A stretch of 64,000 nucleotides of DNA from positions 1 to 64,000 of the forward strand of contig JAGWZE010000013.1 in NCBI GenBank assembly GCA_018969015.1, in the 5' to 3' direction. The notes beneath the pieces were generated by a model. The model was given only the letters and a program-made list of their open reading frames with translations. It had not been told where the DNA came from and searched no databases. How positions within the stretch are numbered: position 1 is the stretch's first letter; every line of letters begins with the position of its first letter. This DNA comes from Alphaproteobacteria bacterium (lineage in GTDB: Bacteria > Pseudomonadota > Alphaproteobacteria > Caulobacterales > Aquidulcibacteraceae). Positions 1 through 64,000 of this stretch are shown piece after piece. The position numbers were made by a program, and so were the translations under genes.

Positions 1-41
1 ACGGGCTCGGAGAGGGTGACGCCTCGAAGAGTTGCGGTCAG

Positions 42-325
42 GACCCGGGAAAACCTGCCTCGAGAGCAGGGTCGCCCCCGTGTGGGTGTGCGCGCCTATC
101 TCAAGCCGGGTGAGGGCGAGCTCCGGCCTCGGGTCTAAAGGAGGATGCGAACGCTGACGTACGCGCCGAAAACGTAGGCGACCAAATCAGCAAGTAGCCC
201 CTCGCCGGGTTGACCAAACCGGCGCGCCGAACGCGGCGGAGAGGCCGAAAGCCACTCCACCTCCAAAGCATGCAAACCAGGGTCGGCCGACCCAGGCTCA
301 CGCCTCTCCGCCGCGTCCCTTTTTT
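42..325 (+). ncRNA. Possible structured RNA or leader, unidentified
   Basis: No gene is convincing in the first 430 bases. Visible pairings on the plus strand include a hairpin at 54-70 (CCTGC/GCAGG), an arm at 105-127 (GCCGG/CCGGC), a closing helix of about 42-49 with 127-135, a possible crossing pair of short helices at 159-179 (TACG/CGTA with CGCC/GGCG), a hairpin at 203-224 (CGCCGG/CCGGCG) and a 15-bp stem at the 3' end followed by T residues. I could not match it to RNase P RNA, SRP RNA, tmRNA or 6S RNA; hallmark sequences of the first three are absent. A 45-codon frame open from base 1 to the stop at 136-138 could instead be the end of an upstream gene. In a GC-rich genome such pairings can arise by chance, so confidence is low. 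Confidence 0.3.
230..325 (+). terminator. Long stem plus T-tract
   Basis: Bases 230-244 are exactly complementary to 302-316 and are followed by a run of six or seven T. The 57-nt interior carries its own perfect palindrome at 280-293. The arrangement reads as a Rho-independent terminator for plus-strand transcription, or as the closing stem of a structured RNA, just upstream of the DUF2093 gene. Confidence 0.45.
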
Positions 326-433
326 CGCTGAACCCGCAGGTGCGCGCAGCGCCGTGCGGCCAAACGTGTTTCCCGCGCTGCGCCGTCGTTCATGCCGCGG
401 CGAACTGTGCTAGGCTGGCCGCTGGAGGTTCCC

Positions 434-658
434 ATGCTCAACCGCGCCCAGCCGCCCGGCGGCGACGAAGCTGTCGTGCGCTACGAAGACGCCGACTTCA
501 CCCTGCTCAAGCCCGGTCGCTTCGTGCGCTGCGCCGTGACGGGTCAGGCCATCCCGATCGACGAACTGCGCTATTGGAGCGTCGACCGCCAGGAGGCCTA
601 TGTCTCGGCCGACATCGCGCTGCAGCGCTGGCGCGCCACGGACGGCGCGCGCGGATGA
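434..658 (+). CDS. DUF2093 domain-containing protein
   Basis: A 74-residue protein of the alphaproteobacterial DUF2093 family. The body, ending in a run around YWSVDRQEAYVS, matches the family pattern of a short cytoplasmic protein of unknown function. An ATG exists 42 bases upstream, but the ATG at 434 has the better ribosome site (CTGGAGG) and gives the usual family length. Its TGA overlaps the ATG of the M23 peptidase gene (ATGA), so the two are probably translated together. In related bacteria DUF2093 genes lie close to lpxK, as here, although here lpxK is on the other strand. Confidence 0.8.
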   Translation: MLNRAQPPGGDEAVVRYEDADFTLLKPGRFVRCAVTGQAIPIDELRYWSVDRQEAYVSADIALQRWRATDGARG

Positions 659-1623
659 AGGGGCTGATCGCCCTGGCGGTCTGGGCCGCCGCCGCGTTCC
701 TCGCGCCCGCCATGGCGCAGACGCCGCCGCCGCCCGCCGCCGGCCCCGGCCTGCGCTGCGCCGGCGCGTTCCAGCAGGGCGGCCTGGTCCTGTGCAAGAC
801 CGCGCCGGGCGCGCTGCTCAATGTCGACGGCGTCGAGCGCGGCGCCGCCGACGCGCAGGGCTGGGTGATCGCCGGCTTCGCCCGCGACGCCGCCCCGAAA
901 GCCGAGTTCCTCGTCCGCACGCCCGATGGCGCGGCCGAAACGCGCAAGACCTACACCGTCCGGGCCCGGCAGTTCTCGGTGCAGAGCGTCTCCGGCCTGC
1001 CGCAACAGACCGTGACGCCCACCGATCCCGCCGTGCTCGAGCGCATCGCCAAGGACACCGAGGCCAAGACGAAAGCCACGTCCTCGCGCGCGGATCTCGA
1101 TGGCTGGCTGCAGGGCTTCCGTTGGCCGGTGGAGAAATTCGTGATCTCCGGGCCATGGGGCAATCAGCGCATCCTCAACGGGGAGCCGCGTCCGCCGCAT
1201 TTCGGCGTCGATCTCGCCGCGCCGACCGGCACGGACATCGCCGCGCCGGCGCAGGGCGTCGTCACCCTCGCGCGGCCGGACATGCATTTCGAAGGCGGTC
1301 TCGTGATCCTCGATCACGGCCAGGGCGCGTTCACCTACTACCTGCACATGAGCGAGGTTGCGGTGAAGGAAGGCGATGTCGTCGCGCAGGGGCAGCGCCT
1401 CGGCGCCGTGGGCGCAACGGGCCGCGCCACGGGCCCGCATCTGTGCTGGCGCATGCGCTGGCGCGACCGCCAGCTCGATCCGCAACTCGCCATCACCGCG
1501 CTCGAGAACGCGCGGCGCTTCTTCAAGCTCGATCAACTCCCGCCGTCGTCCACGCCTCTTTTGGCCAGCGGCGATGGACCCAGAACCACTGCTCCGGCGC
1601 CTCCCGCACCCGCGCCTCGATGA
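655..1623 (+). CDS. M23 family metallopeptidase, secreted
   Basis: A 322-residue LytM/M23 peptidase predicted to act on peptidoglycan in the periplasm. A signal peptide covers residues 1-21 (cleavage near AMA-Q). The peptidase domain is in the C-terminal half: HFGVDLAAP gives the first His/Asp zinc ligands, YYLHMS the middle His, and GPHLCWRM stands where most family members have HxH, so the last position is Cys rather than His. I recall HLCW variants in alphaproteobacteria, so this need not be inactivating. The N-terminal part looks like an Ig-like or beta domain. The start is set by the ATGA overlap with DUF2093. The final 33 codons or so run antisense over the 3' end of the lpxL-like gene and form a Pro/Ala-rich tail. 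Confidence 0.88.
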   Translation: MKGLIALAVWAAAAFLAPAMAQTPPPPAAGPGLRCAGAFQQGGLVLCKTAPGALLNVDGVERGAADAQGWVIAGFARDAAPKAEFLVRTPDGAAETRKTYTVRARQFSVQSVSGLPQQTVTPTDPAVLERIAKDTEAKTKATSSRADLDGWLQGFRWPVEKFVISGPWGNQRILNGEPRPPHFGVDLAAPTGTDIAAPAQGVVTLARPDMHFEGGLVILDHGQGAFTYYLHMSEVAVKEGDVVAQGQRLGAVGATGRATGPHLCWRMRWRDRQLDPQLAITALENARRFFKLDQLPPSSTPLLASGDGPRTTAPAPPAPAPR

Positions 1624-2446
1624 ACGCGTTGATGCGGCGCACGGTGTCGCGCACGGCGATGTCGGCGGCCACGTCCGTGGGAATGACGATCGGATCGTGG
1701 ATCGTGATGCGATAGCGCACGCCTTCAAGCCGGCGCAGCGAGAACGGGATCAGCGGCGCATTGTGGCGCATGGCAAGGCGCGTGGGGCCGTCCGCGGTCA
1801 TGCAGTCGTGGCCGAAGAACGGCGCAGCCACGCCCTCGTTGTACTTCTGGTCGTTCATCAACGCGATCGACTCGCCGCGGATCAGCCCGCGCTGCAGGCC
1901 CACGCCGCCGGACACGCCCTTCGCCGATTGCAGCTTCGCGCCATAGTGCTGGCGGATCGTCAGGATGCGCGCGTCGATTTTGGGGTTGTTCGCGGGGCGA
2001 TACGTCATGTGGCACACGACGCCGCGCTGCGCGATCGCCGCCGGCATGAGCTCCCAGTTGGCGAAATGCCCGGAGATGAACACGGCGCCGCGCCCGCTCG
2101 CTTTCACCGCGTCGAGCTTCTCCACGCCGTCGACTTCGAGGCGCCCGTCATCGCAATAGGCGCGGATCTCCGGCAGATGCGGAAACTCGCCAACGGTGCG
2201 GCCGATGCCGTCCCACATCGCGCGCGCCACGTCGCGCCGCCAGCTTTCGCTTTCGTTGGGATAGGCAAGCCGCAGATTCTTCAGCGCCGTCTGATGCGCA
2301 GGCGTGAGCGGGCCGAGCGCGCGCAGGAGCCGCGCGCCGCGGCGCGACGCGCTCTCGAGCGGCATGGCGCCGAACAGGTCCATGTAACTGTCGAAGGCGA
2401 ACGCTTCGAGTCGTCCGGCAAGGGTGAGATCGGTAGGCGCGGCCAT
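1523..2446 (-). CDS. LpxL/HtrB-family lauroyl-type acyltransferase
   Basis: A 307-residue membrane-associated acyltransferase of the LpxL/LpxM family, which adds secondary acyl chains to Kdo-lipid A using acyl-ACP. The catalytic HX4E motif is seen in GHFANWE, and the C-terminal WFWVHRRW motif of the family is present. The ATG shares its A with the TGA of lpxK (TGATG), so it is the last gene of the minus-strand run DUF374-waaA-lpxK-lpxL-like. The 3' end overlaps the convergent M23 gene by 101 bases. Whether it acts like LpxL or LpxM, or on another lipid, cannot be told from sequence. Confidence 0.85.
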   Translation of the reverse strand: MAAPTDLTLAGRLEAFAFDSYMDLFGAMPLESASRRGARLLRALGPLTPAHQTALKNLRLAYPNESESWRRDVARAMWDGIGRTVGEFPHLPEIRAYCDDGRLEVDGVEKLDAVKASGRGAVFISGHFANWELMPAAIAQRGVVCHMTYRPANNPKIDARILTIRQHYGAKLQSAKGVSGGVGLQRGLIRGESIALMNDQKYNEGVAAPFFGHDCMTADGPTRLAMRHNAPLIPFSLRRLEGVRYRITIHDPIVIPTDVAADIAVRDTVRRINAFIEARVREAPEQWFWVHRRWPKEAWTTAGVDRA

Positions 2447-3432
2447 CAGGGGTGCGAATACGTAAGGCGGTCGAGGAACGCGGCGAGGGCGGCCTCGTCG
2501 GCGAAGCGGGCGGTCACGGGCAGGGTCAAGATCGCGGATCGCGCCGCGGCAGGCAAGCGGACATGGTCCTTCTCGGTCGTGACGAGCCGCGCGCCCCGGT
2601 CCGCGGCGAGCTTGAGGAGGAAATCCAGGTCCTGCGCGGTGTACGGATGATGATCGGCGAACGGCACGGCGTCCGCGAGATCGGCGCCGAGCGCGGTGAG
2701 CGTGTCGAAGAACTTCTGCGGCCGCCCGATGCCGGCAAAGGCCACGAGCGGCCCGTCGGGCGCGGGGCCAGCGGGCGTGAGCTCAGCATGCAAAACGGGG
2801 CGCTGCGCGAGGCGCGGGTCGTTCTCCGCGTCGCCCTCGCCCATGAGGATCACCGCGTCGGCCCGGGAGAGCGCGGCGGCGACGGGCTCGCGCAGCGGCC
2901 CCGCCGGCAGCACCGCGCCGTTGCCGAAACCGTCCCGCGCATCGACGACGAGAAACGACAGGTCCTTGGCCAAGGTCGGGTTCTGGAAGCCGTCGTCCAT
3001 CACGATCGCCGCGGCGCCCGCGGCCGCAGCCGCGCGTGCGCCAGCGAGGCGATCGCGCGCGATCCAGGCCGGGCCGTCGCGCGCGTGCAGCAGCGGTTCG
3101 TCGCCGACGTCCCCGGCGCCGTGCAGATCCGGATCGACGCGCACGGGCCCTTTCAGGGCGCCGCCGTGCCCGCGCGAGAGCGCGTGCGCCGTGACGCCCC
3201 GCGCGGCGAGCAGGGCGCGCACCGCGCGGACGATCGGCGTCTTGCCGACGCCGCCGACGCTCACATTCCCGATGCAGATCACCGGCGCGCCGACGCGGGA
3301 CGGCGTCGTCGTCGCCTGCCGCAACGCCGCCGCGCCGGCATAGAGCCACGACACGGGCGTCAACAGCGCGCGCAGCATCGGCGCCGCGTCGCGCCCCTGC
3401 GCGTGGCCAGACCAGAACTCAGGCGCGCGCAT
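2446..3432 (-). CDS. lpxK: Tetraacyldisaccharide 4'-kinase LpxK
   Basis: LpxK phosphorylates the 4' position of the lipid A disaccharide at the inner membrane. The P-loop GNVSVGGVGKTP lies about 40 residues into the chosen protein, after a hydrophobic N-terminal helix, and DDGFQN and the C-terminal TTEKDHVRLP motif are present. A longer frame starts at 3483, but the ATG at 3432 gives the normal N-terminus (328 residues) and overlaps the end of waaA by 14 bases. The stop overlaps the start of the lpxL-like gene. This places it in the middle of a lipid A/Kdo operon. Confidence 0.93.
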   Translation of the reverse strand: MRAPEFWSGHAQGRDAAPMLRALLTPVSWLYAGAAALRQATTTPSRVGAPVICIGNVSVGGVGKTPIVRAVRALLAARGVTAHALSRGHGGALKGPVRVDPDLHGAGDVGDEPLLHARDGPAWIARDRLAGARAAAAAGAAAIVMDDGFQNPTLAKDLSFLVVDARDGFGNGAVLPAGPLREPVAAALSRADAVILMGEGDAENDPRLAQRPVLHAELTPAGPAPDGPLVAFAGIGRPQKFFDTLTALGADLADAVPFADHHPYTAQDLDFLLKLAADRGARLVTTEKDHVRLPAAARSAILTLPVTARFADEAALAAFLDRLTYSHP

Positions 3433-4702
3433 GGGCGCCGGCCTGCGGGGGCAGAAGCGGGGTGATCGCCGCGAGCGTCGCATCGAGCGCCGCCCCGCCG
3501 CGGGCCAGCGCCGCGCGCCCGGCCTCCACGCGCGCCGCGCGCAGATCCGGGCTCGCCCAGGCGGCGTCGACCGCGGCCGCGAGCGCGTCCACGCCGTCGA
3601 CGATTTCCACTGCGCCCGCCGCGACGAGATCGGTGAAGACGTCGGCGAAGCTCTCCACGTGCGGCCCGCTCAGCGGGGCCGCGCCACAGCGGATCGGTTC
3701 GATCGGGTTGTGGCCGGTCAATTGCGGCAGCAGGCTCCCTGCCACCAGCGCCACGCCGCACGCGGCGTACAACGCGCCCATCTCGCCCATCGTGTCGGCC
3801 ACGTACACCGCATCGTCCGGCTTCGGCGTTTCCCCGCGCGAGCGCTGCGGCGCGCCGCCCGCCAGGGCCGCGATCGCGTCCCCGCGCTCGACGTGGCGTG
3901 GCGCGATCACCAGCAACGCATCGGGCCGCGCCGCGCGCAGGCGGGCGTGCGCCGCGAGAACGATCTCGTCTTCGCCCGCATGCGTGCTCGCCGCGAGCCA
4001 CACCGGTCGGGCGCCGATCGCGGTGTTGAGCTGCGCCAGCGCCTTCGCATCGATGGGCGGCGCCGGCGCGGCGGCTTTCAGATTGCCGAGGTTCGGCGTC
4101 GCGCGTCCCGCCAGCGCCGAGAGGCCGTCCGCCGTGCGCATGTCGGCCGTCAGCAGCACGTCGAACGCGGCCAGCACGCGCTTCGCCATCGCCGGTGTGC
4201 GGCTCCAGCCGGCAAGGCTCTCCGCGCTCATGCGCCCGTTCACCAGCGCGAGCCGCACGCCCCGCCGGCGCGCCTCGGTGATGAGGTTCGGCCACAGATC
4301 GCTTTCCGCGAAGATCCCGAGATCGGGGCGCCAATGATCGAGAAACCGGCGTACCGCCGAAAGGCGATCGATCGGCGCGAACTGGTGGATCGTGCGCGGC
4401 GGCGCGCTGCGCGCGGCGAGCGCCGCGCTCGACTGCGTCCCCGTCGTCAAAAGAAAGGAGAGATCGCCGCGCTGCGCCGCCAGCGCCGCCTGCACCTGCA
4501 GCGCCACGCGCATTTCTCCCACGCTGGCGCCATGCAGCCAGACGACGGGCCCGGGCGGACGCGCCGCGGATGCGCGGCCCAGGCGTTCGCCCAGGCGACC
4601 GGCGTCTTCCTTGCCGCTGCGCGCGCGCGCCTCGAGATAGGGGCCGGCGACCGGCCCCAGCGCCCAGGTCACGCACCGGTACGCCGCCAAGGCCAGGCTC
4701 AT
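3419..4702 (-). CDS. waaA: 3-deoxy-D-manno-octulosonic acid transferase
   Basis: WaaA (KdtA), 427 residues, transfers Kdo from CMP-Kdo to lipid A precursor at the cytoplasmic face of the inner membrane. The N-terminal hydrophobic segment starts at MSLALAAY, followed by the GASVGEMR motif containing the catalytic Glu, and a C-terminal GT-B half with FAESDLWPN and the GHNPIEP nucleotide-sugar motif. The start at 4702 overlaps the TGA of the DUF374 gene by four bases. A longer in-frame extension to 4936 has no family similarity and lies inside DUF374. Confidence 0.94.
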   Translation of the reverse strand: MSLALAAYRCVTWALGPVAGPYLEARARSGKEDAGRLGERLGRASAARPPGPVVWLHGASVGEMRVALQVQAALAAQRGDLSFLLTTGTQSSAALAARSAPPRTIHQFAPIDRLSAVRRFLDHWRPDLGIFAESDLWPNLITEARRRGVRLALVNGRMSAESLAGWSRTPAMAKRVLAAFDVLLTADMRTADGLSALAGRATPNLGNLKAAAPAPPIDAKALAQLNTAIGARPVWLAASTHAGEDEIVLAAHARLRAARPDALLVIAPRHVERGDAIAALAGGAPQRSRGETPKPDDAVYVADTMGEMGALYAACGVALVAGSLLPQLTGHNPIEPIRCGAAPLSGPHVESFADVFTDLVAAGAVEIVDGVDALAAAVDAAWASPDLRAARVEAGRAALARGGAALDATLAAITPLLPPQAGAHARA

Positions 4703-5493
4703 GGCGTCTCCCGCCACGTCGCCGGGCCGATCTCCACCATCGGCCGCGTCGCCGGCGTCATGCGCGGCGCGCCCATGCGCGCGTCGGCCTCGTCGGTCAC
4801 GGCGTTGAGCGCCGCTTCGATCTCCTGGCGCGCCGCCTCGAGGGCGAGATCGTCGCCGTCGCGCGGCACATCGATCGGCTTGCCCCAGACGAACACGCCC
4901 CGGCCGAACGGCGCGGGGATGAAGAACCGGTCCCACGAATTAAGCGTGATCCGCGGCGCCGAGCACCACGCCATCGGCACCACCGGCGCGCCGGTCAGCC
5001 GGGCGAGCTGGACCGTGCCCAGGGTCGCGCGCATCCGCGGCCCCTTGGGCCCATCCGGGGTGATCGCGACCGTTTCGCCCAGCTTCGTCGCTTTCACGAG
5101 GTCCCGCAGGGCCCGCGCGCCGCCCTTGTCCTTGCCGGCCTTGGCGGTCGACCCCCGGGTAGTCTTGAGGCCCACGGTCTCCATGGCGACGGCGATGATC
5201 TCGCCGTCCTTCGATTGGGAGATGAGCGCATTGCAGGGGACGCGGGCGTCTTTCAGGGGCCAGCCGTGGCGGGCCAGCATCAGCCGCCCGTGCCAGAACG
5301 CCAGCACGCAGGGGCGCTCGCCGGCCAGGAAGGGCGCGAGGTTGTCCCGGCCGAATTCCGTCCATCGCGTGGTCGCGTCGGCGAACGCCACGTACCCGCC
5401 GATCGTGCGGCCGAGCAAAGTGCGGCCGAACGAGGCGTGGGGGCGCGGCGGGGGCTCGGCTGCGGTCAAGGACGGTCCATGCTGGTCGATCAC
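4699..5493 (-). CDS. DUF374 lysophospholipid acyltransferase family protein
   Basis: A 264-residue LPLAT-superfamily protein with the DUF374 signature: LAFWHGRLM near the N-terminus, ISQSKDGE and the TPDGPKGPR motif, which binds the acyl acceptor phosphate region in this superfamily. In many alphaproteobacteria this gene sits directly before waaA, as here (ATGA overlap). The start codon is GTG at 5493. Its substrate is not established from sequence; a role in lipid A or phospholipid maturation is suggested by the neighbours. Confidence 0.88.
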   Translation of the reverse strand: MIDQHGPSLTAAEPPPRPHASFGRTLLGRTIGGYVAFADATTRWTEFGRDNLAPFLAGERPCVLAFWHGRLMLARHGWPLKDARVPCNALISQSKDGEIIAVAMETVGLKTTRGSTAKAGKDKGGARALRDLVKATKLGETVAITPDGPKGPRMRATLGTVQLARLTGAPVVPMAWCSAPRITLNSWDRFFIPAPFGRGVFVWGKPIDVPRDGDDLALEAARQEIEAALNAVTDEADARMGAPRMTPATRPMVEIGPATWRETP

Positions 5494-5576
5494 GTCGGCT
5501 TCCTATATTGAGCGCCGCGGCCGGATGCACGCCGGTTCGTCGCCGCCGCTGCGCCAGCCTGGATCGTCGCCACACC

Positions 5577-6320
5577 GTGACCGCTTCCCCTCCGTCTCCC
5601 GCCGCCGCGGACCGGTTCGAACTCGTCGACGCCGCGCGCACGCCCGCGCCCGCCTCGACCCGCGGCTACGACATCGCCACGGATGCGGGCCGCCGCCGCG
5701 CCGTGGCCGACATGACCTGGGGCGACCACGGCTTCCTGCGTGCCGCCTTCGCGAACTTCCACTGGATCTCCCCGGAGATGGCGCGCGCCAACCAGCCCTC
5801 GCCGCGGCGGATCGCCCAATACGCCGCGCTCGGCATCAAGACGATCCTGAACCTGCGCGGCTTCAACGATTCCGGCCACTATTGGCTCGAGCGCGAAGCC
5901 TGCGCGCAGCACGGCCTCGTCATGATCGACGCGCCGCTCGGCTCGCGCGAGCCGCCGCACAAGGAGCGCCTGTTTCGCGCCGCGTGGCTGTTCGAGAACA
6001 TCCAGTACCCGGCGCTCATGCACTGCAAATCCGGCGCGGACCGGGCGGGGCTGATGGCCGTGCTTTACATGCACCTGCGCGAGCGCAAGCCGATCCCCGA
6101 GGCGATGGAGCAGCTGAGCTTCAAGTATCTCCACGTGCGCCAGGGCAAGACGGGGATGCTCGACTACTTCTTCGAGCGCTATCTCGCCGAAAGCGACGGC
6201 GGCCGCATGCCCTTCCTCGACTGGGTCCGCGACGTCTACGACCCCGCCGCCGTCAAGGCGAGCTTCATGAGCCAGTGGTGGGCCAACGTGCTCGTCGACA
6301 AGGTCCTGCGCAGGGAGTGA
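5577..6320 (+). CDS. Tyrosine/dual-specificity protein phosphatase
   Basis: A cysteine-based phosphatase with the CX5R active-site loop (HCKSGADRAG) and an upstream general-acid region around MIDAPLGSREPP. The best N-terminus is uncertain: a TTG at 5508 opens the same frame but adds an Arg/Cys-rich stretch unlike coding sequence; the GTG at 5577 gives 247 residues and leaves room for a divergent promoter. The gene lies opposite to and between two minus-strand envelope gene runs. Related phosphatases can act on proteins, phosphoinositides or lipid phosphates; the setting makes an envelope lipid or regulatory role possible, but that is inference. Confidence 0.78.
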   Translation: MTASPPSPAAADRFELVDAARTPAPASTRGYDIATDAGRRRAVADMTWGDHGFLRAAFANFHWISPEMARANQPSPRRIAQYAALGIKTILNLRGFNDSGHYWLEREACAQHGLVMIDAPLGSREPPHKERLFRAAWLFENIQYPALMHCKSGADRAGLMAVLYMHLRERKPIPEAMEQLSFKYLHVRQGKTGMLDYFFERYLAESDGGRMPFLDWVRDVYDPAAVKASFMSQWWANVLVDKVLRRE

Positions 6321-6340
6321 CGGCCCGCCCCGCGGGCCGT
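6320..6340 (+). terminator. Hairpin after the phosphatase gene
   Basis: ACGGCCCG pairs with CGGGCCGT across a short loop immediately at the stop codon of the phosphatase gene. There is no T-tract, so it may act as a transcript-end stabiliser rather than an intrinsic terminator. Confidence 0.35.
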
Positions 6341-6379
6341 CATCCTGGACGCGCCGCAGGCGCGGCCGGGATCCAGGAC
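6335..6379. repeat. Family B intergenic repeat, partial copy
   Basis: The segment starts GTCATCCTGGACGCGCCGCA and ends GGGATCCAGG, matching the left half of the fuller copies at 24208 and 28512. It directly abuts a family A element, giving a composite repeat block between the phosphatase and ABC exporter genes. Confidence 0.7.
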
Positions 6380-6385
6380 AGGAGT

Positions 6386-6513
6386 TCACCCCTCATCCGT
6401 CTCGCACGCTGCGCGTGCGATCCACCTTCTCCCACAAGGGGAGAAGGTCGCCGTAGTGGTCCTTCTCCCCTTGTGGGAGAAGGTGGCGCGTGAGCGCCGG
6501 ATGAGGGGTGAAC
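6386..6513. repeat. Family A palindromic repeat, copy 1
   Basis: The outer arms TTCACCCCTCATCCG and CGGATGAGGGGTGAA are inverted, and inside them CCTTCTCCCACAAGGGGAGAAGG occurs on both sides as a second inverted pair. The same layout recurs at 49661, 54114 and 56691. All four lie at the ends of genes in intergenic DNA. They look like REP/BIME-type dispersed palindromes, probably mobilised in trans. Confidence 0.85.
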
Positions 6514-6531
6514 CACCGTCCTCGCGCGGAC

Positions 6532-8379
6532 CTAAGCCCCATCCCCGAACTGCAGCCGCGCCAGACGCGCATAGAGCCCGCCTTTCGCCACCAGTTCGTC
6601 GTGGCGGCCCACTTCGACGATGCGTCCGTCCTGCATGGCGATGATGCGGTCGGCGTCGCGCACGGTGGCGAGGCGGTGGGCGATGACGAGGGTCGTGCGG
6701 CCTTTCGCGAGGCGGGCCAATGCATCTTGCACCTTGCGTTCGCTTTCGGCGTCGAGCGCGCTCGTCGCCTCGTCGAGCAGCAGGATCGGCGCGTTGCGCA
6801 GGAAGGCGCGGGCGAGCGCGAGGCGCTGGCGTTCGCCGCCGGAGACGAGGCCGCCGCGTTCGCCCACGATCGTGTCGTAGCCCTGCGGCAGGTCCATGAT
6901 GAACTCGTGCGCGGCGGCGGCGCGCGCGGCGGCGACGATGTCGGCGTCGCTGGCGCCGAAGCGGCCGAAGGCGATGTTGGCGCGCACGGTGTCGTTGAAC
7001 AGCGTGGCGTCCTGGCTCACCACGGCGATGGCGCTGCGCAGGCTCGCCAGCGAGACGTCGCGCACGTCCTGGCCGTCGATCGTGACGCGGCCCGAGGTGA
7101 CGTCGAACAGGCGCGGAATGAGGTTGAGGACGGTCGATTTGCCGGCGCCGGACGGACCGATAACGGCGACGGTCTCGCCCGGCGCGATGACGAAATCGAC
7201 GTCCGAAATTGCGGGGCCGGCGGTGTTGTAGGAGAACGTCACACGCTCGAACGCGATGCGCCCCGCGCTCACGCGCAGCGGCGGCGCGCCAGGCCGATCG
7301 ACGATTTGGGGCTCCTCGTCGAGCAGCGCGAACACGCGCTCGAGCGCCGCGGCGCCTTCGTTGAGCACGGTGTTGAACGTGCCGAGCGCGCGCGCCGAAG
7401 CCGACGCCGCCGCGATCGCGGTGATCAGCGCCAGAAGATCGCCGGTGTTGGCCTCGCCGTGCGCCACGCGCCAGCCGATGAAGGCGAACACGCCGGCCGC
7501 CGCCACGCCGCCCAGGGCTTCCAGGATGGGATCGGAGCGCGCGCGGTTGCGCGTCAGGCGCATCTGCATTTTGCGCCGGCGCTCGAACTCCACTTTCGCG
7601 CGGTCGGATTCGTAGGTCTCGAGCCCGTAGGTGCGCACCAGCCGCGCGCCGGAGAAGCTCTCCTGCAGGAGGGACGTCATGTCGCCCATCTGCGCCTGCG
7701 CGGCCTTCGTTTGCTTGCGGGCGCGGCGCGCGATCGAGCCGAGCGGGCCACTGGCGAGCCCGAGAATGACGATCACGCCGAGCCCCAGCACCCAATCGAT
7801 GCGGATCATCGCCGCGAACACCGCGATGATCACGACGACGTCGCGCAGCACCTGGCTGGTGGAGCGCACGAGCGTCTCGGCGATGACGTTGATGTCGTAG
7901 GTGAAGCGCGAGACGAGGCCGCCGGTGGCCTCGCGCGAGAAGCGGGCGTAATCGGCCTTCACGATCGCCTTGAACATCGCGCCCTGAAGGTCACGCAGCA
8001 CGCGCTGCGCGATCTCGCTCGTGAGGATCGTCTGCGCGTACATCGCGATCGCCCGCACGAGCGTAATGGCGATGATCCAGGCGGGGATCTGATAGATGAT
8101 GCGCGCGTCGCCGCGCTCGAGAAGATCGCCCGCCTGCTGCGTGATGTAGACATAGCCGCCGGCCGAGACGCCGACGACGGCGACCACCGGGATCAGGATC
8201 GCGAGCAGGCGCCAGTAGCGTTTCAGGTACTCGCGCCACAGCCGGCCGGCGAGCGCACGCTTGCGCCGGTCCGCCAGGGCAGGCGCCGGCGCGGCCGTCG
8301 CCGCCGCGTCCCCGCCCGGCTCGGCGCTTGGCCGATCCGACGGGGGTGGCGCGTCCTTGGGGGCCGAGACCTCAGTGAT
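6532..8379 (-). CDS. MsbA-like ABC exporter (TMD-NBD fusion)
   Basis: A half-transporter of about 600 residues with six predicted membrane helices followed by a nucleotide-binding domain: Walker A GPSGAGKST, Q-loop VSQDATLFN, signature VSGGERQR, Walker B LLLDEATSALD and the switch His in IAHRLAT. It probably flips a lipid or exports a hydrophobic substrate. The reading frame is open back to 8385, but no ATG, GTG or TTG occurs before the GTG at 8187, which falls inside the first membrane helix. Translation may begin at a non-standard codon near 8379, coupled to the stop of DUF4170 at 8372-8374; a conventional call would be 8187. Neighbours suggest an envelope role. Confidence 0.85.
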   Translation of the reverse strand: MTEVSAPKDAPPPSDRPSAEPGGDAAATAAPAPALADRRKRALAGRLWREYLKRYWRLLAILIPVVAVVGVSAGGYVYITQQAGDLLERGDARIIYQIPAWIIAITLVRAIAMYAQTILTSEIAQRVLRDLQGAMFKAIVKADYARFSREATGGLVSRFTYDINVIAETLVRSTSQVLRDVVVIIAVFAAMIRIDWVLGLGVIVILGLASGPLGSIARRARKQTKAAQAQMGDMTSLLQESFSGARLVRTYGLETYESDRAKVEFERRRKMQMRLTRNRARSDPILEALGGVAAAGVFAFIGWRVAHGEANTGDLLALITAIAAASASARALGTFNTVLNEGAAALERVFALLDEEPQIVDRPGAPPLRVSAGRIAFERVTFSYNTAGPAISDVDFVIAPGETVAVIGPSGAGKSTVLNLIPRLFDVTSGRVTIDGQDVRDVSLASLRSAIAVVSQDATLFNDTVRANIAFGRFGASDADIVAAARAAAAHEFIMDLPQGYDTIVGERGGLVSGGERQRLALARAFLRNAPILLLDEATSALDAESERKVQDALARLAKGRTTLVIAHRLATVRDADRIIAMQDGRIVEVGRHDELVAKGGLYARLARLQFGDGA

Positions 8380-8611
8380 CGTGCGTCACCCCGGTTTCGG
8401 GATCCATCAGCTTGTGGGCGTGCAGGATGAAGTAGCGCATGCGCGCGTTGTCCACCGTGCGCTGCGCCGCGGCTTTCCAGGCGTCGTAGGCGGTGCGGTA
8501 GTTCGGGAACGCGCCGACGAAGTCGATGCGGTCGAGATCCTCGAATTCGGCGCCGCCGAGATCCTTCAGTTCGCCGCCGATCACCAGATGCAGGAGTTGT
8601 CTGTCAGGCAT
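8372..8611 (-). CDS. DUF4170 domain-containing protein
   Basis: A 79-residue cytoplasmic protein beginning MPDRQLLHLVIGGEL, with FVGAFPNYRTAYDAWKAAAQ and a C-terminal LHAHKLMDPE, characteristic of DUF4170. The ATG at 8611 lies inside the last codons of cysQ (8-base overlap), and the stop overlaps the open frame of the ABC exporter. In other alphaproteobacteria DUF4170 genes neighbour waaA/DUF374 genes. The function is unknown; linkage suggests envelope biogenesis. Confidence 0.85.
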   Translation of the reverse strand: MPDRQLLHLVIGGELKDLGGAEFEDLDRIDFVGAFPNYRTAYDAWKAAAQRTVDNARMRYFILHAHKLMDPETGVTHDH

Positions 8612-9476
8612 TGTCCTCGCCCTCGGAGTCCGCCGCGGCTGCGCGCGCCGCCGCGGCCGCGCGCTCGAACGTGGCGGGATGGGGCGTGCGTCGCACACGC
8701 TCGATTAACAGAGGGTGGAGCGCCGCGCCGGACGCCACCGCGCCGGCCTGCCGCGGCTGCGGCTGGTTGAACTGATAGGGGGCGCCGAACGGGTCGCTGA
8801 CACACCCGCCCGCCTCCTGGACCAGCAGCGCGCCGGCCGCGACGTCCCAATCGTTCTTGAAGCCGAGCGCCACCATCCCGTCATGGGCGCCGGCCGAGAC
8901 CAGCGCGAGCCGGTACGCCATCGCGTGCACGTTGGTGGCCTCGACGTCGGGCCAGGGCTGCGGCCAGCGCGGATCGCGGTAGAACGCGGACGAGCCGATC
9001 AGGCGCGATCCGGGCAGCGCGGTGCGATCGGTCACGCGCGTCGGGGCGCCGTTCAGCGTCGTGCCGCCGCCGCGGCGCGCGGCGAACATCTCGTCATGGA
9101 TCGGATTGTAGACCACCCCGGCCGTCACCACGCCGCGCTCGGCGACGGCCAGCGACACGCAGAAGTCCGGCTTGCCCTCGATGAAGGATTTCGTGCCGTC
9201 GAGCGGATCGACGATGAAGAGGCGCTCGGCCTGGAGCCTGTCCGGCGTGTCGGCGGTTTCTTCCGAGAGCCAGCCATAATCGGGACGGGCGCCGCGCAGG
9301 TGCGCCTTCAAGAGCGCATCGGCGGCGAGATCGACTTCCGTCACCGGGCCGGCGGCGCCCTTGGACCACGTCTTCACCCGCGCGCCGAAATGCGCGGCGA
9401 GCAGCGCGCCCGCCGCCCGGCCCGCGTCGATCAGCAGCGCAAGATCGTCTTCAAAGTCCGGCAATGGTGAGATCAT
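8604..9476 (-). CDS. cysQ: 3'(2'),5'-bisphosphate nucleotidase-like inositol monophosphatase family protein
   Basis: A 290-residue Mg-dependent phosphatase of the inositol monophosphatase superfamily. The metal-binding set is visible: SEE near residue 70, then IVDPLDGTKSFIEG, and a later WDVAAG motif. Family members hydrolyse PAP from sulfate assimilation or inositol phosphates; the CysQ assignment is by similarity of the motif region and by its common pairing with DUF4170. Its ATG overlaps the end of pmbA by 26 bases. Substrate specificity is not proven. Confidence 0.83.
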   Translation of the reverse strand: MISPLPDFEDDLALLIDAGRAAGALLAAHFGARVKTWSKGAAGPVTEVDLAADALLKAHLRGARPDYGWLSEETADTPDRLQAERLFIVDPLDGTKSFIEGKPDFCVSLAVAERGVVTAGVVYNPIHDEMFAARRGGGTTLNGAPTRVTDRTALPGSRLIGSSAFYRDPRWPQPWPDVEATNVHAMAYRLALVSAGAHDGMVALGFKNDWDVAAGALLVQEAGGCVSDPFGAPYQFNQPQPRQAGAVASGAALHPLLIERVRRTPHPATFERAAAAARAAAADSEGEDNA

Positions 9477-10806
9477 CGATGAGGAGGCTGGGGGAATTGA
9501 GCGCGCCGCGAATGTCGAGGTCGCCGCCGGGCACGAGGCGCGCGTAAATGTCGAGCAGGTTGCCGGCGACGGTGACTTCGCTCACGGCGTGCGTCGGCGC
9601 GCCATTCTCGAACCAGCGCCCGGCCACGCCCACGGACCAATCGCCCGTGTTCGCGTTGAGCGACGGCGAGAAGAACTCGACGACGAGCAGGCCCGATCCG
9701 GCGCGCGCCATCAGCGCGGCGAGATCGCCCTCGCCGGGCTTCAGCGTGACGTTGGAGCTGGAAATGCCGGGTGGGCCGCCATGACCGAGGGTGGCGTGGC
9801 CGGTGGTCTTCAGGCCAAGCTGGCGCGCGGCGGCGGCGTTGAGCAGCCACGTCGTCAACACGCCGCTGTCGATCAGCTTGCGCACCTGCGTCGGCGCGCC
9901 TTCGCCGTCGACGTGGCGCGAGGCGAGGCCAAGCGCTTCGTGCGGATCCTCGATGATGTCGATGCCCGGCGCGAAGACCGGCTTGCCGAGCTTGTCCTTC
10001 AGGAACGAGACGCCGCGCGCGACCGCCGCGCCCGAGATCGCGCCCAGCATCGGCCCGATCAGGCGCGCCGCGATCCGGTTCTCGAAGATCACCGGCGCCT
10101 TGCGGCTTTCGATCTTGCGCGCGCCGAGGCGCGCCACGGCGCGTTCTCCGGCCGCCCGGCCGAGCGCGGCCGGGGTCGGGAGGTCGGCGAAGCGGCGCGT
10201 CGTGCGGTACTCGTAGTCGCGCTCTTTCGCGCCGTCCCGTTCGGCCAGCGGCGCGACGCTCAGGCCGTAGGAGCCGCCCTCGTGCGCGGCGAAAAAGCCG
10301 TCCGCCGTGGCATAGGCCGAGCGCGACCGGTCGAACGAGGCGCCGGCGCCGCTGGAGTTCGTGACCCCGGCGACCGCCAGGGCGGCGGCTTCGGCTTCGC
10401 AGGCCAGGCGTTCGAGCGTGCCGGCGTCGGGGTTCGCGGCGTCGACATAGTCGGCGGGGAACGGGCCGGCGGCGCGCTCGGCGGGATCGAGCAGGCCGCA
10501 GAACGGGTCTTCCGGCGCGGCCTTGGCCATCGCCACCACCCGTTCGGCCAGCTCCGCGAGGCCGGCGCGGGAGAGGTCCGTGGTGGCCGCGCCCGCCTGC
10601 CGCTTGCCGATCAGGGCGCGCAGGCCGACCGAGCGCGATTCCTCCCGTTCGACGCCCTCCAGCGCCCCGAGGCGCACGTCGACCGAGAGGCTCTCCCGCC
10701 ACGCGATGCTTGCGTCGGCCGTGTCGGCGCCGGCCCTTCGGGCGGCGCTCAGGAGATCGTCGAGGAGTGCGCGGGCGGTATCGGGAGAAGAGGACGCGTC
10801 GGCCAT
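9451..10806 (-). CDS. pmbA: TldD/PmbA family protein (PmbA-type)
   Basis: A 451-residue PmbA (TldE)-type protein. In characterised systems TldD and TldE form a heteromeric protease that matures small peptides and degrades unfolded peptides. The sequence has the family's N-terminal half with GVEREESRSVGLRALIGK and the C-terminal glycine-rich GNLLDIYARL region. No HExxxH motif is seen, consistent with the PmbA rather than the TldD subunit. A tldD gene is not in the window. It is the first gene of a tightly overlapping run with cysQ, DUF4170 and the ABC exporter. Confidence 0.88.
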   Translation of the reverse strand: MADASSSPDTARALLDDLLSAARRAGADTADASIAWRESLSVDVRLGALEGVEREESRSVGLRALIGKRQAGAATTDLSRAGLAELAERVVAMAKAAPEDPFCGLLDPAERAAGPFPADYVDAANPDAGTLERLACEAEAAALAVAGVTNSSGAGASFDRSRSAYATADGFFAAHEGGSYGLSVAPLAERDGAKERDYEYRTTRRFADLPTPAALGRAAGERAVARLGARKIESRKAPVIFENRIAARLIGPMLGAISGAAVARGVSFLKDKLGKPVFAPGIDIIEDPHEALGLASRHVDGEGAPTQVRKLIDSGVLTTWLLNAAAARQLGLKTTGHATLGHGGPPGISSSNVTLKPGEGDLAALMARAGSGLLVVEFFSPSLNANTGDWSVGVAGRWFENGAPTHAVSEVTVAGNLLDIYARLVPGGDLDIRGALNSPSLLIDDLTIAGL

Positions 10807-10903
10807 GCGCTTATCTGGACCGCGACGCCAGCTCCTGCAACCCGCCTGCGCCCGTCGGGTCGGCCTGCGACGGCGCGGCGCGGGCGTCGCCGGGGCCGGC
10901 GGA

Positions 10904-11311
10904 TCAGCCCAGCGCCGGGACGAGGCCTGCCCAGACCAGCCCGCCGCCGAGGCAGATGAAGCCCGTCCAGGTCAGGAGGGTGCCCAGCGCCCGGCCGGCC
11001 GAGCGTCCTTCCGACTGCGAGAGCCCGACCCCGTGCAGGATGCGGCCGAGGGTGAAGGCGGCGCCCAAAGCGTGGACGGCCCAGAGGGGCGCGGGGTCCA
11101 GGAGGGCGAAGACCGCCAGCCCGGCCACGAAGGCCGGCGCGTACTCCGTGGCGTTGCCGTGGGCGCGGATCGCGCGAAGCATTTCCGGGTTCCCGCCGTC
11201 GCCCAGCATGACCTTGTGGCGCATGCGCGCCCGCACGACGCCCAGCGCCAGGACGAACAGGATCAACAGGTTCAGGCCGGCATAGACGGCCGCGGCGTCG
11301 AGTTTGGTCAT
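10904..11311 (-). CDS. MAPEG family membrane protein
   Basis: A 135-residue integral membrane protein with four predicted helices. The segment RMRHKVMLGDGGNPEMLRAIRAHGNATEYAP is the MAPEG signature (helix 2 with Arg, Glu, Asn and His). The family includes membrane glutathione transferases and eicosanoid-metabolising enzymes; bacterial members are mostly uncharacterised. A second MAPEG gene lies at 56239. It is followed by about 100 bases before pmbA on the same strand and may be separately transcribed. Confidence 0.82.
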   Translation of the reverse strand: MTKLDAAAVYAGLNLLILFVLALGVVRARMRHKVMLGDGGNPEMLRAIRAHGNATEYAPAFVAGLAVFALLDPAPLWAVHALGAAFTLGRILHGVGLSQSEGRSAGRALGTLLTWTGFICLGGGLVWAGLVPALG

Positions 11312-11588
11312 GGGCGCTCCCTCTTCGGGGCGGCCTATAGCCTGTTTCGCCGGAACCGAAAAATGTCGCGTTCCGGCACGAATTCATACTCTCGACATTT
11401 GTCCGAAACCGGACGTTCAGAAAGCCGTCCCATAGTGGGTGGGCGCGCAGGTCCAGTCTGCGCAGCCCGATACGCCCGAAGGCGACGGGTGGTGGGTTTT
11501 GCAAGCAAGCAGTCGAGCGAGCCGGGCGTTCTTCCTGGGGAGGAGAACGCCCGCGCGCCGCCCTGCGCCGCGATCCGTTACCGCGCGT

Positions 11589-11879
11589 TTACGCCCGCAA
11601 ATCGGCCCAGTCGGGGTTTCGGCGGAACAGCGCCTCGACGAAGCTGCAGGCGGGCGTGATCTTGAGCCCGAGCGCACGCGCATCCGCCACCAGTCGCTGA
11701 ACCAGCGCCTTGCCGACACCTTGACCGCCCAATGCGTCGGGAACGCCGGTGTGATCGGCGACCAGGACGCCGCCCGGCCGGCGCACGAACGTCAGCTCGG
11801 CGACGTGCCCGTCGATCGTGGTGACATAGCGGCCGCGGTTTCGGCCCAGGTCTTCGAGGCGGATATCGGGCGTCGTCAT
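11589..11879 (-). CDS. Small GNAT-type N-acetyltransferase (YjdJ-like)
   Basis: A 96-residue minimal GNAT-fold protein of the COG2388 type. It has ELTFVRRPGGVLVADHTGVPDALGG-type strands leading into the acetyl-CoA loop GGQGVGKALVQ and a C-terminal CSFVEALFRRNPDW segment typical of this group. The start at 11879 gives the usual family length; a longer frame upstream to 12182 has a different, Ser-rich composition and overlaps the neighbouring gene. The substrate is unknown. Confidence 0.82.
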   Translation of the reverse strand: MTTPDIRLEDLGRNRGRYVTTIDGHVAELTFVRRPGGVLVADHTGVPDALGGQGVGKALVQRLVADARALGLKITPACSFVEALFRRNPDWADLRA

Positions 11880-11994
11880 GGGGGGAAGATAGGCGCCGGA
11901 GGCGTCGGCGTCATCCGCGACGAAACACGGCGGGCGCCCGTCGCTCCCGATGCCCGGCTTGGTCTGCTTCTCGCCGGTTGCGGACGTTATGGGG

Positions 11995-12492
11995 CTATTC
12001 GCTTGCTGTGGCCGCGCGGAGTAAGGCGACTCGAATTGGTCCTTCGACGAGTTGAACGGCGAAACCCCTCGCAATGAACTCGAGTGTGCTGTCATGAAAC
12101 GTGATGACGATATGCCGATAGCCTTCAAAGAGCTCGTCGCGGTGGTGCGGATGAACCCGGTTGGCAGCTTTCTGTTGGCCAATCCACTCTGAGTTCAAAA
12201 TCTCAAAGCTAGAATATGCCCTAAGACCAAGTTCGTAGAGCCGATGCCCAGAAATCGCCTCGTCGTTTGGCGGACCGAATTGAAAAGCCAGGTAGCGGTC
12301 GACTTTGATGAGTGCACAGACCTCTCCCTCGGAGTCTGAACCAGCCGCATGGTTCGTCGCGCCATCCCAATCGGGATCGAAGACCTCAACGATGTAGGCG
12401 ATCAGCAGTCTTTCCTCGTCCGCGAAAACATGCGGGAGCGGGGCTCCGCCCGATGCCTGTGGCAGCTCAAGAGGCGAGAGACGTTCGGTCAT
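11995..12492 (-). CDS. Hypothetical protein, base composition unlike neighbours
   Basis: A 165-residue soluble protein with no signal or membrane segment and no domain I can name. It has many aromatic and His residues, with a C-terminal part around HHRDELFEGYRHIVITFHDSTLEFIA. Codon use is visibly less GC-rich than the surrounding genes (for example CAAATT, TTGAAC and AGAATA stretches), which suggests recent acquisition. The ATG at 12492 is followed by a plausible reading frame without interruptions. It sits alone between a GNAT gene and a family C repeat. No partner gene suggests a function. Confidence 0.65.
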   Translation of the reverse strand: MTERLSPLELPQASGGAPLPHVFADEERLLIAYIVEVFDPDWDGATNHAAGSDSEGEVCALIKVDRYLAFQFGPPNDEAISGHRLYELGLRAYSSFEILNSEWIGQQKAANRVHPHHRDELFEGYRHIVITFHDSTLEFIARGFAVQLVEGPIRVALLRAATASE

Positions 12493-12642
12493 GCCGCTAT
12501 CGTTAAGCTAATCTCGCCGATGGCGCGACGTCCGCTTCGGGCCAATCTCCGACCTATGTGGCGCACCGTCCTGGCGTGCGCGCTGAAGGCGGCTCGCGTC
12601 ACCCTGTCGCCGAAGCAAAATAGTCGAGGCTTCCCACTTTGG

Positions 12643-12795
12643 CCTCCGTCATTCCGGGGCGGCCGGAGGCCGAACCCGGAACCCAGGCGCGTTGGCGCCG
12701 CCGCTCCATCCTGGGCCGCGGGAGCATGTCGATCGGGAGGTCCCGGTCTCCTGGGTTCCGGGTTCGCTGCTGCGCAGCGCCCCGGAATGACGGAG
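12643..12795. repeat. Family C palindromic repeat, copy 1
   Basis: Arms CCTCCGTCATTCCGGGGC and GCCCCGGAATGACGGAGG (approximately) are inverted, with the inner words CCCGGAACCCAG and CTGGGTTCCGGG also inverted. The interior is about 60 bases. It closely resembles the copy at 18818. It lies between the low-GC orphan gene and the NTF2-like gene. The bases from 12493 to 12642 contain nothing else I recognise. Confidence 0.82.
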
Positions 12796-12821
12796 GGGAG
12801 CGCGGGTCGCGACCGTGCGGC

Positions 12822-13277
12822 TCAGAGCGCCACGGTCGCGGCTTCCTTCACGATCCGCCATGCGCCGTCGCCGCCGCGGCGGAGCAGCAGTTCGTAGGGG
12901 GCCGCCGCGCGGCTTGCGCTGGAGCGGCGGACGGTGCGCACGCTGACCCAGCCCGGCGCGATGCGCTCGAGCTGCACCTGCGCGTGGCTCGCCACCTCCG
13001 GCGCGTGGTTGGGTTTGGAGAGCGCGCGCGCGAGCACGGCCTTGTAGCGCTTCATCGGGATCTCGCGCGTGCGCCGTTCGACGCCGGCGATCTGCTGGCG
13101 TTCGATGACGATTCCGTCGTCAGCGTAGAGCTCGATCACGGCGGGATCGAACGCGGCTTCGAGCGCGACGAACCGCGTGAACACCGCGCGCGCGGCCTCG
13201 ATCTCGGCGGCTTCGGCGGCCTCTTCGGCGTCGTCACGGAACGGCTTGAGAGCGAAGCGGGCAGCAGACGGCGCCAT
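12822..13277 (-). CDS. NTF2-like/SnoaL-fold protein
   Basis: A protein of about 151 residues that looks like the NTF2-like cone fold: an N-terminal helix rich in Ala and Glu leading to FTRFVALEAAFDPAVIELYADDGIVIE, then strands ending GAWRIVKEAATV. Such proteins are often polyketide cyclases, isomerases or simple binding domains; none of these can be assigned. The start at 13277 (MAPSAARF) was preferred over 13307, because the extra ten residues have no coding character. No transmembrane segment. Confidence 0.7.
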   Translation of the reverse strand: MAPSAARFALKPFRDDAEEAAEAAEIEAARAVFTRFVALEAAFDPAVIELYADDGIVIERQQIAGVERRTREIPMKRYKAVLARALSKPNHAPEVASHAQVQLERIAPGWVSVRTVRRSSASRAAAPYELLLRRGGDGAWRIVKEAATVAL

Positions 13278-13394
13278 CACGGGTCCCCGGGAACGGGGGA
13301 ACCACACTGTGCGTCGCGGGCGGCGTCAACGCACGCCCGCATGATCGCCGCGGCAGGCGCCATTGCGCCTGTGGATAAGGCGCACGCGGCGCGT

Positions 13395-14072
13395 TCAGCG
13401 CGCGAGGCGCCACACGCGCGTGCGCTTCACCTCGGCGTCCTCGAGCGCCCGCGAGACGGGCACGGCGTACTCCGCGACGGGCGCGAGCGCGGATTTCGGC
13501 AGATAGGTGCGGCCGGGATCGCCGATCAGCACGGTGCGCCCTTCGGCCGTGAGCGTGTCGAGCCAGGCGAGCAGGCGCGGCGCGAGATCGCGGTCGTAGA
13601 AGAGATCGCCGACGAGCACGACGTCCTCCGCCACGGCGCGGCCGACGGGATCCTCCACGCGCGCGGTGATGCTGACGCCGTTGAGCGCCGCGTTGAGGCG
13701 CGCGGCGTCGGCGGCGAAGGCGTCGATGTCGACGGCGGCGGCCGCGCGTGCGCCGGCCTTCATCGCGGCGATCGCCACGAGGCCGCAACCGCTGGCGACG
13801 TCGAGCACGCTGCGGCCCTTCACAAGCTCCGGCGTGTCGAGCACGTAGCGCGCCAAGGCCTGCCCGCCAGCCCAGGCGAAGGCCCAGAACGGCGGCGGCA
13901 GGCCGATCTCGCCGAGTTCTTCTTCGGTCATTTCCCAGAGCGCGACGGCGTCGTCGGCGAGGTGCAGCGAGAGCTCGGGCACGTGCGGCGGCGCGAGCAC
14001 GCGCGTGTTCGCGGTGATGAAGGCGGCGCGGTCTTCGATCGTGCGGGCCTTGGGCGGTTCGGGGGCGCTCAC
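13395..14072 (-). CDS. Class I SAM-dependent methyltransferase (ETFB lysine methyltransferase-like)
   Basis: A 225-residue Rossmann-fold methyltransferase. FWAFAWAGGQALARYVLD precedes motif I VLDVASGCGLVAIAA, then AAVDIDAFA and VLVGDLFYDR as later motifs. This arrangement resembles the nicotinamide N-methyltransferase-like/ETFB-lysine methyltransferase group of protein lysine methyltransferases. The start is a GTG at 14072 whose GTGA overlaps the stop of the desaturase gene by four bases. The actual target protein is inference. Confidence 0.78.
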   Translation of the reverse strand: MSAPEPPKARTIEDRAAFITANTRVLAPPHVPELSLHLADDAVALWEMTEEELGEIGLPPPFWAFAWAGGQALARYVLDTPELVKGRSVLDVASGCGLVAIAAMKAGARAAAAVDIDAFAADAARLNAALNGVSITARVEDPVGRAVAEDVVLVGDLFYDRDLAPRLLAWLDTLTAEGRTVLIGDPGRTYLPKSALAPVAEYAVPVSRALEDAEVKRTRVWRLAR

Positions 14073-14986
14073 GCGGGCGCGGCCATGCGCAGCACGGAAA
14101 GATAGCCGGGTGCGGTGATCATGTTCTCCACGCGGCCCTTCTTGGCCAGGAGCGCGTGCACCTTCGGCAGGCTCCAGCACGGCAGGTGCATGAAGAGGTG
14201 GTGCTCGGCGTGATAGTTCACCCAATAGGGCGCGATAAGCAGCCCTTCGAGCAGGTTCGCCTTCGTCGTGCGCGCATGGCGGAAGGGATCGTCCGAGCGC
14301 GGCACGCAGGCGTGTTCGCCGATGTTGCGCAGCCGGGTGACGAGCGGGAACCACGTCGCCATCGGCACGATCCAGAGTGCGACATACGCCCACCACACGC
14401 CGCCCGCCGCACAGGCGGCGAGAAGCGCGAGATTGACGAGCAGGAAGCGCGTCTGGCCCTCGTTCACCACCACGTTGCGCGGGTCTTTCGCCTTCCGCAT
14501 GAACAGCGGCGCGATGCGCTGCTTGAAGAACGTCTGCCCCGTGAGGTCGCGCGCCATTTTGCGCCACAGGCTTTTGCGCGTGATCGGAAACGGCGCGGAG
14601 AGCGCACGATCGGGGTCCTCGGGCTGCTCGGTGTAGCGGTGGTGTTTGAGGTGGTAGGGCCGATAGCGCCCGAGATCGGCGCCCACGGGCGCGGCGCAGA
14701 GCCAATCGCCGATGAAATCGTTCACGCGCTGGTTGGGATGCAGCGTGCCGTGCGCGGCGTCGTGCATCAGGATCGAGAGGCCAAGCTGGCGCGCGCCGAT
14801 CACCATCACGGCGAGCACGTAGGTGAGCGGGTTCGGAAACACGAGGAACAGCGCGCCCGCGCCGAGGATCAGCGCCCAGGCGTGCGCGACGAGCGCGAAC
14901 CCGAACCAGGACGAGCGGCGCGTCAGCGGCGCCCATTCCTCGGGCGTGAAGATCGTCTTCGGGTCGATGCGGGCGACGGCGGGCAT
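14069..14986 (-). CDS. Membrane fatty acid desaturase family protein
   Basis: A 305-residue di-iron membrane desaturase or hydroxylase. The three histidine boxes are clear: HDAAHG, HLKHH and HAEHH, with predicted membrane segments between them. The family introduces double bonds or hydroxyls in acyl chains of lipids or related molecules, using oxygen. The exact substrate cannot be read from sequence. It lies five bases from the end of the DNA glycosylase gene and overlaps the methyltransferase, so the run glycosylase-desaturase-methyltransferase may be one transcript. Confidence 0.86.
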   Translation of the reverse strand: MPAVARIDPKTIFTPEEWAPLTRRSSWFGFALVAHAWALILGAGALFLVFPNPLTYVLAVMVIGARQLGLSILMHDAAHGTLHPNQRVNDFIGDWLCAAPVGADLGRYRPYHLKHHRYTEQPEDPDRALSAPFPITRKSLWRKMARDLTGQTFFKQRIAPLFMRKAKDPRNVVVNEGQTRFLLVNLALLAACAAGGVWWAYVALWIVPMATWFPLVTRLRNIGEHACVPRSDDPFRHARTTKANLLEGLLIAPYWVNYHAEHHLFMHLPCWSLPKVHALLAKKGRVENMITAPGYLSVLRMAAPA

Positions 14987-14990
14987 GGGC

Positions 14991-15647
14991 TCACTTCTGC
15001 AGCGGCGCAGGTTCGGTGGGAAGAACCGTTTCGGTGGCGCGCCAGCAATGCCACGCCATCGCCGAGCGCCAGGGGCTGTAGGTGTCGCCGAACGGCGCGA
15101 GCGTCTTCGGCGTGAAGCTCTGGCCGAAGAGTTTCTCCGCGCCCTTGCGCACGCCGAGATCGTCGACGGGCCACACGTCCGGGCGGCCGAGCGTGAAGAT
15201 CAGGTACATCTCCACCGTCCAGCGCCCGACGCCGCGCACGGCGGTGAGGCGCTCGACGATCTCGTCGTCCGGCAGATGCTCGATCGCGCCCGCGGCCGGC
15301 ACCACGCCGTCGAGGCGCTTCTGGGCGAGGTCTTTCAGGGCGGCGATCTTCTGGCGCGAGAGGCCAGCGCCGCGCAGCGTTTCGTCCGGCGTTTCGATCA
15401 GCTTCTTCGGCGGCGGGGCCTTGGTGCGCGGGTAGAGCGCGAGCACGCGGCCATAGATCGTTGCGGCCGCCTTGCCGGAGAGCTGCTGATATACGATCGA
15501 ACGGCACAGCGCCTCGTAGGGCCCATGCTCGGGCCGTGTCGCCGCGGGAAACGGCGCGTGGCGCTTCACCGCCTGGCGCATCACCGGGCAGACCTTCGCG
15601 AGATAGGCCTCTGCTTCCGCGAGTGTCGGTTTCGCCGCGCGCGCCAT
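14991..15647 (-). CDS. DNA-3-methyladenine glycosylase, HhH-GPD superfamily
   Basis: A 218-residue base-excision repair glycosylase of the AlkA/MagIII type. SIVYQQLSGKAAATIYGR is the N-terminal helical signature, followed by the helix-hairpin-helix AVRGVGRWTVEMYL and the catalytic Asp in WPVDDLGVRKG. No Fe-S cluster cysteines follow. The ATG at 15647 shares its first base with the ubiA stop (TGATG). It would remove alkylated bases from DNA. Confidence 0.88.
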   Translation of the reverse strand: MARAAKPTLAEAEAYLAKVCPVMRQAVKRHAPFPAATRPEHGPYEALCRSIVYQQLSGKAAATIYGRVLALYPRTKAPPPKKLIETPDETLRGAGLSRQKIAALKDLAQKRLDGVVPAAGAIEHLPDDEIVERLTAVRGVGRWTVEMYLIFTLGRPDVWPVDDLGVRKGAEKLFGQSFTPKTLAPFGDTYSPWRSAMAWHCWRATETVLPTEPAPLQK

Positions 15648-16603
15648 CAGCCGCCCCTCACAAACGGCGCGAGCGTGCGCCACAACGGATCGAGCGCGAA
15701 GGCGCCGGTGACGAGCAGGCCGAGCGGCACGTTCGCCTTGAAGGCCGCCAACGCCGAGCCCGGACGATCGGGCTGCGTGCGCTCCACCAGCGGCCAGGCG
15801 CCGAGGAACGCGAGCGCCCCGAGCGCGATGGCGCCGAGAAGGCCCTGGCCCGCCCACGCCGCCGCCGCGCCCCAGAACAGGAAGGCGATCGTGTAGAAGG
15901 CGAGCGTCCAGATCTTCCAGCGGTCGCCGAACAGCCGCGCCGTCGAACGCACGCCGACGAGGCTGTCGTCCTCCACGTCCTGCAGCGCGTAGATCGTGTC
16001 GTAGGCGATGATCCAGGCGATGCAGCCGGCGAACAGCAGCAGCGTCGGCGCCGAAAGGCCGCCGTCGATCGCCGCGCCCGCCACGAGCGCGCCCCAGCCG
16101 AAGCAGAGGCCAAGCCACGCCTGCGGCCACCACGTGATGCGCTTCATCAGCGGATAGGCGGCGACGAGCGGCACGGCGGCGAGCGCCGCGATCTGCGCCG
16201 CCGGCGGCAATGCGAGCAGCACGAGGAGCCCCACGAGGCATTGCGCCGCGACGAACGCCAGCGCCTGCTTCACGCTCACCTGGCCGGAGGGAATGGGCCG
16301 GCCGCGCGTGCGCGCCACCTGCGCGTCGATCTTGCGGTCGAGAATATCGTTGTAGGTGCAGCCCGCGCCGCGCATCGCGATGGCGCCGACGACGAACAGG
16401 GCCGATAGCAGCGCGTCCTCGGGCCAGAACCCGACGGCGGACCGCGAAACCACGACGCCCATCAGGCAGGGGATCGCCAGGAGTTGCCAGCCGACGGGCC
16501 GATCCCAGCGGGCGAGGCGCGCATAAGGCTGCACGCTGCGCGGCAGCGCGTCCGTCCAGTGACGGGCGAGGGCGTCGGCGGGTTTCGCGGCGGGCGGGGC
16601 CAT
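15647..16603 (-). CDS. ubiA: 4-hydroxybenzoate polyprenyltransferase
   Basis: UbiA, 318 residues with eight or nine predicted membrane helices, attaches the polyprenyl tail to 4-hydroxybenzoate in ubiquinone synthesis. The two Mg-diphosphate motifs are NDILDRKID and YALQDVEDD, and RTRGRPIPSG follows the first. The ATG at 16603 gives the usual family N-terminus; further in-frame extension upstream reads into the divergent ABC gene and is not coding. It leads the minus-strand run ubiA-glycosylase-desaturase-methyltransferase. Confidence 0.92.
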   Translation of the reverse strand: MAPPAAKPADALARHWTDALPRSVQPYARLARWDRPVGWQLLAIPCLMGVVVSRSAVGFWPEDALLSALFVVGAIAMRGAGCTYNDILDRKIDAQVARTRGRPIPSGQVSVKQALAFVAAQCLVGLLVLLALPPAAQIAALAAVPLVAAYPLMKRITWWPQAWLGLCFGWGALVAGAAIDGGLSAPTLLLFAGCIAWIIAYDTIYALQDVEDDSLVGVRSTARLFGDRWKIWTLAFYTIAFLFWGAAAAWAGQGLLGAIALGALAFLGAWPLVERTQPDRPGSALAAFKANVPLGLLVTGAFALDPLWRTLAPFVRGG

Positions 16604-16981
16604 GGCGCGGGCACGATGGGCAAGGTCGCGCCTGGACGCAAGCCGCTGCGCTTGGTAAGAGGGCCGCCTCACCGCGCACGAACCCGAGAAGGCCGAGATT
16701 GGTGACCGTATGATCGTTCGGCGCCGTGAGTGGACGCCGAGGCCCCCCGCCCGAAAGGGCGACGCCGATCCTCCCTCATCCTGCGCCCGGTCAACGTCTG
16801 CTCTCGGTCTTCGCCCGCTTCGCGCGGGTCGTCCGTTTCGCACTCTTTCCCGGATCGCACGCCTTTCGCGGCTCGCTGCGGCGGTCGCCTGAGGCCACGC
16901 GCGTTCGGGCGATCCGTCGCCCGCGCCGATACGTGTCTTGCACACGCCCGTCCGATCGTGGCGCGGCGTTCCGAGGGCTCC
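16604..16981. other. Divergent intergenic region
   Basis: This 378-base gap separates divergent ubiA and the ABC exporter gene. I see no protein with family character; short open frames here are Arg/Pro-rich and resemble noncoding GC-rich DNA. It presumably holds both promoters. Several small inverted repeats occur (for example CGCTTCGCGCG near 16820), but none is long enough to call. Confidence 0.5.
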
Positions 16982-18790
16982 ATGAGCTTCGAAGATTTCG
17001 ACGACGATGAAACCCGTCCCCGCCGCGCGTCGGCGGGGACCGTGATGCGCTACCTCGTGGCGCGCTGGCGTTCGCGCCCGCGCCTGCTGGCGGCGTTCCT
17101 GGTTCTCTATATCGGTTCGGTCGCATGCGACCTCGCGCTGCCGTGGCTGTCGTCGCGGCTCGTCGAGGCGCTGGCCCGCGGGGCAGGCGCGCCCGGCGCG
17201 ATCGACGAGGCGATCGCCGCCTACGCCGCCTTCGCAACGGTGGCGTTCGGCCTTTATCTTCTGCGCAACACGTCGGTGCGGTTCTGGATTCCGATCGCCG
17301 CGCACAACATGCGCGAGATCGTGCAGGACGGCTTCAAGGACGTGCAGCGGTTCTCGGCCGATTGGCACGCCAACAATTTCGCCGGCGCCACGGTGCGCCG
17401 CGTTAGCCGCGCCATGTGGGCCTACGACACGATCAGCGACACCGTGATGTGGTTCGTGATGCCGGCGACGATCGTGCTCGTCGGCGTGACGATCATGACC
17501 TTCGTGCAGTGGCCCCTGATCGGCCTGTTCGTCGGCGCCACGATCGCGCTGTTCCTCGGCACGACCGTGTGGGTGTCGCGCGTGATGCTGGCGGAGGACT
17601 ATCGCAAATCCAACGCGCTCGACACGCGCATCGGCGCAGCACTCGCCGACGCCGTCGGCGCCAACGCGACCGTGAAAGCCTTTGGCGCGGAAACGCGCGA
17701 GGAGGCGCGGTTCGCGCAGGTCACGGAAGAATGGCGCCGCGCGTCGCAGCGGCTGTGGACGCGGTCCACCAACGCCTGGATCTTCCAGAACCTGATGCTC
17801 TGGGCGCTGCAGGCGGGGCTCGTCGGGCTCGTCGTGTGGGAATGGACGCGCGGGCGCGCCACGCCCGGCGACGCCGCCTTCGCGATCACGAGCTTCTTCC
17901 TCGTGTCCGGCTATCTGCGCACGCTGGGCGAAAACGTCCGCACACTGCAGAAGGGCTTCGCCGACATCGAGGACGTCGTGGCCTACGCCGCACAGCCGGC
18001 GGAGATCGTGGACGCGCCGTCCGCGCCGGCGTTCGCGCCGGGGGCCGGCGAGATCCGCTTCGAGCACGTGCGCTTCGCCTACAAGACGCAGCCGGATCCG
18101 CTGTACGAGGATTTCTCTCTCGTCATCCGGCCGGGCGAAACGGTCGCGCTCGTGGGCCCCACGGGCTCGGGCAAATCGACGTTCGTGAAGCTGATCCAGC
18201 GGCTCTACGACGTCGACGCCGGCGCCGTGACCATCGACGGGCAGGACGTGCGGGCCGTGCGGCAGGCGAGCCTGCGCAGCGCGATCGCCGTCGTCCCGCA
18301 GGACCCGACGCTGTTCCACCGCACGCTGCGGGAGAACATCGCCTATGCGCGGCCGGATGCGAGCGAAGACGAGGTCATCTCGGCGGCGCGCCGCGCCCGC
18401 GCGCACGATTTCGTCGCGCGTCTCCCGCTCGGCTACGGCACCGAAGTCGGCGAACGCGGCGTGAAGCTCTCGGGCGGGGAGCGCCAGCGCGTGGCGCTCG
18501 CGCGCGCGTTCCTGGCCGATGCGCCGATCCTGATCCTGGATGAAGCCACGAGTTCCCTCGACAACGAGACCGAGCGTGACGTGCAGGCGGCGATGGCGGA
18601 GCTGAAGGCCGGGCGCACTACGATCGTCATCGCGCACCGCCTCTCCACCGTGCGCGAAGCCGACCGCATCCTCGTCTTCGAGCGCGGCCGCATCGTCGAA
18701 CAGGGCCGCCACGCCGAGCTGATCGGCGCAGGGGGGCTTTATGCGCGGCTGGCGGCGTTGGCGCAGGGGGACCTCATTGCGGCGGAGTAG
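16982..18790 (+). CDS. ABC exporter, TMD-NBD half-transporter
   Basis: A 602-residue half-transporter. The N-terminal cytoplasmic tail (SFEDFDDDETRPRR) is followed by six membrane helices; the C-terminal ATPase has Walker A GPTGSGKST, Q-loop VPQDPTLFH, signature LSGGERQR, Walker B LILDEATSSLD and switch His IAHRLST. The pairing of motifs is canonical, so it should hydrolyse ATP. Substrate unknown; relatives export lipids, peptides or drugs. It stands alone on the plus strand, with a family C repeat immediately downstream. Confidence 0.87.
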   Translation: MSFEDFDDDETRPRRASAGTVMRYLVARWRSRPRLLAAFLVLYIGSVACDLALPWLSSRLVEALARGAGAPGAIDEAIAAYAAFATVAFGLYLLRNTSVRFWIPIAAHNMREIVQDGFKDVQRFSADWHANNFAGATVRRVSRAMWAYDTISDTVMWFVMPATIVLVGVTIMTFVQWPLIGLFVGATIALFLGTTVWVSRVMLAEDYRKSNALDTRIGAALADAVGANATVKAFGAETREEARFAQVTEEWRRASQRLWTRSTNAWIFQNLMLWALQAGLVGLVVWEWTRGRATPGDAAFAITSFFLVSGYLRTLGENVRTLQKGFADIEDVVAYAAQPAEIVDAPSAPAFAPGAGEIRFEHVRFAYKTQPDPLYEDFSLVIRPGETVALVGPTGSGKSTFVKLIQRLYDVDAGAVTIDGQDVRAVRQASLRSAIAVVPQDPTLFHRTLRENIAYARPDASEDEVISAARRARAHDFVARLPLGYGTEVGERGVKLSGGERQRVALARAFLADAPILILDEATSSLDNETERDVQAAMAELKAGRTTIVIAHRLSTVREADRILVFERGRIVEQGRHAELIGAGGLYARLAALAQGDLIAAE

Positions 18791-18817
18791 CGGATCGTGA
18801 GGCCGTTTGAACGGTAG

Positions 18818-18960
18818 GCGTCATTCCGGGGCGCGCGGAACGCGCGAACCCGGAACCCAGGAGTTTGCGCAGTCGCGCTGCGTGTCGCATTCGCGGCGCA
18901 GCTTGGTCTCCTTGGCCCCTGGGTTCCGGGTTCGGCCTACGGCCGCCCCGGAATGACGCA
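18818..18960. repeat. Family C palindromic repeat, copy 2
   Basis: Arms GCGTCATTCCGGGGC and GCCCCGGAATGACGC are inverted, with CCCGGAACCCAG and CTGGGTTCCGGG inside. It is the same element as at 12643. It sits between two plus-strand genes, just after the ABC exporter stop. Confidence 0.82.
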
Positions 18961-19083
18961 GCGTTCGGTCGTTTGGATGGTCGCGCGCATCCACACCCTC
19001 CCGCCACGTCACCATCTCCCGCCCGTCGCGGGGCGTGCTAGGGTCGCGCCGCAAAGGGCGCAGACCCTCGGGAGGAGCATGAA

Positions 19084-20577
19084 ATGAGCACAACGCCGTC
19101 GGTTGCGGTGATGGGCGCGGGCCTCGGCGGGCTCGCCATGGCGATCAAGGCCAAGGAAGCCGGCGTCACCGATCTTGCGGTGTTCGAGAAGGCGGATCGC
19201 GTGGGCGGCACGTGGCGGGAGAACACGTATCCCGGCTGCGCCTGCGACGTGCCGGTGGCGCTGTACCAATTCTCGTTTGCGCCCAATCCGGGCTGGAGCC
19301 ACCTGTTCCCACGGTCGCCCGAGATTCAGGCCTATGCCGAAAGCCTCGCCGACACGTTCCAGCTGCGCCCGCATCTGCACCTGAACGCCGAAGTGCAGAA
19401 GGCCGAATGGGACGAGGCCGCCCACCTGTGGCGGCTGCGGACCAAGGACGGCAAAACTCACACCGCGCAGGTGCTCGTGGCGGCGCTCGGCCAGTTGAGC
19501 CGCCCGCAGCTGCCCGACATCGACGGCCGCGACAGCTTCGCCGGCGCGGCGTTCCATTCGGCGCAGTGGCGCCACGACATCGACCTCACGGGCAAGCGCG
19601 TCGGCGTGATCGGCTCGGCGGCGAGCGCGGTGCAGTTCATCCCGGAGATCGCCAAGGTCGCCGGCCATCTGACCGTCTTCCAGCGCACGCCGAACTGGCT
19701 CGTGCCCCGCCTCGACCGCGAGATCACGGACGAGGAGAAGGCGCTGATGATGACCGATCCGGAAACGGCGCTGGCGTTGCTGCAGGCCAACCGGAACATG
19801 GTGTTCGCCAACGCCGACGCGTTTTTCTGGCAGGCCTTCCAGTGGACCCCGCAGGGCCGCGCGGCGTACACGCGCATCGCGCTCAATCACCTGCACGCGC
19901 AGGTCGCCGATCCCGAGCTGCGGCGCAAGCTGACGCCGGACTATCCCGTCGGCTGCAAGCGCATCCTGATCTGCGACGACTTCTACCCCGCGCTGCAGCG
20001 GCCGAACGTGCGCCTGGTGACGGAGCGCATCGCCAAGATCGCGCCGCACGGCGTCGTCACGAGCGATGGCGAGGCGCATGCGTTCGACGTGCTGATCTAC
20101 GCCACCGGGTTCGAAACGACGGAATGGCGCTGGTCGGCTGATGTCATCGGTAAAGGCGGCATGAGCCTCGCGGAGGAATGGAAGGGTGGCCCGGAGGCTT
20201 ATCTCGGCCTCACGGTGAAGAACTTCCCCAACATGTTCATGCTGTACGGCCCGAACACCAATCTCGGGCACAATTCGATCACCTACATGCACGAGTGTCA
20301 GGTGGGCTACATCGTCCAGGCCATCGCGGCGATGCGCGACGGCGGCGTCGCGGCGATGGACGTCACGCCCCAGGCGCAGGCGCGCTTCAACCGCGAACTG
20401 CAGGCCAAGCTCGCCACGACCGCATGGGCCGATCCGCACTGCGCGTCCTGGTACAAGACGGGCGACGGCCGCATCACGCAGAACTGGTCGGGCAACAATC
20501 AGGCCTACGCCAAGGCGACGGCCAAGATCGTCTGGGACGACTACGCCGTCACGTCGCGGAGCCTGGCTCCGGCTTGA
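19084..20577 (+). CDS. Flavin-containing monooxygenase (Baeyer-Villiger type)
   Basis: A 497-residue FAD/NAD(P)H monooxygenase. It has an N-terminal dinucleotide fold GAGLGGLAMAI, the Baeyer-Villiger fingerprint FAGAAFHSAQW, a second nucleotide fold GVIGSAASAVQ and a later ATGFETTEW motif. Such enzymes insert oxygen next to ketones or oxidise N or S atoms; the fingerprint favours the BVMO type. The ATG is preceded by GGGAGGAG. The 3' end overlaps the convergent membrane protein gene by 29 bases. The natural substrate is unknown. Confidence 0.86.
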   Translation: MSTTPSVAVMGAGLGGLAMAIKAKEAGVTDLAVFEKADRVGGTWRENTYPGCACDVPVALYQFSFAPNPGWSHLFPRSPEIQAYAESLADTFQLRPHLHLNAEVQKAEWDEAAHLWRLRTKDGKTHTAQVLVAALGQLSRPQLPDIDGRDSFAGAAFHSAQWRHDIDLTGKRVGVIGSAASAVQFIPEIAKVAGHLTVFQRTPNWLVPRLDREITDEEKALMMTDPETALALLQANRNMVFANADAFFWQAFQWTPQGRAAYTRIALNHLHAQVADPELRRKLTPDYPVGCKRILICDDFYPALQRPNVRLVTERIAKIAPHGVVTSDGEAHAFDVLIYATGFETTEWRWSADVIGKGGMSLAEEWKGGPEAYLGLTVKNFPNMFMLYGPNTNLGHNSITYMHECQVGYIVQAIAAMRDGGVAAMDVTPQAQARFNRELQAKLATTAWADPHCASWYKTGDGRITQNWSGNNQAYAKATAKIVWDDYAVTSRSLAPA

Positions 20578-21184
20578 GATCGAGCGGGCGCAAGCGCCCC
20601 TCGATTTCCGCGTGCAGACGATCGGCCAGCTGGCGCTCCCGCTGCGGGAGCACCAGCGCGTCGATGCCGCCCATGACGAGCCACAGGATCGGGTAGGCGA
20701 CGAGCGCCACGCCGAGCCCCCAGACAGGCTTGGTGTCTCCAGCGTTCATGACCGCCATGGCGCCGCTATAGGCGAGGAACACGACGACCGCGCCGATCGC
20801 GGCGCGCCAGCGGGCGCCGATGGTCTTTTGCCGCACGGCGTCTTTCAGCACGGCCTCCATCTCGTCGCGCTGGCCGGTGGTGTGGTTGTGCAAGAGCACG
20901 GCCTGCGCCGCCTTCATGCCTGCGCCCTTGGCGAGCACGATGGAGAGGCGGTGGCCTTCGCGCACGCCCACGGTGGTGTTGGCGAAGGAGAAGTCCCGTT
21001 CGCGCCCGTCGGCGGTTTTCAGGAACACGCGCGTGCGGTTGATGACGCGCGAGCGGACGTCGATCGTCTGGCCGCCGCGGCGGCCGCGTCCGCCGGCCGC
21101 CTGGGCGCCGGCGATGTGGGTTTCGCTCGTGAGCTGAACGTTCGCCACGTCCCCGGTCACGATCTCCAGTTTCGGCAGATGCAT
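20549..21184 (-). CDS. Predicted two-helix membrane protein, unknown
   Basis: A 211-residue protein. The first half is soluble, with alternating residues suggesting beta strands and the motif FANTTVGVREGHRLS; the second half has two hydrophobic helices (around AAIGAVVVFLAYSGAMAV and WGLGVALVAYPILWLVMG) followed by a charged tail with QRERQLADRLHAEIE. The start at 21184 (MHLPKLEIV) was chosen because sequence further upstream is unstructured and Arg-rich. I do not recognise the family. It is convergent with the monooxygenase and divergent from rsmE. Confidence 0.68.
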   Translation of the reverse strand: MHLPKLEIVTGDVANVQLTSETHIAGAQAAGGRGRRGGQTIDVRSRVINRTRVFLKTADGRERDFSFANTTVGVREGHRLSIVLAKGAGMKAAQAVLLHNHTTGQRDEMEAVLKDAVRQKTIGARWRAAIGAVVVFLAYSGAMAVMNAGDTKPVWGLGVALVAYPILWLVMGGIDALVLPQRERQLADRLHAEIEGRLRPLDLKPEPGSAT

Positions 21185-21344
21185 GGCAGGCCCCCAACTC
21201 CCCTTGGCTCGCGCCCGTCGTCCGTCCGCGCCGTAGCCTACGCGACGGGGCGGGCTCTCGTCATCCCCGCCGACCGCCTGGGCGGCGATCGCCCGCCCAT
21301 AGGCCGGCCATTGCGCCTTGGCCGCAACTGCGGCACCCAGAGGC

Positions 21345-22112
21345 ATGCCCGCGCCCCGCCTGTTCGTCGACGCGCCCCTCGCGCCCGCCGCCCCGATCGC
21401 GCTCGATGCGGACCAGGCCGGCTATCTCGGCCGCGTGCTGCGGCTCGGCGCGGGCGACAGCGTGCGCGCGTTCAACGGCGCGGACGGTGAGTGGCGGGCG
21501 CGCCTCGTCGAGGTCGGCAAGCGCGGCGCGAGGCTGGAGGCCGAGGCGCAGACCCGCCCGCAAAGCCTGCCGCCGGACCTCGAGCTCTGGTTCGCGCCGG
21601 TGAAGCGGCAGGCGACGGATTGGATCGTCGAGAAGGCGACGGAGCTCGGCGTGCGGACGCTCCGGCCCGTGCTCACCAAGCGCACCATCGCCGAAACCGT
21701 GCGCGTCGACCGTCTCGCCCTCATCGCGCGCGAAGCGGCCGAGCAGACCGAGCGGCTCGACGTCCCCGCGATTGCGCCGCCGGTCTCGCTCGCGCAGGCG
21801 CTGGACGGCGGGGACGCCGCCCGCGGCCTCGTCTTCGCCGACGAGGCGGGCGACGACCCGGACGCCGTCTGGGGCGGACCGACGGGGCGGGCGGCGCCGA
21901 TCGCCGACGCGCCGCTCGCGCCCTGGGCGAAACTGGCGGTTCTCATCGGCCCCGAAGGCGGGTTCGACCCCACCGAGCGGCGGCTGCTGCGCGCGCGGCC
22001 CGGCGTCATCCCGGTGTCGCTCGGGCCGCGTATCCTGCGCGCGGAAACGGCCGTGTGCGCGGCCTTGACCGTGGTGCAGGCGATGTGGGGAGACTGGCGC
22101 GCGTCCGGGTGA
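21345..22112 (+). CDS. rsmE: 16S rRNA (uracil(1498)-N(3))-methyltransferase
   Basis: RsmE, 255 residues, methylates U1498 of 16S rRNA. It is a SPOUT-class enzyme with an N-terminal PUA-like domain (RVLRLGAGDSVRAFNG) and the C-terminal knot motifs LIGPEGGFDPTE and SLGPRILRAETA. The ATG at 21345 (MPAPRLF) was preferred over an in-frame ATG at 21318. It is divergent from the preceding membrane protein gene. Confidence 0.92.
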   Translation: MPAPRLFVDAPLAPAAPIALDADQAGYLGRVLRLGAGDSVRAFNGADGEWRARLVEVGKRGARLEAEAQTRPQSLPPDLELWFAPVKRQATDWIVEKATELGVRTLRPVLTKRTIAETVRVDRLALIAREAAEQTERLDVPAIAPPVSLAQALDGGDAARGLVFADEAGDDPDAVWGGPTGRAAPIADAPLAPWAKLAVLIGPEGGFDPTERRLLRARPGVIPVSLGPRILRAETAVCAALTVVQAMWGDWRASG

Positions 22113-22276
22113 TCGGCAGGTGACCGCTTCGTAACGGGTGGCCGATCCCGGGCGAATACCCTTGCCGGCGCGTCCGCGCTTGCCCACATGCCGGTGGACC
22201 CGCCACAAAGGCGCCGCAAATCAACGACGCCGCCCGCGCCCATGACGGTGCGGGCGCACCAGGACGGAGGACGCCG

Positions 22277-23638
22277 ATGGGAACGAAAATGGCCTTGCCG
22301 CCCATCGAGCACGTGCGCGAACTCGCCGAGCACATCGCGACGGGGGAAAAGCCCAAGGCCGCGTGGCGCATCGGCACCGAGCACGAGAAGTTCGGCTTCT
22401 ACCGCGACAGCCGCCGCCCCGTGCCCTACGAGGGGCCGAACGGGATCCAGGCGCTGCTGGAAGGTCTCGCGGCCGGCTATGGCTACGAGCGCGTCATGGA
22501 GGGCGATCACATCATCGCCCTGAAGAAGGACGGCGCCTCGATCAGCCTCGAGCCCGGCGGGCAATTCGAGCTTTCCGGCGCGCCGCTCGAGCACCTGCAC
22601 CAGACCTGTTCGGAGGTCGGCACGCACCTCACGCAGCTGCGCGACGTCGCGGGCAGGCTCGGCATCGCGTTTCTCGGCCTCGGCTTCTCCCCGAAATGGA
22701 GCCTCGAAGAGACGCCGATCATGCCGAAGGGCCGCTATGTCATCATGCGGAACTACATGCCCAAGGTCGGCCGGCTCGGGCGGCAGATGATGTTCCGTTC
22801 CTGCACCGTGCAGACCAATCTCGATTTCTCCTCCGAAGCCGACATGCGCAAGAAGATGCGCGTCTCTCTCGCGCTGCAGCCGATCGCGACGGCGCTGTTC
22901 GCCAATTCGCCGTTCGCAGAGGGGCGGCTGAACGGCTTCCTCTCGTATCGCGGCCACGTGTGGTCGGACACCGATCCGGATCGGACGGGCATGCTGCCGT
23001 TCGCCTTCGAGGACGGGTTCGGCTACGAGCGCTATGTCGAGTGGGCGCTCGATACGCCGATGTATTTCGTCTATCGCGACGGCCGCTACATCGACGCTTC
23101 GGGCCAGTCGTTCCGCGATTTCATGGCGGGCAAGCTGCCGGCGTTGCCGGGCGAACGCCCCACCATCAAGGACTGGGAAGACCACCTCACCACGCTGTTC
23201 CCCGAGGTGCGTCTCAAGACGTATCTCGAGATGCGCGGCGCGGACGCGGGGCCGTGGTCGAGCCTGTGCGCGCTGCCGGCGTTCTGGGCCGGGATCTTCT
23301 ACTGCGACGCCGCGCTCGAAGCGGCGTGGAGCCTCGTGAAGAGCTGGACGGCGGAGGATCGTGAAGCACTGCGCCGCGCCGTGCCGGCGATGGGGCTCAA
23401 GGCGCCGATCCGCGGCTTCAAGGCGCAGGACATCGCGCAGCAGGCGGTGGCGATCGCGCGGCAGGGCCTCAAGAGCCGCGCATGCCACAATTCGGCCGGC
23501 GACGACGAGACCGGATTCCTCTCCGATCTCGAAGACATCGCCGCGACGGGCGTAACCGCAGCCGAGCGCTTGATCGAACGTTACAAAACCGAATGGCGCG
23601 GCGACGTCGAGCCGGTGTTCGAAGCGTGCGCCTACTGA
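22277..23638 (+). CDS. gshA: Glutamate-cysteine ligase
   Basis: A 453-residue glutamate-cysteine ligase of the type found in alphaproteobacteria and plants, which makes gamma-glutamylcysteine, the first step in glutathione synthesis. Diagnostic segments are WRIGTEHEKFGF, SLEPGGQFELSGAP, MRNYMPKVGRLG and FLSYRGHVW. The start ATG lies after a strong GGACGGAGG ribosome site. The gene stands alone, with a GNAT gene 46 bases downstream. No gshB is in the window. Confidence 0.92.
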   Translation: MGTKMALPPIEHVRELAEHIATGEKPKAAWRIGTEHEKFGFYRDSRRPVPYEGPNGIQALLEGLAAGYGYERVMEGDHIIALKKDGASISLEPGGQFELSGAPLEHLHQTCSEVGTHLTQLRDVAGRLGIAFLGLGFSPKWSLEETPIMPKGRYVIMRNYMPKVGRLGRQMMFRSCTVQTNLDFSSEADMRKKMRVSLALQPIATALFANSPFAEGRLNGFLSYRGHVWSDTDPDRTGMLPFAFEDGFGYERYVEWALDTPMYFVYRDGRYIDASGQSFRDFMAGKLPALPGERPTIKDWEDHLTTLFPEVRLKTYLEMRGADAGPWSSLCALPAFWAGIFYCDAALEAAWSLVKSWTAEDREALRRAVPAMGLKAPIRGFKAQDIAQQAVAIARQGLKSRACHNSAGDDETGFLSDLEDIAATGVTAAERLIERYKTEWRGDVEPVFEACAY

Positions 23639-23684
23639 AATCGACGCTCGCGCGCCGGCAGACTCGTGATTAGTCTCAGGCGTC

Positions 23685-24185
23685 ATGAGCCCGCGTCTCG
23701 ACCACGCTTTGCACACGCGCCGTCTGCGCCTGGAACCCGTGACGCCCGGCGTCGCCGCCGCGGCGGCGATGGGCCGCGCGGCGTTGGAGGCGCGCATCGG
23801 CGCGCTCGCCCCCTCGGATTGGCGCGGCGCCTACGTGTTCGATCGCCAGCGCGTAGCCGTGGACGAGCCGTCCGTGCGCTATGCGCTGCTCATCCACGAG
23901 CGCGATCGCTGCGTGATCGGTGAAGTGCGGTTCGATCGCGTCGGCCCCGGCGTCTACGAGCTCGGCTACGGCGTGATTCCCGCCTATCGCCGGCAGGGGT
24001 ACGCCGTCGAGGCCGCCGGCCGCATCGTGCGCTGGCTCGACGAGGAGGTCGGCGCGGAGACGATCGTCGCCGGCTGCCGGATGGACAACGTCGCCAGCGT
24101 CCGCACGCTGCGCCGCCTCGGTTTCACGCTCGACGGATCGACGCCGAACGGCAATGCGTTCTGGTGGGTGCTCGAGCGCGCGTGA
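23685..24185 (+). CDS. GNAT family N-acetyltransferase
   Basis: A 166-residue GNAT protein of the RimJ/RimL-like type. The N-terminal TRRLRLEPVTP strand is typical, the acetyl-CoA-binding region reads YRRQGYAVEAAGRIV, and CRMDNVASVRTLRRLGF is the C-terminal beta-alpha-beta signature of this group. It probably acetylates a small molecule or a protein N-terminus; the substrate is unknown. It follows gshA closely and may share its transcript. A family B repeat lies 22 bases after the stop. Confidence 0.83.
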   Translation: MSPRLDHALHTRRLRLEPVTPGVAAAAAMGRAALEARIGALAPSDWRGAYVFDRQRVAVDEPSVRYALLIHERDRCVIGEVRFDRVGPGVYELGYGVIPAYRRQGYAVEAAGRIVRWLDEEVGAETIVAGCRMDNVASVRTLRRLGFTLDGSTPNGNAFWWVLERA

Positions 24186-24207
24186 TCGCTTCGTAACTGC
24201 GCACTTG

Positions 24208-24303
24208 CGTCATCCTCGGCGCGCCGCAGGCGCGTCGGGGATCCAGACGCCGTGCGCCTTCGCCTGGATCCCCGCCCTCGCTGCGCTCGGTCGAGGATGA
24301 CGG
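24208..24303. repeat. Family B palindromic repeat, full copy
   Basis: GCGTCATCCTCGGCGCGCCG on the left and TCGAGGATGACG on the right form inverted arms, with GGGGATCCAG and CTGGATCCCC inverted inside. It lies between the convergent GNAT and DUF1003 genes. The same element is at 28512, and a half copy is at 6335. Confidence 0.82.
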
Positions 24304-24313
24304 ACTCCGGTCT

Positions 24314-24901
24314 TCACGTGTCCCGCTCCGCCTCATCGGGCCGCTCGACCACGCGCGTGCGCACGTCGCGCGCCAGCTGATCGAGCGAGGTCGTCGCCGC
24401 CATTTCGCGCGTCTCGGCGTCGACGGCGTCGGGAATGTCGAGGCGCTCGGCGATGTGGGCCAGAAGCTCGAGCGCCTTGGACATCTCGCGCTCGGTGAGC
24501 AGCCCGACCTGGAGATCGAGGTGGGCGCGTTCGTCGGCGCGGCTGCTCATGCGATTCTGCTTGATGAGCACGAACGTGGCGAGCAGCACGCCCTCCATCG
24601 AGACGATCATGGTCAGAAACACGAACGGGTAGGGATCGAACGGCGCGAGACCGGTAACGACGCCCGCGTTCACGATCGCCCAGACGACGAACGCCGCGAC
24701 GTGCGCGAGCACGAACCACAGCGTTCCGGCGATGTCGGCGATCGCGTCGGAAAGACGATCCGAGTGCGTGCGATCGCGCCGGAAACTGCGCTCGATTTCG
24801 GCGATTTTCTCGAGATTGTCGTGCGCCGCCGCCGGCAGATCGGCGCCCTCGCCGCTGGGCGTGGGCGGGCGTGGCGGCGCGGGTGGGGCGTCGATTGGCA
24901 T
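24314..24901 (-). CDS. DUF1003 domain-containing membrane protein
   Basis: A 195-residue protein with a Pro-rich N-terminus, two membrane helices (around TLWFVLAHVAAFVVWAIVNAG and FVFLTMIVSMEGVLLATFVLI) and the DUF1003 signature KQNRMSSRADERAHLDLQVGLLTEREMSK-like region. The C-terminus is charged and cytoplasmic. The function is unknown. It is divergent from the POT transporter and convergent with the GNAT gene across a family B repeat. Confidence 0.88.
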   Translation of the reverse strand: MPIDAPPAPPRPPTPSGEGADLPAAAHDNLEKIAEIERSFRRDRTHSDRLSDAIADIAGTLWFVLAHVAAFVVWAIVNAGVVTGLAPFDPYPFVFLTMIVSMEGVLLATFVLIKQNRMSSRADERAHLDLQVGLLTEREMSKALELLAHIAERLDIPDAVDAETREMAATTSLDQLARDVRTRVVERPDEAERDT

Positions 24902-25024
24902 GCCCGTCGAACGGGCGGTCGACGCCCGCCGTTCCCCAGGTCTGCCCGCTCGGCTTGAAAGCCGCGCCGCTTGGTGCTTGCCTCAGGCCAGACCGCGCCG
25001 GATCGGCCGGGGGAGCCGCTCTTT

Positions 25025-26821
25025 ATGGTAAACGTCGTCATTCTCGCCGGGCTCGTGATCACGCTGGTTACGATCATCCCAGTCATCGCCCAGTTGAGAA
25101 CGCATCCGCGCGGTCTGTTCGTCTTGTTCTTTGCCGAAATGTGGGAACGATTTTCCTATTACGGCATGCGCGGGCTCCTGATCTTTTACCTGACGCAGCA
25201 CTTCCTCTTTGATGACTCCTTTAGTCAGGGGCAGTACGGCGCCTACACTTCACTGGTCTACTCGCTGCCTTTGATTGGCGGTTTCCTGGCGGACAGATAC
25301 CTCGGCACGCGCAAGGCGGTGGCGTTCGGCGCGCTGCTGCTGGTCGCCGGTCACCTGCTGATGGGGGTCGAGCAAAAGCCCGCCACGCAGGTCCTGACCT
25401 ACCAGGGCCAGAGCTACAGCTTCGCGGCCGAAGGCCGCATGGACGATCGCGAAGTGCGCCTGATCGTCGACGGCCAGCCCTACGAGGTGGGCGCGGGCGA
25501 AAACGGCGGCCTCGCGATCAAGAACCTGCCGCCGGAAAGCGCGCTGCCGGCCGAGCTGCCGAAGGGCTCCTACGAACTCACGGTGGAGGGCCGCGATCCG
25601 CTCTTTGTCAACATCTTCTATCTGGCGCTTTCGCTGATCATCATCGGCGTGGGCTTCCTCAAGCCGAACATCTCCACGATCGTCGGCCAGCTCTACGCGG
25701 AGAACGATCCGCGGCGCGATCCGGGCTTCACGCTGTACTATTACGGCATCAATCTCGGTGCGTTCTGGGCCTCGATCCTGTGCGGCTATCTCGGGCAGAA
25801 CTTCGGATGGGCCTACGGCTTCGGTCTCGCCGGCGTCGGCATGCTGCTCGGCTTCGTTGTCTTCACGCTCGGCAAGCCGCTGCTGGAAGGGCGGGGCGAA
25901 CCGCCGAACCCGGCGCAACTGCGCGCGCCCGCCGCCGGCCCGATCTCGCGCGAGTGGCTGATCTATCTCGGCGGCCTCGCGGGCGTCGGCGTGGTGTGGC
26001 TGCTCGTGCAGCGCTATGACGTCGTCGGCTATCTGCTCGGCGCCGGCTCCGTCGTCGTTCTCAGTTATTTCGGCTGGTTCATGGCCACCAAGCTGAACAA
26101 GGTGGAGCGTGATCGCCTTCTGCTCGCGCTCATCCTGATCGCGGCCTCGGTGGTGTTCTGGACGCTGTTCGAGCAGGCGGGCTCCTCGCTCAACCAGTTC
26201 GCGGAGCGCAGCACGCAGCTGCAGATCTGGCCGACGGAAACGCTCCAGCTCGGGCCGTTCCTGATCGACATGAGCTTCGGCGCGGCGCAGGCGCAGAGCT
26301 TCAACTCGGGCTTCATCCTGCTGTTCGCGCCGGTGTTTGCGGCGTTGTGGGCGTTCCTCGAACGGCGGCGGTCGGACCTCTCCGATCCGCTCAAGTTCGG
26401 GCTTGCGCTGATCCAGGTCGGCGCCGGTTTCCTCGTGCTGGTGTACGGCGCGAGCTTCGCGAACGGCGAGTATCGCGTGCCGCTGATGTTCCTTGCGCTT
26501 GCGTACCTACTGCACACGACGGGCGAGCTGTTCCTGTCGCCCGTGGGCCTCTCGGCGATGACGAAACTCTCGCCGGCGCTGCTCGTCTCGACGGTGATGG
26601 CGACGTGGTTCCTGTCTTCGGCGTGGGCGCAGTGGATCGGCGGGCTGGTGGCGCAACTCACGGCAGCCGAAACCGTGGCCGGGCAGGTCCTCGATCCGGC
26701 GAAAGCGCTCGCTACCTATGTCGAAGTCTTCCAAGCTATCGGTCTCGTCGCCATCGCCATCGGCGTGGTGATGAGCCTCGCGAGCTTCGGGCTGAAAAAG
26801 CTGGCCCACAGCGAGCGTTGA
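25025..26821 (+). CDS. POT/PTR family proton-dependent oligopeptide transporter
   Basis: A 598-residue MFS transporter importing di- or tripeptides with protons. The ExxERFSYYG motif in helix 1 (AEMWERFSYYG), GGFLADRYLGTRK and the FYxxINxG-like YYYGINLGAF motif are all present. A hydrophilic insert of about 80 residues between early helices, rich in Glu and Gly, is seen in other proteobacterial members. The ATG at 25025 directly precedes a hydrophobic N-terminal helix; an upstream GTG-type start adds only a short polar stretch. It is a monocistronic gene. Confidence 0.9.
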   Translation: MVNVVILAGLVITLVTIIPVIAQLRTHPRGLFVLFFAEMWERFSYYGMRGLLIFYLTQHFLFDDSFSQGQYGAYTSLVYSLPLIGGFLADRYLGTRKAVAFGALLLVAGHLLMGVEQKPATQVLTYQGQSYSFAAEGRMDDREVRLIVDGQPYEVGAGENGGLAIKNLPPESALPAELPKGSYELTVEGRDPLFVNIFYLALSLIIIGVGFLKPNISTIVGQLYAENDPRRDPGFTLYYYGINLGAFWASILCGYLGQNFGWAYGFGLAGVGMLLGFVVFTLGKPLLEGRGEPPNPAQLRAPAAGPISREWLIYLGGLAGVGVVWLLVQRYDVVGYLLGAGSVVVLSYFGWFMATKLNKVERDRLLLALILIAASVVFWTLFEQAGSSLNQFAERSTQLQIWPTETLQLGPFLIDMSFGAAQAQSFNSGFILLFAPVFAALWAFLERRRSDLSDPLKFGLALIQVGAGFLVLVYGASFANGEYRVPLMFLALAYLLHTTGELFLSPVGLSAMTKLSPALLVSTVMATWFLSSAWAQWIGGLVAQLTAAETVAGQVLDPAKALATYVEVFQAIGLVAIAIGVVMSLASFGLKKLAHSER

Positions 26822-26926
26822 GGCGGCGGGGCGGCCGGAACGCGGTCGCCGCGGCGCACGTTGGATCGCGCAGACGGCCTGACCGGTCCGGTGCGCGGTC
26901 AAGAGCCGGCGGGGGCGCGCCCGATA

Positions 26927-26964
26927 CTGTCACAGGCCCTATCCCGTTTGGGGGCTGTCACAGG
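26927..26964. promoter_or_regulatory. Tandem CTGTCACAGG repeat
   Basis: The ten-base word CTGTCACAGG occurs twice, at 26927-26936 and 26955-26964, spaced 28 bases start to start. The word is nearly self-complementary. It lies about 110 bases before the VirD4-like gene in an otherwise featureless 250-base gap and could be a tandem operator. The regulator is unknown. Confidence 0.45.
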
Positions 26965-27070
26965 GGCGCGGCGCCGAACGGCCGCAATCTGGCGAAGTCC
27001 GGGCGCAATCGGCGCCTAGGGTTGAATGCGGCGCGCGATTCGGCGCGGTCGCGGAAGGAGAAGTTTGACG

Positions 27071-28462
27071 ATGCCGCGCAAACCCAGTCCGCGCCCCCGG
27101 GCGAAGCGGCAGCAGGCCAAACCGGCGCCCACGGCGCCGATGGAGCTGCTGCTGGGCTGGAAGGCCGCCGAGCCGCCGCGCGAGCCGATCGGCTTCTCCG
27201 CGCCGCGCCCGGCGGAGGCGCAGGGCCGTCTCCCGCTCGAAGAGCCGATCCTCTACGGGGAAGATCGCCACCTGCTCACCATCGCGCCGACCGGCGCGGG
27301 CAAGGGCCGCAGCGTCATCATCCCGAACCTTCTGCGCTTCGAAGGCTCGGTGATCGTCATCGATCCGAAAGGCGAGACCTGGCACGTCACGCACCGCCGC
27401 CGTCGCGAGATGGGGCAGGAAGTGCTGCTGCTCGATCCGTTCCAGGCTGTGGGCCGGCGCACCGACAGCCTCAATCCGTTCGATCTGTTCGATCGCCCCG
27501 GCGCGCTGCTCGACGCCGACGCCGAGATGCTGGCCTCGCTGCTCGCGGGCGACGCGGGTTTCCACAAGGAGCCCTTCTGGGACAACTGGGGCCGCTCGCT
27601 GATGTCGGGCGTGATCGCCGCCGTCGCCGAGACCGCTTCGCCCGTGGAGCGGCATTTCGGCAAGGTGCGCGAAATCCTGATGAGCGACGACGCGGTCTAT
27701 AATCTCGCCGCGCTCGTCGAGAACAACGACCACCTGAATCGGCTCTCTAAGCAGAACATCTCGAGCTTTCTTCCGATCACGGAGCAAACGCGCTCGGGCA
27801 TTCTCTCCACCACGCAGTCCTACCTGAAGGTGGTGAACTCCGATTCCGCGCTGCGCTCGCTGTCGCGCTCGACGATCGATCTGGACGCCGTGCGCGAAGG
27901 CGCGCCGATGACGATCTACATCGTCATCCCGCCGGACAAACTGGAAAGCCACGGCGCGCTGCTGCGTCTGTGGGTCGGCGCGCTGATGCTTACCGTCATG
28001 GGCCGCAAGCGCCGCCCGAAGCGCTCGACGCTGTTCCTGCTCGACGAATGCGCCCAGCTCGGCGAATTCGGCCCGCTGCGTCAGGCGATGACGCTGCTGC
28101 GCGGCTATGGCCTGCAGGTGTGGCCGTTCTTCCAGGATCTGTCGCAGCTGCAGCGGCTCTATCCGAAGGACTGGCGCACGATCTTCAACAACGCGGGCGT
28201 GTTCCAGCTGTTCGGCGTCGCCAATCATCTGATGGCGAAGGAGAGCGCGGAGCTGATCGGCGACATGGACGCCGACGTGCTGCGCGGGCTCGGCAAGGAT
28301 CGTCAGGTCGTGGCCGTCTCGGGCGACAAGGCGCTGTCGTGCCGTCTGCCGGATTATCTGGAGGACGCCGCGTTCAAGGGCCTGTGGGATCCGAACCCCA
28401 TGTTCGACGCCGCGCCGCCGCCGTCCTCCACGCGCCGCCGCGGCGCGGGGCCGGGGCGGTAG
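27071..28462 (+). CDS. VirD4/TraG-like coupling ATPase, orphan
   Basis: A 463-residue hexameric-type ATPase of the VirD4/TraG coupling-protein family. Walker A is APTGAGKGRS at about residues 72-81, Walker B is TLFLLDECAQLG, and WPFFQDLSQLQ is the later conserved sensor region. Family members pump DNA-protein substrates into type IV secretion systems and normally begin with two membrane helices; here the N-terminus is basic and polar with none, so the protein should be cytoplasmic. No relaxase, virB or conjugation gene is nearby. The ATG at 27071 follows GGAAGGAGAAG; an earlier ATG at 27026 adds an Arg-rich tail. Confidence 0.82.
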   Translation: MPRKPSPRPRAKRQQAKPAPTAPMELLLGWKAAEPPREPIGFSAPRPAEAQGRLPLEEPILYGEDRHLLTIAPTGAGKGRSVIIPNLLRFEGSVIVIDPKGETWHVTHRRRREMGQEVLLLDPFQAVGRRTDSLNPFDLFDRPGALLDADAEMLASLLAGDAGFHKEPFWDNWGRSLMSGVIAAVAETASPVERHFGKVREILMSDDAVYNLAALVENNDHLNRLSKQNISSFLPITEQTRSGILSTTQSYLKVVNSDSALRSLSRSTIDLDAVREGAPMTIYIVIPPDKLESHGALLRLWVGALMLTVMGRKRRPKRSTLFLLDECAQLGEFGPLRQAMTLLRGYGLQVWPFFQDLSQLQRLYPKDWRTIFNNAGVFQLFGVANHLMAKESAELIGDMDADVLRGLGKDRQVVAVSGDKALSCRLPDYLEDAAFKGLWDPNPMFDAAPPPSSTRRRGAGPGR

Positions 28463-28511
28463 GCCATCCGGACGTCGAGGCGTTCGAGCTTTCGGCCGAT
28501 CCCATCTCGTC

Positions 28512-28608
28512 CGTCATCCTCGGTGCGCCGGAGGCGCGACCGAGGATCCAGGACCGCGCCGCCATATTCTGGATCCCCGACCTCGCTTCGCGCGGTCGAG
28601 GATGACGG
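28512..28608. repeat. Family B palindromic repeat, full copy
   Basis: CGTCATCCTCGGTGCGCCGG on the left and CGAGGATGACGG on the right are inverted; AGGATCCAGG and TGGATCCCCG lie inside. It is the same element as at 24208, with a few substitutions. It separates the VirD4-like gene from the convergent TonB receptor gene. Confidence 0.82.
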
Positions 28609-28669
28609 CGGAGGTTGCTCCTGAAGCTGCAGCGCCCCTGATCACCCAAGCGGTCGAGCCTCAGCGCCG

Positions 28670-30724
28670 TTAAAACGTGCCGCTCACCTCGATGGCGTAG
28701 ACGCGTCCCTGCTGGCGGTCGCGGACCTCGGCAAAGGCCGGCGCGCCGCGCCGATCCGGCGTGAAGAAGCGACGTTCGCGGTGGAAGCTGCGGTTCAGCA
28801 GGTTGTCGGCGATCAGCGACACCTTCGCGCCCTTGATGCGCGTGGAGTCGAGATAGGCCGTGAGGTTGGCGCCCTCCTCGAACGTTTCGATCTCGGCGGT
28901 GCGGTAGAACTGGAATTCCGCCTGTTTGCGGTAGCGCACGCCGTAGGCCAGCTTGCGCGCGGCGTCGTCGCGGCGGAGTTCGACGGTGTAGGTGTAGGGC
29001 GGCAGCGTCGTCGGTTCGCGCGCGCGCCCGGTCGTCGGATCGGTGACCTCGCCGGTGCGCCATTCGCCGTCGAGCGTGGCGGTGAGCCCCTTAAGCCAGC
29101 GGTCCATCGGCGCCGTCGCTTTCACGGCGATCGCGCTGAGTTCGCCGGAGCCGATATTGCCGGGCGCGTCGAAACCATCGATCGGCGCCACGTCCTGCAC
29201 GTCGCTGATCCAATCGTGGATCACGGTCACGCTCAGCGCGCCTTTGGCGCCGAACCGCTGATCCACCGCGGCTTCGAGACGCCAGCGGGAGTCCGGCCGC
29301 AGCCCCGGATTGCCGGCGGCGACGCGGTCGTCCGCCAGTGCGGCGGAGCTGGCGAAATCGCCGAAATCGAGTTGGCCGACGTCGCGGTAGAGACGCACGC
29401 GGGCCTGGTTGCGCGCGCCGAATTTGCGGGCGATCTGCACGGAGGGCTTCACGAAGGAGAACTCCGCCTTCGCGCGCGTGTCGCCCGACTGCGTGAGCGT
29501 AGAGGCCTCCGCCGCAAGCCGCGCCTCCAGCGTCCATTTCGGCGAGAGCGTCCAAACATCCGCGAGAAACGCCTCCATGCGCTCCTCCTCGACGATCACG
29601 TCGCCCGCGGCGAGCGCGACGGGGACGCCGTCGATCGCGAGGTCGAGATCCGCGTCGAGCCGGTTCAACGCCGTCTCGGCGCCGGCTTCGAGCGCGTGCG
29701 CGCCGATCGTGCGCGACAGCGTAGCGCGCGCGATGGTCTCGGAGGAGAGGTTGCGCCGCTTCTGCGCCGTCGGGACGCCGGGGCCGGTGGTGCGCGTCGC
29801 TTCGTCGTTCGCGTACCACTCGCGTGTGTCGAGGCCGACGAGCTTGAGGGTGGTTGCGCCGAAGGTTCGCGTCCAGTCGCCGCCGAGTTCGCGCGACCGT
29901 TTCCGTTCGTTGATCTTGAGGGAGAACAAGTCCGTTCGCGCGCCGTCCGGCGTGTAGCCCTGCGAGGTAAGTTCGGTGCGGAAGTTCCAGCGGCCGCCCG
30001 ATGCGTTCAGGCGCAACGTGCCGCCGAGCGCTTTCATCTTCACCTCGCCGTTGGCGCGCGCTTCACGGAAGGTGCGAGGGGTTTCGTCCGAACGCCGGCC
30101 CGTGACCACGCCGTCAGCGTTGGTCAGGGTCCGCCAGAGCGCGGCTGGCGCCTGCTCGAAATAACGGCTCGCGCCGATCTTGTAGTCGACGCCGCCGACG
30201 GTGTCGGAATAGGAGCCTTCGCCGAATGGCGCGATGCGGCCGTCCGCCGTGTGCGTGCCGCGCACCTTCCATACGCCCGAGCCGCCGTCCTGCGTGCGCA
30301 CGACGTTCGCGACGAGGGCCTGGCCCTGGGCGTCGCCGCCGGCGTTGCGCAGCACCTCGATGCGCGCCACGCGCCGGGCGGGGATCTGGGCGAGGAGGTC
30401 GTCGAGGGATTGCGATTTCGCGCTGGGGCGCACGCCGTCGATCAGCACGTTGCCCGCGGTGCCGGCGAAGCCGCGCCGCTGATCGCCCTCGTTCAGGGTG
30501 AAGCCGGGCAGGCGCTCGATCATGTCGCTGGCGGTCTGGGGCGAGAACCGCGCGAAGAAGGCGTTGTCATAGACGACCTTGTCCGTGGTCGAGACCGCGG
30601 CGGCGTCGGTGGGAGCGGCCGCGGCGGCCGGGGCGGGCGCAGGAGCGGCTGCCGGCGGTTCGACCGGGGCCGCGAAGGCCAGCGTCGGCGCCAGGACGAA
30701 ACATGCTGCAAGGGCCCGGGCCAT
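28670..30724 (-). CDS. TonB-dependent outer membrane receptor
   Basis: A 684-residue outer membrane receptor. The signal peptide ends near AFA-APV, and is followed by an Ala/Pro-rich stretch, a plug domain (IERLPGFTLNEG, VLIDGVRPSAKSQ, RIEVLRNAGG) and a beta barrel ending in the terminal Phe of VSGTF. It resembles the group with a short plug and no N-terminal extension for sigma signalling. The imported ligand is not evident. An imperfect inverted repeat just upstream of the start (30740-30769) suggests repression by a dimeric regulator. Confidence 0.87.
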   Translation of the reverse strand: MARALAACFVLAPTLAFAAPVEPPAAAPAPAPAAAAAPTDAAAVSTTDKVVYDNAFFARFSPQTASDMIERLPGFTLNEGDQRRGFAGTAGNVLIDGVRPSAKSQSLDDLLAQIPARRVARIEVLRNAGGDAQGQALVANVVRTQDGGSGVWKVRGTHTADGRIAPFGEGSYSDTVGGVDYKIGASRYFEQAPAALWRTLTNADGVVTGRRSDETPRTFREARANGEVKMKALGGTLRLNASGGRWNFRTELTSQGYTPDGARTDLFSLKINERKRSRELGGDWTRTFGATTLKLVGLDTREWYANDEATRTTGPGVPTAQKRRNLSSETIARATLSRTIGAHALEAGAETALNRLDADLDLAIDGVPVALAAGDVIVEEERMEAFLADVWTLSPKWTLEARLAAEASTLTQSGDTRAKAEFSFVKPSVQIARKFGARNQARVRLYRDVGQLDFGDFASSAALADDRVAAGNPGLRPDSRWRLEAAVDQRFGAKGALSVTVIHDWISDVQDVAPIDGFDAPGNIGSGELSAIAVKATAPMDRWLKGLTATLDGEWRTGEVTDPTTGRAREPTTLPPYTYTVELRRDDAARKLAYGVRYRKQAEFQFYRTAEIETFEEGANLTAYLDSTRIKGAKVSLIADNLLNRSFHRERRFFTPDRRGAPAFAEVRDRQQGRVYAIEVSGTF

Positions 30725-30739
30725 CGGCCGCCTCCATAT

Positions 30740-30769
30740 CGAATATCAATCTGTGCGCATTGAATTTCG
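30740..30769. promoter_or_regulatory. Inverted repeat upstream of the TonB receptor
   Basis: CGAATATCAAT and ATTGAATTTCG are inverted 11-base arms matching at nine positions, separated by eight bases. It lies 16 bases upstream of the receptor ATG, in DNA that is AT-rich against the local background. It fits an operator overlapping the receptor's promoter or leader. The regulator is unknown. Confidence 0.5.
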
Positions 30770-31005
30770 ATAAGGCAAGCCGAAATTCGCCCGTTGCGGG
30801 CCGCAGCTGCAGTTTGTGGTGGCCAGTGTGCGGTTGCGTTTGCGGCCTCGAGGGCGGTCGCGCCGCCGTCGCGGGCGTGCTAAGAGGCCCTCATGCACCG
30901 GCGCATAGATCCACTGCGAATTCCCCGCCCGGCCCGCGTCTGAGCTTTCCGCTCCGCGGGACCGGGTTACGCCGTTGCCCCCTTATGCCCGTTGGAGACC
31001 ACGCC

Positions 31006-33888
31006 ATGGCGGATCAGCCCGCTGGCCGCGACTATCGCGACACCCTGTTCCTTCCCGAAACCAGCTTCCCGATGAAGGCCGGGCTGCAGAAGCTCGAGCC
31101 CGAGACCATCGCGCGCTGGGACGAGATCGGCCTGTATCGGACGCTGCGCGAGGACGCGGCGACCCGGCCGAAATTCGTGTTCCATGACGGCCCGCCCTAC
31201 GCGAACGGCCACCTGCACATCGGGCACGCGCTCAACAACATCCTCAAGGATCTCGTCGTCCGCACCCGGCAGATGACGGGCTACGACGCCGATTTCCGCC
31301 CCGGCTGGGACTGCCACGGCCTGCCGATCGAGTGGAAGGTCGAAGAAGAGTTCCGCGCCAAAGGGCGCAAGAAGCAGGATGTGCCGGCGACCGAGTTCCG
31401 CGCCGCGTGCCGCGCCTACGCCGAAACCTGGATCGGCATCCAGAAGGGCGAGCGTAAGCGCTTCGGCATCACCGCGGACTGGGAAGACCCTTATGTCACC
31501 ATGGCGTTCGACAGCGAAGCCGCGATCGCCGCGGAGTTCTTGAAGGTCGTGCGCGCGGGCCTCGTCTATCGCGGCTCCAAGCCCGTGATGTGGAGCCCGG
31601 TGGAGCGCACCTCGCTGGCGGAAGCGGAGGTCGAGTACCACGAGAAAACGAGCACGACGATTTGGGTGAAGTTCCCGATCGTCGCGCGGCCTGACGTCTC
31701 GGTCGTCATCTGGACGACGACGCCGTGGACGATCCCGGGCAACCGCGCGATCTCCTATTCGCCGGCGATCTCGTACGGCCTGTTCGAGGTGCAAAGCGTC
31801 GAGCAAGGGCTCGCGTTCGAGCCGTGGGTGAAGGCGGGCGACAAGCTCGTCGTCGCCGACAAGCTCGTCGATGAGGTGATGAAGGCCGCGAAGGCCGCGA
31901 CCTTCACCCGCCTCGGCGATTTCGATCCCGCCGGCGTCGTGTGCGCGCACCCGTTCCGCGGCAAAGGTTACGACTTCGACGTGCCGATGCTCGCGGGCGA
32001 CCACGTCACCGACGACGCCGGCACGGGCTTCGTCCACACCGCGCCGGGACATGGCGCGGAGGACTATCTGATCTGGGTCGCGCGCGGCCTTTCGCAGGCC
32101 GACATTCCCTTCACGGTCGACGAGGACGGCCGCTACACGAAGGAAGCGCCGGGCTTCGAAAATCTCGAAATCCTGCAGCTGGAAGGCAAAAACGCGGGAA
32201 AGGACGGCCCCGCCAACAAGGCCGTCATCGAGGCGCTCGTCGCGGCGAACGCGCTGCTCGCGCGCGGGATCCTCAAGCACCAGTACCCGCACTCGTGGCG
32301 GTCCAAGGCGCCGGTGATCTTCCGCAACACGCCGCAATGGTTCATCGCGATGGACAAGCCCGGTCCGCGCGGGAAGACGCTGCGCGAAGAGGCGCTCGCG
32401 GCCATCGACGCGACGGACTGGGGGCACGAGGGCGCGAGGAACCGCATCCGGAGCATGGTGGAGACGCGGCCCGATTGGCTGATCTCGCGCCAGCGCGCCT
32501 GGGGCGTGCCGCTCGCGATGTTCGTGCACAAGGACACCGGCGAGATCCTGAAGGACGACGCGGTGGATGCGCGCATCCTCGCGGCCATGAAGGAGAAGGG
32601 CGCCGACGCCTGGTATTCGACGCCCGCCGCCGAGTTCCTCGGCCCCGATCATCCGGCTTCGGACTATGAGAAGGTCGAGGATATTCTCGACGTGTGGTTC
32701 GATTCCGGCTCCACGCACGCCTTCGTGCTGGGCCAGCGTCCCTCGCTCCCGCGGCCGGCCGATCTTTATCTGGAAGGCTCGGACCAGCATCGCGGGTGGT
32801 TCCAGTCCTCGCTGCTCGAAAGCTGCGCCACGCGCGGCCACGCGCCCTACAAGGCGGTGCGCACACACGGCTTCACGCTCGACGAGGACGGGCGGAAGAT
32901 GTCGAAATCGCTCGGCAACGTGCTGCCGGCCGACAAGCTCTTCAAGGACTACGGCGCCGAGCTCGTGCGCCTCGTCACCGCAAGCGTCGATTACGAAGAC
33001 GACCAACGCATCGGCAAGACGATCTTCGAGCAGTGCGGCGAAACCTATAGGAAGCTGCGCAACACCATGCGCTATCTCCTGGGCGCGCTCGCCGGCTTCG
33101 ACGAGGCCGAGCGCCTGCCGGATGACGCCGAGTGGCCGCTGTTGGAGCGCTGGCTGCGCCATCGCCTGTGGGAGCTCGACGGGCAGGTGCGCGCCGCCTA
33201 CGCGGCGTTCAAGTTCCGCGATGCGCTCACGGCGATCGTCGAGTTCTGCAACGTGGAGTTTTCCGCGTTCTACGTGGACGTTCGCAAGGACAGCCTCTAT
33301 TGCGACCGTCCCGATGCGCTGCGCCGCCGCGCCTGCCGCACCGCGCTCGACGCCGTGTTCGAGCGCCTCACCGCGTGGCTCGCGCCGATCATGGTGTTCA
33401 CCACCGACGAGGCCTGGCGCACGCGCTATCCGGATGCGGCTTCGGTGCATCTGCGCCAGCTGCCAGAAACGCCGGCCTCGTGGCGCGACGAAAGTGCCGC
33501 CGCAGAAATGGCCCGGCTGCGGGCGGTGCGTGCGGTCGTGACCGGCGCGCTCGAGATCGAACGTCGCGAGAAGCGGATCGGATCGAGCCTCGACGCCGCG
33601 CCGGTCGTCTGGTGCAGGGACGCCGCGCTCGCGGAAGCGCTGCGCGCGGTGGACTTCGCGGATCTGTGCATCACCAGCGCGATCGTCGTCGAAGTCGGGG
33701 CCGGACCGGCGGACGCGTTCCGCGACGAGGGGCAGGGCGTCGCCGTCGAGGTGAAGCCGGCGCTCGGCCGCAAGTGCGCCCGCTCGCGCCGCATCCTGCC
33801 CGAAGTCGGCACGGACCCGCGCTATCCCGATCTGTCGCTGCGCGACGCCGACGCCGTTGCGTGGTGGGACGCGCGCGCGGCGCGGTAG
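31006..33888 (+). CDS. ileS: Isoleucine--tRNA ligase
   Basis: IleRS, 960 residues, charges tRNA-Ile in the cytoplasm. The class I signatures are PPYANGHLHIGHALN near residue 60 and DGRKMSKSLGN in the C-terminal catalytic half. The editing domain (CP1) contains WTTTPWTIPGN and the AGDHVTDDAGTGFVHTAPGHG segment. The C-terminal zinc-binding domain of some IleRS forms is replaced by a short end. The ATG at 31006 (MADQPAGRDY) follows TTGGAGACC; sequence upstream is not IleRS-like. It is followed by a small secreted protein gene, lspA and a DUF3035 gene. Confidence 0.96.
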   Translation: MADQPAGRDYRDTLFLPETSFPMKAGLQKLEPETIARWDEIGLYRTLREDAATRPKFVFHDGPPYANGHLHIGHALNNILKDLVVRTRQMTGYDADFRPGWDCHGLPIEWKVEEEFRAKGRKKQDVPATEFRAACRAYAETWIGIQKGERKRFGITADWEDPYVTMAFDSEAAIAAEFLKVVRAGLVYRGSKPVMWSPVERTSLAEAEVEYHEKTSTTIWVKFPIVARPDVSVVIWTTTPWTIPGNRAISYSPAISYGLFEVQSVEQGLAFEPWVKAGDKLVVADKLVDEVMKAAKAATFTRLGDFDPAGVVCAHPFRGKGYDFDVPMLAGDHVTDDAGTGFVHTAPGHGAEDYLIWVARGLSQADIPFTVDEDGRYTKEAPGFENLEILQLEGKNAGKDGPANKAVIEALVAANALLARGILKHQYPHSWRSKAPVIFRNTPQWFIAMDKPGPRGKTLREEALAAIDATDWGHEGARNRIRSMVETRPDWLISRQRAWGVPLAMFVHKDTGEILKDDAVDARILAAMKEKGADAWYSTPAAEFLGPDHPASDYEKVEDILDVWFDSGSTHAFVLGQRPSLPRPADLYLEGSDQHRGWFQSSLLESCATRGHAPYKAVRTHGFTLDEDGRKMSKSLGNVLPADKLFKDYGAELVRLVTASVDYEDDQRIGKTIFEQCGETYRKLRNTMRYLLGALAGFDEAERLPDDAEWPLLERWLRHRLWELDGQVRAAYAAFKFRDALTAIVEFCNVEFSAFYVDVRKDSLYCDRPDALRRRACRTALDAVFERLTAWLAPIMVFTTDEAWRTRYPDAASVHLRQLPETPASWRDESAAAEMARLRAVRAVVTGALEIERREKRIGSSLDAAPVVWCRDAALAEALRAVDFADLCITSAIVVEVGAGPADAFRDEGQGVAVEVKPALGRKCARSRRILPEVGTDPRYPDLSLRDADAVAWWDARAAR

Positions 33889-34045
33889 GCCCGCACGCCG
33901 CCGCGTGCGGCGTCGACCCGGCATTTGTGATCGCTCGTTTCACCGCGACGCGCAGCGCCCGCCTTGGCGGCGCCGCGCCAGTGCGGCTAAAGCCTCCGCT
34001 GCGCGCCGCGACCGCACGCGCGCCACAAACACGGGAGACGCACCG

Positions 34046-34399
34046 ATGCGCAAACTTCTTCTCGCCGCCGCTTTCGCGCTGACCGCCGCCGCGCCGGCGT
34101 TCGCCGCCGATGACATGGCCGCGTTCTACGGCAACACCGCCGTGGTCACCGACTCCGCGGGCGCCGTGGTCAAGTATCAGTTCGACGCTGGCGGCAAATA
34201 CGCGATCATCACGCCCAATGGCGCCAAGATCACCGGCTCCTACACGATCGGCGACGGCAAGGTCTGCTTGAAGCCCGACGATCCGAAGGCCCAGGGCGGA
34301 TGTGCCCCGCAGGCGCTCGGCAAGAAGGTCGGCGACGTGTGGGACGTCACCAACGACCAGGGGCAGAAGCTCAACGTGAAGCTCGTCGCGGGCCGCTGA
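34046..34399 (+). CDS. Small secreted protein, unknown
   Basis: A 117-residue exported protein. The signal peptide is clean (cleavage after AFA at about residue 21), and the mature part is Gly/Lys/Asp-rich with strand-like segments YGNTAVVTDSAGAVVKYQF and GSYTIGDGKVCLKPDD, including two Cys that could form a disulfide. Probably a small periplasmic beta-sandwich. No family recognised. The ATG follows a GGGAGACGCACC ribosome site. It lies between ileS and lspA. Confidence 0.78.
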   Translation: MRKLLLAAAFALTAAAPAFAADDMAAFYGNTAVVTDSAGAVVKYQFDAGGKYAIITPNGAKITGSYTIGDGKVCLKPDDPKAQGGCAPQALGKKVGDVWDVTNDQGQKLNVKLVAGR

Positions 34400-34471
34400 G
34401 CCCGTGGCCGCGTCGCCGCCGCCGGGGCGCAGGCCCTGGCGGCGCGCGGCGCCCGCGCGGCGGGAAGGCAG

Positions 34472-35017
34472 ATGACGCCGCCGCTCCCAGCCGGTAAAGC
34501 GGTGCCGATGTCCGCCCAGCCCGCCCGCCCTTTGTTGACCGGCCTCGCGTTCGCCGCCGTGATCGTCGCGGCCGATCAGGCCGTAAAGGCCTGGATCCTC
34601 GAGGTCGTGCGCCTGCCGCTGATCGGGAAGATCGAGATCTCGGGGATCTTCGATCTCACCTATGTGGAGAATCACGGCGTGAGCTTCGGCCTGCTCAAGG
34701 CGGGCTCGATGGTCGAGCGGTACGGGCTGGTGGCGCTGTCCCTCGGGATCGCCGGGCTGTTCATCAGCTGGCTCCGGACCGCCCCGCGCCTGACGACCAT
34801 GCTGGTTCTCGGCGGTGTCATCGGCGGCGCGATCGGCAACGTGATCGACCGCATACGCTTCGGCTACGTGGTGGATTTCCTCGATTTCTCCGGGCTTTAC
34901 TTCCCCTGGGTGTTCAACGTGGCCGACGCCGCGATCACGCTGGGCGCGATCGGCCTCATGTTGGACTACATGATCAATGGCGAGGGCGAGCCCGCCGCAA
35001 AAAAGTCGTCTGGCTGA
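34472..35017 (+). CDS. lspA: Lipoprotein signal peptidase II
   Basis: LspA, 181 residues with four membrane helices, cleaves prolipoprotein signal peptides before the lipobox Cys. The catalytic aspartates are in GNVIDRIRFGYVVDF and FNVADAAI, and ADQAVK is the N-terminal signature. The ATG at 34472 has a good GGAAGG ribosome site; an alternative ATG at 34508 would give the classic N-terminus. The gene downstream encodes a lipoprotein, a possible substrate. Confidence 0.92.
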   Translation: MTPPLPAGKAVPMSAQPARPLLTGLAFAAVIVAADQAVKAWILEVVRLPLIGKIEISGIFDLTYVENHGVSFGLLKAGSMVERYGLVALSLGIAGLFISWLRTAPRLTTMLVLGGVIGGAIGNVIDRIRFGYVVDFLDFSGLYFPWVFNVADAAITLGAIGLMLDYMINGEGEPAAKKSSG

Positions 35018-35133
35018 GCCTTTGTCTTGGCGAACGGCGCGGCGCTCCCTAAAAGCGCCGGGATGTCTACCAAGGTCCGAGCGCGCGCAGAGCGGGCGAT
35101 CGGGCCTTGAAAGGGCGAAGGTGAGGAGCAGGA

Positions 35134-35691
35134 ATGTCCAACGGGACTTTCAAGAGCGCTTTGGCGATGGTCGCGATCGCCGCGGCGGCCGCGTCCGTGA
35201 CGGGCTGCGCCGGCGTGCGTCAGGCCGTCGGCGCCGACAAGATCGCGCCGGACGAGTTCAAGGTCGTCACCAAGGCCCCGCTCGTCATGCCGCCGGACTA
35301 TCAGCTCCGTCCGCCACGTCCGGGCGCGCCCCGCCCACAGGAACTTGATCCGGACGGTCAGGCCCGCGCGGCCGTCTTCGGCCAGGACGTGGGCCGTCAG
35401 GCCACCGAGGGCGAACGCGCGCTCGTCTCCAAGGCCGGGGCCGAAGCCATCGACCCGGCCATCCGCGCCCAGATCGACCTCGAAGCCGGCGGTATCGTCC
35501 GCAAGCCTGAGAATTTCGCCGACCGCATCCTCTCGTTCGGCAACGAGAAGGCGGACAGCCCGGCGCCGGTGAACGCCGAAGCCGAGCAGCAGCGTCTGGC
35601 GGAGCAGGAGTCGATCCGCCGCGCCACGGGCGGCGGCACGGTCGTCATCCAGCGCAAAGACACGTCGCGCTCGAAGCTTCCGGGCCTCTGA
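35134..35691 (+). CDS. DUF3035 domain-containing lipoprotein
   Basis: A 185-residue outer-envelope lipoprotein: the N-terminal hydrophobic segment ends in the lipobox VTGC with Cys25 as the acylation site. The mature part carries the DUF3035 pattern (APDEFKVVTKAPLVMPPDYQLRPPRPG) and a Gln/Glu/Arg-rich C-terminus. In alphaproteobacteria this gene often follows lspA. The function is unknown. The ATG follows GTGAGGAGCAGG. A terminator-like hairpin comes 36 bases after the stop. Confidence 0.87.
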   Translation: MSNGTFKSALAMVAIAAAAASVTGCAGVRQAVGADKIAPDEFKVVTKAPLVMPPDYQLRPPRPGAPRPQELDPDGQARAAVFGQDVGRQATEGERALVSKAGAEAIDPAIRAQIDLEAGGIVRKPENFADRILSFGNEKADSPAPVNAEAEQQRLAEQESIRRATGGGTVVIQRKDTSRSKLPGL

Positions 35692-35726
35692 CGGCGGCGC
35701 CGCGCGCGGCTCGAGAATTTCGTCAC

Positions 35727-35761
35727 GGCCTCGCCCGTTCAGGGCGGGGCCGTTTTCGTTT
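35727..35761 (+). terminator. Rho-independent terminator
   Basis: GGCCTCGCCC and GGGCGGGGCC form a ten-base stem (one G-T pair) around a GTTCA loop, followed by GTTTTCGTTT. It ends the ileS-lspA-DUF3035 run before mutL. Confidence 0.7.
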
Positions 35762-35849
35762 CGAAGGCTGCACTGCGCGGCCCGGACGCGCCGTCCGCCG
35801 GCCCCGCCGAGCGTGCTAGACTGAGGGCGATTCCCGCCAGGACTGCCCC

Positions 35850-37751
35850 TTGCCCATTCGCCGTCTCCCGCCCGAAGCCGTCAATCGCATCGCCGCCGGC
35901 GAGGTGATCGAGCGGCCGGCCGCGGCCGTGAAGGAGCTCGTCGAGAACGCGCTGGACGCCGGCGCGCGCCGCATCCGCGTGGCGATCGAGCGCGGCGGGA
36001 TCGCGAGCCTCTCCATCGAGGACGACGGCGGCGGCATCCCCGTCGAGGAGCTGCCGCTCGCGGTGGAGCGCCACGCCACCTCCAAGCTCGTCGCGGCCGA
36101 CGACGGCGCGGTCGATCTGCTCAACATCTTCACCATGGGCTTCCGCGGCGAGGCCTTGCCCTCGATCGGTGCGGTGGCGCGGCTCACCATCACGTCGCGC
36201 GCCCGCGGCCGTGACGAGGCGTGGCGCATCGACGTCGAGGGCGGCGTCATCACAGAGCCGCGCCCGGCGCCGTTCGGCGGCGTGGGATCCGGCACGGTGG
36301 TGCAGGTGCGCGATCTCTTCTTTGCGACGCCCGCGCGCCTGAAGTTCCTCAAATCCGAGCGCGCCGAGGCGATGGCGATCACCGACGCCATCAAGCGCCT
36401 CGCCATGGCGCGCGCCGACGTCGCCTTCATTCTCGAAACCGACGGCCGCACCGTGCTGCGCTACCCGGCCGAGGACGATCCCGAGAACGAGGGCCGCCGT
36501 CGCCGCCTGGCCGCGGTGCTCGGCGCCGAGTTCGCGCCCAACGCCGTGCCGATCGACGCGACGCGCAACGGCGTGCGCCTGACGGGGTTCGCCGGCCTGC
36601 CGACGATGAGCCGCGGCTCCGGCGAGCACCATCATCTGTTCGTCAATGGCCGCCCCGTGCGCGACAAGCTCGTCGTCGGCGCCGTGCGTGCGGCCTATCA
36701 GGATCTGCTCGCCCGCGACCGCCGGCCTGTCGTGGCGCTCTATGTCGATCTCTCGCCGGAAGAGGTGGACGTGAACGTGCACCCGGCGAAGACGGAAGTG
36801 CGATTTCGCGACGCCTCGGCCGTGCGCGGCCTGATCGTCGGCGCCGTGTCGCATGCGCTCGCCGCCGCCGGGCATCGCGCGTCGACGACCGTCGCGGCCC
36901 AGGCGCTCGACGCCGTGCGCGCCGGCGCGTGGGCGGGCGGCGCAGGAAACGCTGCGCCGGGCGGAGGTTTTGGCGGCGGCTTCGGCGGCGGCGGGTTCGC
37001 GCCGCAGCGTCCGACCCAGGCCGCGCTTTCGGCATGGACGCTCGCGGAGACGGCGCTGGCGTTCGCCGAGCCGTCGTCGCGCGTGGAGCCGGTGGCGGAG
37101 CCGTCGCCGTTCGCCAACGGGGCGGGCGCCGATCCGCAGGGCGTGGGCGCGCAGATCGTCGATCCGCTGGACTATCCGCTCGGCGCCGCGCGCGCGCAGC
37201 TGCACGAGACCTACATCGTCGCGCAAACGCGGGACGGCATCGTCATCGTCGATCAGCACGCCGCGCACGAGCGCCTCGTCTACGAGCGCATGAAGCGCCA
37301 CCTCGAGGCGGGCGGCGCGCCGCGGCAGGCGCTTCTGATCCCTGACGTCGTCGATCTCGATCCGCATGATTGCGAGCGGCTTGCGGCGCGCGCGGCCGAA
37401 CTCGCCGAACTCGGGCTCGTCATCGAGCCGTTCGGCGCGGGGGCGATCCTGGTGCGCGAGACGCCGGCGCTGCTGGGTGAGATCGACACGCGCGGCCTGC
37501 TCCAGGACCTGGCCGACGACATCGCCGAACTCGGCGAGGCCCATGCGCTCAAGGAGCGTCTGGAGGAGGTGTGCGCCTCGATGGCCTGCCGCGGCTCCGT
37601 GCGGGCCGGACGACGCCTGACGGCCCCGGAAATGAACGCCCTGCTGCGCGAGATGGAGCGGACGCCGTTCTCGGGCCAGTGCAACCACGGCCGGCCCACT
37701 TATGTCGAACTGAAGCTGGCGGACATCGAGCGCCTGTTCGGCCGCCGCTGA
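35850..37751 (+). CDS. mutL: DNA mismatch repair endonuclease MutL
   Basis: MutL, 633 residues. The N-terminal GHKL ATPase has [28 protein letters not shown] and [10 protein letters not shown], with the nucleotide fold residues in the usual order. After a Gly-rich linker ([13 protein letters not shown] near residue 375) comes the C-terminal domain with the endonuclease-type [12 protein letters not shown] motif and CNHGRP. The start is TTG at 35850, giving the exact family N-terminus (MPIRRLPPE). It lies downstream of a terminator and before an S9 peptidase gene. Confidence 0.94.
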
Positions 37752-37872
37752 ATTAGCTCTGACACGCCCGTGATCGGCCCCCGGCGCGTTCCTCGCGTCG
37801 ACGGGCTTGGCGCGGCCTGCGTGGGCGCTAGAGTGCCCGCAAAGGGCCCCGGCGTGCGGGCCGTTCGAGGGG

Positions 37873-39972
37873 ATGGATATGAGGGGCGTCCGGATGTTGA
37901 CGGCCGCGGCGGCGACCGCGGCGATGAGCGTGGCGATGGCCATGGGGGCGGCGGCCGCTCCGGCGGCGGCGCCGTTGTCGGCCGAAACGCTGTGGAAGAT
38001 GTCGCGGGTGGGCGAGCCGAGCCTGTCGCCGGACGGCCGATCCGCCGTGTTCGGCGTGACGACCTTCGACGTCGCCACCGACAAATCCTCCGTTGATCTC
38101 TGGCTGGCGGACGCATCCGGCGGCGGCGAACCGCGCCGCCTCACCACGGATCCGGCGTCGGAATCGGAAGCCACGTTCAGCCCCGACGGCAAGACGATCG
38201 CCTTCGTCGCCAAGCGCGCCGGCGACACCGCCGCACAGATCTATCTGCTGCCCGTGGGCGGCGGCGAGGCGCGCCGCCTCACCGACGTGCCGACCGGCGC
38301 GAGCCGCATCCAGTGGATGCCGGACGGATCGGGCGTCGCATTCGTCACGGCCATCTGGGCGGACCTCGCCGATTGGGACGCGCAGGCCAAGCGTCTGAAG
38401 GAGCGCGAAGGCTCCAAGATGAGCGCGAAGGTGTGGACGAAGTCGCCGATCTCGGCGTGGGATTCCTACCTCGATGACCGCGTGTGGCACGTCTATGTCG
38501 CGCCGATCGACGGCGGCGCCGTGCGCGCCGTGACGCGCGAATCTGGGGTTGCGCCGCACGTGCGCGCGCAGGGCGGCGATCCCTTCGACATCTCGCCCGA
38601 CGGCAAGGAGTTCGCCGTCGTCGTGAACTCCGACAAGACGGGCGTCGCCACCAATCTCGACGTCTATCTCGTTCCGGCCGCAGGCGGCGCCGCGCGCAAC
38701 CTGACGCCGGCCAATCTCGCCGACGATTCCGATCCGCTCTACGCGCCCGACGGCAAGCGGCTTGCCTTCCTGCAGCAGCGCATCCGCGGCTTCTACGCCG
38801 ACACCTCGCGCCTGATGATCCTCGACCGCGCGAGCGGCCGCGTCACCGGGCTCTCCGAAACGTTCGATCGCTCCGTTGGCGGCCTCGTGTGGCGCAGCGA
38901 CGGGCAGGCGCTTTATGGCGCGTTCGCCGACGGCGAGACGCGGCGCGTGTTCCGCTTCGACGTGCGTGGCGGCGCGCCGACGGCGCTGACGAAATCCAGC
39001 GATTTCGGCGGCCTGGACACCGCGGGTTCGACGCTGATCGGCCTGCGCCAATCGTTCGATGCGCCGAGCGAAGTGGTGCGCATCGACACGCGCTCCGGCG
39101 CCGTGACGCAGCTCACGAAGTTCAACGCCCCGGTGCTCGAGACCGCCGCGCGCGGCAAGGTGGAAAGCGTCACCTACGAGGGGGCGGACGGCGCGGACAT
39201 CCAGATGTGGGTGATCTATCCGCCGGGCTTCGATCCGTCGAAGAAGTATCCGCTGATGCTCCTCCTGCACGGCGGTCCGCACAACGGCATCACCGACGCC
39301 TGGACCTATCGCTGGAACGCGCACGTGTTCGCCGGCTGGGGCTACGTCGTCGCGTGGCACAATTTCCACGGATCGTCCGGGTTCGGACAGGCCTTCACCG
39401 ACTCGATCACGGCGAACTGGATGGACAAGCCGTACGAGGACACGATCAAGGCGGCGGACTGGTTCGCGGCGAAGCCCTGGATCGACCGCGATCGGATGGT
39501 CGCGGCCGGCGCCTCGTATGGCGGCTATCTCGCCAACGTGCTGCTCGGCAAGCCGCATCCGTTCAAGGCGCTCGTCTCGCACGCCGGCGTTTTCAACCAC
39601 TACACGCAGCTCGCGTCCGACGCCTGGGCCAACGAAAGCCGGTATCCGGAGTACTGGGAGCCGAATGCGCGCGCGGAGTTCGAGCGGACCTCGCCGCACC
39701 TCTATGCGGCGAACTTCAAGACGCCGACGCTGATCATCCACGGCCAGACGGACCTGCGCGTGCCCGTGAACAACTCGATCGAGATGTTCCAGACGCTGCA
39801 GAAGCTCGGCGTGCCGTCCAAGCTCGTCTATTTCCCTGACGAGAACCACTGGATCAGCAAGCCGCAGAACTCGATCTTCTGGTACGGCCAGGTCCGCGAT
39901 TGGGTGACGACCTACGCGCCGCCCGGGCCGCGGGACGCGGGGGGCGCGGGCGTCGCGGCCACGGGGAAATAG
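37873..39972 (+). CDS. S9 family peptidase (prolyl oligopeptidase fold), secreted
   Basis: A serine peptidase of about 699 residues. An N-terminal signal (MDMRGVRM followed by an Ala-rich helix ending AAAAP) directs export. The middle is a WD40-like beta propeller with repeated SPDGK/SPDGR motifs. The catalytic domain at the C-terminus has GASYGGYLAN (nucleophile Ser), an Asp in QTDLRVPVNNS and the His in DENHWI. It cleaves peptides, probably for nutrition. The start at 37873 was preferred over an upstream ATG at 37807 that adds unrelated residues. It is directly followed by a LuxR regulator gene 13 bases away. Confidence 0.88.
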   Translation: MDMRGVRMLTAAAATAAMSVAMAMGAAAAPAAAPLSAETLWKMSRVGEPSLSPDGRSAVFGVTTFDVATDKSSVDLWLADASGGGEPRRLTTDPASESEATFSPDGKTIAFVAKRAGDTAAQIYLLPVGGGEARRLTDVPTGASRIQWMPDGSGVAFVTAIWADLADWDAQAKRLKEREGSKMSAKVWTKSPISAWDSYLDDRVWHVYVAPIDGGAVRAVTRESGVAPHVRAQGGDPFDISPDGKEFAVVVNSDKTGVATNLDVYLVPAAGGAARNLTPANLADDSDPLYAPDGKRLAFLQQRIRGFYADTSRLMILDRASGRVTGLSETFDRSVGGLVWRSDGQALYGAFADGETRRVFRFDVRGGAPTALTKSSDFGGLDTAGSTLIGLRQSFDAPSEVVRIDTRSGAVTQLTKFNAPVLETAARGKVESVTYEGADGADIQMWVIYPPGFDPSKKYPLMLLLHGGPHNGITDAWTYRWNAHVFAGWGYVVAWHNFHGSSGFGQAFTDSITANWMDKPYEDTIKAADWFAAKPWIDRDRMVAAGASYGGYLANVLLGKPHPFKALVSHAGVFNHYTQLASDAWANESRYPEYWEPNARAEFERTSPHLYAANFKTPTLIIHGQTDLRVPVNNSIEMFQTLQKLGVPSKLVYFPDENHWISKPQNSIFWYGQVRDWVTTYAPPGPRDAGGAGVAATGK

Positions 39973-39985
39973 GGCGGCTGGCGCC

Positions 39986-40780
39986 GTGCCGAGATCCTCG
40001 CTCGCGATCCGCACCTTCGCGCTCGATGAGGCGTGTCGCAACGCGCGCACCATCGCCGAGCTCGATTCCCATTTCGGCGGCTTCGTCGCCGACCTCGAGC
40101 TGGGCTCTTGGCGCGCGCTGCTGATCGCGCAGGGCGGGCTGCGCAAGCTGGTGTTCGCCTCGGGGCGCCCGCCGACGGGATGGTCGCAGCACTATCTCGA
40201 ACACGGGCTGGCCGAGCACGACGCCGTGATCGGTCTCGTGCAGCGCACGTCGGCGCCGGTGGTGTGGAGCCGCATCGCCTCGAGCAGCCTTTTGACGCGC
40301 GAGGCGCAACGCGTGTTTTCCGACGCGCGCGCGTTCGGGCTGGTCGATGGCGTGTGCACGCCCGTTCGGCTCGCCGATGGCGAATTGTGGATCGTCGCGA
40401 CGTTCTCGACGCAGCCGATCTCGCCGGGCGATGAGATCCTGTTCGCGTGGGAGTCCGGCGTGCGCAGCTATCTGCGGCGGCTGCGCTTGATGCTGACCTC
40501 TACCGAACTGCGCCAGAAGCCCGGGCGGCTGACGAAGCGCCAGCGCGAAGTGCTTGCGCGCCTGGCGGAGGGCGCGCGCCAGACCGAGATCGCCGACGAA
40601 CTGGGCGTCACAGTCAAAGCTATCGAAGCCACGTTGGCCGACGCCCGCTCGCGATTCAACGCGCCGACCACGATCCGGTTGGTGATGGACGCCGTCGCAC
40701 TCGGGGAAATCGACAGCCCCTGGATCGATATCGAATCTCCTTGGGAAATCCCTAGGGCGCGTCCGCGCGGGTCCGCCTAG
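39986..40780 (+). CDS. LuxR-type regulator with autoinducer-binding domain, solo
   Basis: A 264-residue regulator. The N-terminal domain matches the autoinducer-binding fold: of the six residues conserved in TraR/LuxR, five align by spacing (W66, Y70, D79, W94, G122) while the Pro after the Asp is Ala here. The C-terminal HTH is at about 182-245 (RLTKRQREVLARLAEG, EIADELGVTVKAIEATL). No luxI gene is in the window, so it is a solo or orphan regulator that may sense foreign or non-AHL signals. The start is GTG, 13 bases after the S9 peptidase stop, so they are probably cotranscribed. Confidence 0.87.
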   Translation: MPRSSLAIRTFALDEACRNARTIAELDSHFGGFVADLELGSWRALLIAQGGLRKLVFASGRPPTGWSQHYLEHGLAEHDAVIGLVQRTSAPVVWSRIASSSLLTREAQRVFSDARAFGLVDGVCTPVRLADGELWIVATFSTQPISPGDEILFAWESGVRSYLRRLRLMLTSTELRQKPGRLTKRQREVLARLAEGARQTEIADELGVTVKAIEATLADARSRFNAPTTIRLVMDAVALGEIDSPWIDIESPWEIPRARPRGSA

Positions 40781-40804
40781 GTTCGCCACAAGGGACGCAC
40801 GCGA

Positions 40805-40835
40805 CCTCGGCGCTCGGCTTCGGCCGGCGCCGAGG
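40805..40835. terminator. Hairpin between convergent genes
   Basis: CCTCGGCGC and GCGCCGAGG form a nine-base stem around a TCGGCTTCGGCCG loop. There is no T-run. It separates the luxR-type gene from the convergent MipA-like gene and may end both transcripts. Confidence 0.4.
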
Positions 40836-40862
40836 GGCCCGCGTGGTCGATCGTGGCGCTTT

Positions 40863-41690
40863 TCAGCGTGCGGACGCGCCCAGGCGATACCCCACACCGA
40901 TCCCGAGACGCGTCTGGTTCTCCGAGCCGCGCAGCTGGACGAGCGGGCTGTCGGCCGCGTCGCCGAGGAGGCGGGACTGCTCGGCGAACAGCGTGACGGT
41001 CGTGCGCGGCTGCGGGCGCAGCACGATGGCGCCGGCGAGCCCCACGCTTTCGAGGCCGCCGCCCGCCGCGAAGGTCGGCAGGCCCGAGCGGGCGCTCTGG
41101 GCCGGCGTCACGCCGAAATAGGTCTGCATGTAGTCATCGCTGACGGCGCGAAGGCGCGGGCCCGCGGAGAGCGCCACGCGCTCGGACAGGCGAAAGCGCA
41201 GATCGCCCCCGGCTTCGACGACGAGCCCTTCATGGCCGCCGACGCCCTGACGCACTTCGAGCGATGCGCGCGCGAAGCGCCAGGACTTCTCCGCGAAGCC
41301 GCCGATCTCGGCGGTGGCGTCGACGTCGCCGAGCCCGCGCAACGCACGGTCGTCGCTTTCGTCCCGTCCGAACTTCACCTTCGCATAGGGGCCGATCCGC
41401 CACCCGTCGGCAGAGACGACGTTGTAGCCGACGCCCGTGCGCACCGAGGCGAAGAATTTGTCCCGCCAGCGCACGTCGATGTCGGGCACGGCGAGCGGGC
41501 TGAGATCATCCGCCCCGTCCCATTCGGGCCGCAAGAACGCGGCTGCGCCAACGGTCACGCGCCAGTCCGAGGCGGCGCCGAACCGGGGCAGCGTGTCCAC
41601 GTTCTGCTCGGGCGCCGAGACCTGGGCTTCGGCGGGCCGGGCGGCGGCGACCGCGGCGAGGCCGGCCAGGACTGCGAGAGTGATGCGCAT
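40863..41690 (-). CDS. MipA/OmpV-like outer membrane beta-barrel protein
   Basis: A 275-residue outer membrane protein. The signal peptide runs to about residue 23 (ARPAEA-QVS), and the mature part has alternating beta-strand segments typical of the MipA/OmpV family (VGAAAFLRPEWDGADDL, PDIDVRWRDKFFASVRTGVGYNVV, GIGVGYRLG at the end). In some bacteria MipA interacts with peptidoglycan enzymes. Whether it is a pore or scaffold here is unknown. The ATG at 41690 gives a clean signal peptide. Confidence 0.83.
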   Translation of the reverse strand: MRITLAVLAGLAAVAAARPAEAQVSAPEQNVDTLPRFGAASDWRVTVGAAAFLRPEWDGADDLSPLAVPDIDVRWRDKFFASVRTGVGYNVVSADGWRIGPYAKVKFGRDESDDRALRGLGDVDATAEIGGFAEKSWRFARASLEVRQGVGGHEGLVVEAGGDLRFRLSERVALSAGPRLRAVSDDYMQTYFGVTPAQSARSGLPTFAAGGGLESVGLAGAIVLRPQPRTTVTLFAEQSRLLGDAADSPLVQLRGSENQTRLGIGVGYRLGASAR

Positions 41691-41842
41691 GACGTCTCCT
41701 TGTGGGCGCTGAGGTAGCGTGGCGCGGCGCCCGAGACGAGGGACCTCGGGCAACCGTCATCTTCCCGCCCCTCGTCCTGGCGAGTATGACGTCCGGCCCC
41801 GTCCGCTTCGGGCCGGGCCGCCGCCGCCGCGCAGGGGATTGC

Positions 41843-43405
41843 ATGGCCGATGTGTTCGTCTCCTACGCCAGCGAAGACCGCGACCGCGTGCGCCCCATCG
41901 CGGAGGCGTTGCAGCAGCGCGGACTGACGGTCTGGTGGGACCGCGCGCTCGCCGCGGGCGACGACTACGCAGCAGTGATCGAACGCGAGCTCGCCGCGGC
42001 GAAGGCCGTGGTGGTCGTGTGGTCGGCGACGTCGGCGCAAAGCCCCTGGGTGCGCGACGAGGCCGGCCGCGCGCGCGACGCCGGCCGTCTCGTGCCGGCG
42101 ATGATCGACGCGGTCGACCTGCCGCTCGGCTTCGGTCAGCTGCATACCGAAGATCTCACCGCCTGGAACGGCGCCGCCCGTGCGCCGCAGATCGATCTTC
42201 TGGCGGACGCCGTCGGGGCCAAGATCGCCGGTGCGCCGCTCGATCCCGCCGCGACCGCCGCCAAGCGCGCGCGGCTCCTCACGCGTGTGCGCGTCGTCTC
42301 CGTCCTCGGCGCGCTGGCGTCCGTCGTGGCGATCGTGGCGGGCGTCACCACCATTGCCCGGACCACGGCGCCGTCGCCCTCCGGAACGCCGCCGCCGAGC
42401 GCCGTGCAGCAGCCTGTCGATCCGTTGGCGGAGCTTTTGCGGCTCGTCGACGAAGGCAAGATCACGGGCGAGCAGGCCGTGCGGCTTGCGGAGTTGTTGC
42501 AGCAGCAGGCCTTCTCCGATGCGCCCGCGGGCAGTGCGCCGCCGGCGCAGCCTGCGCCGCAGACGGCGCCGGCGTTCGGCGCGCGGGCCTCGCTTGCGCC
42601 CGAGGCTGCGGCGGCGGTCGAGACTGCATCGGTCGGTTTCGACGCCGCGGCGCGCGAGACCTTTTCCGAGGCCGTCGCGCAGCTGATCCAGGATCCGGAT
42701 GCGCGGGTGCGCACGGCCGTGCTCAAGGCCTCGCGCCCGCAGTCGCGCGCCGAGGGCGTCGAAGCGTTGCTGTCGATCGCGGCGGAAGGCGGCCCCGCGG
42801 CGGGCGCGATCTACCGCGCGTGCGGCGCGCTGCTCTCGGTCGTCGATGATCCGCGGGCGCGCGACGCGCTCGAGAACGCCCAACGCCTCAATCCGCAGGA
42901 CAAGCGCATCTGGAGCCTGCTCAGCGTGATGTATGGCCGCGAGCGTCGCCCGCTCGACGCCGCCGGCGCCGCGCTGGTCGGCGAGGGGCTCGATGCGGCG
43001 GCGCAGGGCAAGCGCGACGACTCGGCGCGCACGCTTGAAGCGGCCTTGCCCTATGTCGCGCGCAATCCCGCCTCGAAGGCGTTCGTGCTCGGCCAACTCG
43101 GCGACGATGCGGCCGCGCGCAGCGACTGGGACGTCGCCGAGCGCCGCTATGCCGAGGCGGTGCGCCTGCACGGCGCCGCCAAGGACGCCGGCGCGCTCGC
43201 CGTCGAGGCCGCCAAGCTCGCCCGCGCGCACCTTGCCCAAGGCGAAGCGCGTGACGCCTGCCGGACGCTGCGCAAGGCCCAGGGCGAGGGGGCGGTGGTG
43301 TCGGAGCAGGAGATCAATGCCGCGTGCCGGCCCGCCAATACGGGCGGCGTCGGGCCCGCGGGGCCGCTGCGGCTTACGCCGGCGCCGACCCAGCCGCCGG
43401 GGTGA
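41843..43405 (+). CDS. TIR domain protein with membrane helix and repeat region
   Basis: A 520-residue protein in three parts. Residues 1-130 form a TIR domain: DVFVSYASEDRDRVRPIAEAL, then LTVWWDRALAAGDDYAAVI, then KAVVVVWSATSAQSPWVRDE. Residues about 151-171 are a single membrane helix. The rest, about 200-500, is Ala-rich helical sequence with TPR-like spacing. By hand alignment with SARM1-type NADases the catalytic Glu position falls on Ala43, so NAD cleavage is doubtful; the TIR may be an adapter. There is no obvious defence partner next to it. The ATG at 41843 gives the exact TIR N-terminus. The 3' end overlaps rsmD by 32 bases. Confidence 0.85.
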   Translation: MADVFVSYASEDRDRVRPIAEALQQRGLTVWWDRALAAGDDYAAVIERELAAAKAVVVVWSATSAQSPWVRDEAGRARDAGRLVPAMIDAVDLPLGFGQLHTEDLTAWNGAARAPQIDLLADAVGAKIAGAPLDPAATAAKRARLLTRVRVVSVLGALASVVAIVAGVTTIARTTAPSPSGTPPPSAVQQPVDPLAELLRLVDEGKITGEQAVRLAELLQQQAFSDAPAGSAPPAQPAPQTAPAFGARASLAPEAAAAVETASVGFDAAARETFSEAVAQLIQDPDARVRTAVLKASRPQSRAEGVEALLSIAAEGGPAAGAIYRACGALLSVVDDPRARDALENAQRLNPQDKRIWSLLSVMYGRERRPLDAAGAALVGEGLDAAAQGKRDDSARTLEAALPYVARNPASKAFVLGQLGDDAAARSDWDVAERRYAEAVRLHGAAKDAGALAVEAAKLARAHLAQGEARDACRTLRKAQGEGAVVSEQEINAACRPANTGGVGPAGPLRLTPAPTQPPG

Positions 43406-43952
43406 GGAAAAGCACCTTCGCCGCGCCATAGGTGCGCGTGTCGATCGTCTCGAAGCCCGCGGTCTCGATCGTTTCGTCGGCGCCGATCTCGACGACGAGC
43501 AGCGCATCCGGCGTGATCCAGCCGCCCCGCGCGAGGCCCGCAAGCGCAGGCGCGACGAGGCCCTTGCCGTAAGGCGGATCGGCGAAAACGAGATCGAAAG
43601 GCGGGCCTAGCCCTGCGGGCTTCACCCCGAGGTCCGTGGCGTCGCGGCGATGGATGCGCGTGACGCCGAACAGCGCGAACGCTTCGACGCTGTCGCGGAT
43701 CACGCCGCGGGCGGCGGGATCGGTCTCGACGAAGAGGGCGAACGTCGCCCCGCGCGAGATGGCCTCGAACCCGAGCGCGCCGGAGCCGGCGAACAGGTCC
43801 AGAACGCGGCGCTCCCGCACGCCGGTGCTCCAGGGCGCGTGCTCGAGAATGTTGAAGATGGCCTCGCGCGCGCGATCCGAGGTGGGCCGCGTGTCGCGTC
43901 CCGCCGGCGCCGCAAGCGCCCGCCCTTTGAATATGCCGCCAACGATCCGCAT
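43374..43952 (-). CDS. rsmD: 16S rRNA (guanine(966)-N(2))-methyltransferase
   Basis: RsmD, 192 residues, methylates G966 of 16S rRNA. MRIVGGIFKGRALAAP is the family start, RPTSDRAREAIFNIL follows, motif I reads VLDLFAGSGALGFEA and the catalytic DPPYGK is present. The ATG at 43952 was chosen because the residues upstream (from 43988) do not belong to the family. It is convergent with and overlaps the TIR gene, and is divergent from a TerC-family gene. Confidence 0.93.
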   Translation of the reverse strand: MRIVGGIFKGRALAAPAGRDTRPTSDRAREAIFNILEHAPWSTGVRERRVLDLFAGSGALGFEAISRGATFALFVETDPAARGVIRDSVEAFALFGVTRIHRRDATDLGVKPAGLGPPFDLVFADPPYGKGLVAPALAGLARGGWITPDALLVVEIGADETIETAGFETIDTRTYGAAKVLFLTPAAGSAPA

Positions 43953-44089
43953 CGGCGCTGCTGTGGCGAAGCGGCCGGCCGATGACAAGAGCCAATGGTC
44001 GAAGACCGCAGCGAAGGACCTTGACCGAAGGGGCGGAGGTCGCGTTCATCCGCCGGCCGCGGCGCGATCGCGGCGGAAGGGGCTGGCGG

Positions 44090-44758
44090 ATGGTCTTCGA
44101 CGTTGCGGCGCTGGTGCAGGTGATCCTGATCGATCTCGCGCTGGCGGGCGACAATGCGGTTGCGGTGGGCCTGGCCGCCGCGGCGCTGCCGGCGGCCCAG
44201 CAGCGCCGGGTGATCGCGCTGGGGATCGCGCTCGCGCTCGCGCTGCGCGTCACGTTCGCGCTGATGACGGTGCAGTTGCTGCAGTTCAAGGGCCTGCTGC
44301 TGGCGGGCGGTCTGCTGCTGTTGTGGGTGGCGTGGCGCATGTGGCGCGACATCAGCGCGCACACGTCGATGGAGGCGGGGCTCGCGCAGGCCGACGCCGC
44401 CGCCGCCGACGGAACCGCCGCGGCCGGCAAGGCGCCGGCCTCGTTCGGCCGCGCCCTCTTGTCCATCGTGATCGCCGACGTGTCGATGTCGCTGGACAAC
44501 GTGCTCGCGGTCGCCGGCGTGTCGCGCCATGCGCCGGAGATCATGGCGTTCGGACTTGTCCTTTCGGTGCTGTTGATGGGCGTCGCCGCCTCGGTGGTGG
44601 CGGGCGTGATCCAGCGCTTCCGTTGGATCGCCGTGGTGGGTGTCGTGGTGATCGTCATCGCGGCGCTGCGCATGATCTGGGAAGACGCCCACCATTTCCT
44701 GCCGGGGCTCGTGCCGGGACTGCCGGCCTTCCTGCAGCCGCCCGCGCCGCCGGTGTGA
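44090..44758 (+). CDS. TerC/YjbE family integral membrane protein
   Basis: A 222-residue membrane protein with seven or more helices. The two inverted metal-binding motifs are DLALAGDNAVAVGLA and DVSMSLDNVLAVAGV, characteristic of the TerC/YjbE family of metal (manganese, calcium or other ion) transporters. A polar loop of about 40 residues, rich in Ala and Asp, separates the halves. The start ATG at 44090 (MVFDVAAL) follows GGAAGGGG; no manganese riboswitch sequence is visible upstream. Confidence 0.86.
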   Translation: MVFDVAALVQVILIDLALAGDNAVAVGLAAAALPAAQQRRVIALGIALALALRVTFALMTVQLLQFKGLLLAGGLLLLWVAWRMWRDISAHTSMEAGLAQADAAAADGTAAAGKAPASFGRALLSIVIADVSMSLDNVLAVAGVSRHAPEIMAFGLVLSVLLMGVAASVVAGVIQRFRWIAVVGVVVIVIAALRMIWEDAHHFLPGLVPGLPAFLQPPAPPV

Positions 44759-44862
44759 GGCGCGCGACGCAGCGTCAGCGTGGACAGGACCGAACCTGCG
44801 CGGCAGGTTGCGCGCCATCGACCACCAGCCGGCGATGCGCCTGAACGTCCTGGGGACCACCA

Positions 44863-45240
44863 ATGAAGATTCTCATGCGCGTCCTGGTGCTCCTGGTCGC
44901 GGCGTTCAACATCCTGATGGGCGTGGGCTTCCTGCTGCAGCCGGCACGGCTGGCGCAGGGGTTCTTCCTGACGCCCGAGGGGGCGCAGGGTCTTGCCACG
45001 CTGCGGGCCGATTTCAGTGCGTTCTTCCTCGTCGGCGGGGCGTTCGCGGCCTATGGCGCGTGGCGCGCGCGGGGCGGCCCGCTGGTGGTTCCGATTGCGC
45101 TGTTGGGCGTGGCGTTGTCGGGCCGGTGCGTCAGCCTCGCGCTCGACGGCATGGCGCCGGGCGCCTACGTGCCGATGGCGATCGAGGCGGTGATGATCAC
45201 GCTTCTGCTCGCCGCGCGCTCCGTGTTCGGCAAGCGCTGA
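44863..45240 (+). CDS. DUF4345-like membrane protein
   Basis: A 125-residue protein of four predicted helices. The N-terminal MKILMRVLVLLVAAFNILMGVGFLLQP and the following RADFSAFFLVGGAFAAYGAWRAR are typical of DUF4345-type small membrane proteins. The function is unknown. It ends directly before the convergent hypothetical gene at 45244. Confidence 0.75.
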   Translation: MKILMRVLVLLVAAFNILMGVGFLLQPARLAQGFFLTPEGAQGLATLRADFSAFFLVGGAFAAYGAWRARGGPLVVPIALLGVALSGRCVSLALDGMAPGAYVPMAIEAVMITLLLAARSVFGKR

Positions 45241-45243
45241 GCC

Positions 45244-45738
45244 TCACCGACCGCGCAGGAACGTCCGGAACGCGTCCTCCACGTCGGACGGAGGGTCTTC
45301 GAGGATGCCGATGCGGACGCGGACGGTGTCCTCGCCGACGATGCGCCAGAGCGGCGACACGAGCGCGCCCGTGGGCCGCACCGGCAGGGTCTTCAACCGC
45401 ACGAGGAGGGCGTCGTCGGCCCGCGTGTCGGGATCGCGCCGAACACTGACGACCTGCGACCACGGCGTCGGCGGCAGGCCGTCGAGGCGCATGCCCGCGC
45501 TCGAGAGCTCCACCGCCGGCCTCTGGCGGCGGCGGGCGGTAAAGATCCAGGCCGAAACGATCAGCGTCGCGAGCGCAAGCGCCACGCCGGCCAGGAGATT
45601 GTTCATGAGGGTGGCGCCGGGAATGACGAGGATCGGCGCGAACAGGCAGCCGGCGCCGGGCGCCAGCAGCACGCCGCGGCGATAGCGGCTCGCGAACACG
45701 CGGCCGGCGAGCCCGTCTGCGCCTTGATTGCCGCTCAT
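45244..45738 (-). CDS. Membrane protein with C-terminal PH-like domain, unknown
   Basis: A protein of about 164 residues with two N-terminal helices (around GVLLAPGAGCLFAPILVIPG and NNLLAGVALALATLIVSAWIF) and a cytoplasmic C-terminal domain of alternating strands (LSSAGMRLDGLPPTPWSQVVSVRRD, DDALLVRLKTLPV) that resembles the PH-like STM3941-type fold. The assignment is by pattern only. The start at 45738 was preferred to 45756. It is separated from aroC by 25 bases and on the same strand. Confidence 0.66.
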   Translation of the reverse strand: MSGNQGADGLAGRVFASRYRRGVLLAPGAGCLFAPILVIPGATLMNNLLAGVALALATLIVSAWIFTARRRQRPAVELSSAGMRLDGLPPTPWSQVVSVRRDPDTRADDALLVRLKTLPVRPTGALVSPLWRIVGEDTVRVRIGILEDPPSDVEDAFRTFLRGR

Positions 45739-45763
45739 GCGCGCCTGCGCGGCCAAGGGCGGG

Positions 45764-46879
45764 TCATCGCGGGTCGCGACCGATCTGCCCGCGGTGGCGC
45801 AGCAGATGATCGGCCAGGACGCACGCCATCATGGCCTCCGCAACCGGCGCGGCGCGGATGCCGACGCACGGATCGTGACGGCCTTTCGTCACGACCTCGG
45901 TCTCTTCCCCGGCGGCGGTGATGGTGCGCCGGGGCGTGAGGATCGAGGAGGTCGGTTTGATCGCCATGCGCGCGACGACGGGCTGCCCGGTGCTGATGCC
46001 GCCGAGGATGCCGCCGGCGCTGTTGGAGAGAAAGATCGGGCGGCCGTCCGGATCCATGCGAAGTTCGTCCGCATTCGCCACGCCGTCCAGCGCGGCTGAC
46101 GCGAAGCCGGCGCCGATTTCGACGCCCTTGACCGCATTGATGCTCATCAGCGCCGCGGCGAGGTCGGCGTCGAGTTTGCCGTAGAGCGGCGCGCCGAGGC
46201 CTGCGGGCACGCCTTCGGCGATCACCTCCACGATCGCGCCGAGCGAGGTGTGGGCCTTGCGTGCGGCGTCGAGGTCTTCTTCCCAGAGCGCAGCGGTGGC
46301 GGCGTCGGGGCACCAGAACGGATTGCGCTCGGTCTCGTCCCAGTCGAAACGGGCGCGGTCGATGGCGCGGGCGCCGATCTGCACGAGCGCGGCGCGGATG
46401 CGGATCCCGTCGCCCAGCACCTTGCGCGCGACCGCGCCCGCGGCGACGCGAGCCGCCGTCTCGCGCGCGGAGGAGCGGCCGCCGCCGCGATAGTCGCGCA
46501 CGCCGTATTTGGCGTCGTAGGTGATGTCGGCATGGCCGGGGCGGTAGACGTCGCGGATGTCGGCATAGTCGCCGGAGCGCTGGTCCACGTTCTCGATCAT
46601 CAGCGAGATGGGCGTGCCGGTCGTGACCGGGCCGCCGAAGCGCGCGCGGATGCGGTCGTCCTCGAACACGCCGGAGAGGATCTTCACGGCGTCGGGCTCG
46701 CGGCGCTGCGTGACGAAGCGCGACGTGCCCGGGCGGCGGCGATCGAGCCAATGCTGGATGTCGGCCTCGGTGAGCGGCAACCCCGGCGGGCAGCCGTCGA
46801 CGACGCAGCCGAGGGCGGGCCCGTGGCTTTCGCCCCAGGTGGTGACGCGGAACATATGGCCGAACGTATCGTGCGACAT
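45764..46879 (-). CDS. aroC: Chorismate synthase
   Basis: AroC, 371 residues, converts EPSP to chorismate in the last common step of aromatic amino acid synthesis. Diagnostic motifs are [21 protein letters not shown] at the N-terminus, [18 protein letters not shown] in the middle and the C-terminal [18 protein letters not shown]. It uses reduced FMN. The ATG at 46879 ([12 protein letters not shown]) is the family start; the open frame extends upstream with Pro/Arg-rich noncoding character. Confidence 0.95.
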
Positions 46880-47076
46880 GCCCCCTTCGTTCCCGGAAAC
46901 GGCGGCGGATGCAATGGGGCGCGCCCGCCAGGGGCGCGGCGCGGGGGCTGGGCGCGGGGCGGCTGCGCTTGGGGCGGTGAGCGCGATCGGCCGGTCTGGA
47001 CAACGCCCCGAGCGGGCCGCAAGGATGCCCAAGACCAAGCATGGCGTGGGGTGCGCCGGCTTTGGGGGAGCAGGTC

Positions 47077-47994
47077 ATGGCGTCCTTGCTGCGGACCATG
47101 GCGGCGCGCGGGCGGGATCCTGCGGCGTCGCGGCGCGCCGGCGTTGCGTGGCATGGCGTCTCGGCGCTGGCCCTGGCGGCGTGCGCGGCCGGCGTCATCT
47201 GGTTCGCGACCGGCGACCATGACCTCAGCCGAACCGTGGCGCTCGGCGGGGCGGGGGCGCTGATCCTCGTGGCCGCGCTGGCCATGGCGACGTTTGGCGA
47301 ACTCGGGGACCTCTCGCTCCAGCACGCCCGCGATCTGAAGGCCCAGGCGATCTATGACGCGCTCGGCCGCGGCGAGACGCCGCCGCCTTATGTCGTCTAT
47401 CTGCGGCCCTTCAGCTCCACCGATCAGGTCGAGACGGTGGCGATGTCGGCGGTGGCGTCGGGCATGCAGGGCTCGGCGCTCGGGTTCGTCGTGTCGCGCT
47501 ACGAATTGGAACAGCAGATCGAGCGCGCGACGCGCCATTTCGGTCCGCTCGTGTGTCTTGGCCAGAGCCTGGAACATGTCGGAGCCGGACGGATCGCGGT
47601 GGACGAGGCGAGCTGGAAAGACGCCGTCTTGAAGCTCTGCGAGAAGGCCGCGCTGATCGTGATGCTGCCGTCGTCGCGCGCGGGCACGCTGTGGGAGATC
47701 GAGCACGTGCTCGCCTCCAACCTCATCGACCGCACCGTGTTCGTCGATCCGCCGAATGCGGCGATCGCGAACAAAAAGCGCTATGACCAGTCGCGCGAAT
47801 GGCGGACGGTGCGCGAGGCCTTTGCGGCCAAGGGCTTCACGATGCCGCCGGATTCGCGCGTGGGGCGATTGCTGTTCTTCGGCACGGCGCGGGCGCCCAC
47901 GCTGCTGGCGCGGCTCGACATCGACGCCGAAGACAATATCGCCCGGTTCTTTCGCTCGGTGATCCGTATCCGGAAGGGGGAGCGTCCCGCATGA
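47077..47994 (+). CDS. Membrane protein with TIR-like alpha/beta C-terminal domain
   Basis: A 305-residue protein with two membrane helices near residues 22-45 and 53-72, then a soluble C-terminal domain containing YVVYLRPFSSTDQV, GPLVCLGQSLEHVGAGRIAVDE, ALIVMLPSSRAGTLWEIEHV and TVFVDPP. This strand/helix order resembles a TIR or nucleosidase-like flavodoxin fold, but I cannot name the family. The ATG at 47077 has the better ribosome site (GGGGGAGCAGG); an earlier ATG at 47041 adds 12 residues. Its TGA overlaps the next gene by four bases (ATGA), so the pair is probably one operon. Confidence 0.72.
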   Translation: MASLLRTMAARGRDPAASRRAGVAWHGVSALALAACAAGVIWFATGDHDLSRTVALGGAGALILVAALAMATFGELGDLSLQHARDLKAQAIYDALGRGETPPPYVVYLRPFSSTDQVETVAMSAVASGMQGSALGFVVSRYELEQQIERATRHFGPLVCLGQSLEHVGAGRIAVDEASWKDAVLKLCEKAALIVMLPSSRAGTLWEIEHVLASNLIDRTVFVDPPNAAIANKKRYDQSREWRTVREAFAAKGFTMPPDSRVGRLLFFGTARAPTLLARLDIDAEDNIARFFRSVIRIRKGERPA

Positions 47995-48878
47995 ACAGGT
48001 TCCTACAGGCGCTCATCGCCATCAGCGGCGTCGCGATTTCCGGTCTGCTCGGCTACCAGAGCCTCGAATCCGATCGGCGCCAGGAGGAGGCGACGCTCGT
48101 CTCGCTGATTTCGGCGCAGCTGAACACGCTCGCGGTGTCCTGCAACGCCACCTCGATCGATCTCGCGGCGTTCGCGATTTCCGAGCTGCCGCCGAGCAAA
48201 GGGGAGCAGTTCCAGGAGCTGCTCGACCGCGCCGTCGACGAATGCGGGCCGCGCCTGGAAGCGGCGGCGGATCAGGCCGAAACGGCCGCGCCGGCTCCGG
48301 GCGCCGCCGCGCCGGCGCCGACGCCGAACGTCGTGCCGAATGGGCCGATCGCGCAGGTCGCGCCCCGCATCACCGATCAGATCGTCCAGGCCGCGCCTGC
48401 GCCGGGCCTCGTGCAGTCGCGCGTGCAGGCGCAGATCGTCGCGCCCGAGATCGCGCAGACGTCCGTCCGCAATCTCGAACTGAAGTCCCGCGAGCTCACC
48501 CGCAAGATCGCCATCGCGCCCGACAGTGAGCGCAAATGGTACGCGGTGCTGGCGTCCTACAAGGTCGGCACGGAGGAGAAGTACGTCGTCGAGGACGTGG
48601 CGCAGTTCACGACGCGCCTGAAGCAGGCCGGCGCGACGAACCTCAAGCTCGAGGTCTATCGCACGAGCGTCTCGGACCTCTACGTGATCGTGCTGTCCTC
48701 GCCCGACGGCGGGCGGGACGAGGCGCGTGCGCTGGTGGCGCGGGCACGGGAGATGGGGCTCGCGGCGGACGCGTTCGTCCAGGAGGACCGCAACTGGACG
48801 CTGTGCCCCGGCACGGGTTCGGTGAGCGAGTTGGCGTCGTGCAGCCGGCAGGCGCCGCCGCCGCTGCGCAAGGGGTGA
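47991..48878 (+). CDS. Membrane-anchored protein with SPOR-like C-terminal domain
   Basis: A 295-residue protein. One N-terminal helix (around FLQALIAISGVAISGLLGYQS) anchors it, then a polar region with two Cys (SCNATS, DECGPRL), an Ala/Pro-rich linker, and a C-terminal domain WYAVLASYKVGTEEKYVVEDVAQFTTRLKQAG...YVIVLSSPDGGRDEARALVARA that resembles a SPOR peptidoglycan-binding repeat. The orientation of the helix suggests a periplasmic C-terminus. It is translationally coupled to the gene before it. The function of the pair is unknown. Confidence 0.72.
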   Translation: MNRFLQALIAISGVAISGLLGYQSLESDRRQEEATLVSLISAQLNTLAVSCNATSIDLAAFAISELPPSKGEQFQELLDRAVDECGPRLEAAADQAETAAPAPGAAAPAPTPNVVPNGPIAQVAPRITDQIVQAAPAPGLVQSRVQAQIVAPEIAQTSVRNLELKSRELTRKIAIAPDSERKWYAVLASYKVGTEEKYVVEDVAQFTTRLKQAGATNLKLEVYRTSVSDLYVIVLSSPDGGRDEARALVARAREMGLAADAFVQEDRNWTLCPGTGSVSELASCSRQAPPPLRKG

Positions 48879-48953
48879 GCCGGGGGGCGCCAAGTCGCCG
48901 CGGCGCGCCACCTCCGGGATCGCCACCCCTGGTCGCCGCTGCGGTTCGACGCC

Positions 48954-49646
48954 ATGTTCGCCGCCATGAGCTCCAATGACCTGATCCCGCCGTCGCCGAC
49001 CGCGGACGAGTACGCCAAAACCGCCGACGCCCGCGCCGGCGACCAGGGGCCCGCCTTCATCGAGGCGGGCGACCCGCTCGAGCTGTTCACCGCCTGGTTC
49101 AAGGAGGCGCGGGCCAAGGAGATCAACGACAGCAACGGCATGGCGCTCGCCACCGTGGACGAACACGGCCTGCCGGACGTGCGGATGGTGCTGCTCAAGG
49201 ATTTCGACGCCCGCGGCTTCGTCTTCTACACCAATTTCGAGAGCGCCAAGGGGCGCCAGCTGCGCGCCAATCCCAAGGCGGCCTTGTTGTTCCACTGGAA
49301 GTCGCTACGCCGGCAGGTGCGTATCCGCGGCCCCGTTTCGGAGGTCACGCCCGCCGAGGCCGACGCCTATTTCGCCGCCCGCGACCGCGGCGCCCGGATC
49401 GGCGCGTGGGCGTCCGACCAATCCCGCCCGATGGCGGACCGGTTCGATCTGGAAAAGCGCGTCGCCCAGTACGCCGCCAAGTTCGGCCTCGGCGAGGTGC
49501 CGCGACCGCCGCACTGGAGCGGATGGCGGCTCACGCCCTTGGCCATCGAGTTCTGGCGCGACCGTCCGTTCAGATTGCACGAGCGGCTGGTGTTCGCGCG
49601 GGATGGTGCGGACGCGGCGTGGGGGCAGTCGCGGTTGTATCCGTGA
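48954..49646 (+). CDS. pdxH: Pyridoxamine 5'-phosphate oxidase
   Basis: PdxH, 230 residues, an FMN-dependent dimeric enzyme that oxidises pyridoxine or pyridoxamine 5'-phosphate to PLP. Motifs: [35 protein letters not shown], then [27 protein letters not shown], and the C-terminal [24 protein letters not shown]. Two start codons are close (48954 and 48966). A family A repeat follows the stop. Confidence 0.93.
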
Positions 49647-49660
49647 AGGCTGAGCGGGGT

Positions 49661-49790
49661 GGTTCACCCCTCATCCGGCGGCTTCGCCGCCACCTTCTCC
49701 CACAAGGGGAGAAGGTCGCCGCTGCGGTCCTTCTCCCCTTGTGGGAGAAGGTGGATCGCGAGCGAAGCTCGCGAGACGGATGAGGGGTGT
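49661..49790. repeat. Family A palindromic repeat, copy 2
   Basis: Same arms as the other copies: TTCACCCCTCATCCG on the left and CGGATGAGGGGT on the right, with the inner CTTCTCCC and GGGAGAAG pairs. It lies between pdxH and the hypothetical gene at 49914. Confidence 0.85.
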
Positions 49791-49913
49791 CAGAGCGGCC
49801 CGCCCGCGTTTGCTTCCTGTGAACATCCCCTAAGCGCACCTTCATCTTTACCAAGTTTTCACTGCCGGCGGCGCTGACTCGGATACCCTAGGGATAGATT
49901 CGGGGAGCCGAGA

Positions 49914-50405
49914 ATGCGCAAGGGTTTGATCGGGACTGTCCTGGCCATTGCTGCCGGCGCTGCGGCGCTCGTGCTTGCCGGGCTCTCTCGCAAACGCCTC
50001 GGTCCGGCCCCCGTGGAGCCGCGCGTGGCGCCGTTCGACGCCGCCGCCCGGGCGATGCTTCCGCCGGTTCTCGTCGCCCGCAGTGCGTCGCTCTGGACGG
50101 ATGGGCTCGGCACCATGTGCCGCGTCGCCGCCGTTCAGGGCTCGGGCGCCGTGGCCGCGGCCGAGTTCGGCGGCCTGATGCGCCTGTCGCTGCGCGCCGC
50201 CCAGCGCGCCCCGGCGATCGCGGCCCGCGCCGCCGCCTGGGTCGCCCGCGAAGAACTGCTCGTCTCGGCCGCCAACGACGCCGACGTTGCGGATCAGTTC
50301 GTCTCGATCCAGCCCGGCGCGACCCCGGTCGTTCGGCTCATCAAGACCGGCTCGATCCGCCCCCGCCGGGCCACGTTCGGCTCCATCGAGGCCGTCGCGG
50401 CCTGA
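49914..50405 (+). CDS. Hypothetical membrane-anchored protein
   Basis: A 163-residue protein with an N-terminal helix (LIGTVLAIAAGAAALVLAGLS) and an Ala/Arg-rich body without recognisable motifs. The hydrophobic helix could be an uncleaved signal anchor. The ATG follows CGGGGAGCCGAG. I do not recognise a family. It lies between a family A repeat and a promoter for the acyl-CoA synthetase gene. Confidence 0.6.
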   Translation: MRKGLIGTVLAIAAGAAALVLAGLSRKRLGPAPVEPRVAPFDAAARAMLPPVLVARSASLWTDGLGTMCRVAAVQGSGAVAAAEFGGLMRLSLRAAQRAPAIAARAAAWVAREELLVSAANDADVADQFVSIQPGATPVVRLIKTGSIRPRRATFGSIEAVAA

Positions 50406-50504
50406 TCGGCGGCCCCGACCGCGGTCTTATCCGCGCTCTGGCCGTTCCCTGCCATCTGTCGAAACGGTGATCGTCGGCCGCCCTGCCGGGGCGGCCGCGC
50501 CCCT

Positions 50505-50532
50505 TTGACGCAGCGTCGCCCGGCTCTAATAC
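50505..50532 (+). promoter_or_regulatory. Sigma-70-type promoter for the acyl-CoA synthetase
   Basis: TTGACG at 50505-50510 and TAATAC at 50527-50532 are separated by 16 bases, close to consensus -35 and -10 boxes. The gene start at 50581 is 49 bases downstream. Confidence 0.5.
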
Positions 50533-50580
50533 TCCCGCCCGAACAGACACAACGAACCGCCCCCGAGGCGGTGACGGGAG

Positions 50581-52242
50581 ATGCGCATGCTCGGCTTGAT
50601 GCAAGACTGGTCGATGACGCTGGACAAGGTGCTCGACCACGCCGCGATGAACCACGCCCGGCGCGAGATCGTCAGCCGCAGCATCGAAGGGCCGATTGTC
50701 CGCACGACCTATGGCGACCTGCGCACCCGCGCCAAGCAGGTGTCGCACGCGCTTGTCCATTGCGGCGTGGGCATCGGCGACCGCGTGGCGACGCTCGCCT
50801 GGAACACGGCGCGGCACATGGAAGTGTGGTTCGGCGCGATGGGGATCGGCGCCGTCCTGCACACGCTGAACCCGCGGCTGATGCCCGAGCAGATCGCCTG
50901 GATCGCCAACCATGCCGGCGACGAGGTGCTGTGCTTCGATCTCACGTTCCTGCCGATCGTCGAGAAGATGGCCCCGCTGCTCGAGACGGTGAAGCACTAC
51001 GTGGTGTTCGCCGATCGCGGCGCGGCGCCGAAGAGCACGCTGCCCAATCTCGTCGCCTATGAGGACTGGATCGCGGATCGCCCCGCAATCGTGACGTGGG
51101 GCCAGTTCGACGAGAACACCGCCGCGGGCCTCTGCTACACGTCCGGCACCACGGGCAACCCGAAGGGCGTGCTCTATTCGCACCGCTCGAACATGATCCA
51201 CGCGTTCGTGGCGAGCGGCGGTGACGCGTTCGGCCTGACCTCGCGCGACACCGTGCTGCCGATCGTGCCGATGTTCCACGCCAACGCCTGGGCGCTGACG
51301 TTCGTGTGCCCGATGGTGGGCGCCAAGATGGTGATGCCGGGCGCCAAGCTCGACGGTCAGTCCGTGTACGAACTGCTGGAGAGCGAGAAGGTGACGCTCT
51401 CGGCTGCCGTTCCGACGGTGTGGCTGATGCTCAACCAGTATCTGCGCGACACCAAGTCCAAGCTCACCACGCTGAAGAAGGTGATCATTGGCGGCTCGGC
51501 CGTGCCGGAGGCGATCCTGCGCGCGTTCGAGGAGGATTTCGGCGTCGAGGTCGTGCACGCCTGGGGCATGACGGAGATGAGCCCGATGGGCACGCTCTGC
51601 ACGATGGGCCCCGAGGAAGACGGCCTCGACCACGAGAGCCGCATCAAGCTGAAGCTGAAGCAGGGCCGCACGCCGTTCACCGTCGAGATGAAGATCGTCG
51701 ACGACGCCGGCAAGGATCTCCCGCGCGACGGCAAGACGTTCGGGCGGCTGCTGGTCCGCGGGCCCTCGATCACGAAGGTCTACTTCAAGGGCGACGGCGC
51801 GCGGAACGCCAACGGCACCGCGCTCGACGAAGACGGCTGGTTCGACACCGGCGACGTCGCGACGATCGACGCGAAAGGGTTCATGAACATCACGGACCGC
51901 GCGAAGGACGTCATCAAGTCCGGCGGCGAATGGATCAGCTCGATCGAGATCGAGAACATCGCGGTCGGCGCGCCGGGCGTGGCGAACGCGGCGGTGATCG
52001 GCGTCTATCATCCGAAGTGGGACGAACGCCCGCTGCTGATCATCCAGCCGAAGCCGGGTGAGACGCCGGACAAGGCCGCGATCCTCGCCTTCCTGGACGG
52101 CAAGATCGCGAAGTGGTGGACGCCGGACGACGTCGCCTTCGTCGAGGCGATCCCGCTCGGCGCCACGGGCAAGATCAACAAGCTCGCGCTGCGCGAGACG
52201 TTCAAGGACTACCGCCTGCCGAGCGCGCAGGCCGCGGAGTAA
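50581..52242 (+). CDS. Long-chain fatty acid--CoA ligase (AMP-binding)
   Basis: A 553-residue acyl-CoA synthetase. The ATP/AMP loop [53 protein letters not shown] and the C-terminal [17 protein letters not shown] and [10 protein letters not shown] motifs are all in order. It activates a carboxylic acid with ATP and CoA; medium- or long-chain acids are likely given the resemblance to FadD-like enzymes of this length. A promoter and a ribosome site (GACGGGAG) precede it. A lipoprotein gene follows 10 bases after the stop. Confidence 0.9.
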
Positions 52243-52252
52243 GGGGGCGGGA

Positions 52253-53017
52253 ATGCGCAGCCTGACGTTCGCCGCGGCGGCCGCCGTCGCGGTCCTTGCG
52301 GGCGCCTGCACGCCGCCTGCCGCCAAGGTCGAGACGCGCGCCGACGCGCCCGTGCTCCCGGCCTGCCGGGATGACGGCCCGCGCCTTGCCGACACCGAGA
52401 TCTGCGCGATCGATTTCGGGGCCTTCGCGACGGTTGCGGACGGCCCCGAGCCTTCGCTGGAGCCGGGGTGTTCCTGGGTGATCAACGACGCTCTGATCGG
52501 CGCGGGGGATCTCGCGATCCTTTATCGCGCGAACTCCTGCAACGGCGTGACGACGAAGCTCGCCTGGCGCAACGACGCCCCCAATGGCGACGTGTTCGAG
52601 ACCGAGACCTCCGCCATGCACGGCGACGCCGCCAAGGGCTTCGAGATCCTGCGCGTGATCCCTGCGCCGGCGGGCGAAGCGGGCAAGGCCGCCGTGCTCG
52701 AAAAGGCGCGCGCAACGACGCCGGACAAGGCGGAGGCGGCCGCCTGCGAGGTGCGGCCCGCGCTTGCCTCGGATTGGCCCAAAGACGTGTTCGTCATCGA
52801 CGTGAGCCCGTCGTTCGCCGCCAAGGACCCGAAGTACAAAGAGGTCTACACCGCGTGCGGCCCGCTGGGGATCGACGTGGGGCAAGCGACCTACTGGCGC
52901 CTCTCGCAGGGCCACGCCTGGCGCTTCATGCTCGGCCAGGAAGCGCCCGACATCGATCCGCGCAGCGTCACGCTCGTCCGCAAAGGCGCGGACGGCGCGT
53001 GGGTGGCGGTGGAGTAG
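52253..53017 (+). CDS. Lipoprotein, unknown
   Basis: A 254-residue lipoprotein: the hydrophobic N-terminus ends in LAGAC with the Cys at position 19. The mature part has several Cys (LPACRDDG, TEICAIDF, PGCSWVIND, NSCNGVT, AACEVRP, YTACGPLG) that may form disulfides and no named domain. It starts 10 bases after the acyl-CoA synthetase stop, with a GGGGCGGG ribosome site, suggesting coexpression. It ends four bases from the convergent asd gene. Confidence 0.76.
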   Translation: MRSLTFAAAAAVAVLAGACTPPAAKVETRADAPVLPACRDDGPRLADTEICAIDFGAFATVADGPEPSLEPGCSWVINDALIGAGDLAILYRANSCNGVTTKLAWRNDAPNGDVFETETSAMHGDAAKGFEILRVIPAPAGEAGKAAVLEKARATTPDKAEAAACEVRPALASDWPKDVFVIDVSPSFAAKDPKYKEVYTACGPLGIDVGQATYWRLSQGHAWRFMLGQEAPDIDPRSVTLVRKGADGAWVAVE

Positions 53018-53021
53018 GGCT

Positions 53022-54035
53022 TTAGCTCGCCAGCCGCTCGGCGATCTGCACGGCGTTCAGCGCCGCGCCTTTCAGGAGCTGGTCGCCGCACACGAACAGC
53101 GCGAGCGTCTTTCCGTCCGGATCCGAAAGATCGGTGCGGATGCGGCCGACGAGCACGTCGTCGGCGCCGCTGGCGTCGATTGGCATCGGGAAGCGGTTGG
53201 CGCCCGCATCGTCGACGAGGCGCAGGCCGGGCGCGGCGGCGAGCGCGGCGCGCGCGGTTTCCGGCGTGACGGCGGTATCGAACTCCACGCTCATCGCCAC
53301 GCCGTGCGCGCGCAGCACGGGCACGCGGATGCAGGTGGCCGAGATGCGCAGATCGGCGCGGTCCATGATGCGGCGCACCTCCTTCATCACCTTCGTCTCC
53401 TCGCCGTTGTAGCCGGTGGCGGGATCGATCGGCGTGTTGTGGCTGAAGAAGTTGAACGCGTAGGGGTGCGGCAGCACGCGCGGCTCGAAGGGGCGGCCTT
53501 CGAGATAGGCGCGGGTGGATTCTTCGAGTTCGCGCATCGCCGGCAGGCCGGCGCCGGACGCGGCCTGATAGGTCGAAGCGGTGACGCGGGTGATCCGCGC
53601 CAGCGCCGCGAGCGGGGCGAGCGCCACCGTCATGATCGCGGCGACGCAGTTCGGGTTGGCGACGATGCTGGGGCGCGCATCGAGCAGCGCGCCGTTCACT
53701 TCCGGCACGACGAGCGGCACGGCCGGGTCCATGCGGAAGGCCGAGGAGTTGTCGATCACCAGCGCGCCGGCGCGGGCGGCGCGTTCGGCGGTGTCTTTCG
53801 CCACATCGGCCTCGACGGCCAGCAGCGCGACGTCGACGCCCGCGAAGTCGAAGCCGTCGAGCGCCTTCATGGTCAGCTCGCGGTCCTTGAAGCGGGCGGT
53901 CTTGCCGGCCGAGGCGGCGGAGGCGAGGAGGTGCAGCTCCTTCACGGGGAAGGCGCGCGTCTCGAGGCAGCGAATCATCTCGGAGCCGACCGCGCCGGTG
54001 GCGCCAACGACGGCGACGGACTTGGGGGACGGCAT
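53022..54035 (-). CDS. asd: Aspartate-semialdehyde dehydrogenase
   Basis: Asd, 337 residues, reduces aspartyl phosphate to the semialdehyde for lysine, methionine, threonine and diaminopimelate synthesis. NADPH motif VGATGAVGSEM at the N-terminus, catalytic Cys130 in SIVANPNCVAAIM, SAFRMDPAVPLVVPEVN, and the C-terminal LFVCGDQLLKGAALNAVQIAE motif. The ATG at 54035 (MPSPKSVAVVGATG) is the family start. Confidence 0.94.
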   Translation of the reverse strand: MPSPKSVAVVGATGAVGSEMIRCLETRAFPVKELHLLASAASAGKTARFKDRELTMKALDGFDFAGVDVALLAVEADVAKDTAERAARAGALVIDNSSAFRMDPAVPLVVPEVNGALLDARPSIVANPNCVAAIMTVALAPLAALARITRVTASTYQAASGAGLPAMRELEESTRAYLEGRPFEPRVLPHPYAFNFFSHNTPIDPATGYNGEETKVMKEVRRIMDRADLRISATCIRVPVLRAHGVAMSVEFDTAVTPETARAALAAAPGLRLVDDAGANRFPMPIDASGADDVLVGRIRTDLSDPDGKTLALFVCGDQLLKGAALNAVQIAERLAS

Positions 54036-54113
54036 GGAACGGGCTCCGGCTGGTTCAGGTGCGGGCGGAACGCTTAGCGGAAGCCGGGGGTGGCGTCATC
54101 ATGGCCACGAGCG

Positions 54114-54250
54114 GTGGTTCACCCCTCATCCGGCGGCTTCGCCGCCACCTTCTCCCACAAGGGGAGAAGGACCACTGCGGCGACCTTCTCCCCTTGTGGG
54201 AGAAGGTGGATCGCGCGCGCAGCGCGCGAGACGGATGAGGGGTGAACCAC
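54114..54250. repeat. Family A palindromic repeat, copy 3
   Basis: The longest arms of the four copies: GTGGTTCACCCCTCATCCG and CGGATGAGGGGTGAACCAC are perfectly inverted over 19 bases, with the inner CTTCTCCC pairs. It lies between the 5' end of asd and the 3' end of rnhA. Confidence 0.88.
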
Positions 54251-54262
54251 CACCGCCGCGCG

Positions 54263-54745
54263 TCAGCCACCCGCCCGCAGCGTCGCGATGGCCGCGCGGG
54301 CGAGCGCGTCGGCGCGTTCGTTCATCGGGTCGCCGGCGTGGCCTTTGACCCAGCGCCAGTCGACGTCGTGGGCGGCGCGGGCGGCGTCGAGGCGCTTCCA
54401 GAGGTCGCCGTTGGCGACGGGGCCCTTGGCGGCGGTCTTCCAGCCGTTGCGTTTCCAGCCGTGGATCCATTTCGTCACGCCGTCGCAGACATATTTGCTG
54501 TCGGTGTGCAGGACGATGCGGCAGGGGCGCGTGAGGGCTTCGAGCGCCGAGATCGCGCCCATAAGCTCCATGCGGTTGTTGGTCGTCGCGGGCTCCCCGC
54601 CGGAGAGCTCCTTCTCGGTCGCGCCGAATTTCAGGATCGCGCCCCAGCCGCCGGGGCCCGGGTTTCCCGAGCAGGCGCCGTCGGTCCAGATTTCGACGCG
54701 GCCTGAAGATGGGGCGGCAGAGGGCTCGGCAGACGGCTCGGGCAC
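54263..54745 (-). CDS. rnhA: Ribonuclease HI
   Basis: RNase HI, 160 residues, cleaves RNA of RNA-DNA hybrids. The catalytic residues are seen in [16 protein letters not shown] (Asp), [10 protein letters not shown] (Glu), [12 protein letters not shown] (Asp) and NERADALA (Asp). GTG at 54745 with a GGAG site eight bases upstream gives the usual length; a longer ATG start at 54806 adds 20 residues without family character. Confidence 0.92.
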
Positions 54746-54853
54746 GCTGTGTTCTCCAGGCCACGGCGCAGCGCCGCAGCCCCTGTTTAACGAATCGCTA
54801 AGCATGATTGCAGAGGGTTCCCCGCCTGCGAATTCAGAACGAAGGGGCGCACC

Positions 54854-55741
54854 ATGGCTGCGCGGCTGGTCTCGATCATCAACATGAAGGGCGGCGTGGG
54901 CAAATCCACCACCGCCGTGACTCTCGCCGAAACGCTCGCGGTACATCACCGCCGGCGGGTGCTGCTGATCGATCTCGATCCGCAAACCAACGCCTCCATC
55001 ATGGCCGGCGGCCCGGAGCGGTGGAACGCCGCGCGCAAGGCCGACCGCACGCTCGACGCCTTCTTCGACGCCTACGCCACGGGCGAGAAACCCGCGCCGC
55101 TGAAGTCGCTCGTCGACAAGCAGGTGACGGACCTCAAGGACAACAAGGGCAAGGTCGATGTCGACCTGATCGCCTGCGCGCCGGAGCTGCGCTACGTCGA
55201 GCGCGACATCATCGAGAAATTCGTCAAGCAGCAGCTGCATCTGGACGCCATCCAGAAGCGAATCTGCCAGTGGTTTTCGCAGGGGCTGAAAACCATGACG
55301 GACAGCTACGACGAGATCCTCATCGATTGCCCGCCCGGCATTTCGCTGTTCGCCGAGGCGGCGCTGATCTCCTCCGACGCGATCCTGGTGCCGTCGATCC
55401 CGGACTATGTCTCGCGGCTCGGTCTGATCGCCTTCCGCCGGCGCGCGATGGGCATGATCCGCGACAAGCGCAACGGCGCGCCGACGACGATGTTCGTGCT
55501 CGCCACCAAGTACGACGAGACGTTCTCGCTGCACCGCTCGGAAGCGGCGCTGCTGAAGGAAAATCTCGGCGCCTCGATGTTCGATCTCAAGATCCCGCAG
55601 ACCGTCGACATCGCGCGGGCGGCGGAATGGTCCGAGACCAAGCGGACGTTCGAGCAAAAATACGCTTCGGCCGCGCCGGTGATCCAGGCGCTCGGCAACG
55701 AGTTCCTCGACAAGACCTCGAGCCTTGCGATGGCGGCATGA
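54854..55741 (+). CDS. ParA/Soj-family ATPase, orphan
   Basis: A 295-residue ParA-type ATPase. Deviant Walker [11 protein letters not shown] at residues 11-20 with the signature Lys, Walker A' [12 protein letters not shown], Walker [13 protein letters not shown]. ParA proteins position plasmids, chromosomes or large protein complexes on the nucleoid. No parB or parS is visible here, and the main chromosomal parAB is elsewhere by assumption. The gene overlaps a small ORF by four bases (ATGA), which probably encodes its partner. The ATG follows GAAGGGGCG. Confidence 0.9.
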
Positions 55742-56160
55742 GCCTCAACCGCACGCTCGATCGACTGACGCGCGCCATCAAGCGCGAGGCCGCGCGCAAT
55801 CCCGGCTTCGCCGACAAGCTCGACACGATCCTTTCGGCGCACACGTCGCGGCGCGCCGAGGGCGAAGACGGAGAGATCGAAACGGACGCGCCAGAGGCGC
55901 CGCCCGTCGTGGCGCCTCCGCAGGTCGTCGCGCCCGATCTCAATCCCGTCGCGATCGTGAGCGCCCAGGGCGCCGATATGCTCGCCGCCGCGCTTTCGGG
56001 CGATGTCTACACCAGCGACGCGCTGCGGGCGCTCGCCAATGAGCACAATCTCGACCCGGCCGGCGAGCTCGCCGACGCGGACAAAGAGACGATCATTGCC
56101 CATATCGTCGCCGCCGCGGTGCGCCGCGTGGAGCGCGACCGGAAGCTGTTCGACTACTGA
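55738..56160 (+). CDS. Small protein paired with the ParA-like ATPase
   Basis: A 140-residue protein overlapping the ParA gene. Residues 1-40 are a basic amphipathic segment ([19 protein letters not shown]), a Pro/Glu-rich linker follows to about 70, and the C-terminal part ([37 protein letters not shown]) resembles small helical domains such as Rho-N or SAP. Partners that stimulate ParA ATPases typically carry a basic N-terminal helix, so a partner role is plausible. I cannot name the family. Confidence 0.72.
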
Positions 56161-56238
56161 GGCCCCGTCGCGCATCGGCGCCAGGGGGCTTGCCCGCGCG
56201 CGGCGTTCCGGGCGAGATCGAACGGGGAGGAGATCATC

Positions 56239-56661
56239 ATGTATTCGTTCGGTTTCATTGCGCCCGTGCTGGCGCTGGTCGCGTGGTCGCTGGTCATGTG
56301 GCTTTGGATGTACGCCACGCGCATCCCGGCCATGCAGAAGGCCAAGCTCGATCCGCAGGAGGCGGTACGGACGCGCACGCTCAATCTTCCGGGGCCGGCG
56401 CAATGGCCGGCGGACAACTACAATCACCTGATGGAGCAGCCGACGATCTTCTACGCGACGGCGCTGGCGGCCCACGTGAGCGGCGCGATCGACACCATTT
56501 CGATCGGGATCGCCTGGCTCTATGTGGCGCTGCGCGTCGTGCACTCGCTGGTGCAGGCGACGGTGAACGTCGTGATGCTGCGGTTCCTGATCTTCACGGC
56601 GTCGACGTTCGCGCTCGGCGCGCTGCTGGTGCGGACGGTGCTGATTTTGACGGCGGAGTAG
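56239..56661 (+). CDS. MAPEG family membrane protein
   Basis: A 140-residue membrane protein with four helices. The signature NYNHLMEQPTIFYATALAAH and YVALRVVHSLVQATVN places it in MAPEG, of the group lacking the glutathione-transferase-type RxxHxNxxE consensus in full. It differs from the other MAPEG gene at 10904. The ATG follows GGGGAGGAG. The function is unknown. Confidence 0.83.
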   Translation: MYSFGFIAPVLALVAWSLVMWLWMYATRIPAMQKAKLDPQEAVRTRTLNLPGPAQWPADNYNHLMEQPTIFYATALAAHVSGAIDTISIGIAWLYVALRVVHSLVQATVNVVMLRFLIFTASTFALGALLVRTVLILTAE

Positions 56662-56690
56662 GCGGGGACGATCCGCACAGCGCCGCGTAA

Positions 56691-56818
56691 ACACCCCTCA
56701 TCCGTCTCGCGGCTTTCAGCCGCGATCCACCTTCTCCCACAAGGGGAGAAGGACGCCGCAGTGGTCCTTCTCCCCTTGTGGGAGAAGGTGGCGCGGAACG
56801 CGCCGGATGAGGGGTGAG
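56691..56818. repeat. Family A palindromic repeat, copy 4
   Basis: ACACCCCTCATCCGTCTCGC on the left and GCCGGATGAGGGGTGA on the right are inverted; the inner CCTTCTCCC words are present on both sides. It sits between the MAPEG gene and the convergent hydrolase gene. Confidence 0.85.
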
Positions 56819-56853
56819 CCGCCGTCGTCAGACGTCGCTCAGTGCTCGCCGGC

Positions 56854-57537
56854 TCAGCCCGCCTTCTTCGGCGCGGGCGCGGCAAGGCGCTTTTCCAGAT
56901 AGGTGACGATCTTGGCTTCCAGCTGCGGCAGGAGGTCGACGCTCTTGTCCGCCGCGTCGCGGTAGAAGTGGTCAGCGCCCTCGACCGGGGTGTGATCGAC
57001 CTTGATGTTCTTTTGGGTGCGGATCTTCGAGACCACGCGTTCGACGTCCGCCGCGGGGGCGACGCCGTCGCGGGTGCCATAGACCACCAGGCCCGAGGAC
57101 GGGCAGGGCGCCAGGAACGACAGGTCATAGTGGTTCGCCGGCGGCGAGACCGCGATGAAGCCCGCGATTTCGGGGCGGCGCATCAGGAGCTGCAGGCCGA
57201 TCCAGGCCCCGAACGAATAGCCGGCCACCCAGCACTGTTCGGCGTTGGGATTGAGGCTCTGCAGATAGTCGAGCGCGGAGGCGGCGTCGGACAACTCGCC
57301 CATGCCGTTGTCGAACACGCCCTGGCTGCGGCCGATGCCGCGGAAATTGAACCGCAGAACGGCAAAGCCAAAGCGTTGAAAAATCTGGAACATCTGCACC
57401 GACACGCGGTCTTGCATGGAGCCGCCGGCCCGCGGGTGGGCGTGCAGGATCAGCGCGATCGGCGCGTTTTCGCGCGTCGGCTCGGCGTAGCGGCCTTCGA
57501 CGCGCCCTGCCGGGCCGGGGAAAATCACTTCGGGCAT
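56854..57537 (-). CDS. Alpha/beta hydrolase (COG2945 type)
   Basis: A 227-residue hydrolase. The fold starts with LILHAHPRAGGSM, FGFAVLRFNFRGIGRSQG is the strand/loop after the oxyanion region, the nucleophile Ser is in VAGYSFGAWIG, an Asp is in YGTRDGVAP and the His in EGADHFYR. It probably hydrolyses an ester or other small substrate; substrate unknown. It is divergent from iscR. Confidence 0.85.
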   Translation of the reverse strand: MPEVIFPGPAGRVEGRYAEPTRENAPIALILHAHPRAGGSMQDRVSVQMFQIFQRFGFAVLRFNFRGIGRSQGVFDNGMGELSDAASALDYLQSLNPNAEQCWVAGYSFGAWIGLQLLMRRPEIAGFIAVSPPANHYDLSFLAPCPSSGLVVYGTRDGVAPAADVERVVSKIRTQKNIKVDHTPVEGADHFYRDAADKSVDLLPQLEAKIVTYLEKRLAAPAPKKAG

Positions 57538-57612
57538 ATCGTGTCCCTTGCAGCGGTGTCGTGTTCCGACCGATCGGGCCCGCCAACGGGCGCGCCCAAG
57601 GGCCGCAATATC

Positions 57613-57640
57613 TTGACTGTTTTAGTAGGGTGTCTACCTA
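57613..57640 (+). promoter_or_regulatory. Candidate iscR/suf promoter with operator
   Basis: TTGACT at 57613-57618 and TACCTA at 57635-57640 (16-base spacing) form a -35/-10 pair. ACT and AGT around GTTTT (57616-57626) form a partial dyad of the type seen in Rrf2-regulator sites, overlapping the -35, so autoregulation by IscR is plausible. The region 57641-57778 before the ATG shows nothing else. Confidence 0.42.
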
Positions 57641-57778
57641 TCCGGACGTGACCTACCCCCCGCGACGGGGGCGAGGGCGCGCCTTCTAGCACAGTCGTCG
57701 GCGCGGCGTGAGCGCGATCGACGACCCGAGGCCCCTGGCGCATCCGCGCCGGGCCAATCTACGGGACGAGACGGCTTC

Positions 57779-58240
57779 ATGCGTTTGACCTCCAAAGGCC
57801 GGTACGCCGTGATGGCGCTGGCGGACCTCGTGGCCAACGGCGGCGAGGCCCGGGCGATCCCGTTGCAGGACATCGCGGCGCGCCAGGAAATCTCGCTCTC
57901 GTATCTCGAGCAGTTGTTCGCGCGCCTGCGCCGCGCCGGGATCGTGGCCGGCATGCGCGGCCCCGGCGGCGGCTACAAGCTCTCGCGCCCGGCCGCGGCC
58001 GTGGCGATCGCCGAGGTGATCGTGGCGGTGGACGAGCCGATCAAGACCACCCGCTGCCGCGACGGCTCGCTGAAGAGCTGCCAGGGCAAGGTCGGCCGCT
58101 GCATCGCGCACGATCTCTGGGACGAACTGGGACGCCAGATCCACGTGTTCCTCGCGGGCGTTTCGCTGGAGGACGTGGTGGCCAAGCGCGTGGTGGGCCG
58201 CGCGGTGGCGCCGGGACTGCCGGTCGCGCCCGCCGCATGA
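57779..58240 (+). CDS. iscR: IscR-type Rrf2 family regulator
   Basis: A 153-residue Rrf2-family regulator, the Fe-S sensor of the operon. The winged HTH is MRLTSKGRYAVMALADL to LSRPAAAV, and the cluster-binding Cys are C93, C101 and C108, with His111 where the E. coli IscR ligand His lies. Together with the operon that follows, the call is firm. It is predicted to bind a 2Fe-2S cluster and control the suf genes. The stop overlaps the next ATG by four bases. Confidence 0.9.
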   Translation: MRLTSKGRYAVMALADLVANGGEARAIPLQDIAARQEISLSYLEQLFARLRRAGIVAGMRGPGGGYKLSRPAAAVAIAEVIVAVDEPIKTTRCRDGSLKSCQGKVGRCIAHDLWDELGRQIHVFLAGVSLEDVVAKRVVGRAVAPGLPVAPAA

Positions 58241-59382
58241 CGACGCTCCGCTCCGTCTATTGCGATTACAACGCCGGCGCGCCGATCCGTCCGGAAGCGG
58301 CGGACGCGCTGATGCGCACGCTTGCCGATGGCGGGAATGCGTCGTCCGTTCACGCGCTGGGTCGGCGCGCGAAGAGCCGGCTGGAGACCGCGCGCGAAGC
58401 GGTGGCGGCGGCGTGCGGGACGCGCGCGCAGGACATCGTGTTCACGAGCGGCGCGACGGAGGCTTTGCATCTTGCGCTCGAAGGCGCGCGCCGCGCCGAA
58501 CCGGCCTTGCGGCTGATCGTCAGCGCGATCGAGCACGACGCGGTCGCAGAGGCCGCGACGCTGTGGCCGGGGGCTGCGACCGCGCCCGTGACGCCGGCGG
58601 GCGTGGTCGACCTCGCGGCGCTCGACGCGCTGCTCGCCGAAGGCGGGCCGGCGCTCGTGGCGGTGATGCTCGTCAACAACGAGACCGGCGCGATCCAGCC
58701 GATCGCAGAGATCGCGCGGCGCGTGCACGCCGCAGGCGGGGTGCTGCTTGTCGACGCCGCGCAGGCGATCGGGCGCATCATCATGGACGCGCAGCGCCTC
58801 GGCGCGGACGCCGTCGCGCTCTCCAGCCACAAGGCCGGCGGGCCGCCGGGCGCGGGCGCGCTCGCGCTTACGCCGGGATTTCCGTTTGCGCCGCCCCGGC
58901 TGGGCGGCGGGCAGGAGCGCGGCTTTCGTCCGGGCACGGAAAATACGCCGGCCGTGGCGGGCTTCGGCGCGGCCTGCGCGGCGGCGACGGCTGATCTCGA
59001 CACCGAAGCCGCACGGCTCGCCGGCCTGCGTGACGCGTTCGAGGCGGGACTGCTGCGCCACGCGCCGGACGCCGTGATCTTCGCCCGCGAGGCGCCGCGC
59101 GCGCCGAACGTGACGCTTGCCGCCATTCCGGGCCAATCTGCAGAGACGGGCCTCATCGCGCTCGATCTTGCCGGCGTTGCGGCGAGCTCCGGCTCGGCCT
59201 GCTCGTCCGGCAAGGTGCGCGCGAGCCGCGTGCTGACCGCGATGGGCGTGGCGCCCGCGCTTGCGCGCTGTGCGCTCCGGTTCAGTTTCGGCTGGGCCTC
59301 GACCGAAGCCGACGTCGCGGCCGCGCTGGCGGGCGTCGAGCGTCTCGTAGTGCGCCGCGCGCGCCAAGGATCGACGCCATGA
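58237..59382 (+). CDS. Cysteine desulfurase, IscS/NifS class I
   Basis: A 381-residue PLP enzyme that moves sulfur from cysteine to scaffold proteins. The PLP lysine is in [11 protein letters not shown], the substrate/persulfide Cys is in [14 protein letters not shown], and the aspartate of the PLP site is in [10 protein letters not shown]. This is the class I (IscS/NifS) type, distinct from the SufS at the end of the operon. It overlaps iscR and sufB by four bases each. Confidence 0.9.
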
Positions 59383-60881
59383 GCGACGCCAAATCCCTCG
59401 ACGTCAAAGACGGTATCGAGCGCGAGACGGTGGACGCCGTGCGCGGGCTCGAGGCCGACAAGTACAAGTACGGCTTCACGACCGCGGTCGAGCAGGAGTT
59501 CGCGCCGAAGGGCCTGAACGCCGACACCGTGCGCTACATCTCGCAGAAAAAAGGCGAGCCGGACTGGATGCTCGAATGGCGCCTGGGCGCGTTCGAGCGC
59601 TGGCTGACGATGCAGGAGCCGGACTGGGCGATGGTGAAGTATCCGCCCATCGACTACCAGGACGCGCACTACTACGCGGCGCCGAAGGAGAAGGCGAAGG
59701 TCAAGAGCCTCGACGAGATCGATCCCGAGATCCTCGAGACCTACAAGAAGCTCGGCATCCCGCTGCGCGAGCAGGAAGTGCTGCTGGGCGTCGAAGGCGC
59801 CCCAAAGGTGGCGGTCGACGCCGTGTTCGACAGCGTCAGCGTCGTCACGACCTTCAAGGACGAACTCGCCAAGGCCGGCGTGATCTTCTGCTCCATGAGC
59901 GAGGCGATCCGCGAGCATCCCGAGCTTGTGCGCAAGTATCTCGGCTCCGTCGTGCCGGTGAGCGACAATTTCTTCGCGACGCTGAACTCGGCCGTGTTCT
60001 CGGACGGATCGTTCGTCTACGTGCCGCCGGGCGTGCGCTGCCCGATGGAGCTCTCCACCTATTTCCGGATGAACGCCTCCGGCACGGGCCAGTTCGAGCG
60101 GACGCTCATCATCGTCGACAAGGGCGGCTACGTCTCCTACCTCGAAGGCTGCACGGCGCCGATGCGCGACGAGAACCAGCTCCACGCGGCGGTGGTCGAG
60201 CTCGTCGCGCTCGAGGACGCCGAGATCAAATACTCCACCGTGCAGAACTGGTGGCCGGGCGACGCCGAAGGGCGCGGCGGGATCTATAACTTCGTGACGA
60301 AGCGCGGCGACTGCCGCGGCGCGCGCGCCAAGATCAGCTGGACGCAGGTCGAGACCGGCTCGGCGGTGACGTGGAAGTATCCGAGCTGCATCCTGCGCGG
60401 GGACGACAGCGTCGGCGAGTTCTACTCGATCGCGGTCACGAACGGGCGCCAGCAGGCCGACACCGGCACGAAGATGATCCATCTCGGCCGCAACACGCGC
60501 TCGCGCATCATCTCCAAGGGCATCGCGGCCGGGCGCTCGCAGAACACTTATCGCGGCCTCGTCTCGGCGCACGCGAAGGCGACGAACGCGCGCAACTTCA
60601 CGCAATGCGACAGCCTGCTGATCGGCGCGAAATGCGGGGCGCACACGGTCCCCTATGTCGAGGCGAAGACGCCATCGGCCACGTTCGAGCACGAGGCGAC
60701 GACGACGCGCCTTTCGGACGACCAGATCTTCTATCTGCGGCAGCGTGGGATCCCGGAGGAGGAGGCGGTGGCGCTGCTCGTCAACGGGTTCGTGCGCGAG
60801 GTGCTGCAGCATCTGCCGATGGAGTTCGCCGTCGAGGCGCAGAAGCTCGTCGCGGTGAGCCTGGAAGGAAGCGTCGGATGA
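59379..60881 (+). CDS. sufB: Fe-S cluster assembly protein SufB
   Basis: SufB, 500 residues, the scaffold subunit of the SufBC2D complex that assembles Fe-S clusters. Diagnostic segments: [47 protein letters not shown], and the C-terminal [19 protein letters not shown] and [25 protein letters not shown]. The scaffold Cys and Glu are in the C-terminal core. The ATGA overlap fixes the start. Confidence 0.95.
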
Positions 60882-61246
60882 TCGCGATCGCCGCCATCGA
60901 TCATGTCCAGGTGGCGATCCCGCGCGGCGGCGAGGCGGTCGCGCGCGGATTCTATCGTGATTTCCTCGGCCTGCCGGAGATTGCGAAGCCGGAGCCGTTG
61001 GCGCGACGCGGCGGCTTCTGGCTGCAGGCGCGGGGCTTCCAGATCCATGTCGGGATCGACGACGATTTCCATCCCGCGACGAAGGCGCATCCCGCGTTTC
61101 GCGCCGCGGGCGTGATGGCGCTGCTCGCGCGCGCGCGGGCCGCTGGCTACGAGGCCCGGCGCGACGACGAGCTCGCCGACGTCGAGCGCATTTTCCTGTT
61201 CGACCCGTTCGGCAATCGCCTCGAGTTCATTGAAAGCCCGGCTTGA
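60878..61246 (+). CDS. VOC-family (glyoxalase-fold) protein inside suf
   Basis: A 122-residue protein of the vicinal oxygen chelate superfamily. Likely metal ligands are H9 ([10 protein letters not shown]), H57 (QIHVGID) and E117 (NRLEFIES), which match the glyoxalase/dioxygenase pattern. VOC genes are not a standard part of suf operons, yet this one overlaps sufB by four bases and sufC by one (TGATG), so it is part of the transcript. The reaction is unknown. It may deal with a small metabolite or with metal or thiol stress. Confidence 0.83.
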
Positions 61247-61992
61247 TGTTGAAGATCGAAAACCTTCATGCTCGCGTCGAGGACGCGGAAATCCTTCACG
61301 GCGTCGATCTCGTCGTGCCGGCCGGCGAGGTGCATGCGATCATGGGCCCGAACGGAGCCGGCAAGTCGACGCTGTCCTACGTGCTCGCCGGCCGCGACGG
61401 CTATGAGGCGACGCAAGGGTGCGCGCTGCTCGACGGCGAAGATCTCCTCGGCCTCGAGCCCGAATCGCGCGCGGCCAAGGGCGTGTTTCTCTCGTTTCAG
61501 TATCCGGTCGAGATCCCCGGCGTGCCGACGCTCACGTTCCTGCGTCTGGCGCTGAATGCGCAGCGCAAGGCGCGCGGCGAGGCCGAGGTGTCGAGCCCCG
61601 AGTTCCTCAAGCTCGTGCGCGCGAAAGCGGCGGCGCTCAAGATCGATCCGGACATGCTGAAGCGGCCGGTGAATGTCGGCTTCTCCGGCGGCGAGAAGAA
61701 GCGCCTCGAGACGCTGCAGATGATGGTGCTCGAGCCGCGCTTCGCCATTCTCGACGAAACCGACTCCGGCCTCGACATCGACGCGCTGCGGATCGTCTCG
61801 GAGGGCGTCAACGCCCTGCGCGCGGCGGACCGCTCGATGCTCGTGATCACGCACTATCAGCGCCTCCTCGACTACATCCGCCCGGACCGCGTGCACGTGC
61901 TCGTGGACGGCCGCATCGTCGACAGCGGCGGACCGGAGCTCGCGCACGAGCTCGAGGCGCGCGGCTATGACCGCTACGGCAAGGCGGCCTGA
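61246..61992 (+). CDS. sufC: Fe-S cluster assembly ATPase SufC
   Basis: SufC, 248 residues, the ABC-type ATPase of the SufBCD complex. Walker A GPNGAGKST, Q-loop LSFQYPVEIPGV, signature FSGGEKKR, Walker B FAILDETDSGLD, switch His in VITHYQR. The start shares the A of the preceding TGA; an upstream TTG in the same frame is less likely. The end overlaps sufD by one base. Confidence 0.95.
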   Translation: MLKIENLHARVEDAEILHGVDLVVPAGEVHAIMGPNGAGKSTLSYVLAGRDGYEATQGCALLDGEDLLGLEPESRAAKGVFLSFQYPVEIPGVPTLTFLRLALNAQRKARGEAEVSSPEFLKLVRAKAAALKIDPDMLKRPVNVGFSGGEKKRLETLQMMVLEPRFAILDETDSGLDIDALRIVSEGVNALRAADRSMLVITHYQRLLDYIRPDRVHVLVDGRIVDSGGPELAHELEARGYDRYGKAA

Positions 61993-62879
61993 TGGGCGCG
62001 ACGACCCTCCGTGAGGCGCTGCCGACGCGGCGCGTCGAGGCCTGGAAGTACTCCGACCTCCGCGCGGCGCTGCGCGACGTGGCGCTGCCGGATCGTCCTG
62101 CGCCCGCGGACGGCGACGTCATCGTCGCGCTGGCCGGCGACGTCGAGACGATCGTCGTCGGCGCCGGCGAGCGGCGTGTGATCACCGAGCGCTTCGCGGG
62201 CGAGGGGCTCGATGCGCGGGCAAGCCGCATCGAGGTCGGTCCGGGGGCGAGCGTGGAGCGGATTGTGATCCAGACCGGCGGCGGAGCGCCGCTGTCGAGC
62301 TGCGCGGTGCGGCTCGCAGAAGGGGCGCGCTTCGCGCAGGTCACGCTGGCGCTGGGCGCGCGGTTGGCGCGGCTCGAAACGACCGTGAGCGTCGAAGGCG
62401 CCGGCGCCGCGGTGGAGCTTGCCGGCGCGTATCTCGTCGGCGAGGGGCGCCATGCCGATCTGACGACCCGCGTCGAGCATCGCGCGGCGGGCTCGACGAC
62501 GATGCAGCTGGTGAAAGGCGTGGCGCGGCCCGGCGGACGCGGCGTGTTCCAGGGCAAGATCGTGGTGGCGGAAGGCGCGCAAAAGACCGACGCGCGCCAG
62601 ACGCACCGGGCGCTGCTGCTCGGCGAGGGCGCCGAGATCGACGCCAAGCCGGAACTCGAGATCTACGCCGACGACGTGCAGTGCGCGCACGGCAACACGA
62701 TCGGCGCGCTCGACGAGGCGGCGCTGTTCTATCTGCGCAGCCGCGGCCTGCCGCTGGCGCAGGCGCGCGCGCTGCTGATCGAAGCGTTCGTGCTGGACTC
62801 GCTGCCGGCCTGGCTCGACGCCGCGCCGCACGGGGAGATCCACGCCGCCATCGACCAGTGGTTGAGGGCCGCGCCATGA
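61992..62879 (+). CDS. sufD: Fe-S cluster assembly protein SufD
   Basis: SufD, 295 residues, the second scaffold subunit. N-terminal RRVEAWKYSDLRAALRDVALP and C-terminal EIYADDVQCAHGNTIGALDEAALFYLRSRGLPLAQARALLIEAF are typical; the length is on the short side for SufD. It is translationally coupled to sufC and to sufS. Confidence 0.92.
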   Translation: MGATTLREALPTRRVEAWKYSDLRAALRDVALPDRPAPADGDVIVALAGDVETIVVGAGERRVITERFAGEGLDARASRIEVGPGASVERIVIQTGGGAPLSSCAVRLAEGARFAQVTLALGARLARLETTVSVEGAGAAVELAGAYLVGEGRHADLTTRVEHRAAGSTTMQLVKGVARPGGRGVFQGKIVVAEGAQKTDARQTHRALLLGEGAEIDAKPELEIYADDVQCAHGNTIGALDEAALFYLRSRGLPLAQARALLIEAFVLDSLPAWLDAAPHGEIHAAIDQWLRAAP

Positions 62880-64000
62880 GCTTCGACGTCGACGCGGTCC
62901 GCGCGCAATTCCCGATCCTGTCCCGGACGGTGCACGGCAAGCCGCTCGTCTATCTCGACAGCGCGGCTTCGGCGCAGAAGCCGGAGGCGGTGATCGAGGC
63001 GATGGCGGCCGCAATGCGCGGCTCCTACGCCAACGTGCATCGCGGGCTGCATACGCTCGCCAACGAGACGACCGCCGCCTACGAGGACGCGCGCGCCAGC
63101 GTGGCGCGGTTCGTCAACGCGCCGTCGCCTTCGAACGTGGTGTTCACCAAGGGCGCGACGGCGGCGATCAACATCGTCGCGGCGGGGTTCGGCGCCACGA
63201 TCCAGCCGGGCGACGAGATCGTGCTTTCGGTGATGGAGCACCACTCCAACATCGTGCCGTGGCATTTCCTGCGCGAGCGCAAGGGCGCGGTGCTGCGCTG
63301 GCTCGACATCGACGAGGACGGCCGCATCGATCTTGACGCGTTCGCCGCCATGCTCGGCCCGCGCACGCGGATGGTGGCGCTCACGCACATGTCCAACGTG
63401 CTCGGCGTCTCGACGCCGGCGGCGGAGGTGGTGCGCATCGCGCATGCGGCGGGCGTGCCCGTGCTGCTCGATGGGTGCCAGGCCGTCGTGCACGGTCCCG
63501 TCGACGTGCAGGCGCTGGGCTGCGACTACTACGTCTTTTCCAGCCACAAGCTCTACGGTCCGACGGGGATCGGCGCGCTCGTGGGCACGGCGGCGGCGCT
63601 CGATCGGCTGCCGCCATTCGAGGGCGGCGGCGAGATGATCGACGTCGTCACGCAGGACGCGGTCACCTATGCCGATCCGCCGCACCGCTTCGAAGCCGGC
63701 ACGCCGCCGATCCTCGAGGCGATCGGGTTCGGCGCCGCGATCCGTTGGCTCGAAACGCAGGATCGCGCGGGCGCGCTTGCGCACGAGCAGGCGCTGACGG
63801 CGCATCTCTCGGAGCGGCTGCGCGACTTCAACTGGATCCGGCTGCATGGCCAGGCGCCGGGCAAGGCCGGGATCGTCGCGTTCAGCGCCGAGGGCGCGCA
63901 TCCGCATGACATCGCCCAGATCGTCGACCGCTACGGCGTCGCGATCCGGGCCGGCCATCACTGCGCGCAGCCGCTAATGCGGCGGCTCGGCGTTTCCGCC
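62876..64000 (+). CDS. sufS: Cysteine desulfurase SufS (3' end beyond window)
   Basis: SufS, class II cysteine desulfurase, of which 374 residues are visible; the reading frame runs off the window. The PLP-binding Lys is in FSSHKLYGPTG, the Asp in LLDGCQAVVHG, and the catalytic Cys in RAGHHCAQPLM near the end, so the conserved parts are intact. SufS passes sulfur to SufBCD, usually with SufE/SufU; neither is in the window but the operon may continue. Starts four bases before the sufD stop. Confidence 0.94.
   Translation, partial: MSFDVDAVRAQFPILSRTVHGKPLVYLDSAASAQKPEAVIEAMAAAMRGSYANVHRGLHTLANETTAAYEDARASVARFVNAPSPSNVVFTKGATAAINIVAAGFGATIQPGDEIVLSVMEHHSNIVPWHFLRERKGAVLRWLDIDEDGRIDLDAFAAMLGPRTRMVALTHMSNVLGVSTPAAEVVRIAHAAGVPVLLDGCQAVVHGPVDVQALGCDYYVFSSHKLYGPTGIGALVGTAAALDRLPPFEGGGEMIDVVTQDAVTYADPPHRFEAGTPPILEAIGFGAAIRWLETQDRAGALAHEQALTAHLSERLRDFNWIRLHGQAPGKAGIVAFSAEGAHPHDIAQIVDRYGVAIRAGHHCAQPLMRRLGVSA

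Follow-up and report, generated by a model that had tools for sequence, protein, structure and literature searches.

A recurring, non-universal gene for a putative metal-dependent VOC enzyme in the variable sufB-sufC slot of an isc-suf operon

The window analyzed here is a stretch of 64,000 nucleotides from a genome of the order Caulobacterales (contig JAGWZE010000013.1), and it carries iscR-like, iscS-like, sufB, VOC, sufC, sufD-like, and sufS-like genes in this order (Table 1). The SufB and SufC proteins of the window scored 619.8 bits against NCBIfam TIGR01980 (cut-off 346.4) and 346.3 bits against TIGR01978 (cut-off 212.8), respectively. The original prediction had placed a VOC gene between sufB and sufC, overlapping both, and this is what we found. 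The ORF of 122 amino acids runs on the forward strand from the ATG at 60878 to the TGA at 61244-61246. The TGA of sufB lies at 60879-60881, and the two genes have 4 nt (ATGA) in common, while the ATG of sufC at 61246 has 1 nt in common with the VOC stop. In addition, a purine-rich GGAAGGA is found 8 nt upstream of the VOC start.

Table 1. The VOC gene, its overlaps, and the neighboring genes in the window
Feature	Positions	Strand	Remarks
iscR-like Rrf2 regulator, first in the presumed operon	57779..58240	+	Named from similarity among relatives and from the operon order given in the available part of PMC11475020
iscS-like cysteine desulfurase	58237..59382	+	Putative name
sufB	59379..60881	+	NCBIfam equivalog cut-off passed
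Purine-rich GGAAGGA, ribosome-site-like, within sufB	60863..60869	+	Read from the sequence; putative function
ATGA overlap, sufB stop / VOC start	60878..60881	+	
VOC-fold (glyoxalase/FosA-like) protein gene, 122 aa	60878..61246	+	Candidate metal ligands H9, H71, E116; H57 nearly invariant
TGATG overlap, VOC stop / sufC start (1 nt shared)	61244..61248	+	
sufC	61246..61992	+	NCBIfam equivalog cut-off passed
sufD-like gene	61992..62879	+	tblastn to relatives' suf loci; putative name, from order and similarity
sufS-like cysteine desulfurase, continues past window end	62876..64000	+	Putative name

The DNA is GC-rich, and 1853 of 4467 RTGA sites in the studied loci open at least 50 codons (coding frames included). 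Because so many of these sites open long frames, an open frame alone is weak evidence for a gene. We found that the dN/dS values of the nine copies in genus g6 ranged from 0.034 to 0.25 over 36 pairs, and purifying selection acts on the VOC gene in this genus. For the window copy against the others, dN/dS was 0.19-0.43 (7 comparisons with unsaturated synonymous sites). The homologues and the dN/dS values together show that the VOC ORF is a real gene. Meanwhile, the window copy is divergent, with an end branch of 1.37 in the protein tree, and it may therefore be under looser constraint or have taken on an altered function.

The distribution of the VOC gene was investigated in 398 genomes of the order with a match threshold of E <= 1e-15. 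A match to the VOC protein was found in 22 of them, 15 in the suf operon and the other 7 elsewhere. The 15 suf-located copies span two families. They occur in the window's own genome (1/1 of genus g1), in 9/9 sampled genomes of g6 (same family), and, within family f3, in 4/21 genomes of g23 and 1/1 of g31. The original prediction had asked for a survey of suf operons in relatives and had taken presence in only one genome, together with no phenotype, as a mark of chance insertion. The gene lies there in 15 genomes of two families, and a single-genome insertion is rejected (15/398). Since the arrangement recurs in related bacteria, the VOC gene is a genuine operon passenger and not a one-off accident.

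The fit of the gene between its neighbors varied. For G035 the sufC side alone is in view, where the contig ends. Among the 14 copies with sufB in view, a VOC start inside the sufB stop is possible for 10, and intervening sequence separates sufB from the VOC gene in L049, L050, L051, and L054. In this interval, L049 (7555-8096) and L051 (6496-7163), both of g6, have small gene pairs resembling toxin-antitoxin modules. Pfam assigns the L049 toxin to ParE and gives no match for its antitoxin-like partner, and the L051 pair was judged by eye. Beyond the order, 22 of 385 genomes in the class sample matched (the own genome included), and none of the other 21 has sufB or sufC in the flanks (<=1.5 kb). 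One of the homologue loci, L030, has an unrelated ABC gene nearby with 27% identity to SufC. Of 359 genomes sampled across the phylum, 12 matched, and the suf-located ones were only the own genome and the already counted G005 and G050. A viral scan for VOC homologues gave no match, and a genome-contig scan gave one distant match (L013), which was left out. Furthermore, among the papers listed by our searches of the open-licence PMC literature, we recognized none that describes a suf-located VOC protein.

A SufB match is present in 381 of the 398 order genomes, against 15 with a suf-located VOC gene. For comparison, we used 40 SufB-bearing genomes of the order chosen among the matches listed of these 381, comprising 20 from f1, 10 from f3, 5 from f2, and 5 from f4, with none from f5 or g23. 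This VOC gene was found at sufB-sufC in 0/40 of them. These counts, together with the class and phylum surveys, do not support a conserved (core) Suf component. The sufB-sufC gap exceeds 150 nt in 33/40 comparators. Most of the wide-gap ones show ORFs there, lipoprotein-like or membrane-like by eye and many with no Pfam match, and L105 has no ORF of at least 45 codons in the gap. Four of 10 scanned ORF products from the slot region pass a Pfam cut-off, namely a 2OG-Fe(II) oxygenase, a RidA-type protein, a SnoaL-like protein, and a ParE toxin. In addition, 29 comparators have a sufB ending in RTGA. One of these overlaps opens directly into sufC, and 24 of the remaining 28 open at least 50 codons, against the above proportion for all RTGA sites in the same loci.

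Other junctions of the operon are narrower by most counts. The sufD-sufS gap exceeds 150 nt in 2/46 loci, and the iscS-sufB gap in 0/12, the latter in VOC-bearing loci only. For sufC-sufD, a gap above 150 nt was found in 3/52 loci and 3/38 comparators when the furthest-upstream start was taken (a lower bound). The upper bound, in which sufD starts where similarity to the window SufD begins, gave 16/52 loci, with 10 of the 16 VOC-bearing, and 6/38 comparators. If sufD does start at that point, the sufC-sufD junction may be wide too in VOC-bearing loci, and the lower-bound count would then overstate how exclusive the slot is. Outside the order, 36 hand-picked genomes were inspected, 21 of them picked for holding a VOC homologue. 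SufB was found in 29 of the 36, 2 of which were cut off and left out. The sufB-sufC gap exceeds 150 nt in 12/27 of these class genomes, which weakens the idea that the slot is special to the order.

Some occupants recur. L094 (1188-1580) and L096 (1167-1565), both of f4, have a RidA-type (Ribonuc_L-PSP) gene between sufB and sufC, called by Pfam for L094 and by likeness for L096; this is another type of metabolite-damage enzyme in the slot. Genomes of f3 and f2 (L054 4362-4724, L058, and L101 1080-1442) repeatedly show a similar-looking ORF of about 120 amino acids at this place, and the L054 one has no Pfam match. This ORF may be the C. crescentus gene annotated as ADP-ribosylglycohydrolase. 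Such variety is what is expected if the position is neutral, that is, if a useful gene sits in a permissive junction and gains nothing from expression with suf. The junction indeed houses many different ORFs, and VOC homologues occur in several other operons. However, 15/22 order homologues lie at this one junction, and 10/14 copies with sufB in view overlap the sufB stop, so we consider a neutral position unlikely.

The protein tree placed 13 of the suf copies in one clade with support 96/95, and L017/L018 (g23) stood apart. This tree, in which the bootstrap had not settled and 21/40 inner branches were open, suggests but does not prove two independent captures at sufB-sufC, and a single clade of all 15 suf copies stays unrejected (p-AU 0.315). 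A SufC tree of 55 rows, built by a quick method, requires 4 changes of the VOC label; in it the window SufC falls among family f1, and the copies from f3 fall among their own family. Both vertical presence with losses and cassette exchange fit these results. That the best tree shows two VOC groups at this junction would also suit a lineage-specific Suf accessory in contact with SufB or SufC, which could handle iron or protect persulfide sulfur, for instance. The gene overlaps both sufB and sufC in the window, is retained in the operon in 9/9 g6 genomes, and is kept next to later insertions in L049 and L051. However, it is suf-located in only 15/398 order genomes, it is absent from the slot in 40/40 comparators, and the homologues found outside the order do not adjoin suf genes. 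Such an accessory therefore seems rather unlikely. Likewise, a part in Fe-S assembly was not supported: the 40 relatives have other ORFs or none at this place, and homologues lie in unrelated operons.

These other settings were seen in 36 non-suf loci scanned for neighbors, where several homologues have close same-strand neighbors in housekeeping operons. For instance, the VOC homologue lies after creD and before sdhB in L019 and L021, and near sdhB on the opposite side in L026, L028, and L031; the sdhB adjacency was seen in two different orders. It follows a gene with a C-terminal ACT domain, which we read as spoT-like, in L034 and L112 (one and the same place), L115, and L116. In L109 and L110 it is flanked by hisS-like and hisZ-like genes, and in L011 it has a peptidyl-prolyl isomerase-like gene on one side and queA on the other. 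In L043 it precedes a RuvX gene (Pfam). Five loci of a more distant VOC subclade (L038, L040, L041, L043, and L044) have a 4-nt overlap with the start of a RuvX-like gene, the Pfam check covering L043 only. In L022 it follows a UDG-superfamily (uracil-DNA glycosylase) gene, and some members of this superfamily carry an Fe-S cluster. The other non-suf loci have no convincing neighbor, and L020, L029, and L045 have none on either side. These settings fit a free-standing enzyme that moves into well-expressed operons, and the sdhB and UDG neighbors leave room for an Fe-S link. In that case, the VOC subfamily would protect or repair Fe-S proteins, or clear a metabolite released on their damage, and there would have been repeated capture near Fe-S genes: at sufB-sufC (possibly twice), at sdhB (two orders, opposite sides), and at the UDG-superfamily gene. 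The Fe-S neighbors were noticed post hoc, and we consider these two ideas, taken jointly, to be quite improbable.

As to the protein itself, it passes the Pfam Glyoxalase model PF00903 narrowly (22.2 bits, cut-off 20.6) and aligns with PDB 2qqz_A gap-free over 117 residues (E = 1.1e-28; 5e-46 by profile). The window protein is thus predicted to have the VOC fold, as a member of the VOC superfamily, and its full-length ungapped similarity and common conserved residues place it in the 2QQZ-type subfamily. In the alignment of all 44 extracted relatives, H9, P38, W48, H71, and E116 are identical in 44/44, K37 and N113 are kept in 43/44, and Q11, H57, and R104 in 42/44. Strict invariance of H57, true in a 24-row alignment, is broken in 2/44 (D in L032 and T in L036). 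H9, H71, and E116 align with FosA positions that we take to be the FosA metal ligands. The H/H/E set named by the original prediction is therefore found where metal-dependent VOC enzymes would have it, and the protein would bind a divalent metal. In L046 (7428-8291), the VOC frame continues into a C-terminal part, presumably DUF559-like, giving a 287-aa reading frame ahead of sufC.

A profile built from 24 relatives, picked among the 44 extracted, also reaches FosA, FosB, methylmalonyl-CoA epimerase, and glyoxalase I entries (E <= 0.01), and the window protein passed no curated NCBIfam cut-off. A Fos-type (fosfomycin-resistance) thiol transferase would agree with FosA and FosB being among the best-scoring characterized relatives by profile and with the aligned H/H/E positions, but the protein falls far below the curated Fos cut-offs (FosF 16.1 bits versus 280), and the conserved K37, P38, W48, H57, and R104 suggest a different pocket, which makes this function very unlikely. 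A glyoxalase I removing methylglyoxal is equally hard to credit: PF00903 is the family in question and, at E <= 0.001, 4/24 family members have a match among glyoxalase I models, but the window protein itself has no match to TIGR00068 or NF050074 (E <= 0.1; E <= 0.001), and methylglyoxal removal is an unlikely task since a glyoxalase I-like gene is present elsewhere in the window's genome (G000:C25:6498-6869; 111 bits, cut-off 120). Such a gene was also found in 8/9 other genomes tested, and 0/10 pass the 120-bit cut-off.

Taken together, we give a probability of about 0.55 to the reading that the VOC protein is a stand-alone metal-dependent enzyme of the 2QQZ type, encoded by co-expressed cargo in the variable sufB-sufC slot of the isc-suf operon. 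The VOC gene would be transcribed from the iscR promoter within the operon, and its translation would be coupled to sufB by the start-stop overlap. With the transcript shared and the translation coupled in this way, the VOC level would follow the iron response of the operon. The original prediction that the protein is produced with the Fe-S assembly proteins accords with its position, and the view of co-expression draws on C. crescentus, in which the slot gene is a different one. The substrate of the enzyme is probably a small metabolite, either an electrophile or a carboxylate, and the enzyme would do metabolic damage control and build no clusters. Its link to Fe-S assembly is best read as shared expression, not participation. 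A counterpoint to the cargo reading is that 9/9 g6 genomes keep the VOC gene in suf, even beside the insertions of L049 and L051, and this retention could mean a tighter Suf link than the cargo reading allows.

We propose that the sufB-sufC junction is a slot of variable content within an iron-regulated operon that is compact elsewhere, and that genes in it would be produced alongside the Fe-S machinery. Thus, slot occupants are candidate enzymes useful in low iron. The VOC gene recurs across families with its presumed active site kept, and we see it as recurring but non-universal cargo of a known operon, placed where the gene content varies.

Among known proteins, PDB 2qqz (a putative glyoxalase family protein) has the conserved H, W, AH, and DPFGNR-E motifs in common with the VOC protein. 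A literature search found no functional paper on it, and the figure legend of a methods paper, as far as the available text goes, marks predicted ion ligands on this structure. The FosA/FosB metallothiol transferases are alike in VOC family and H/H/E positions, but the VOC protein lies far under the Fos cut-offs and has other conserved residues. As to the position, a parallel is found in Muricauda olearia, which we take to belong to another phylum. Its momL gene, which like the VOC gene encodes an enzyme outside the Suf set, lies between sufB and sufC and is reported as co-transcribed with suf in the available part of PMC5484670. The product given there is an AHL lactonase, unlike the VOC protein. 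Closer in position is CC_1863/CCNA_01939 of C. crescentus, a small non-Suf gene at the same junction that is iron-regulated according to the available parts of PMC11475020 and PMC3751524. Its annotation there, ADP-ribosylglycohydrolase, is another protein family, and it is likened to the VOC gene by position only. In the sections of PMC11475020 at hand, this small ORF is assigned to the operon, with RT-PCR of some junctions, and the operon responds to iron starvation but not to H2O2 or paraquat. Furthermore, in the microarray data of PMC3751524 (Table 3, the part available), the junction ORF was 8.30-fold up in iron limitation, alongside 7.81 for sufB and 7.89 for sufC.
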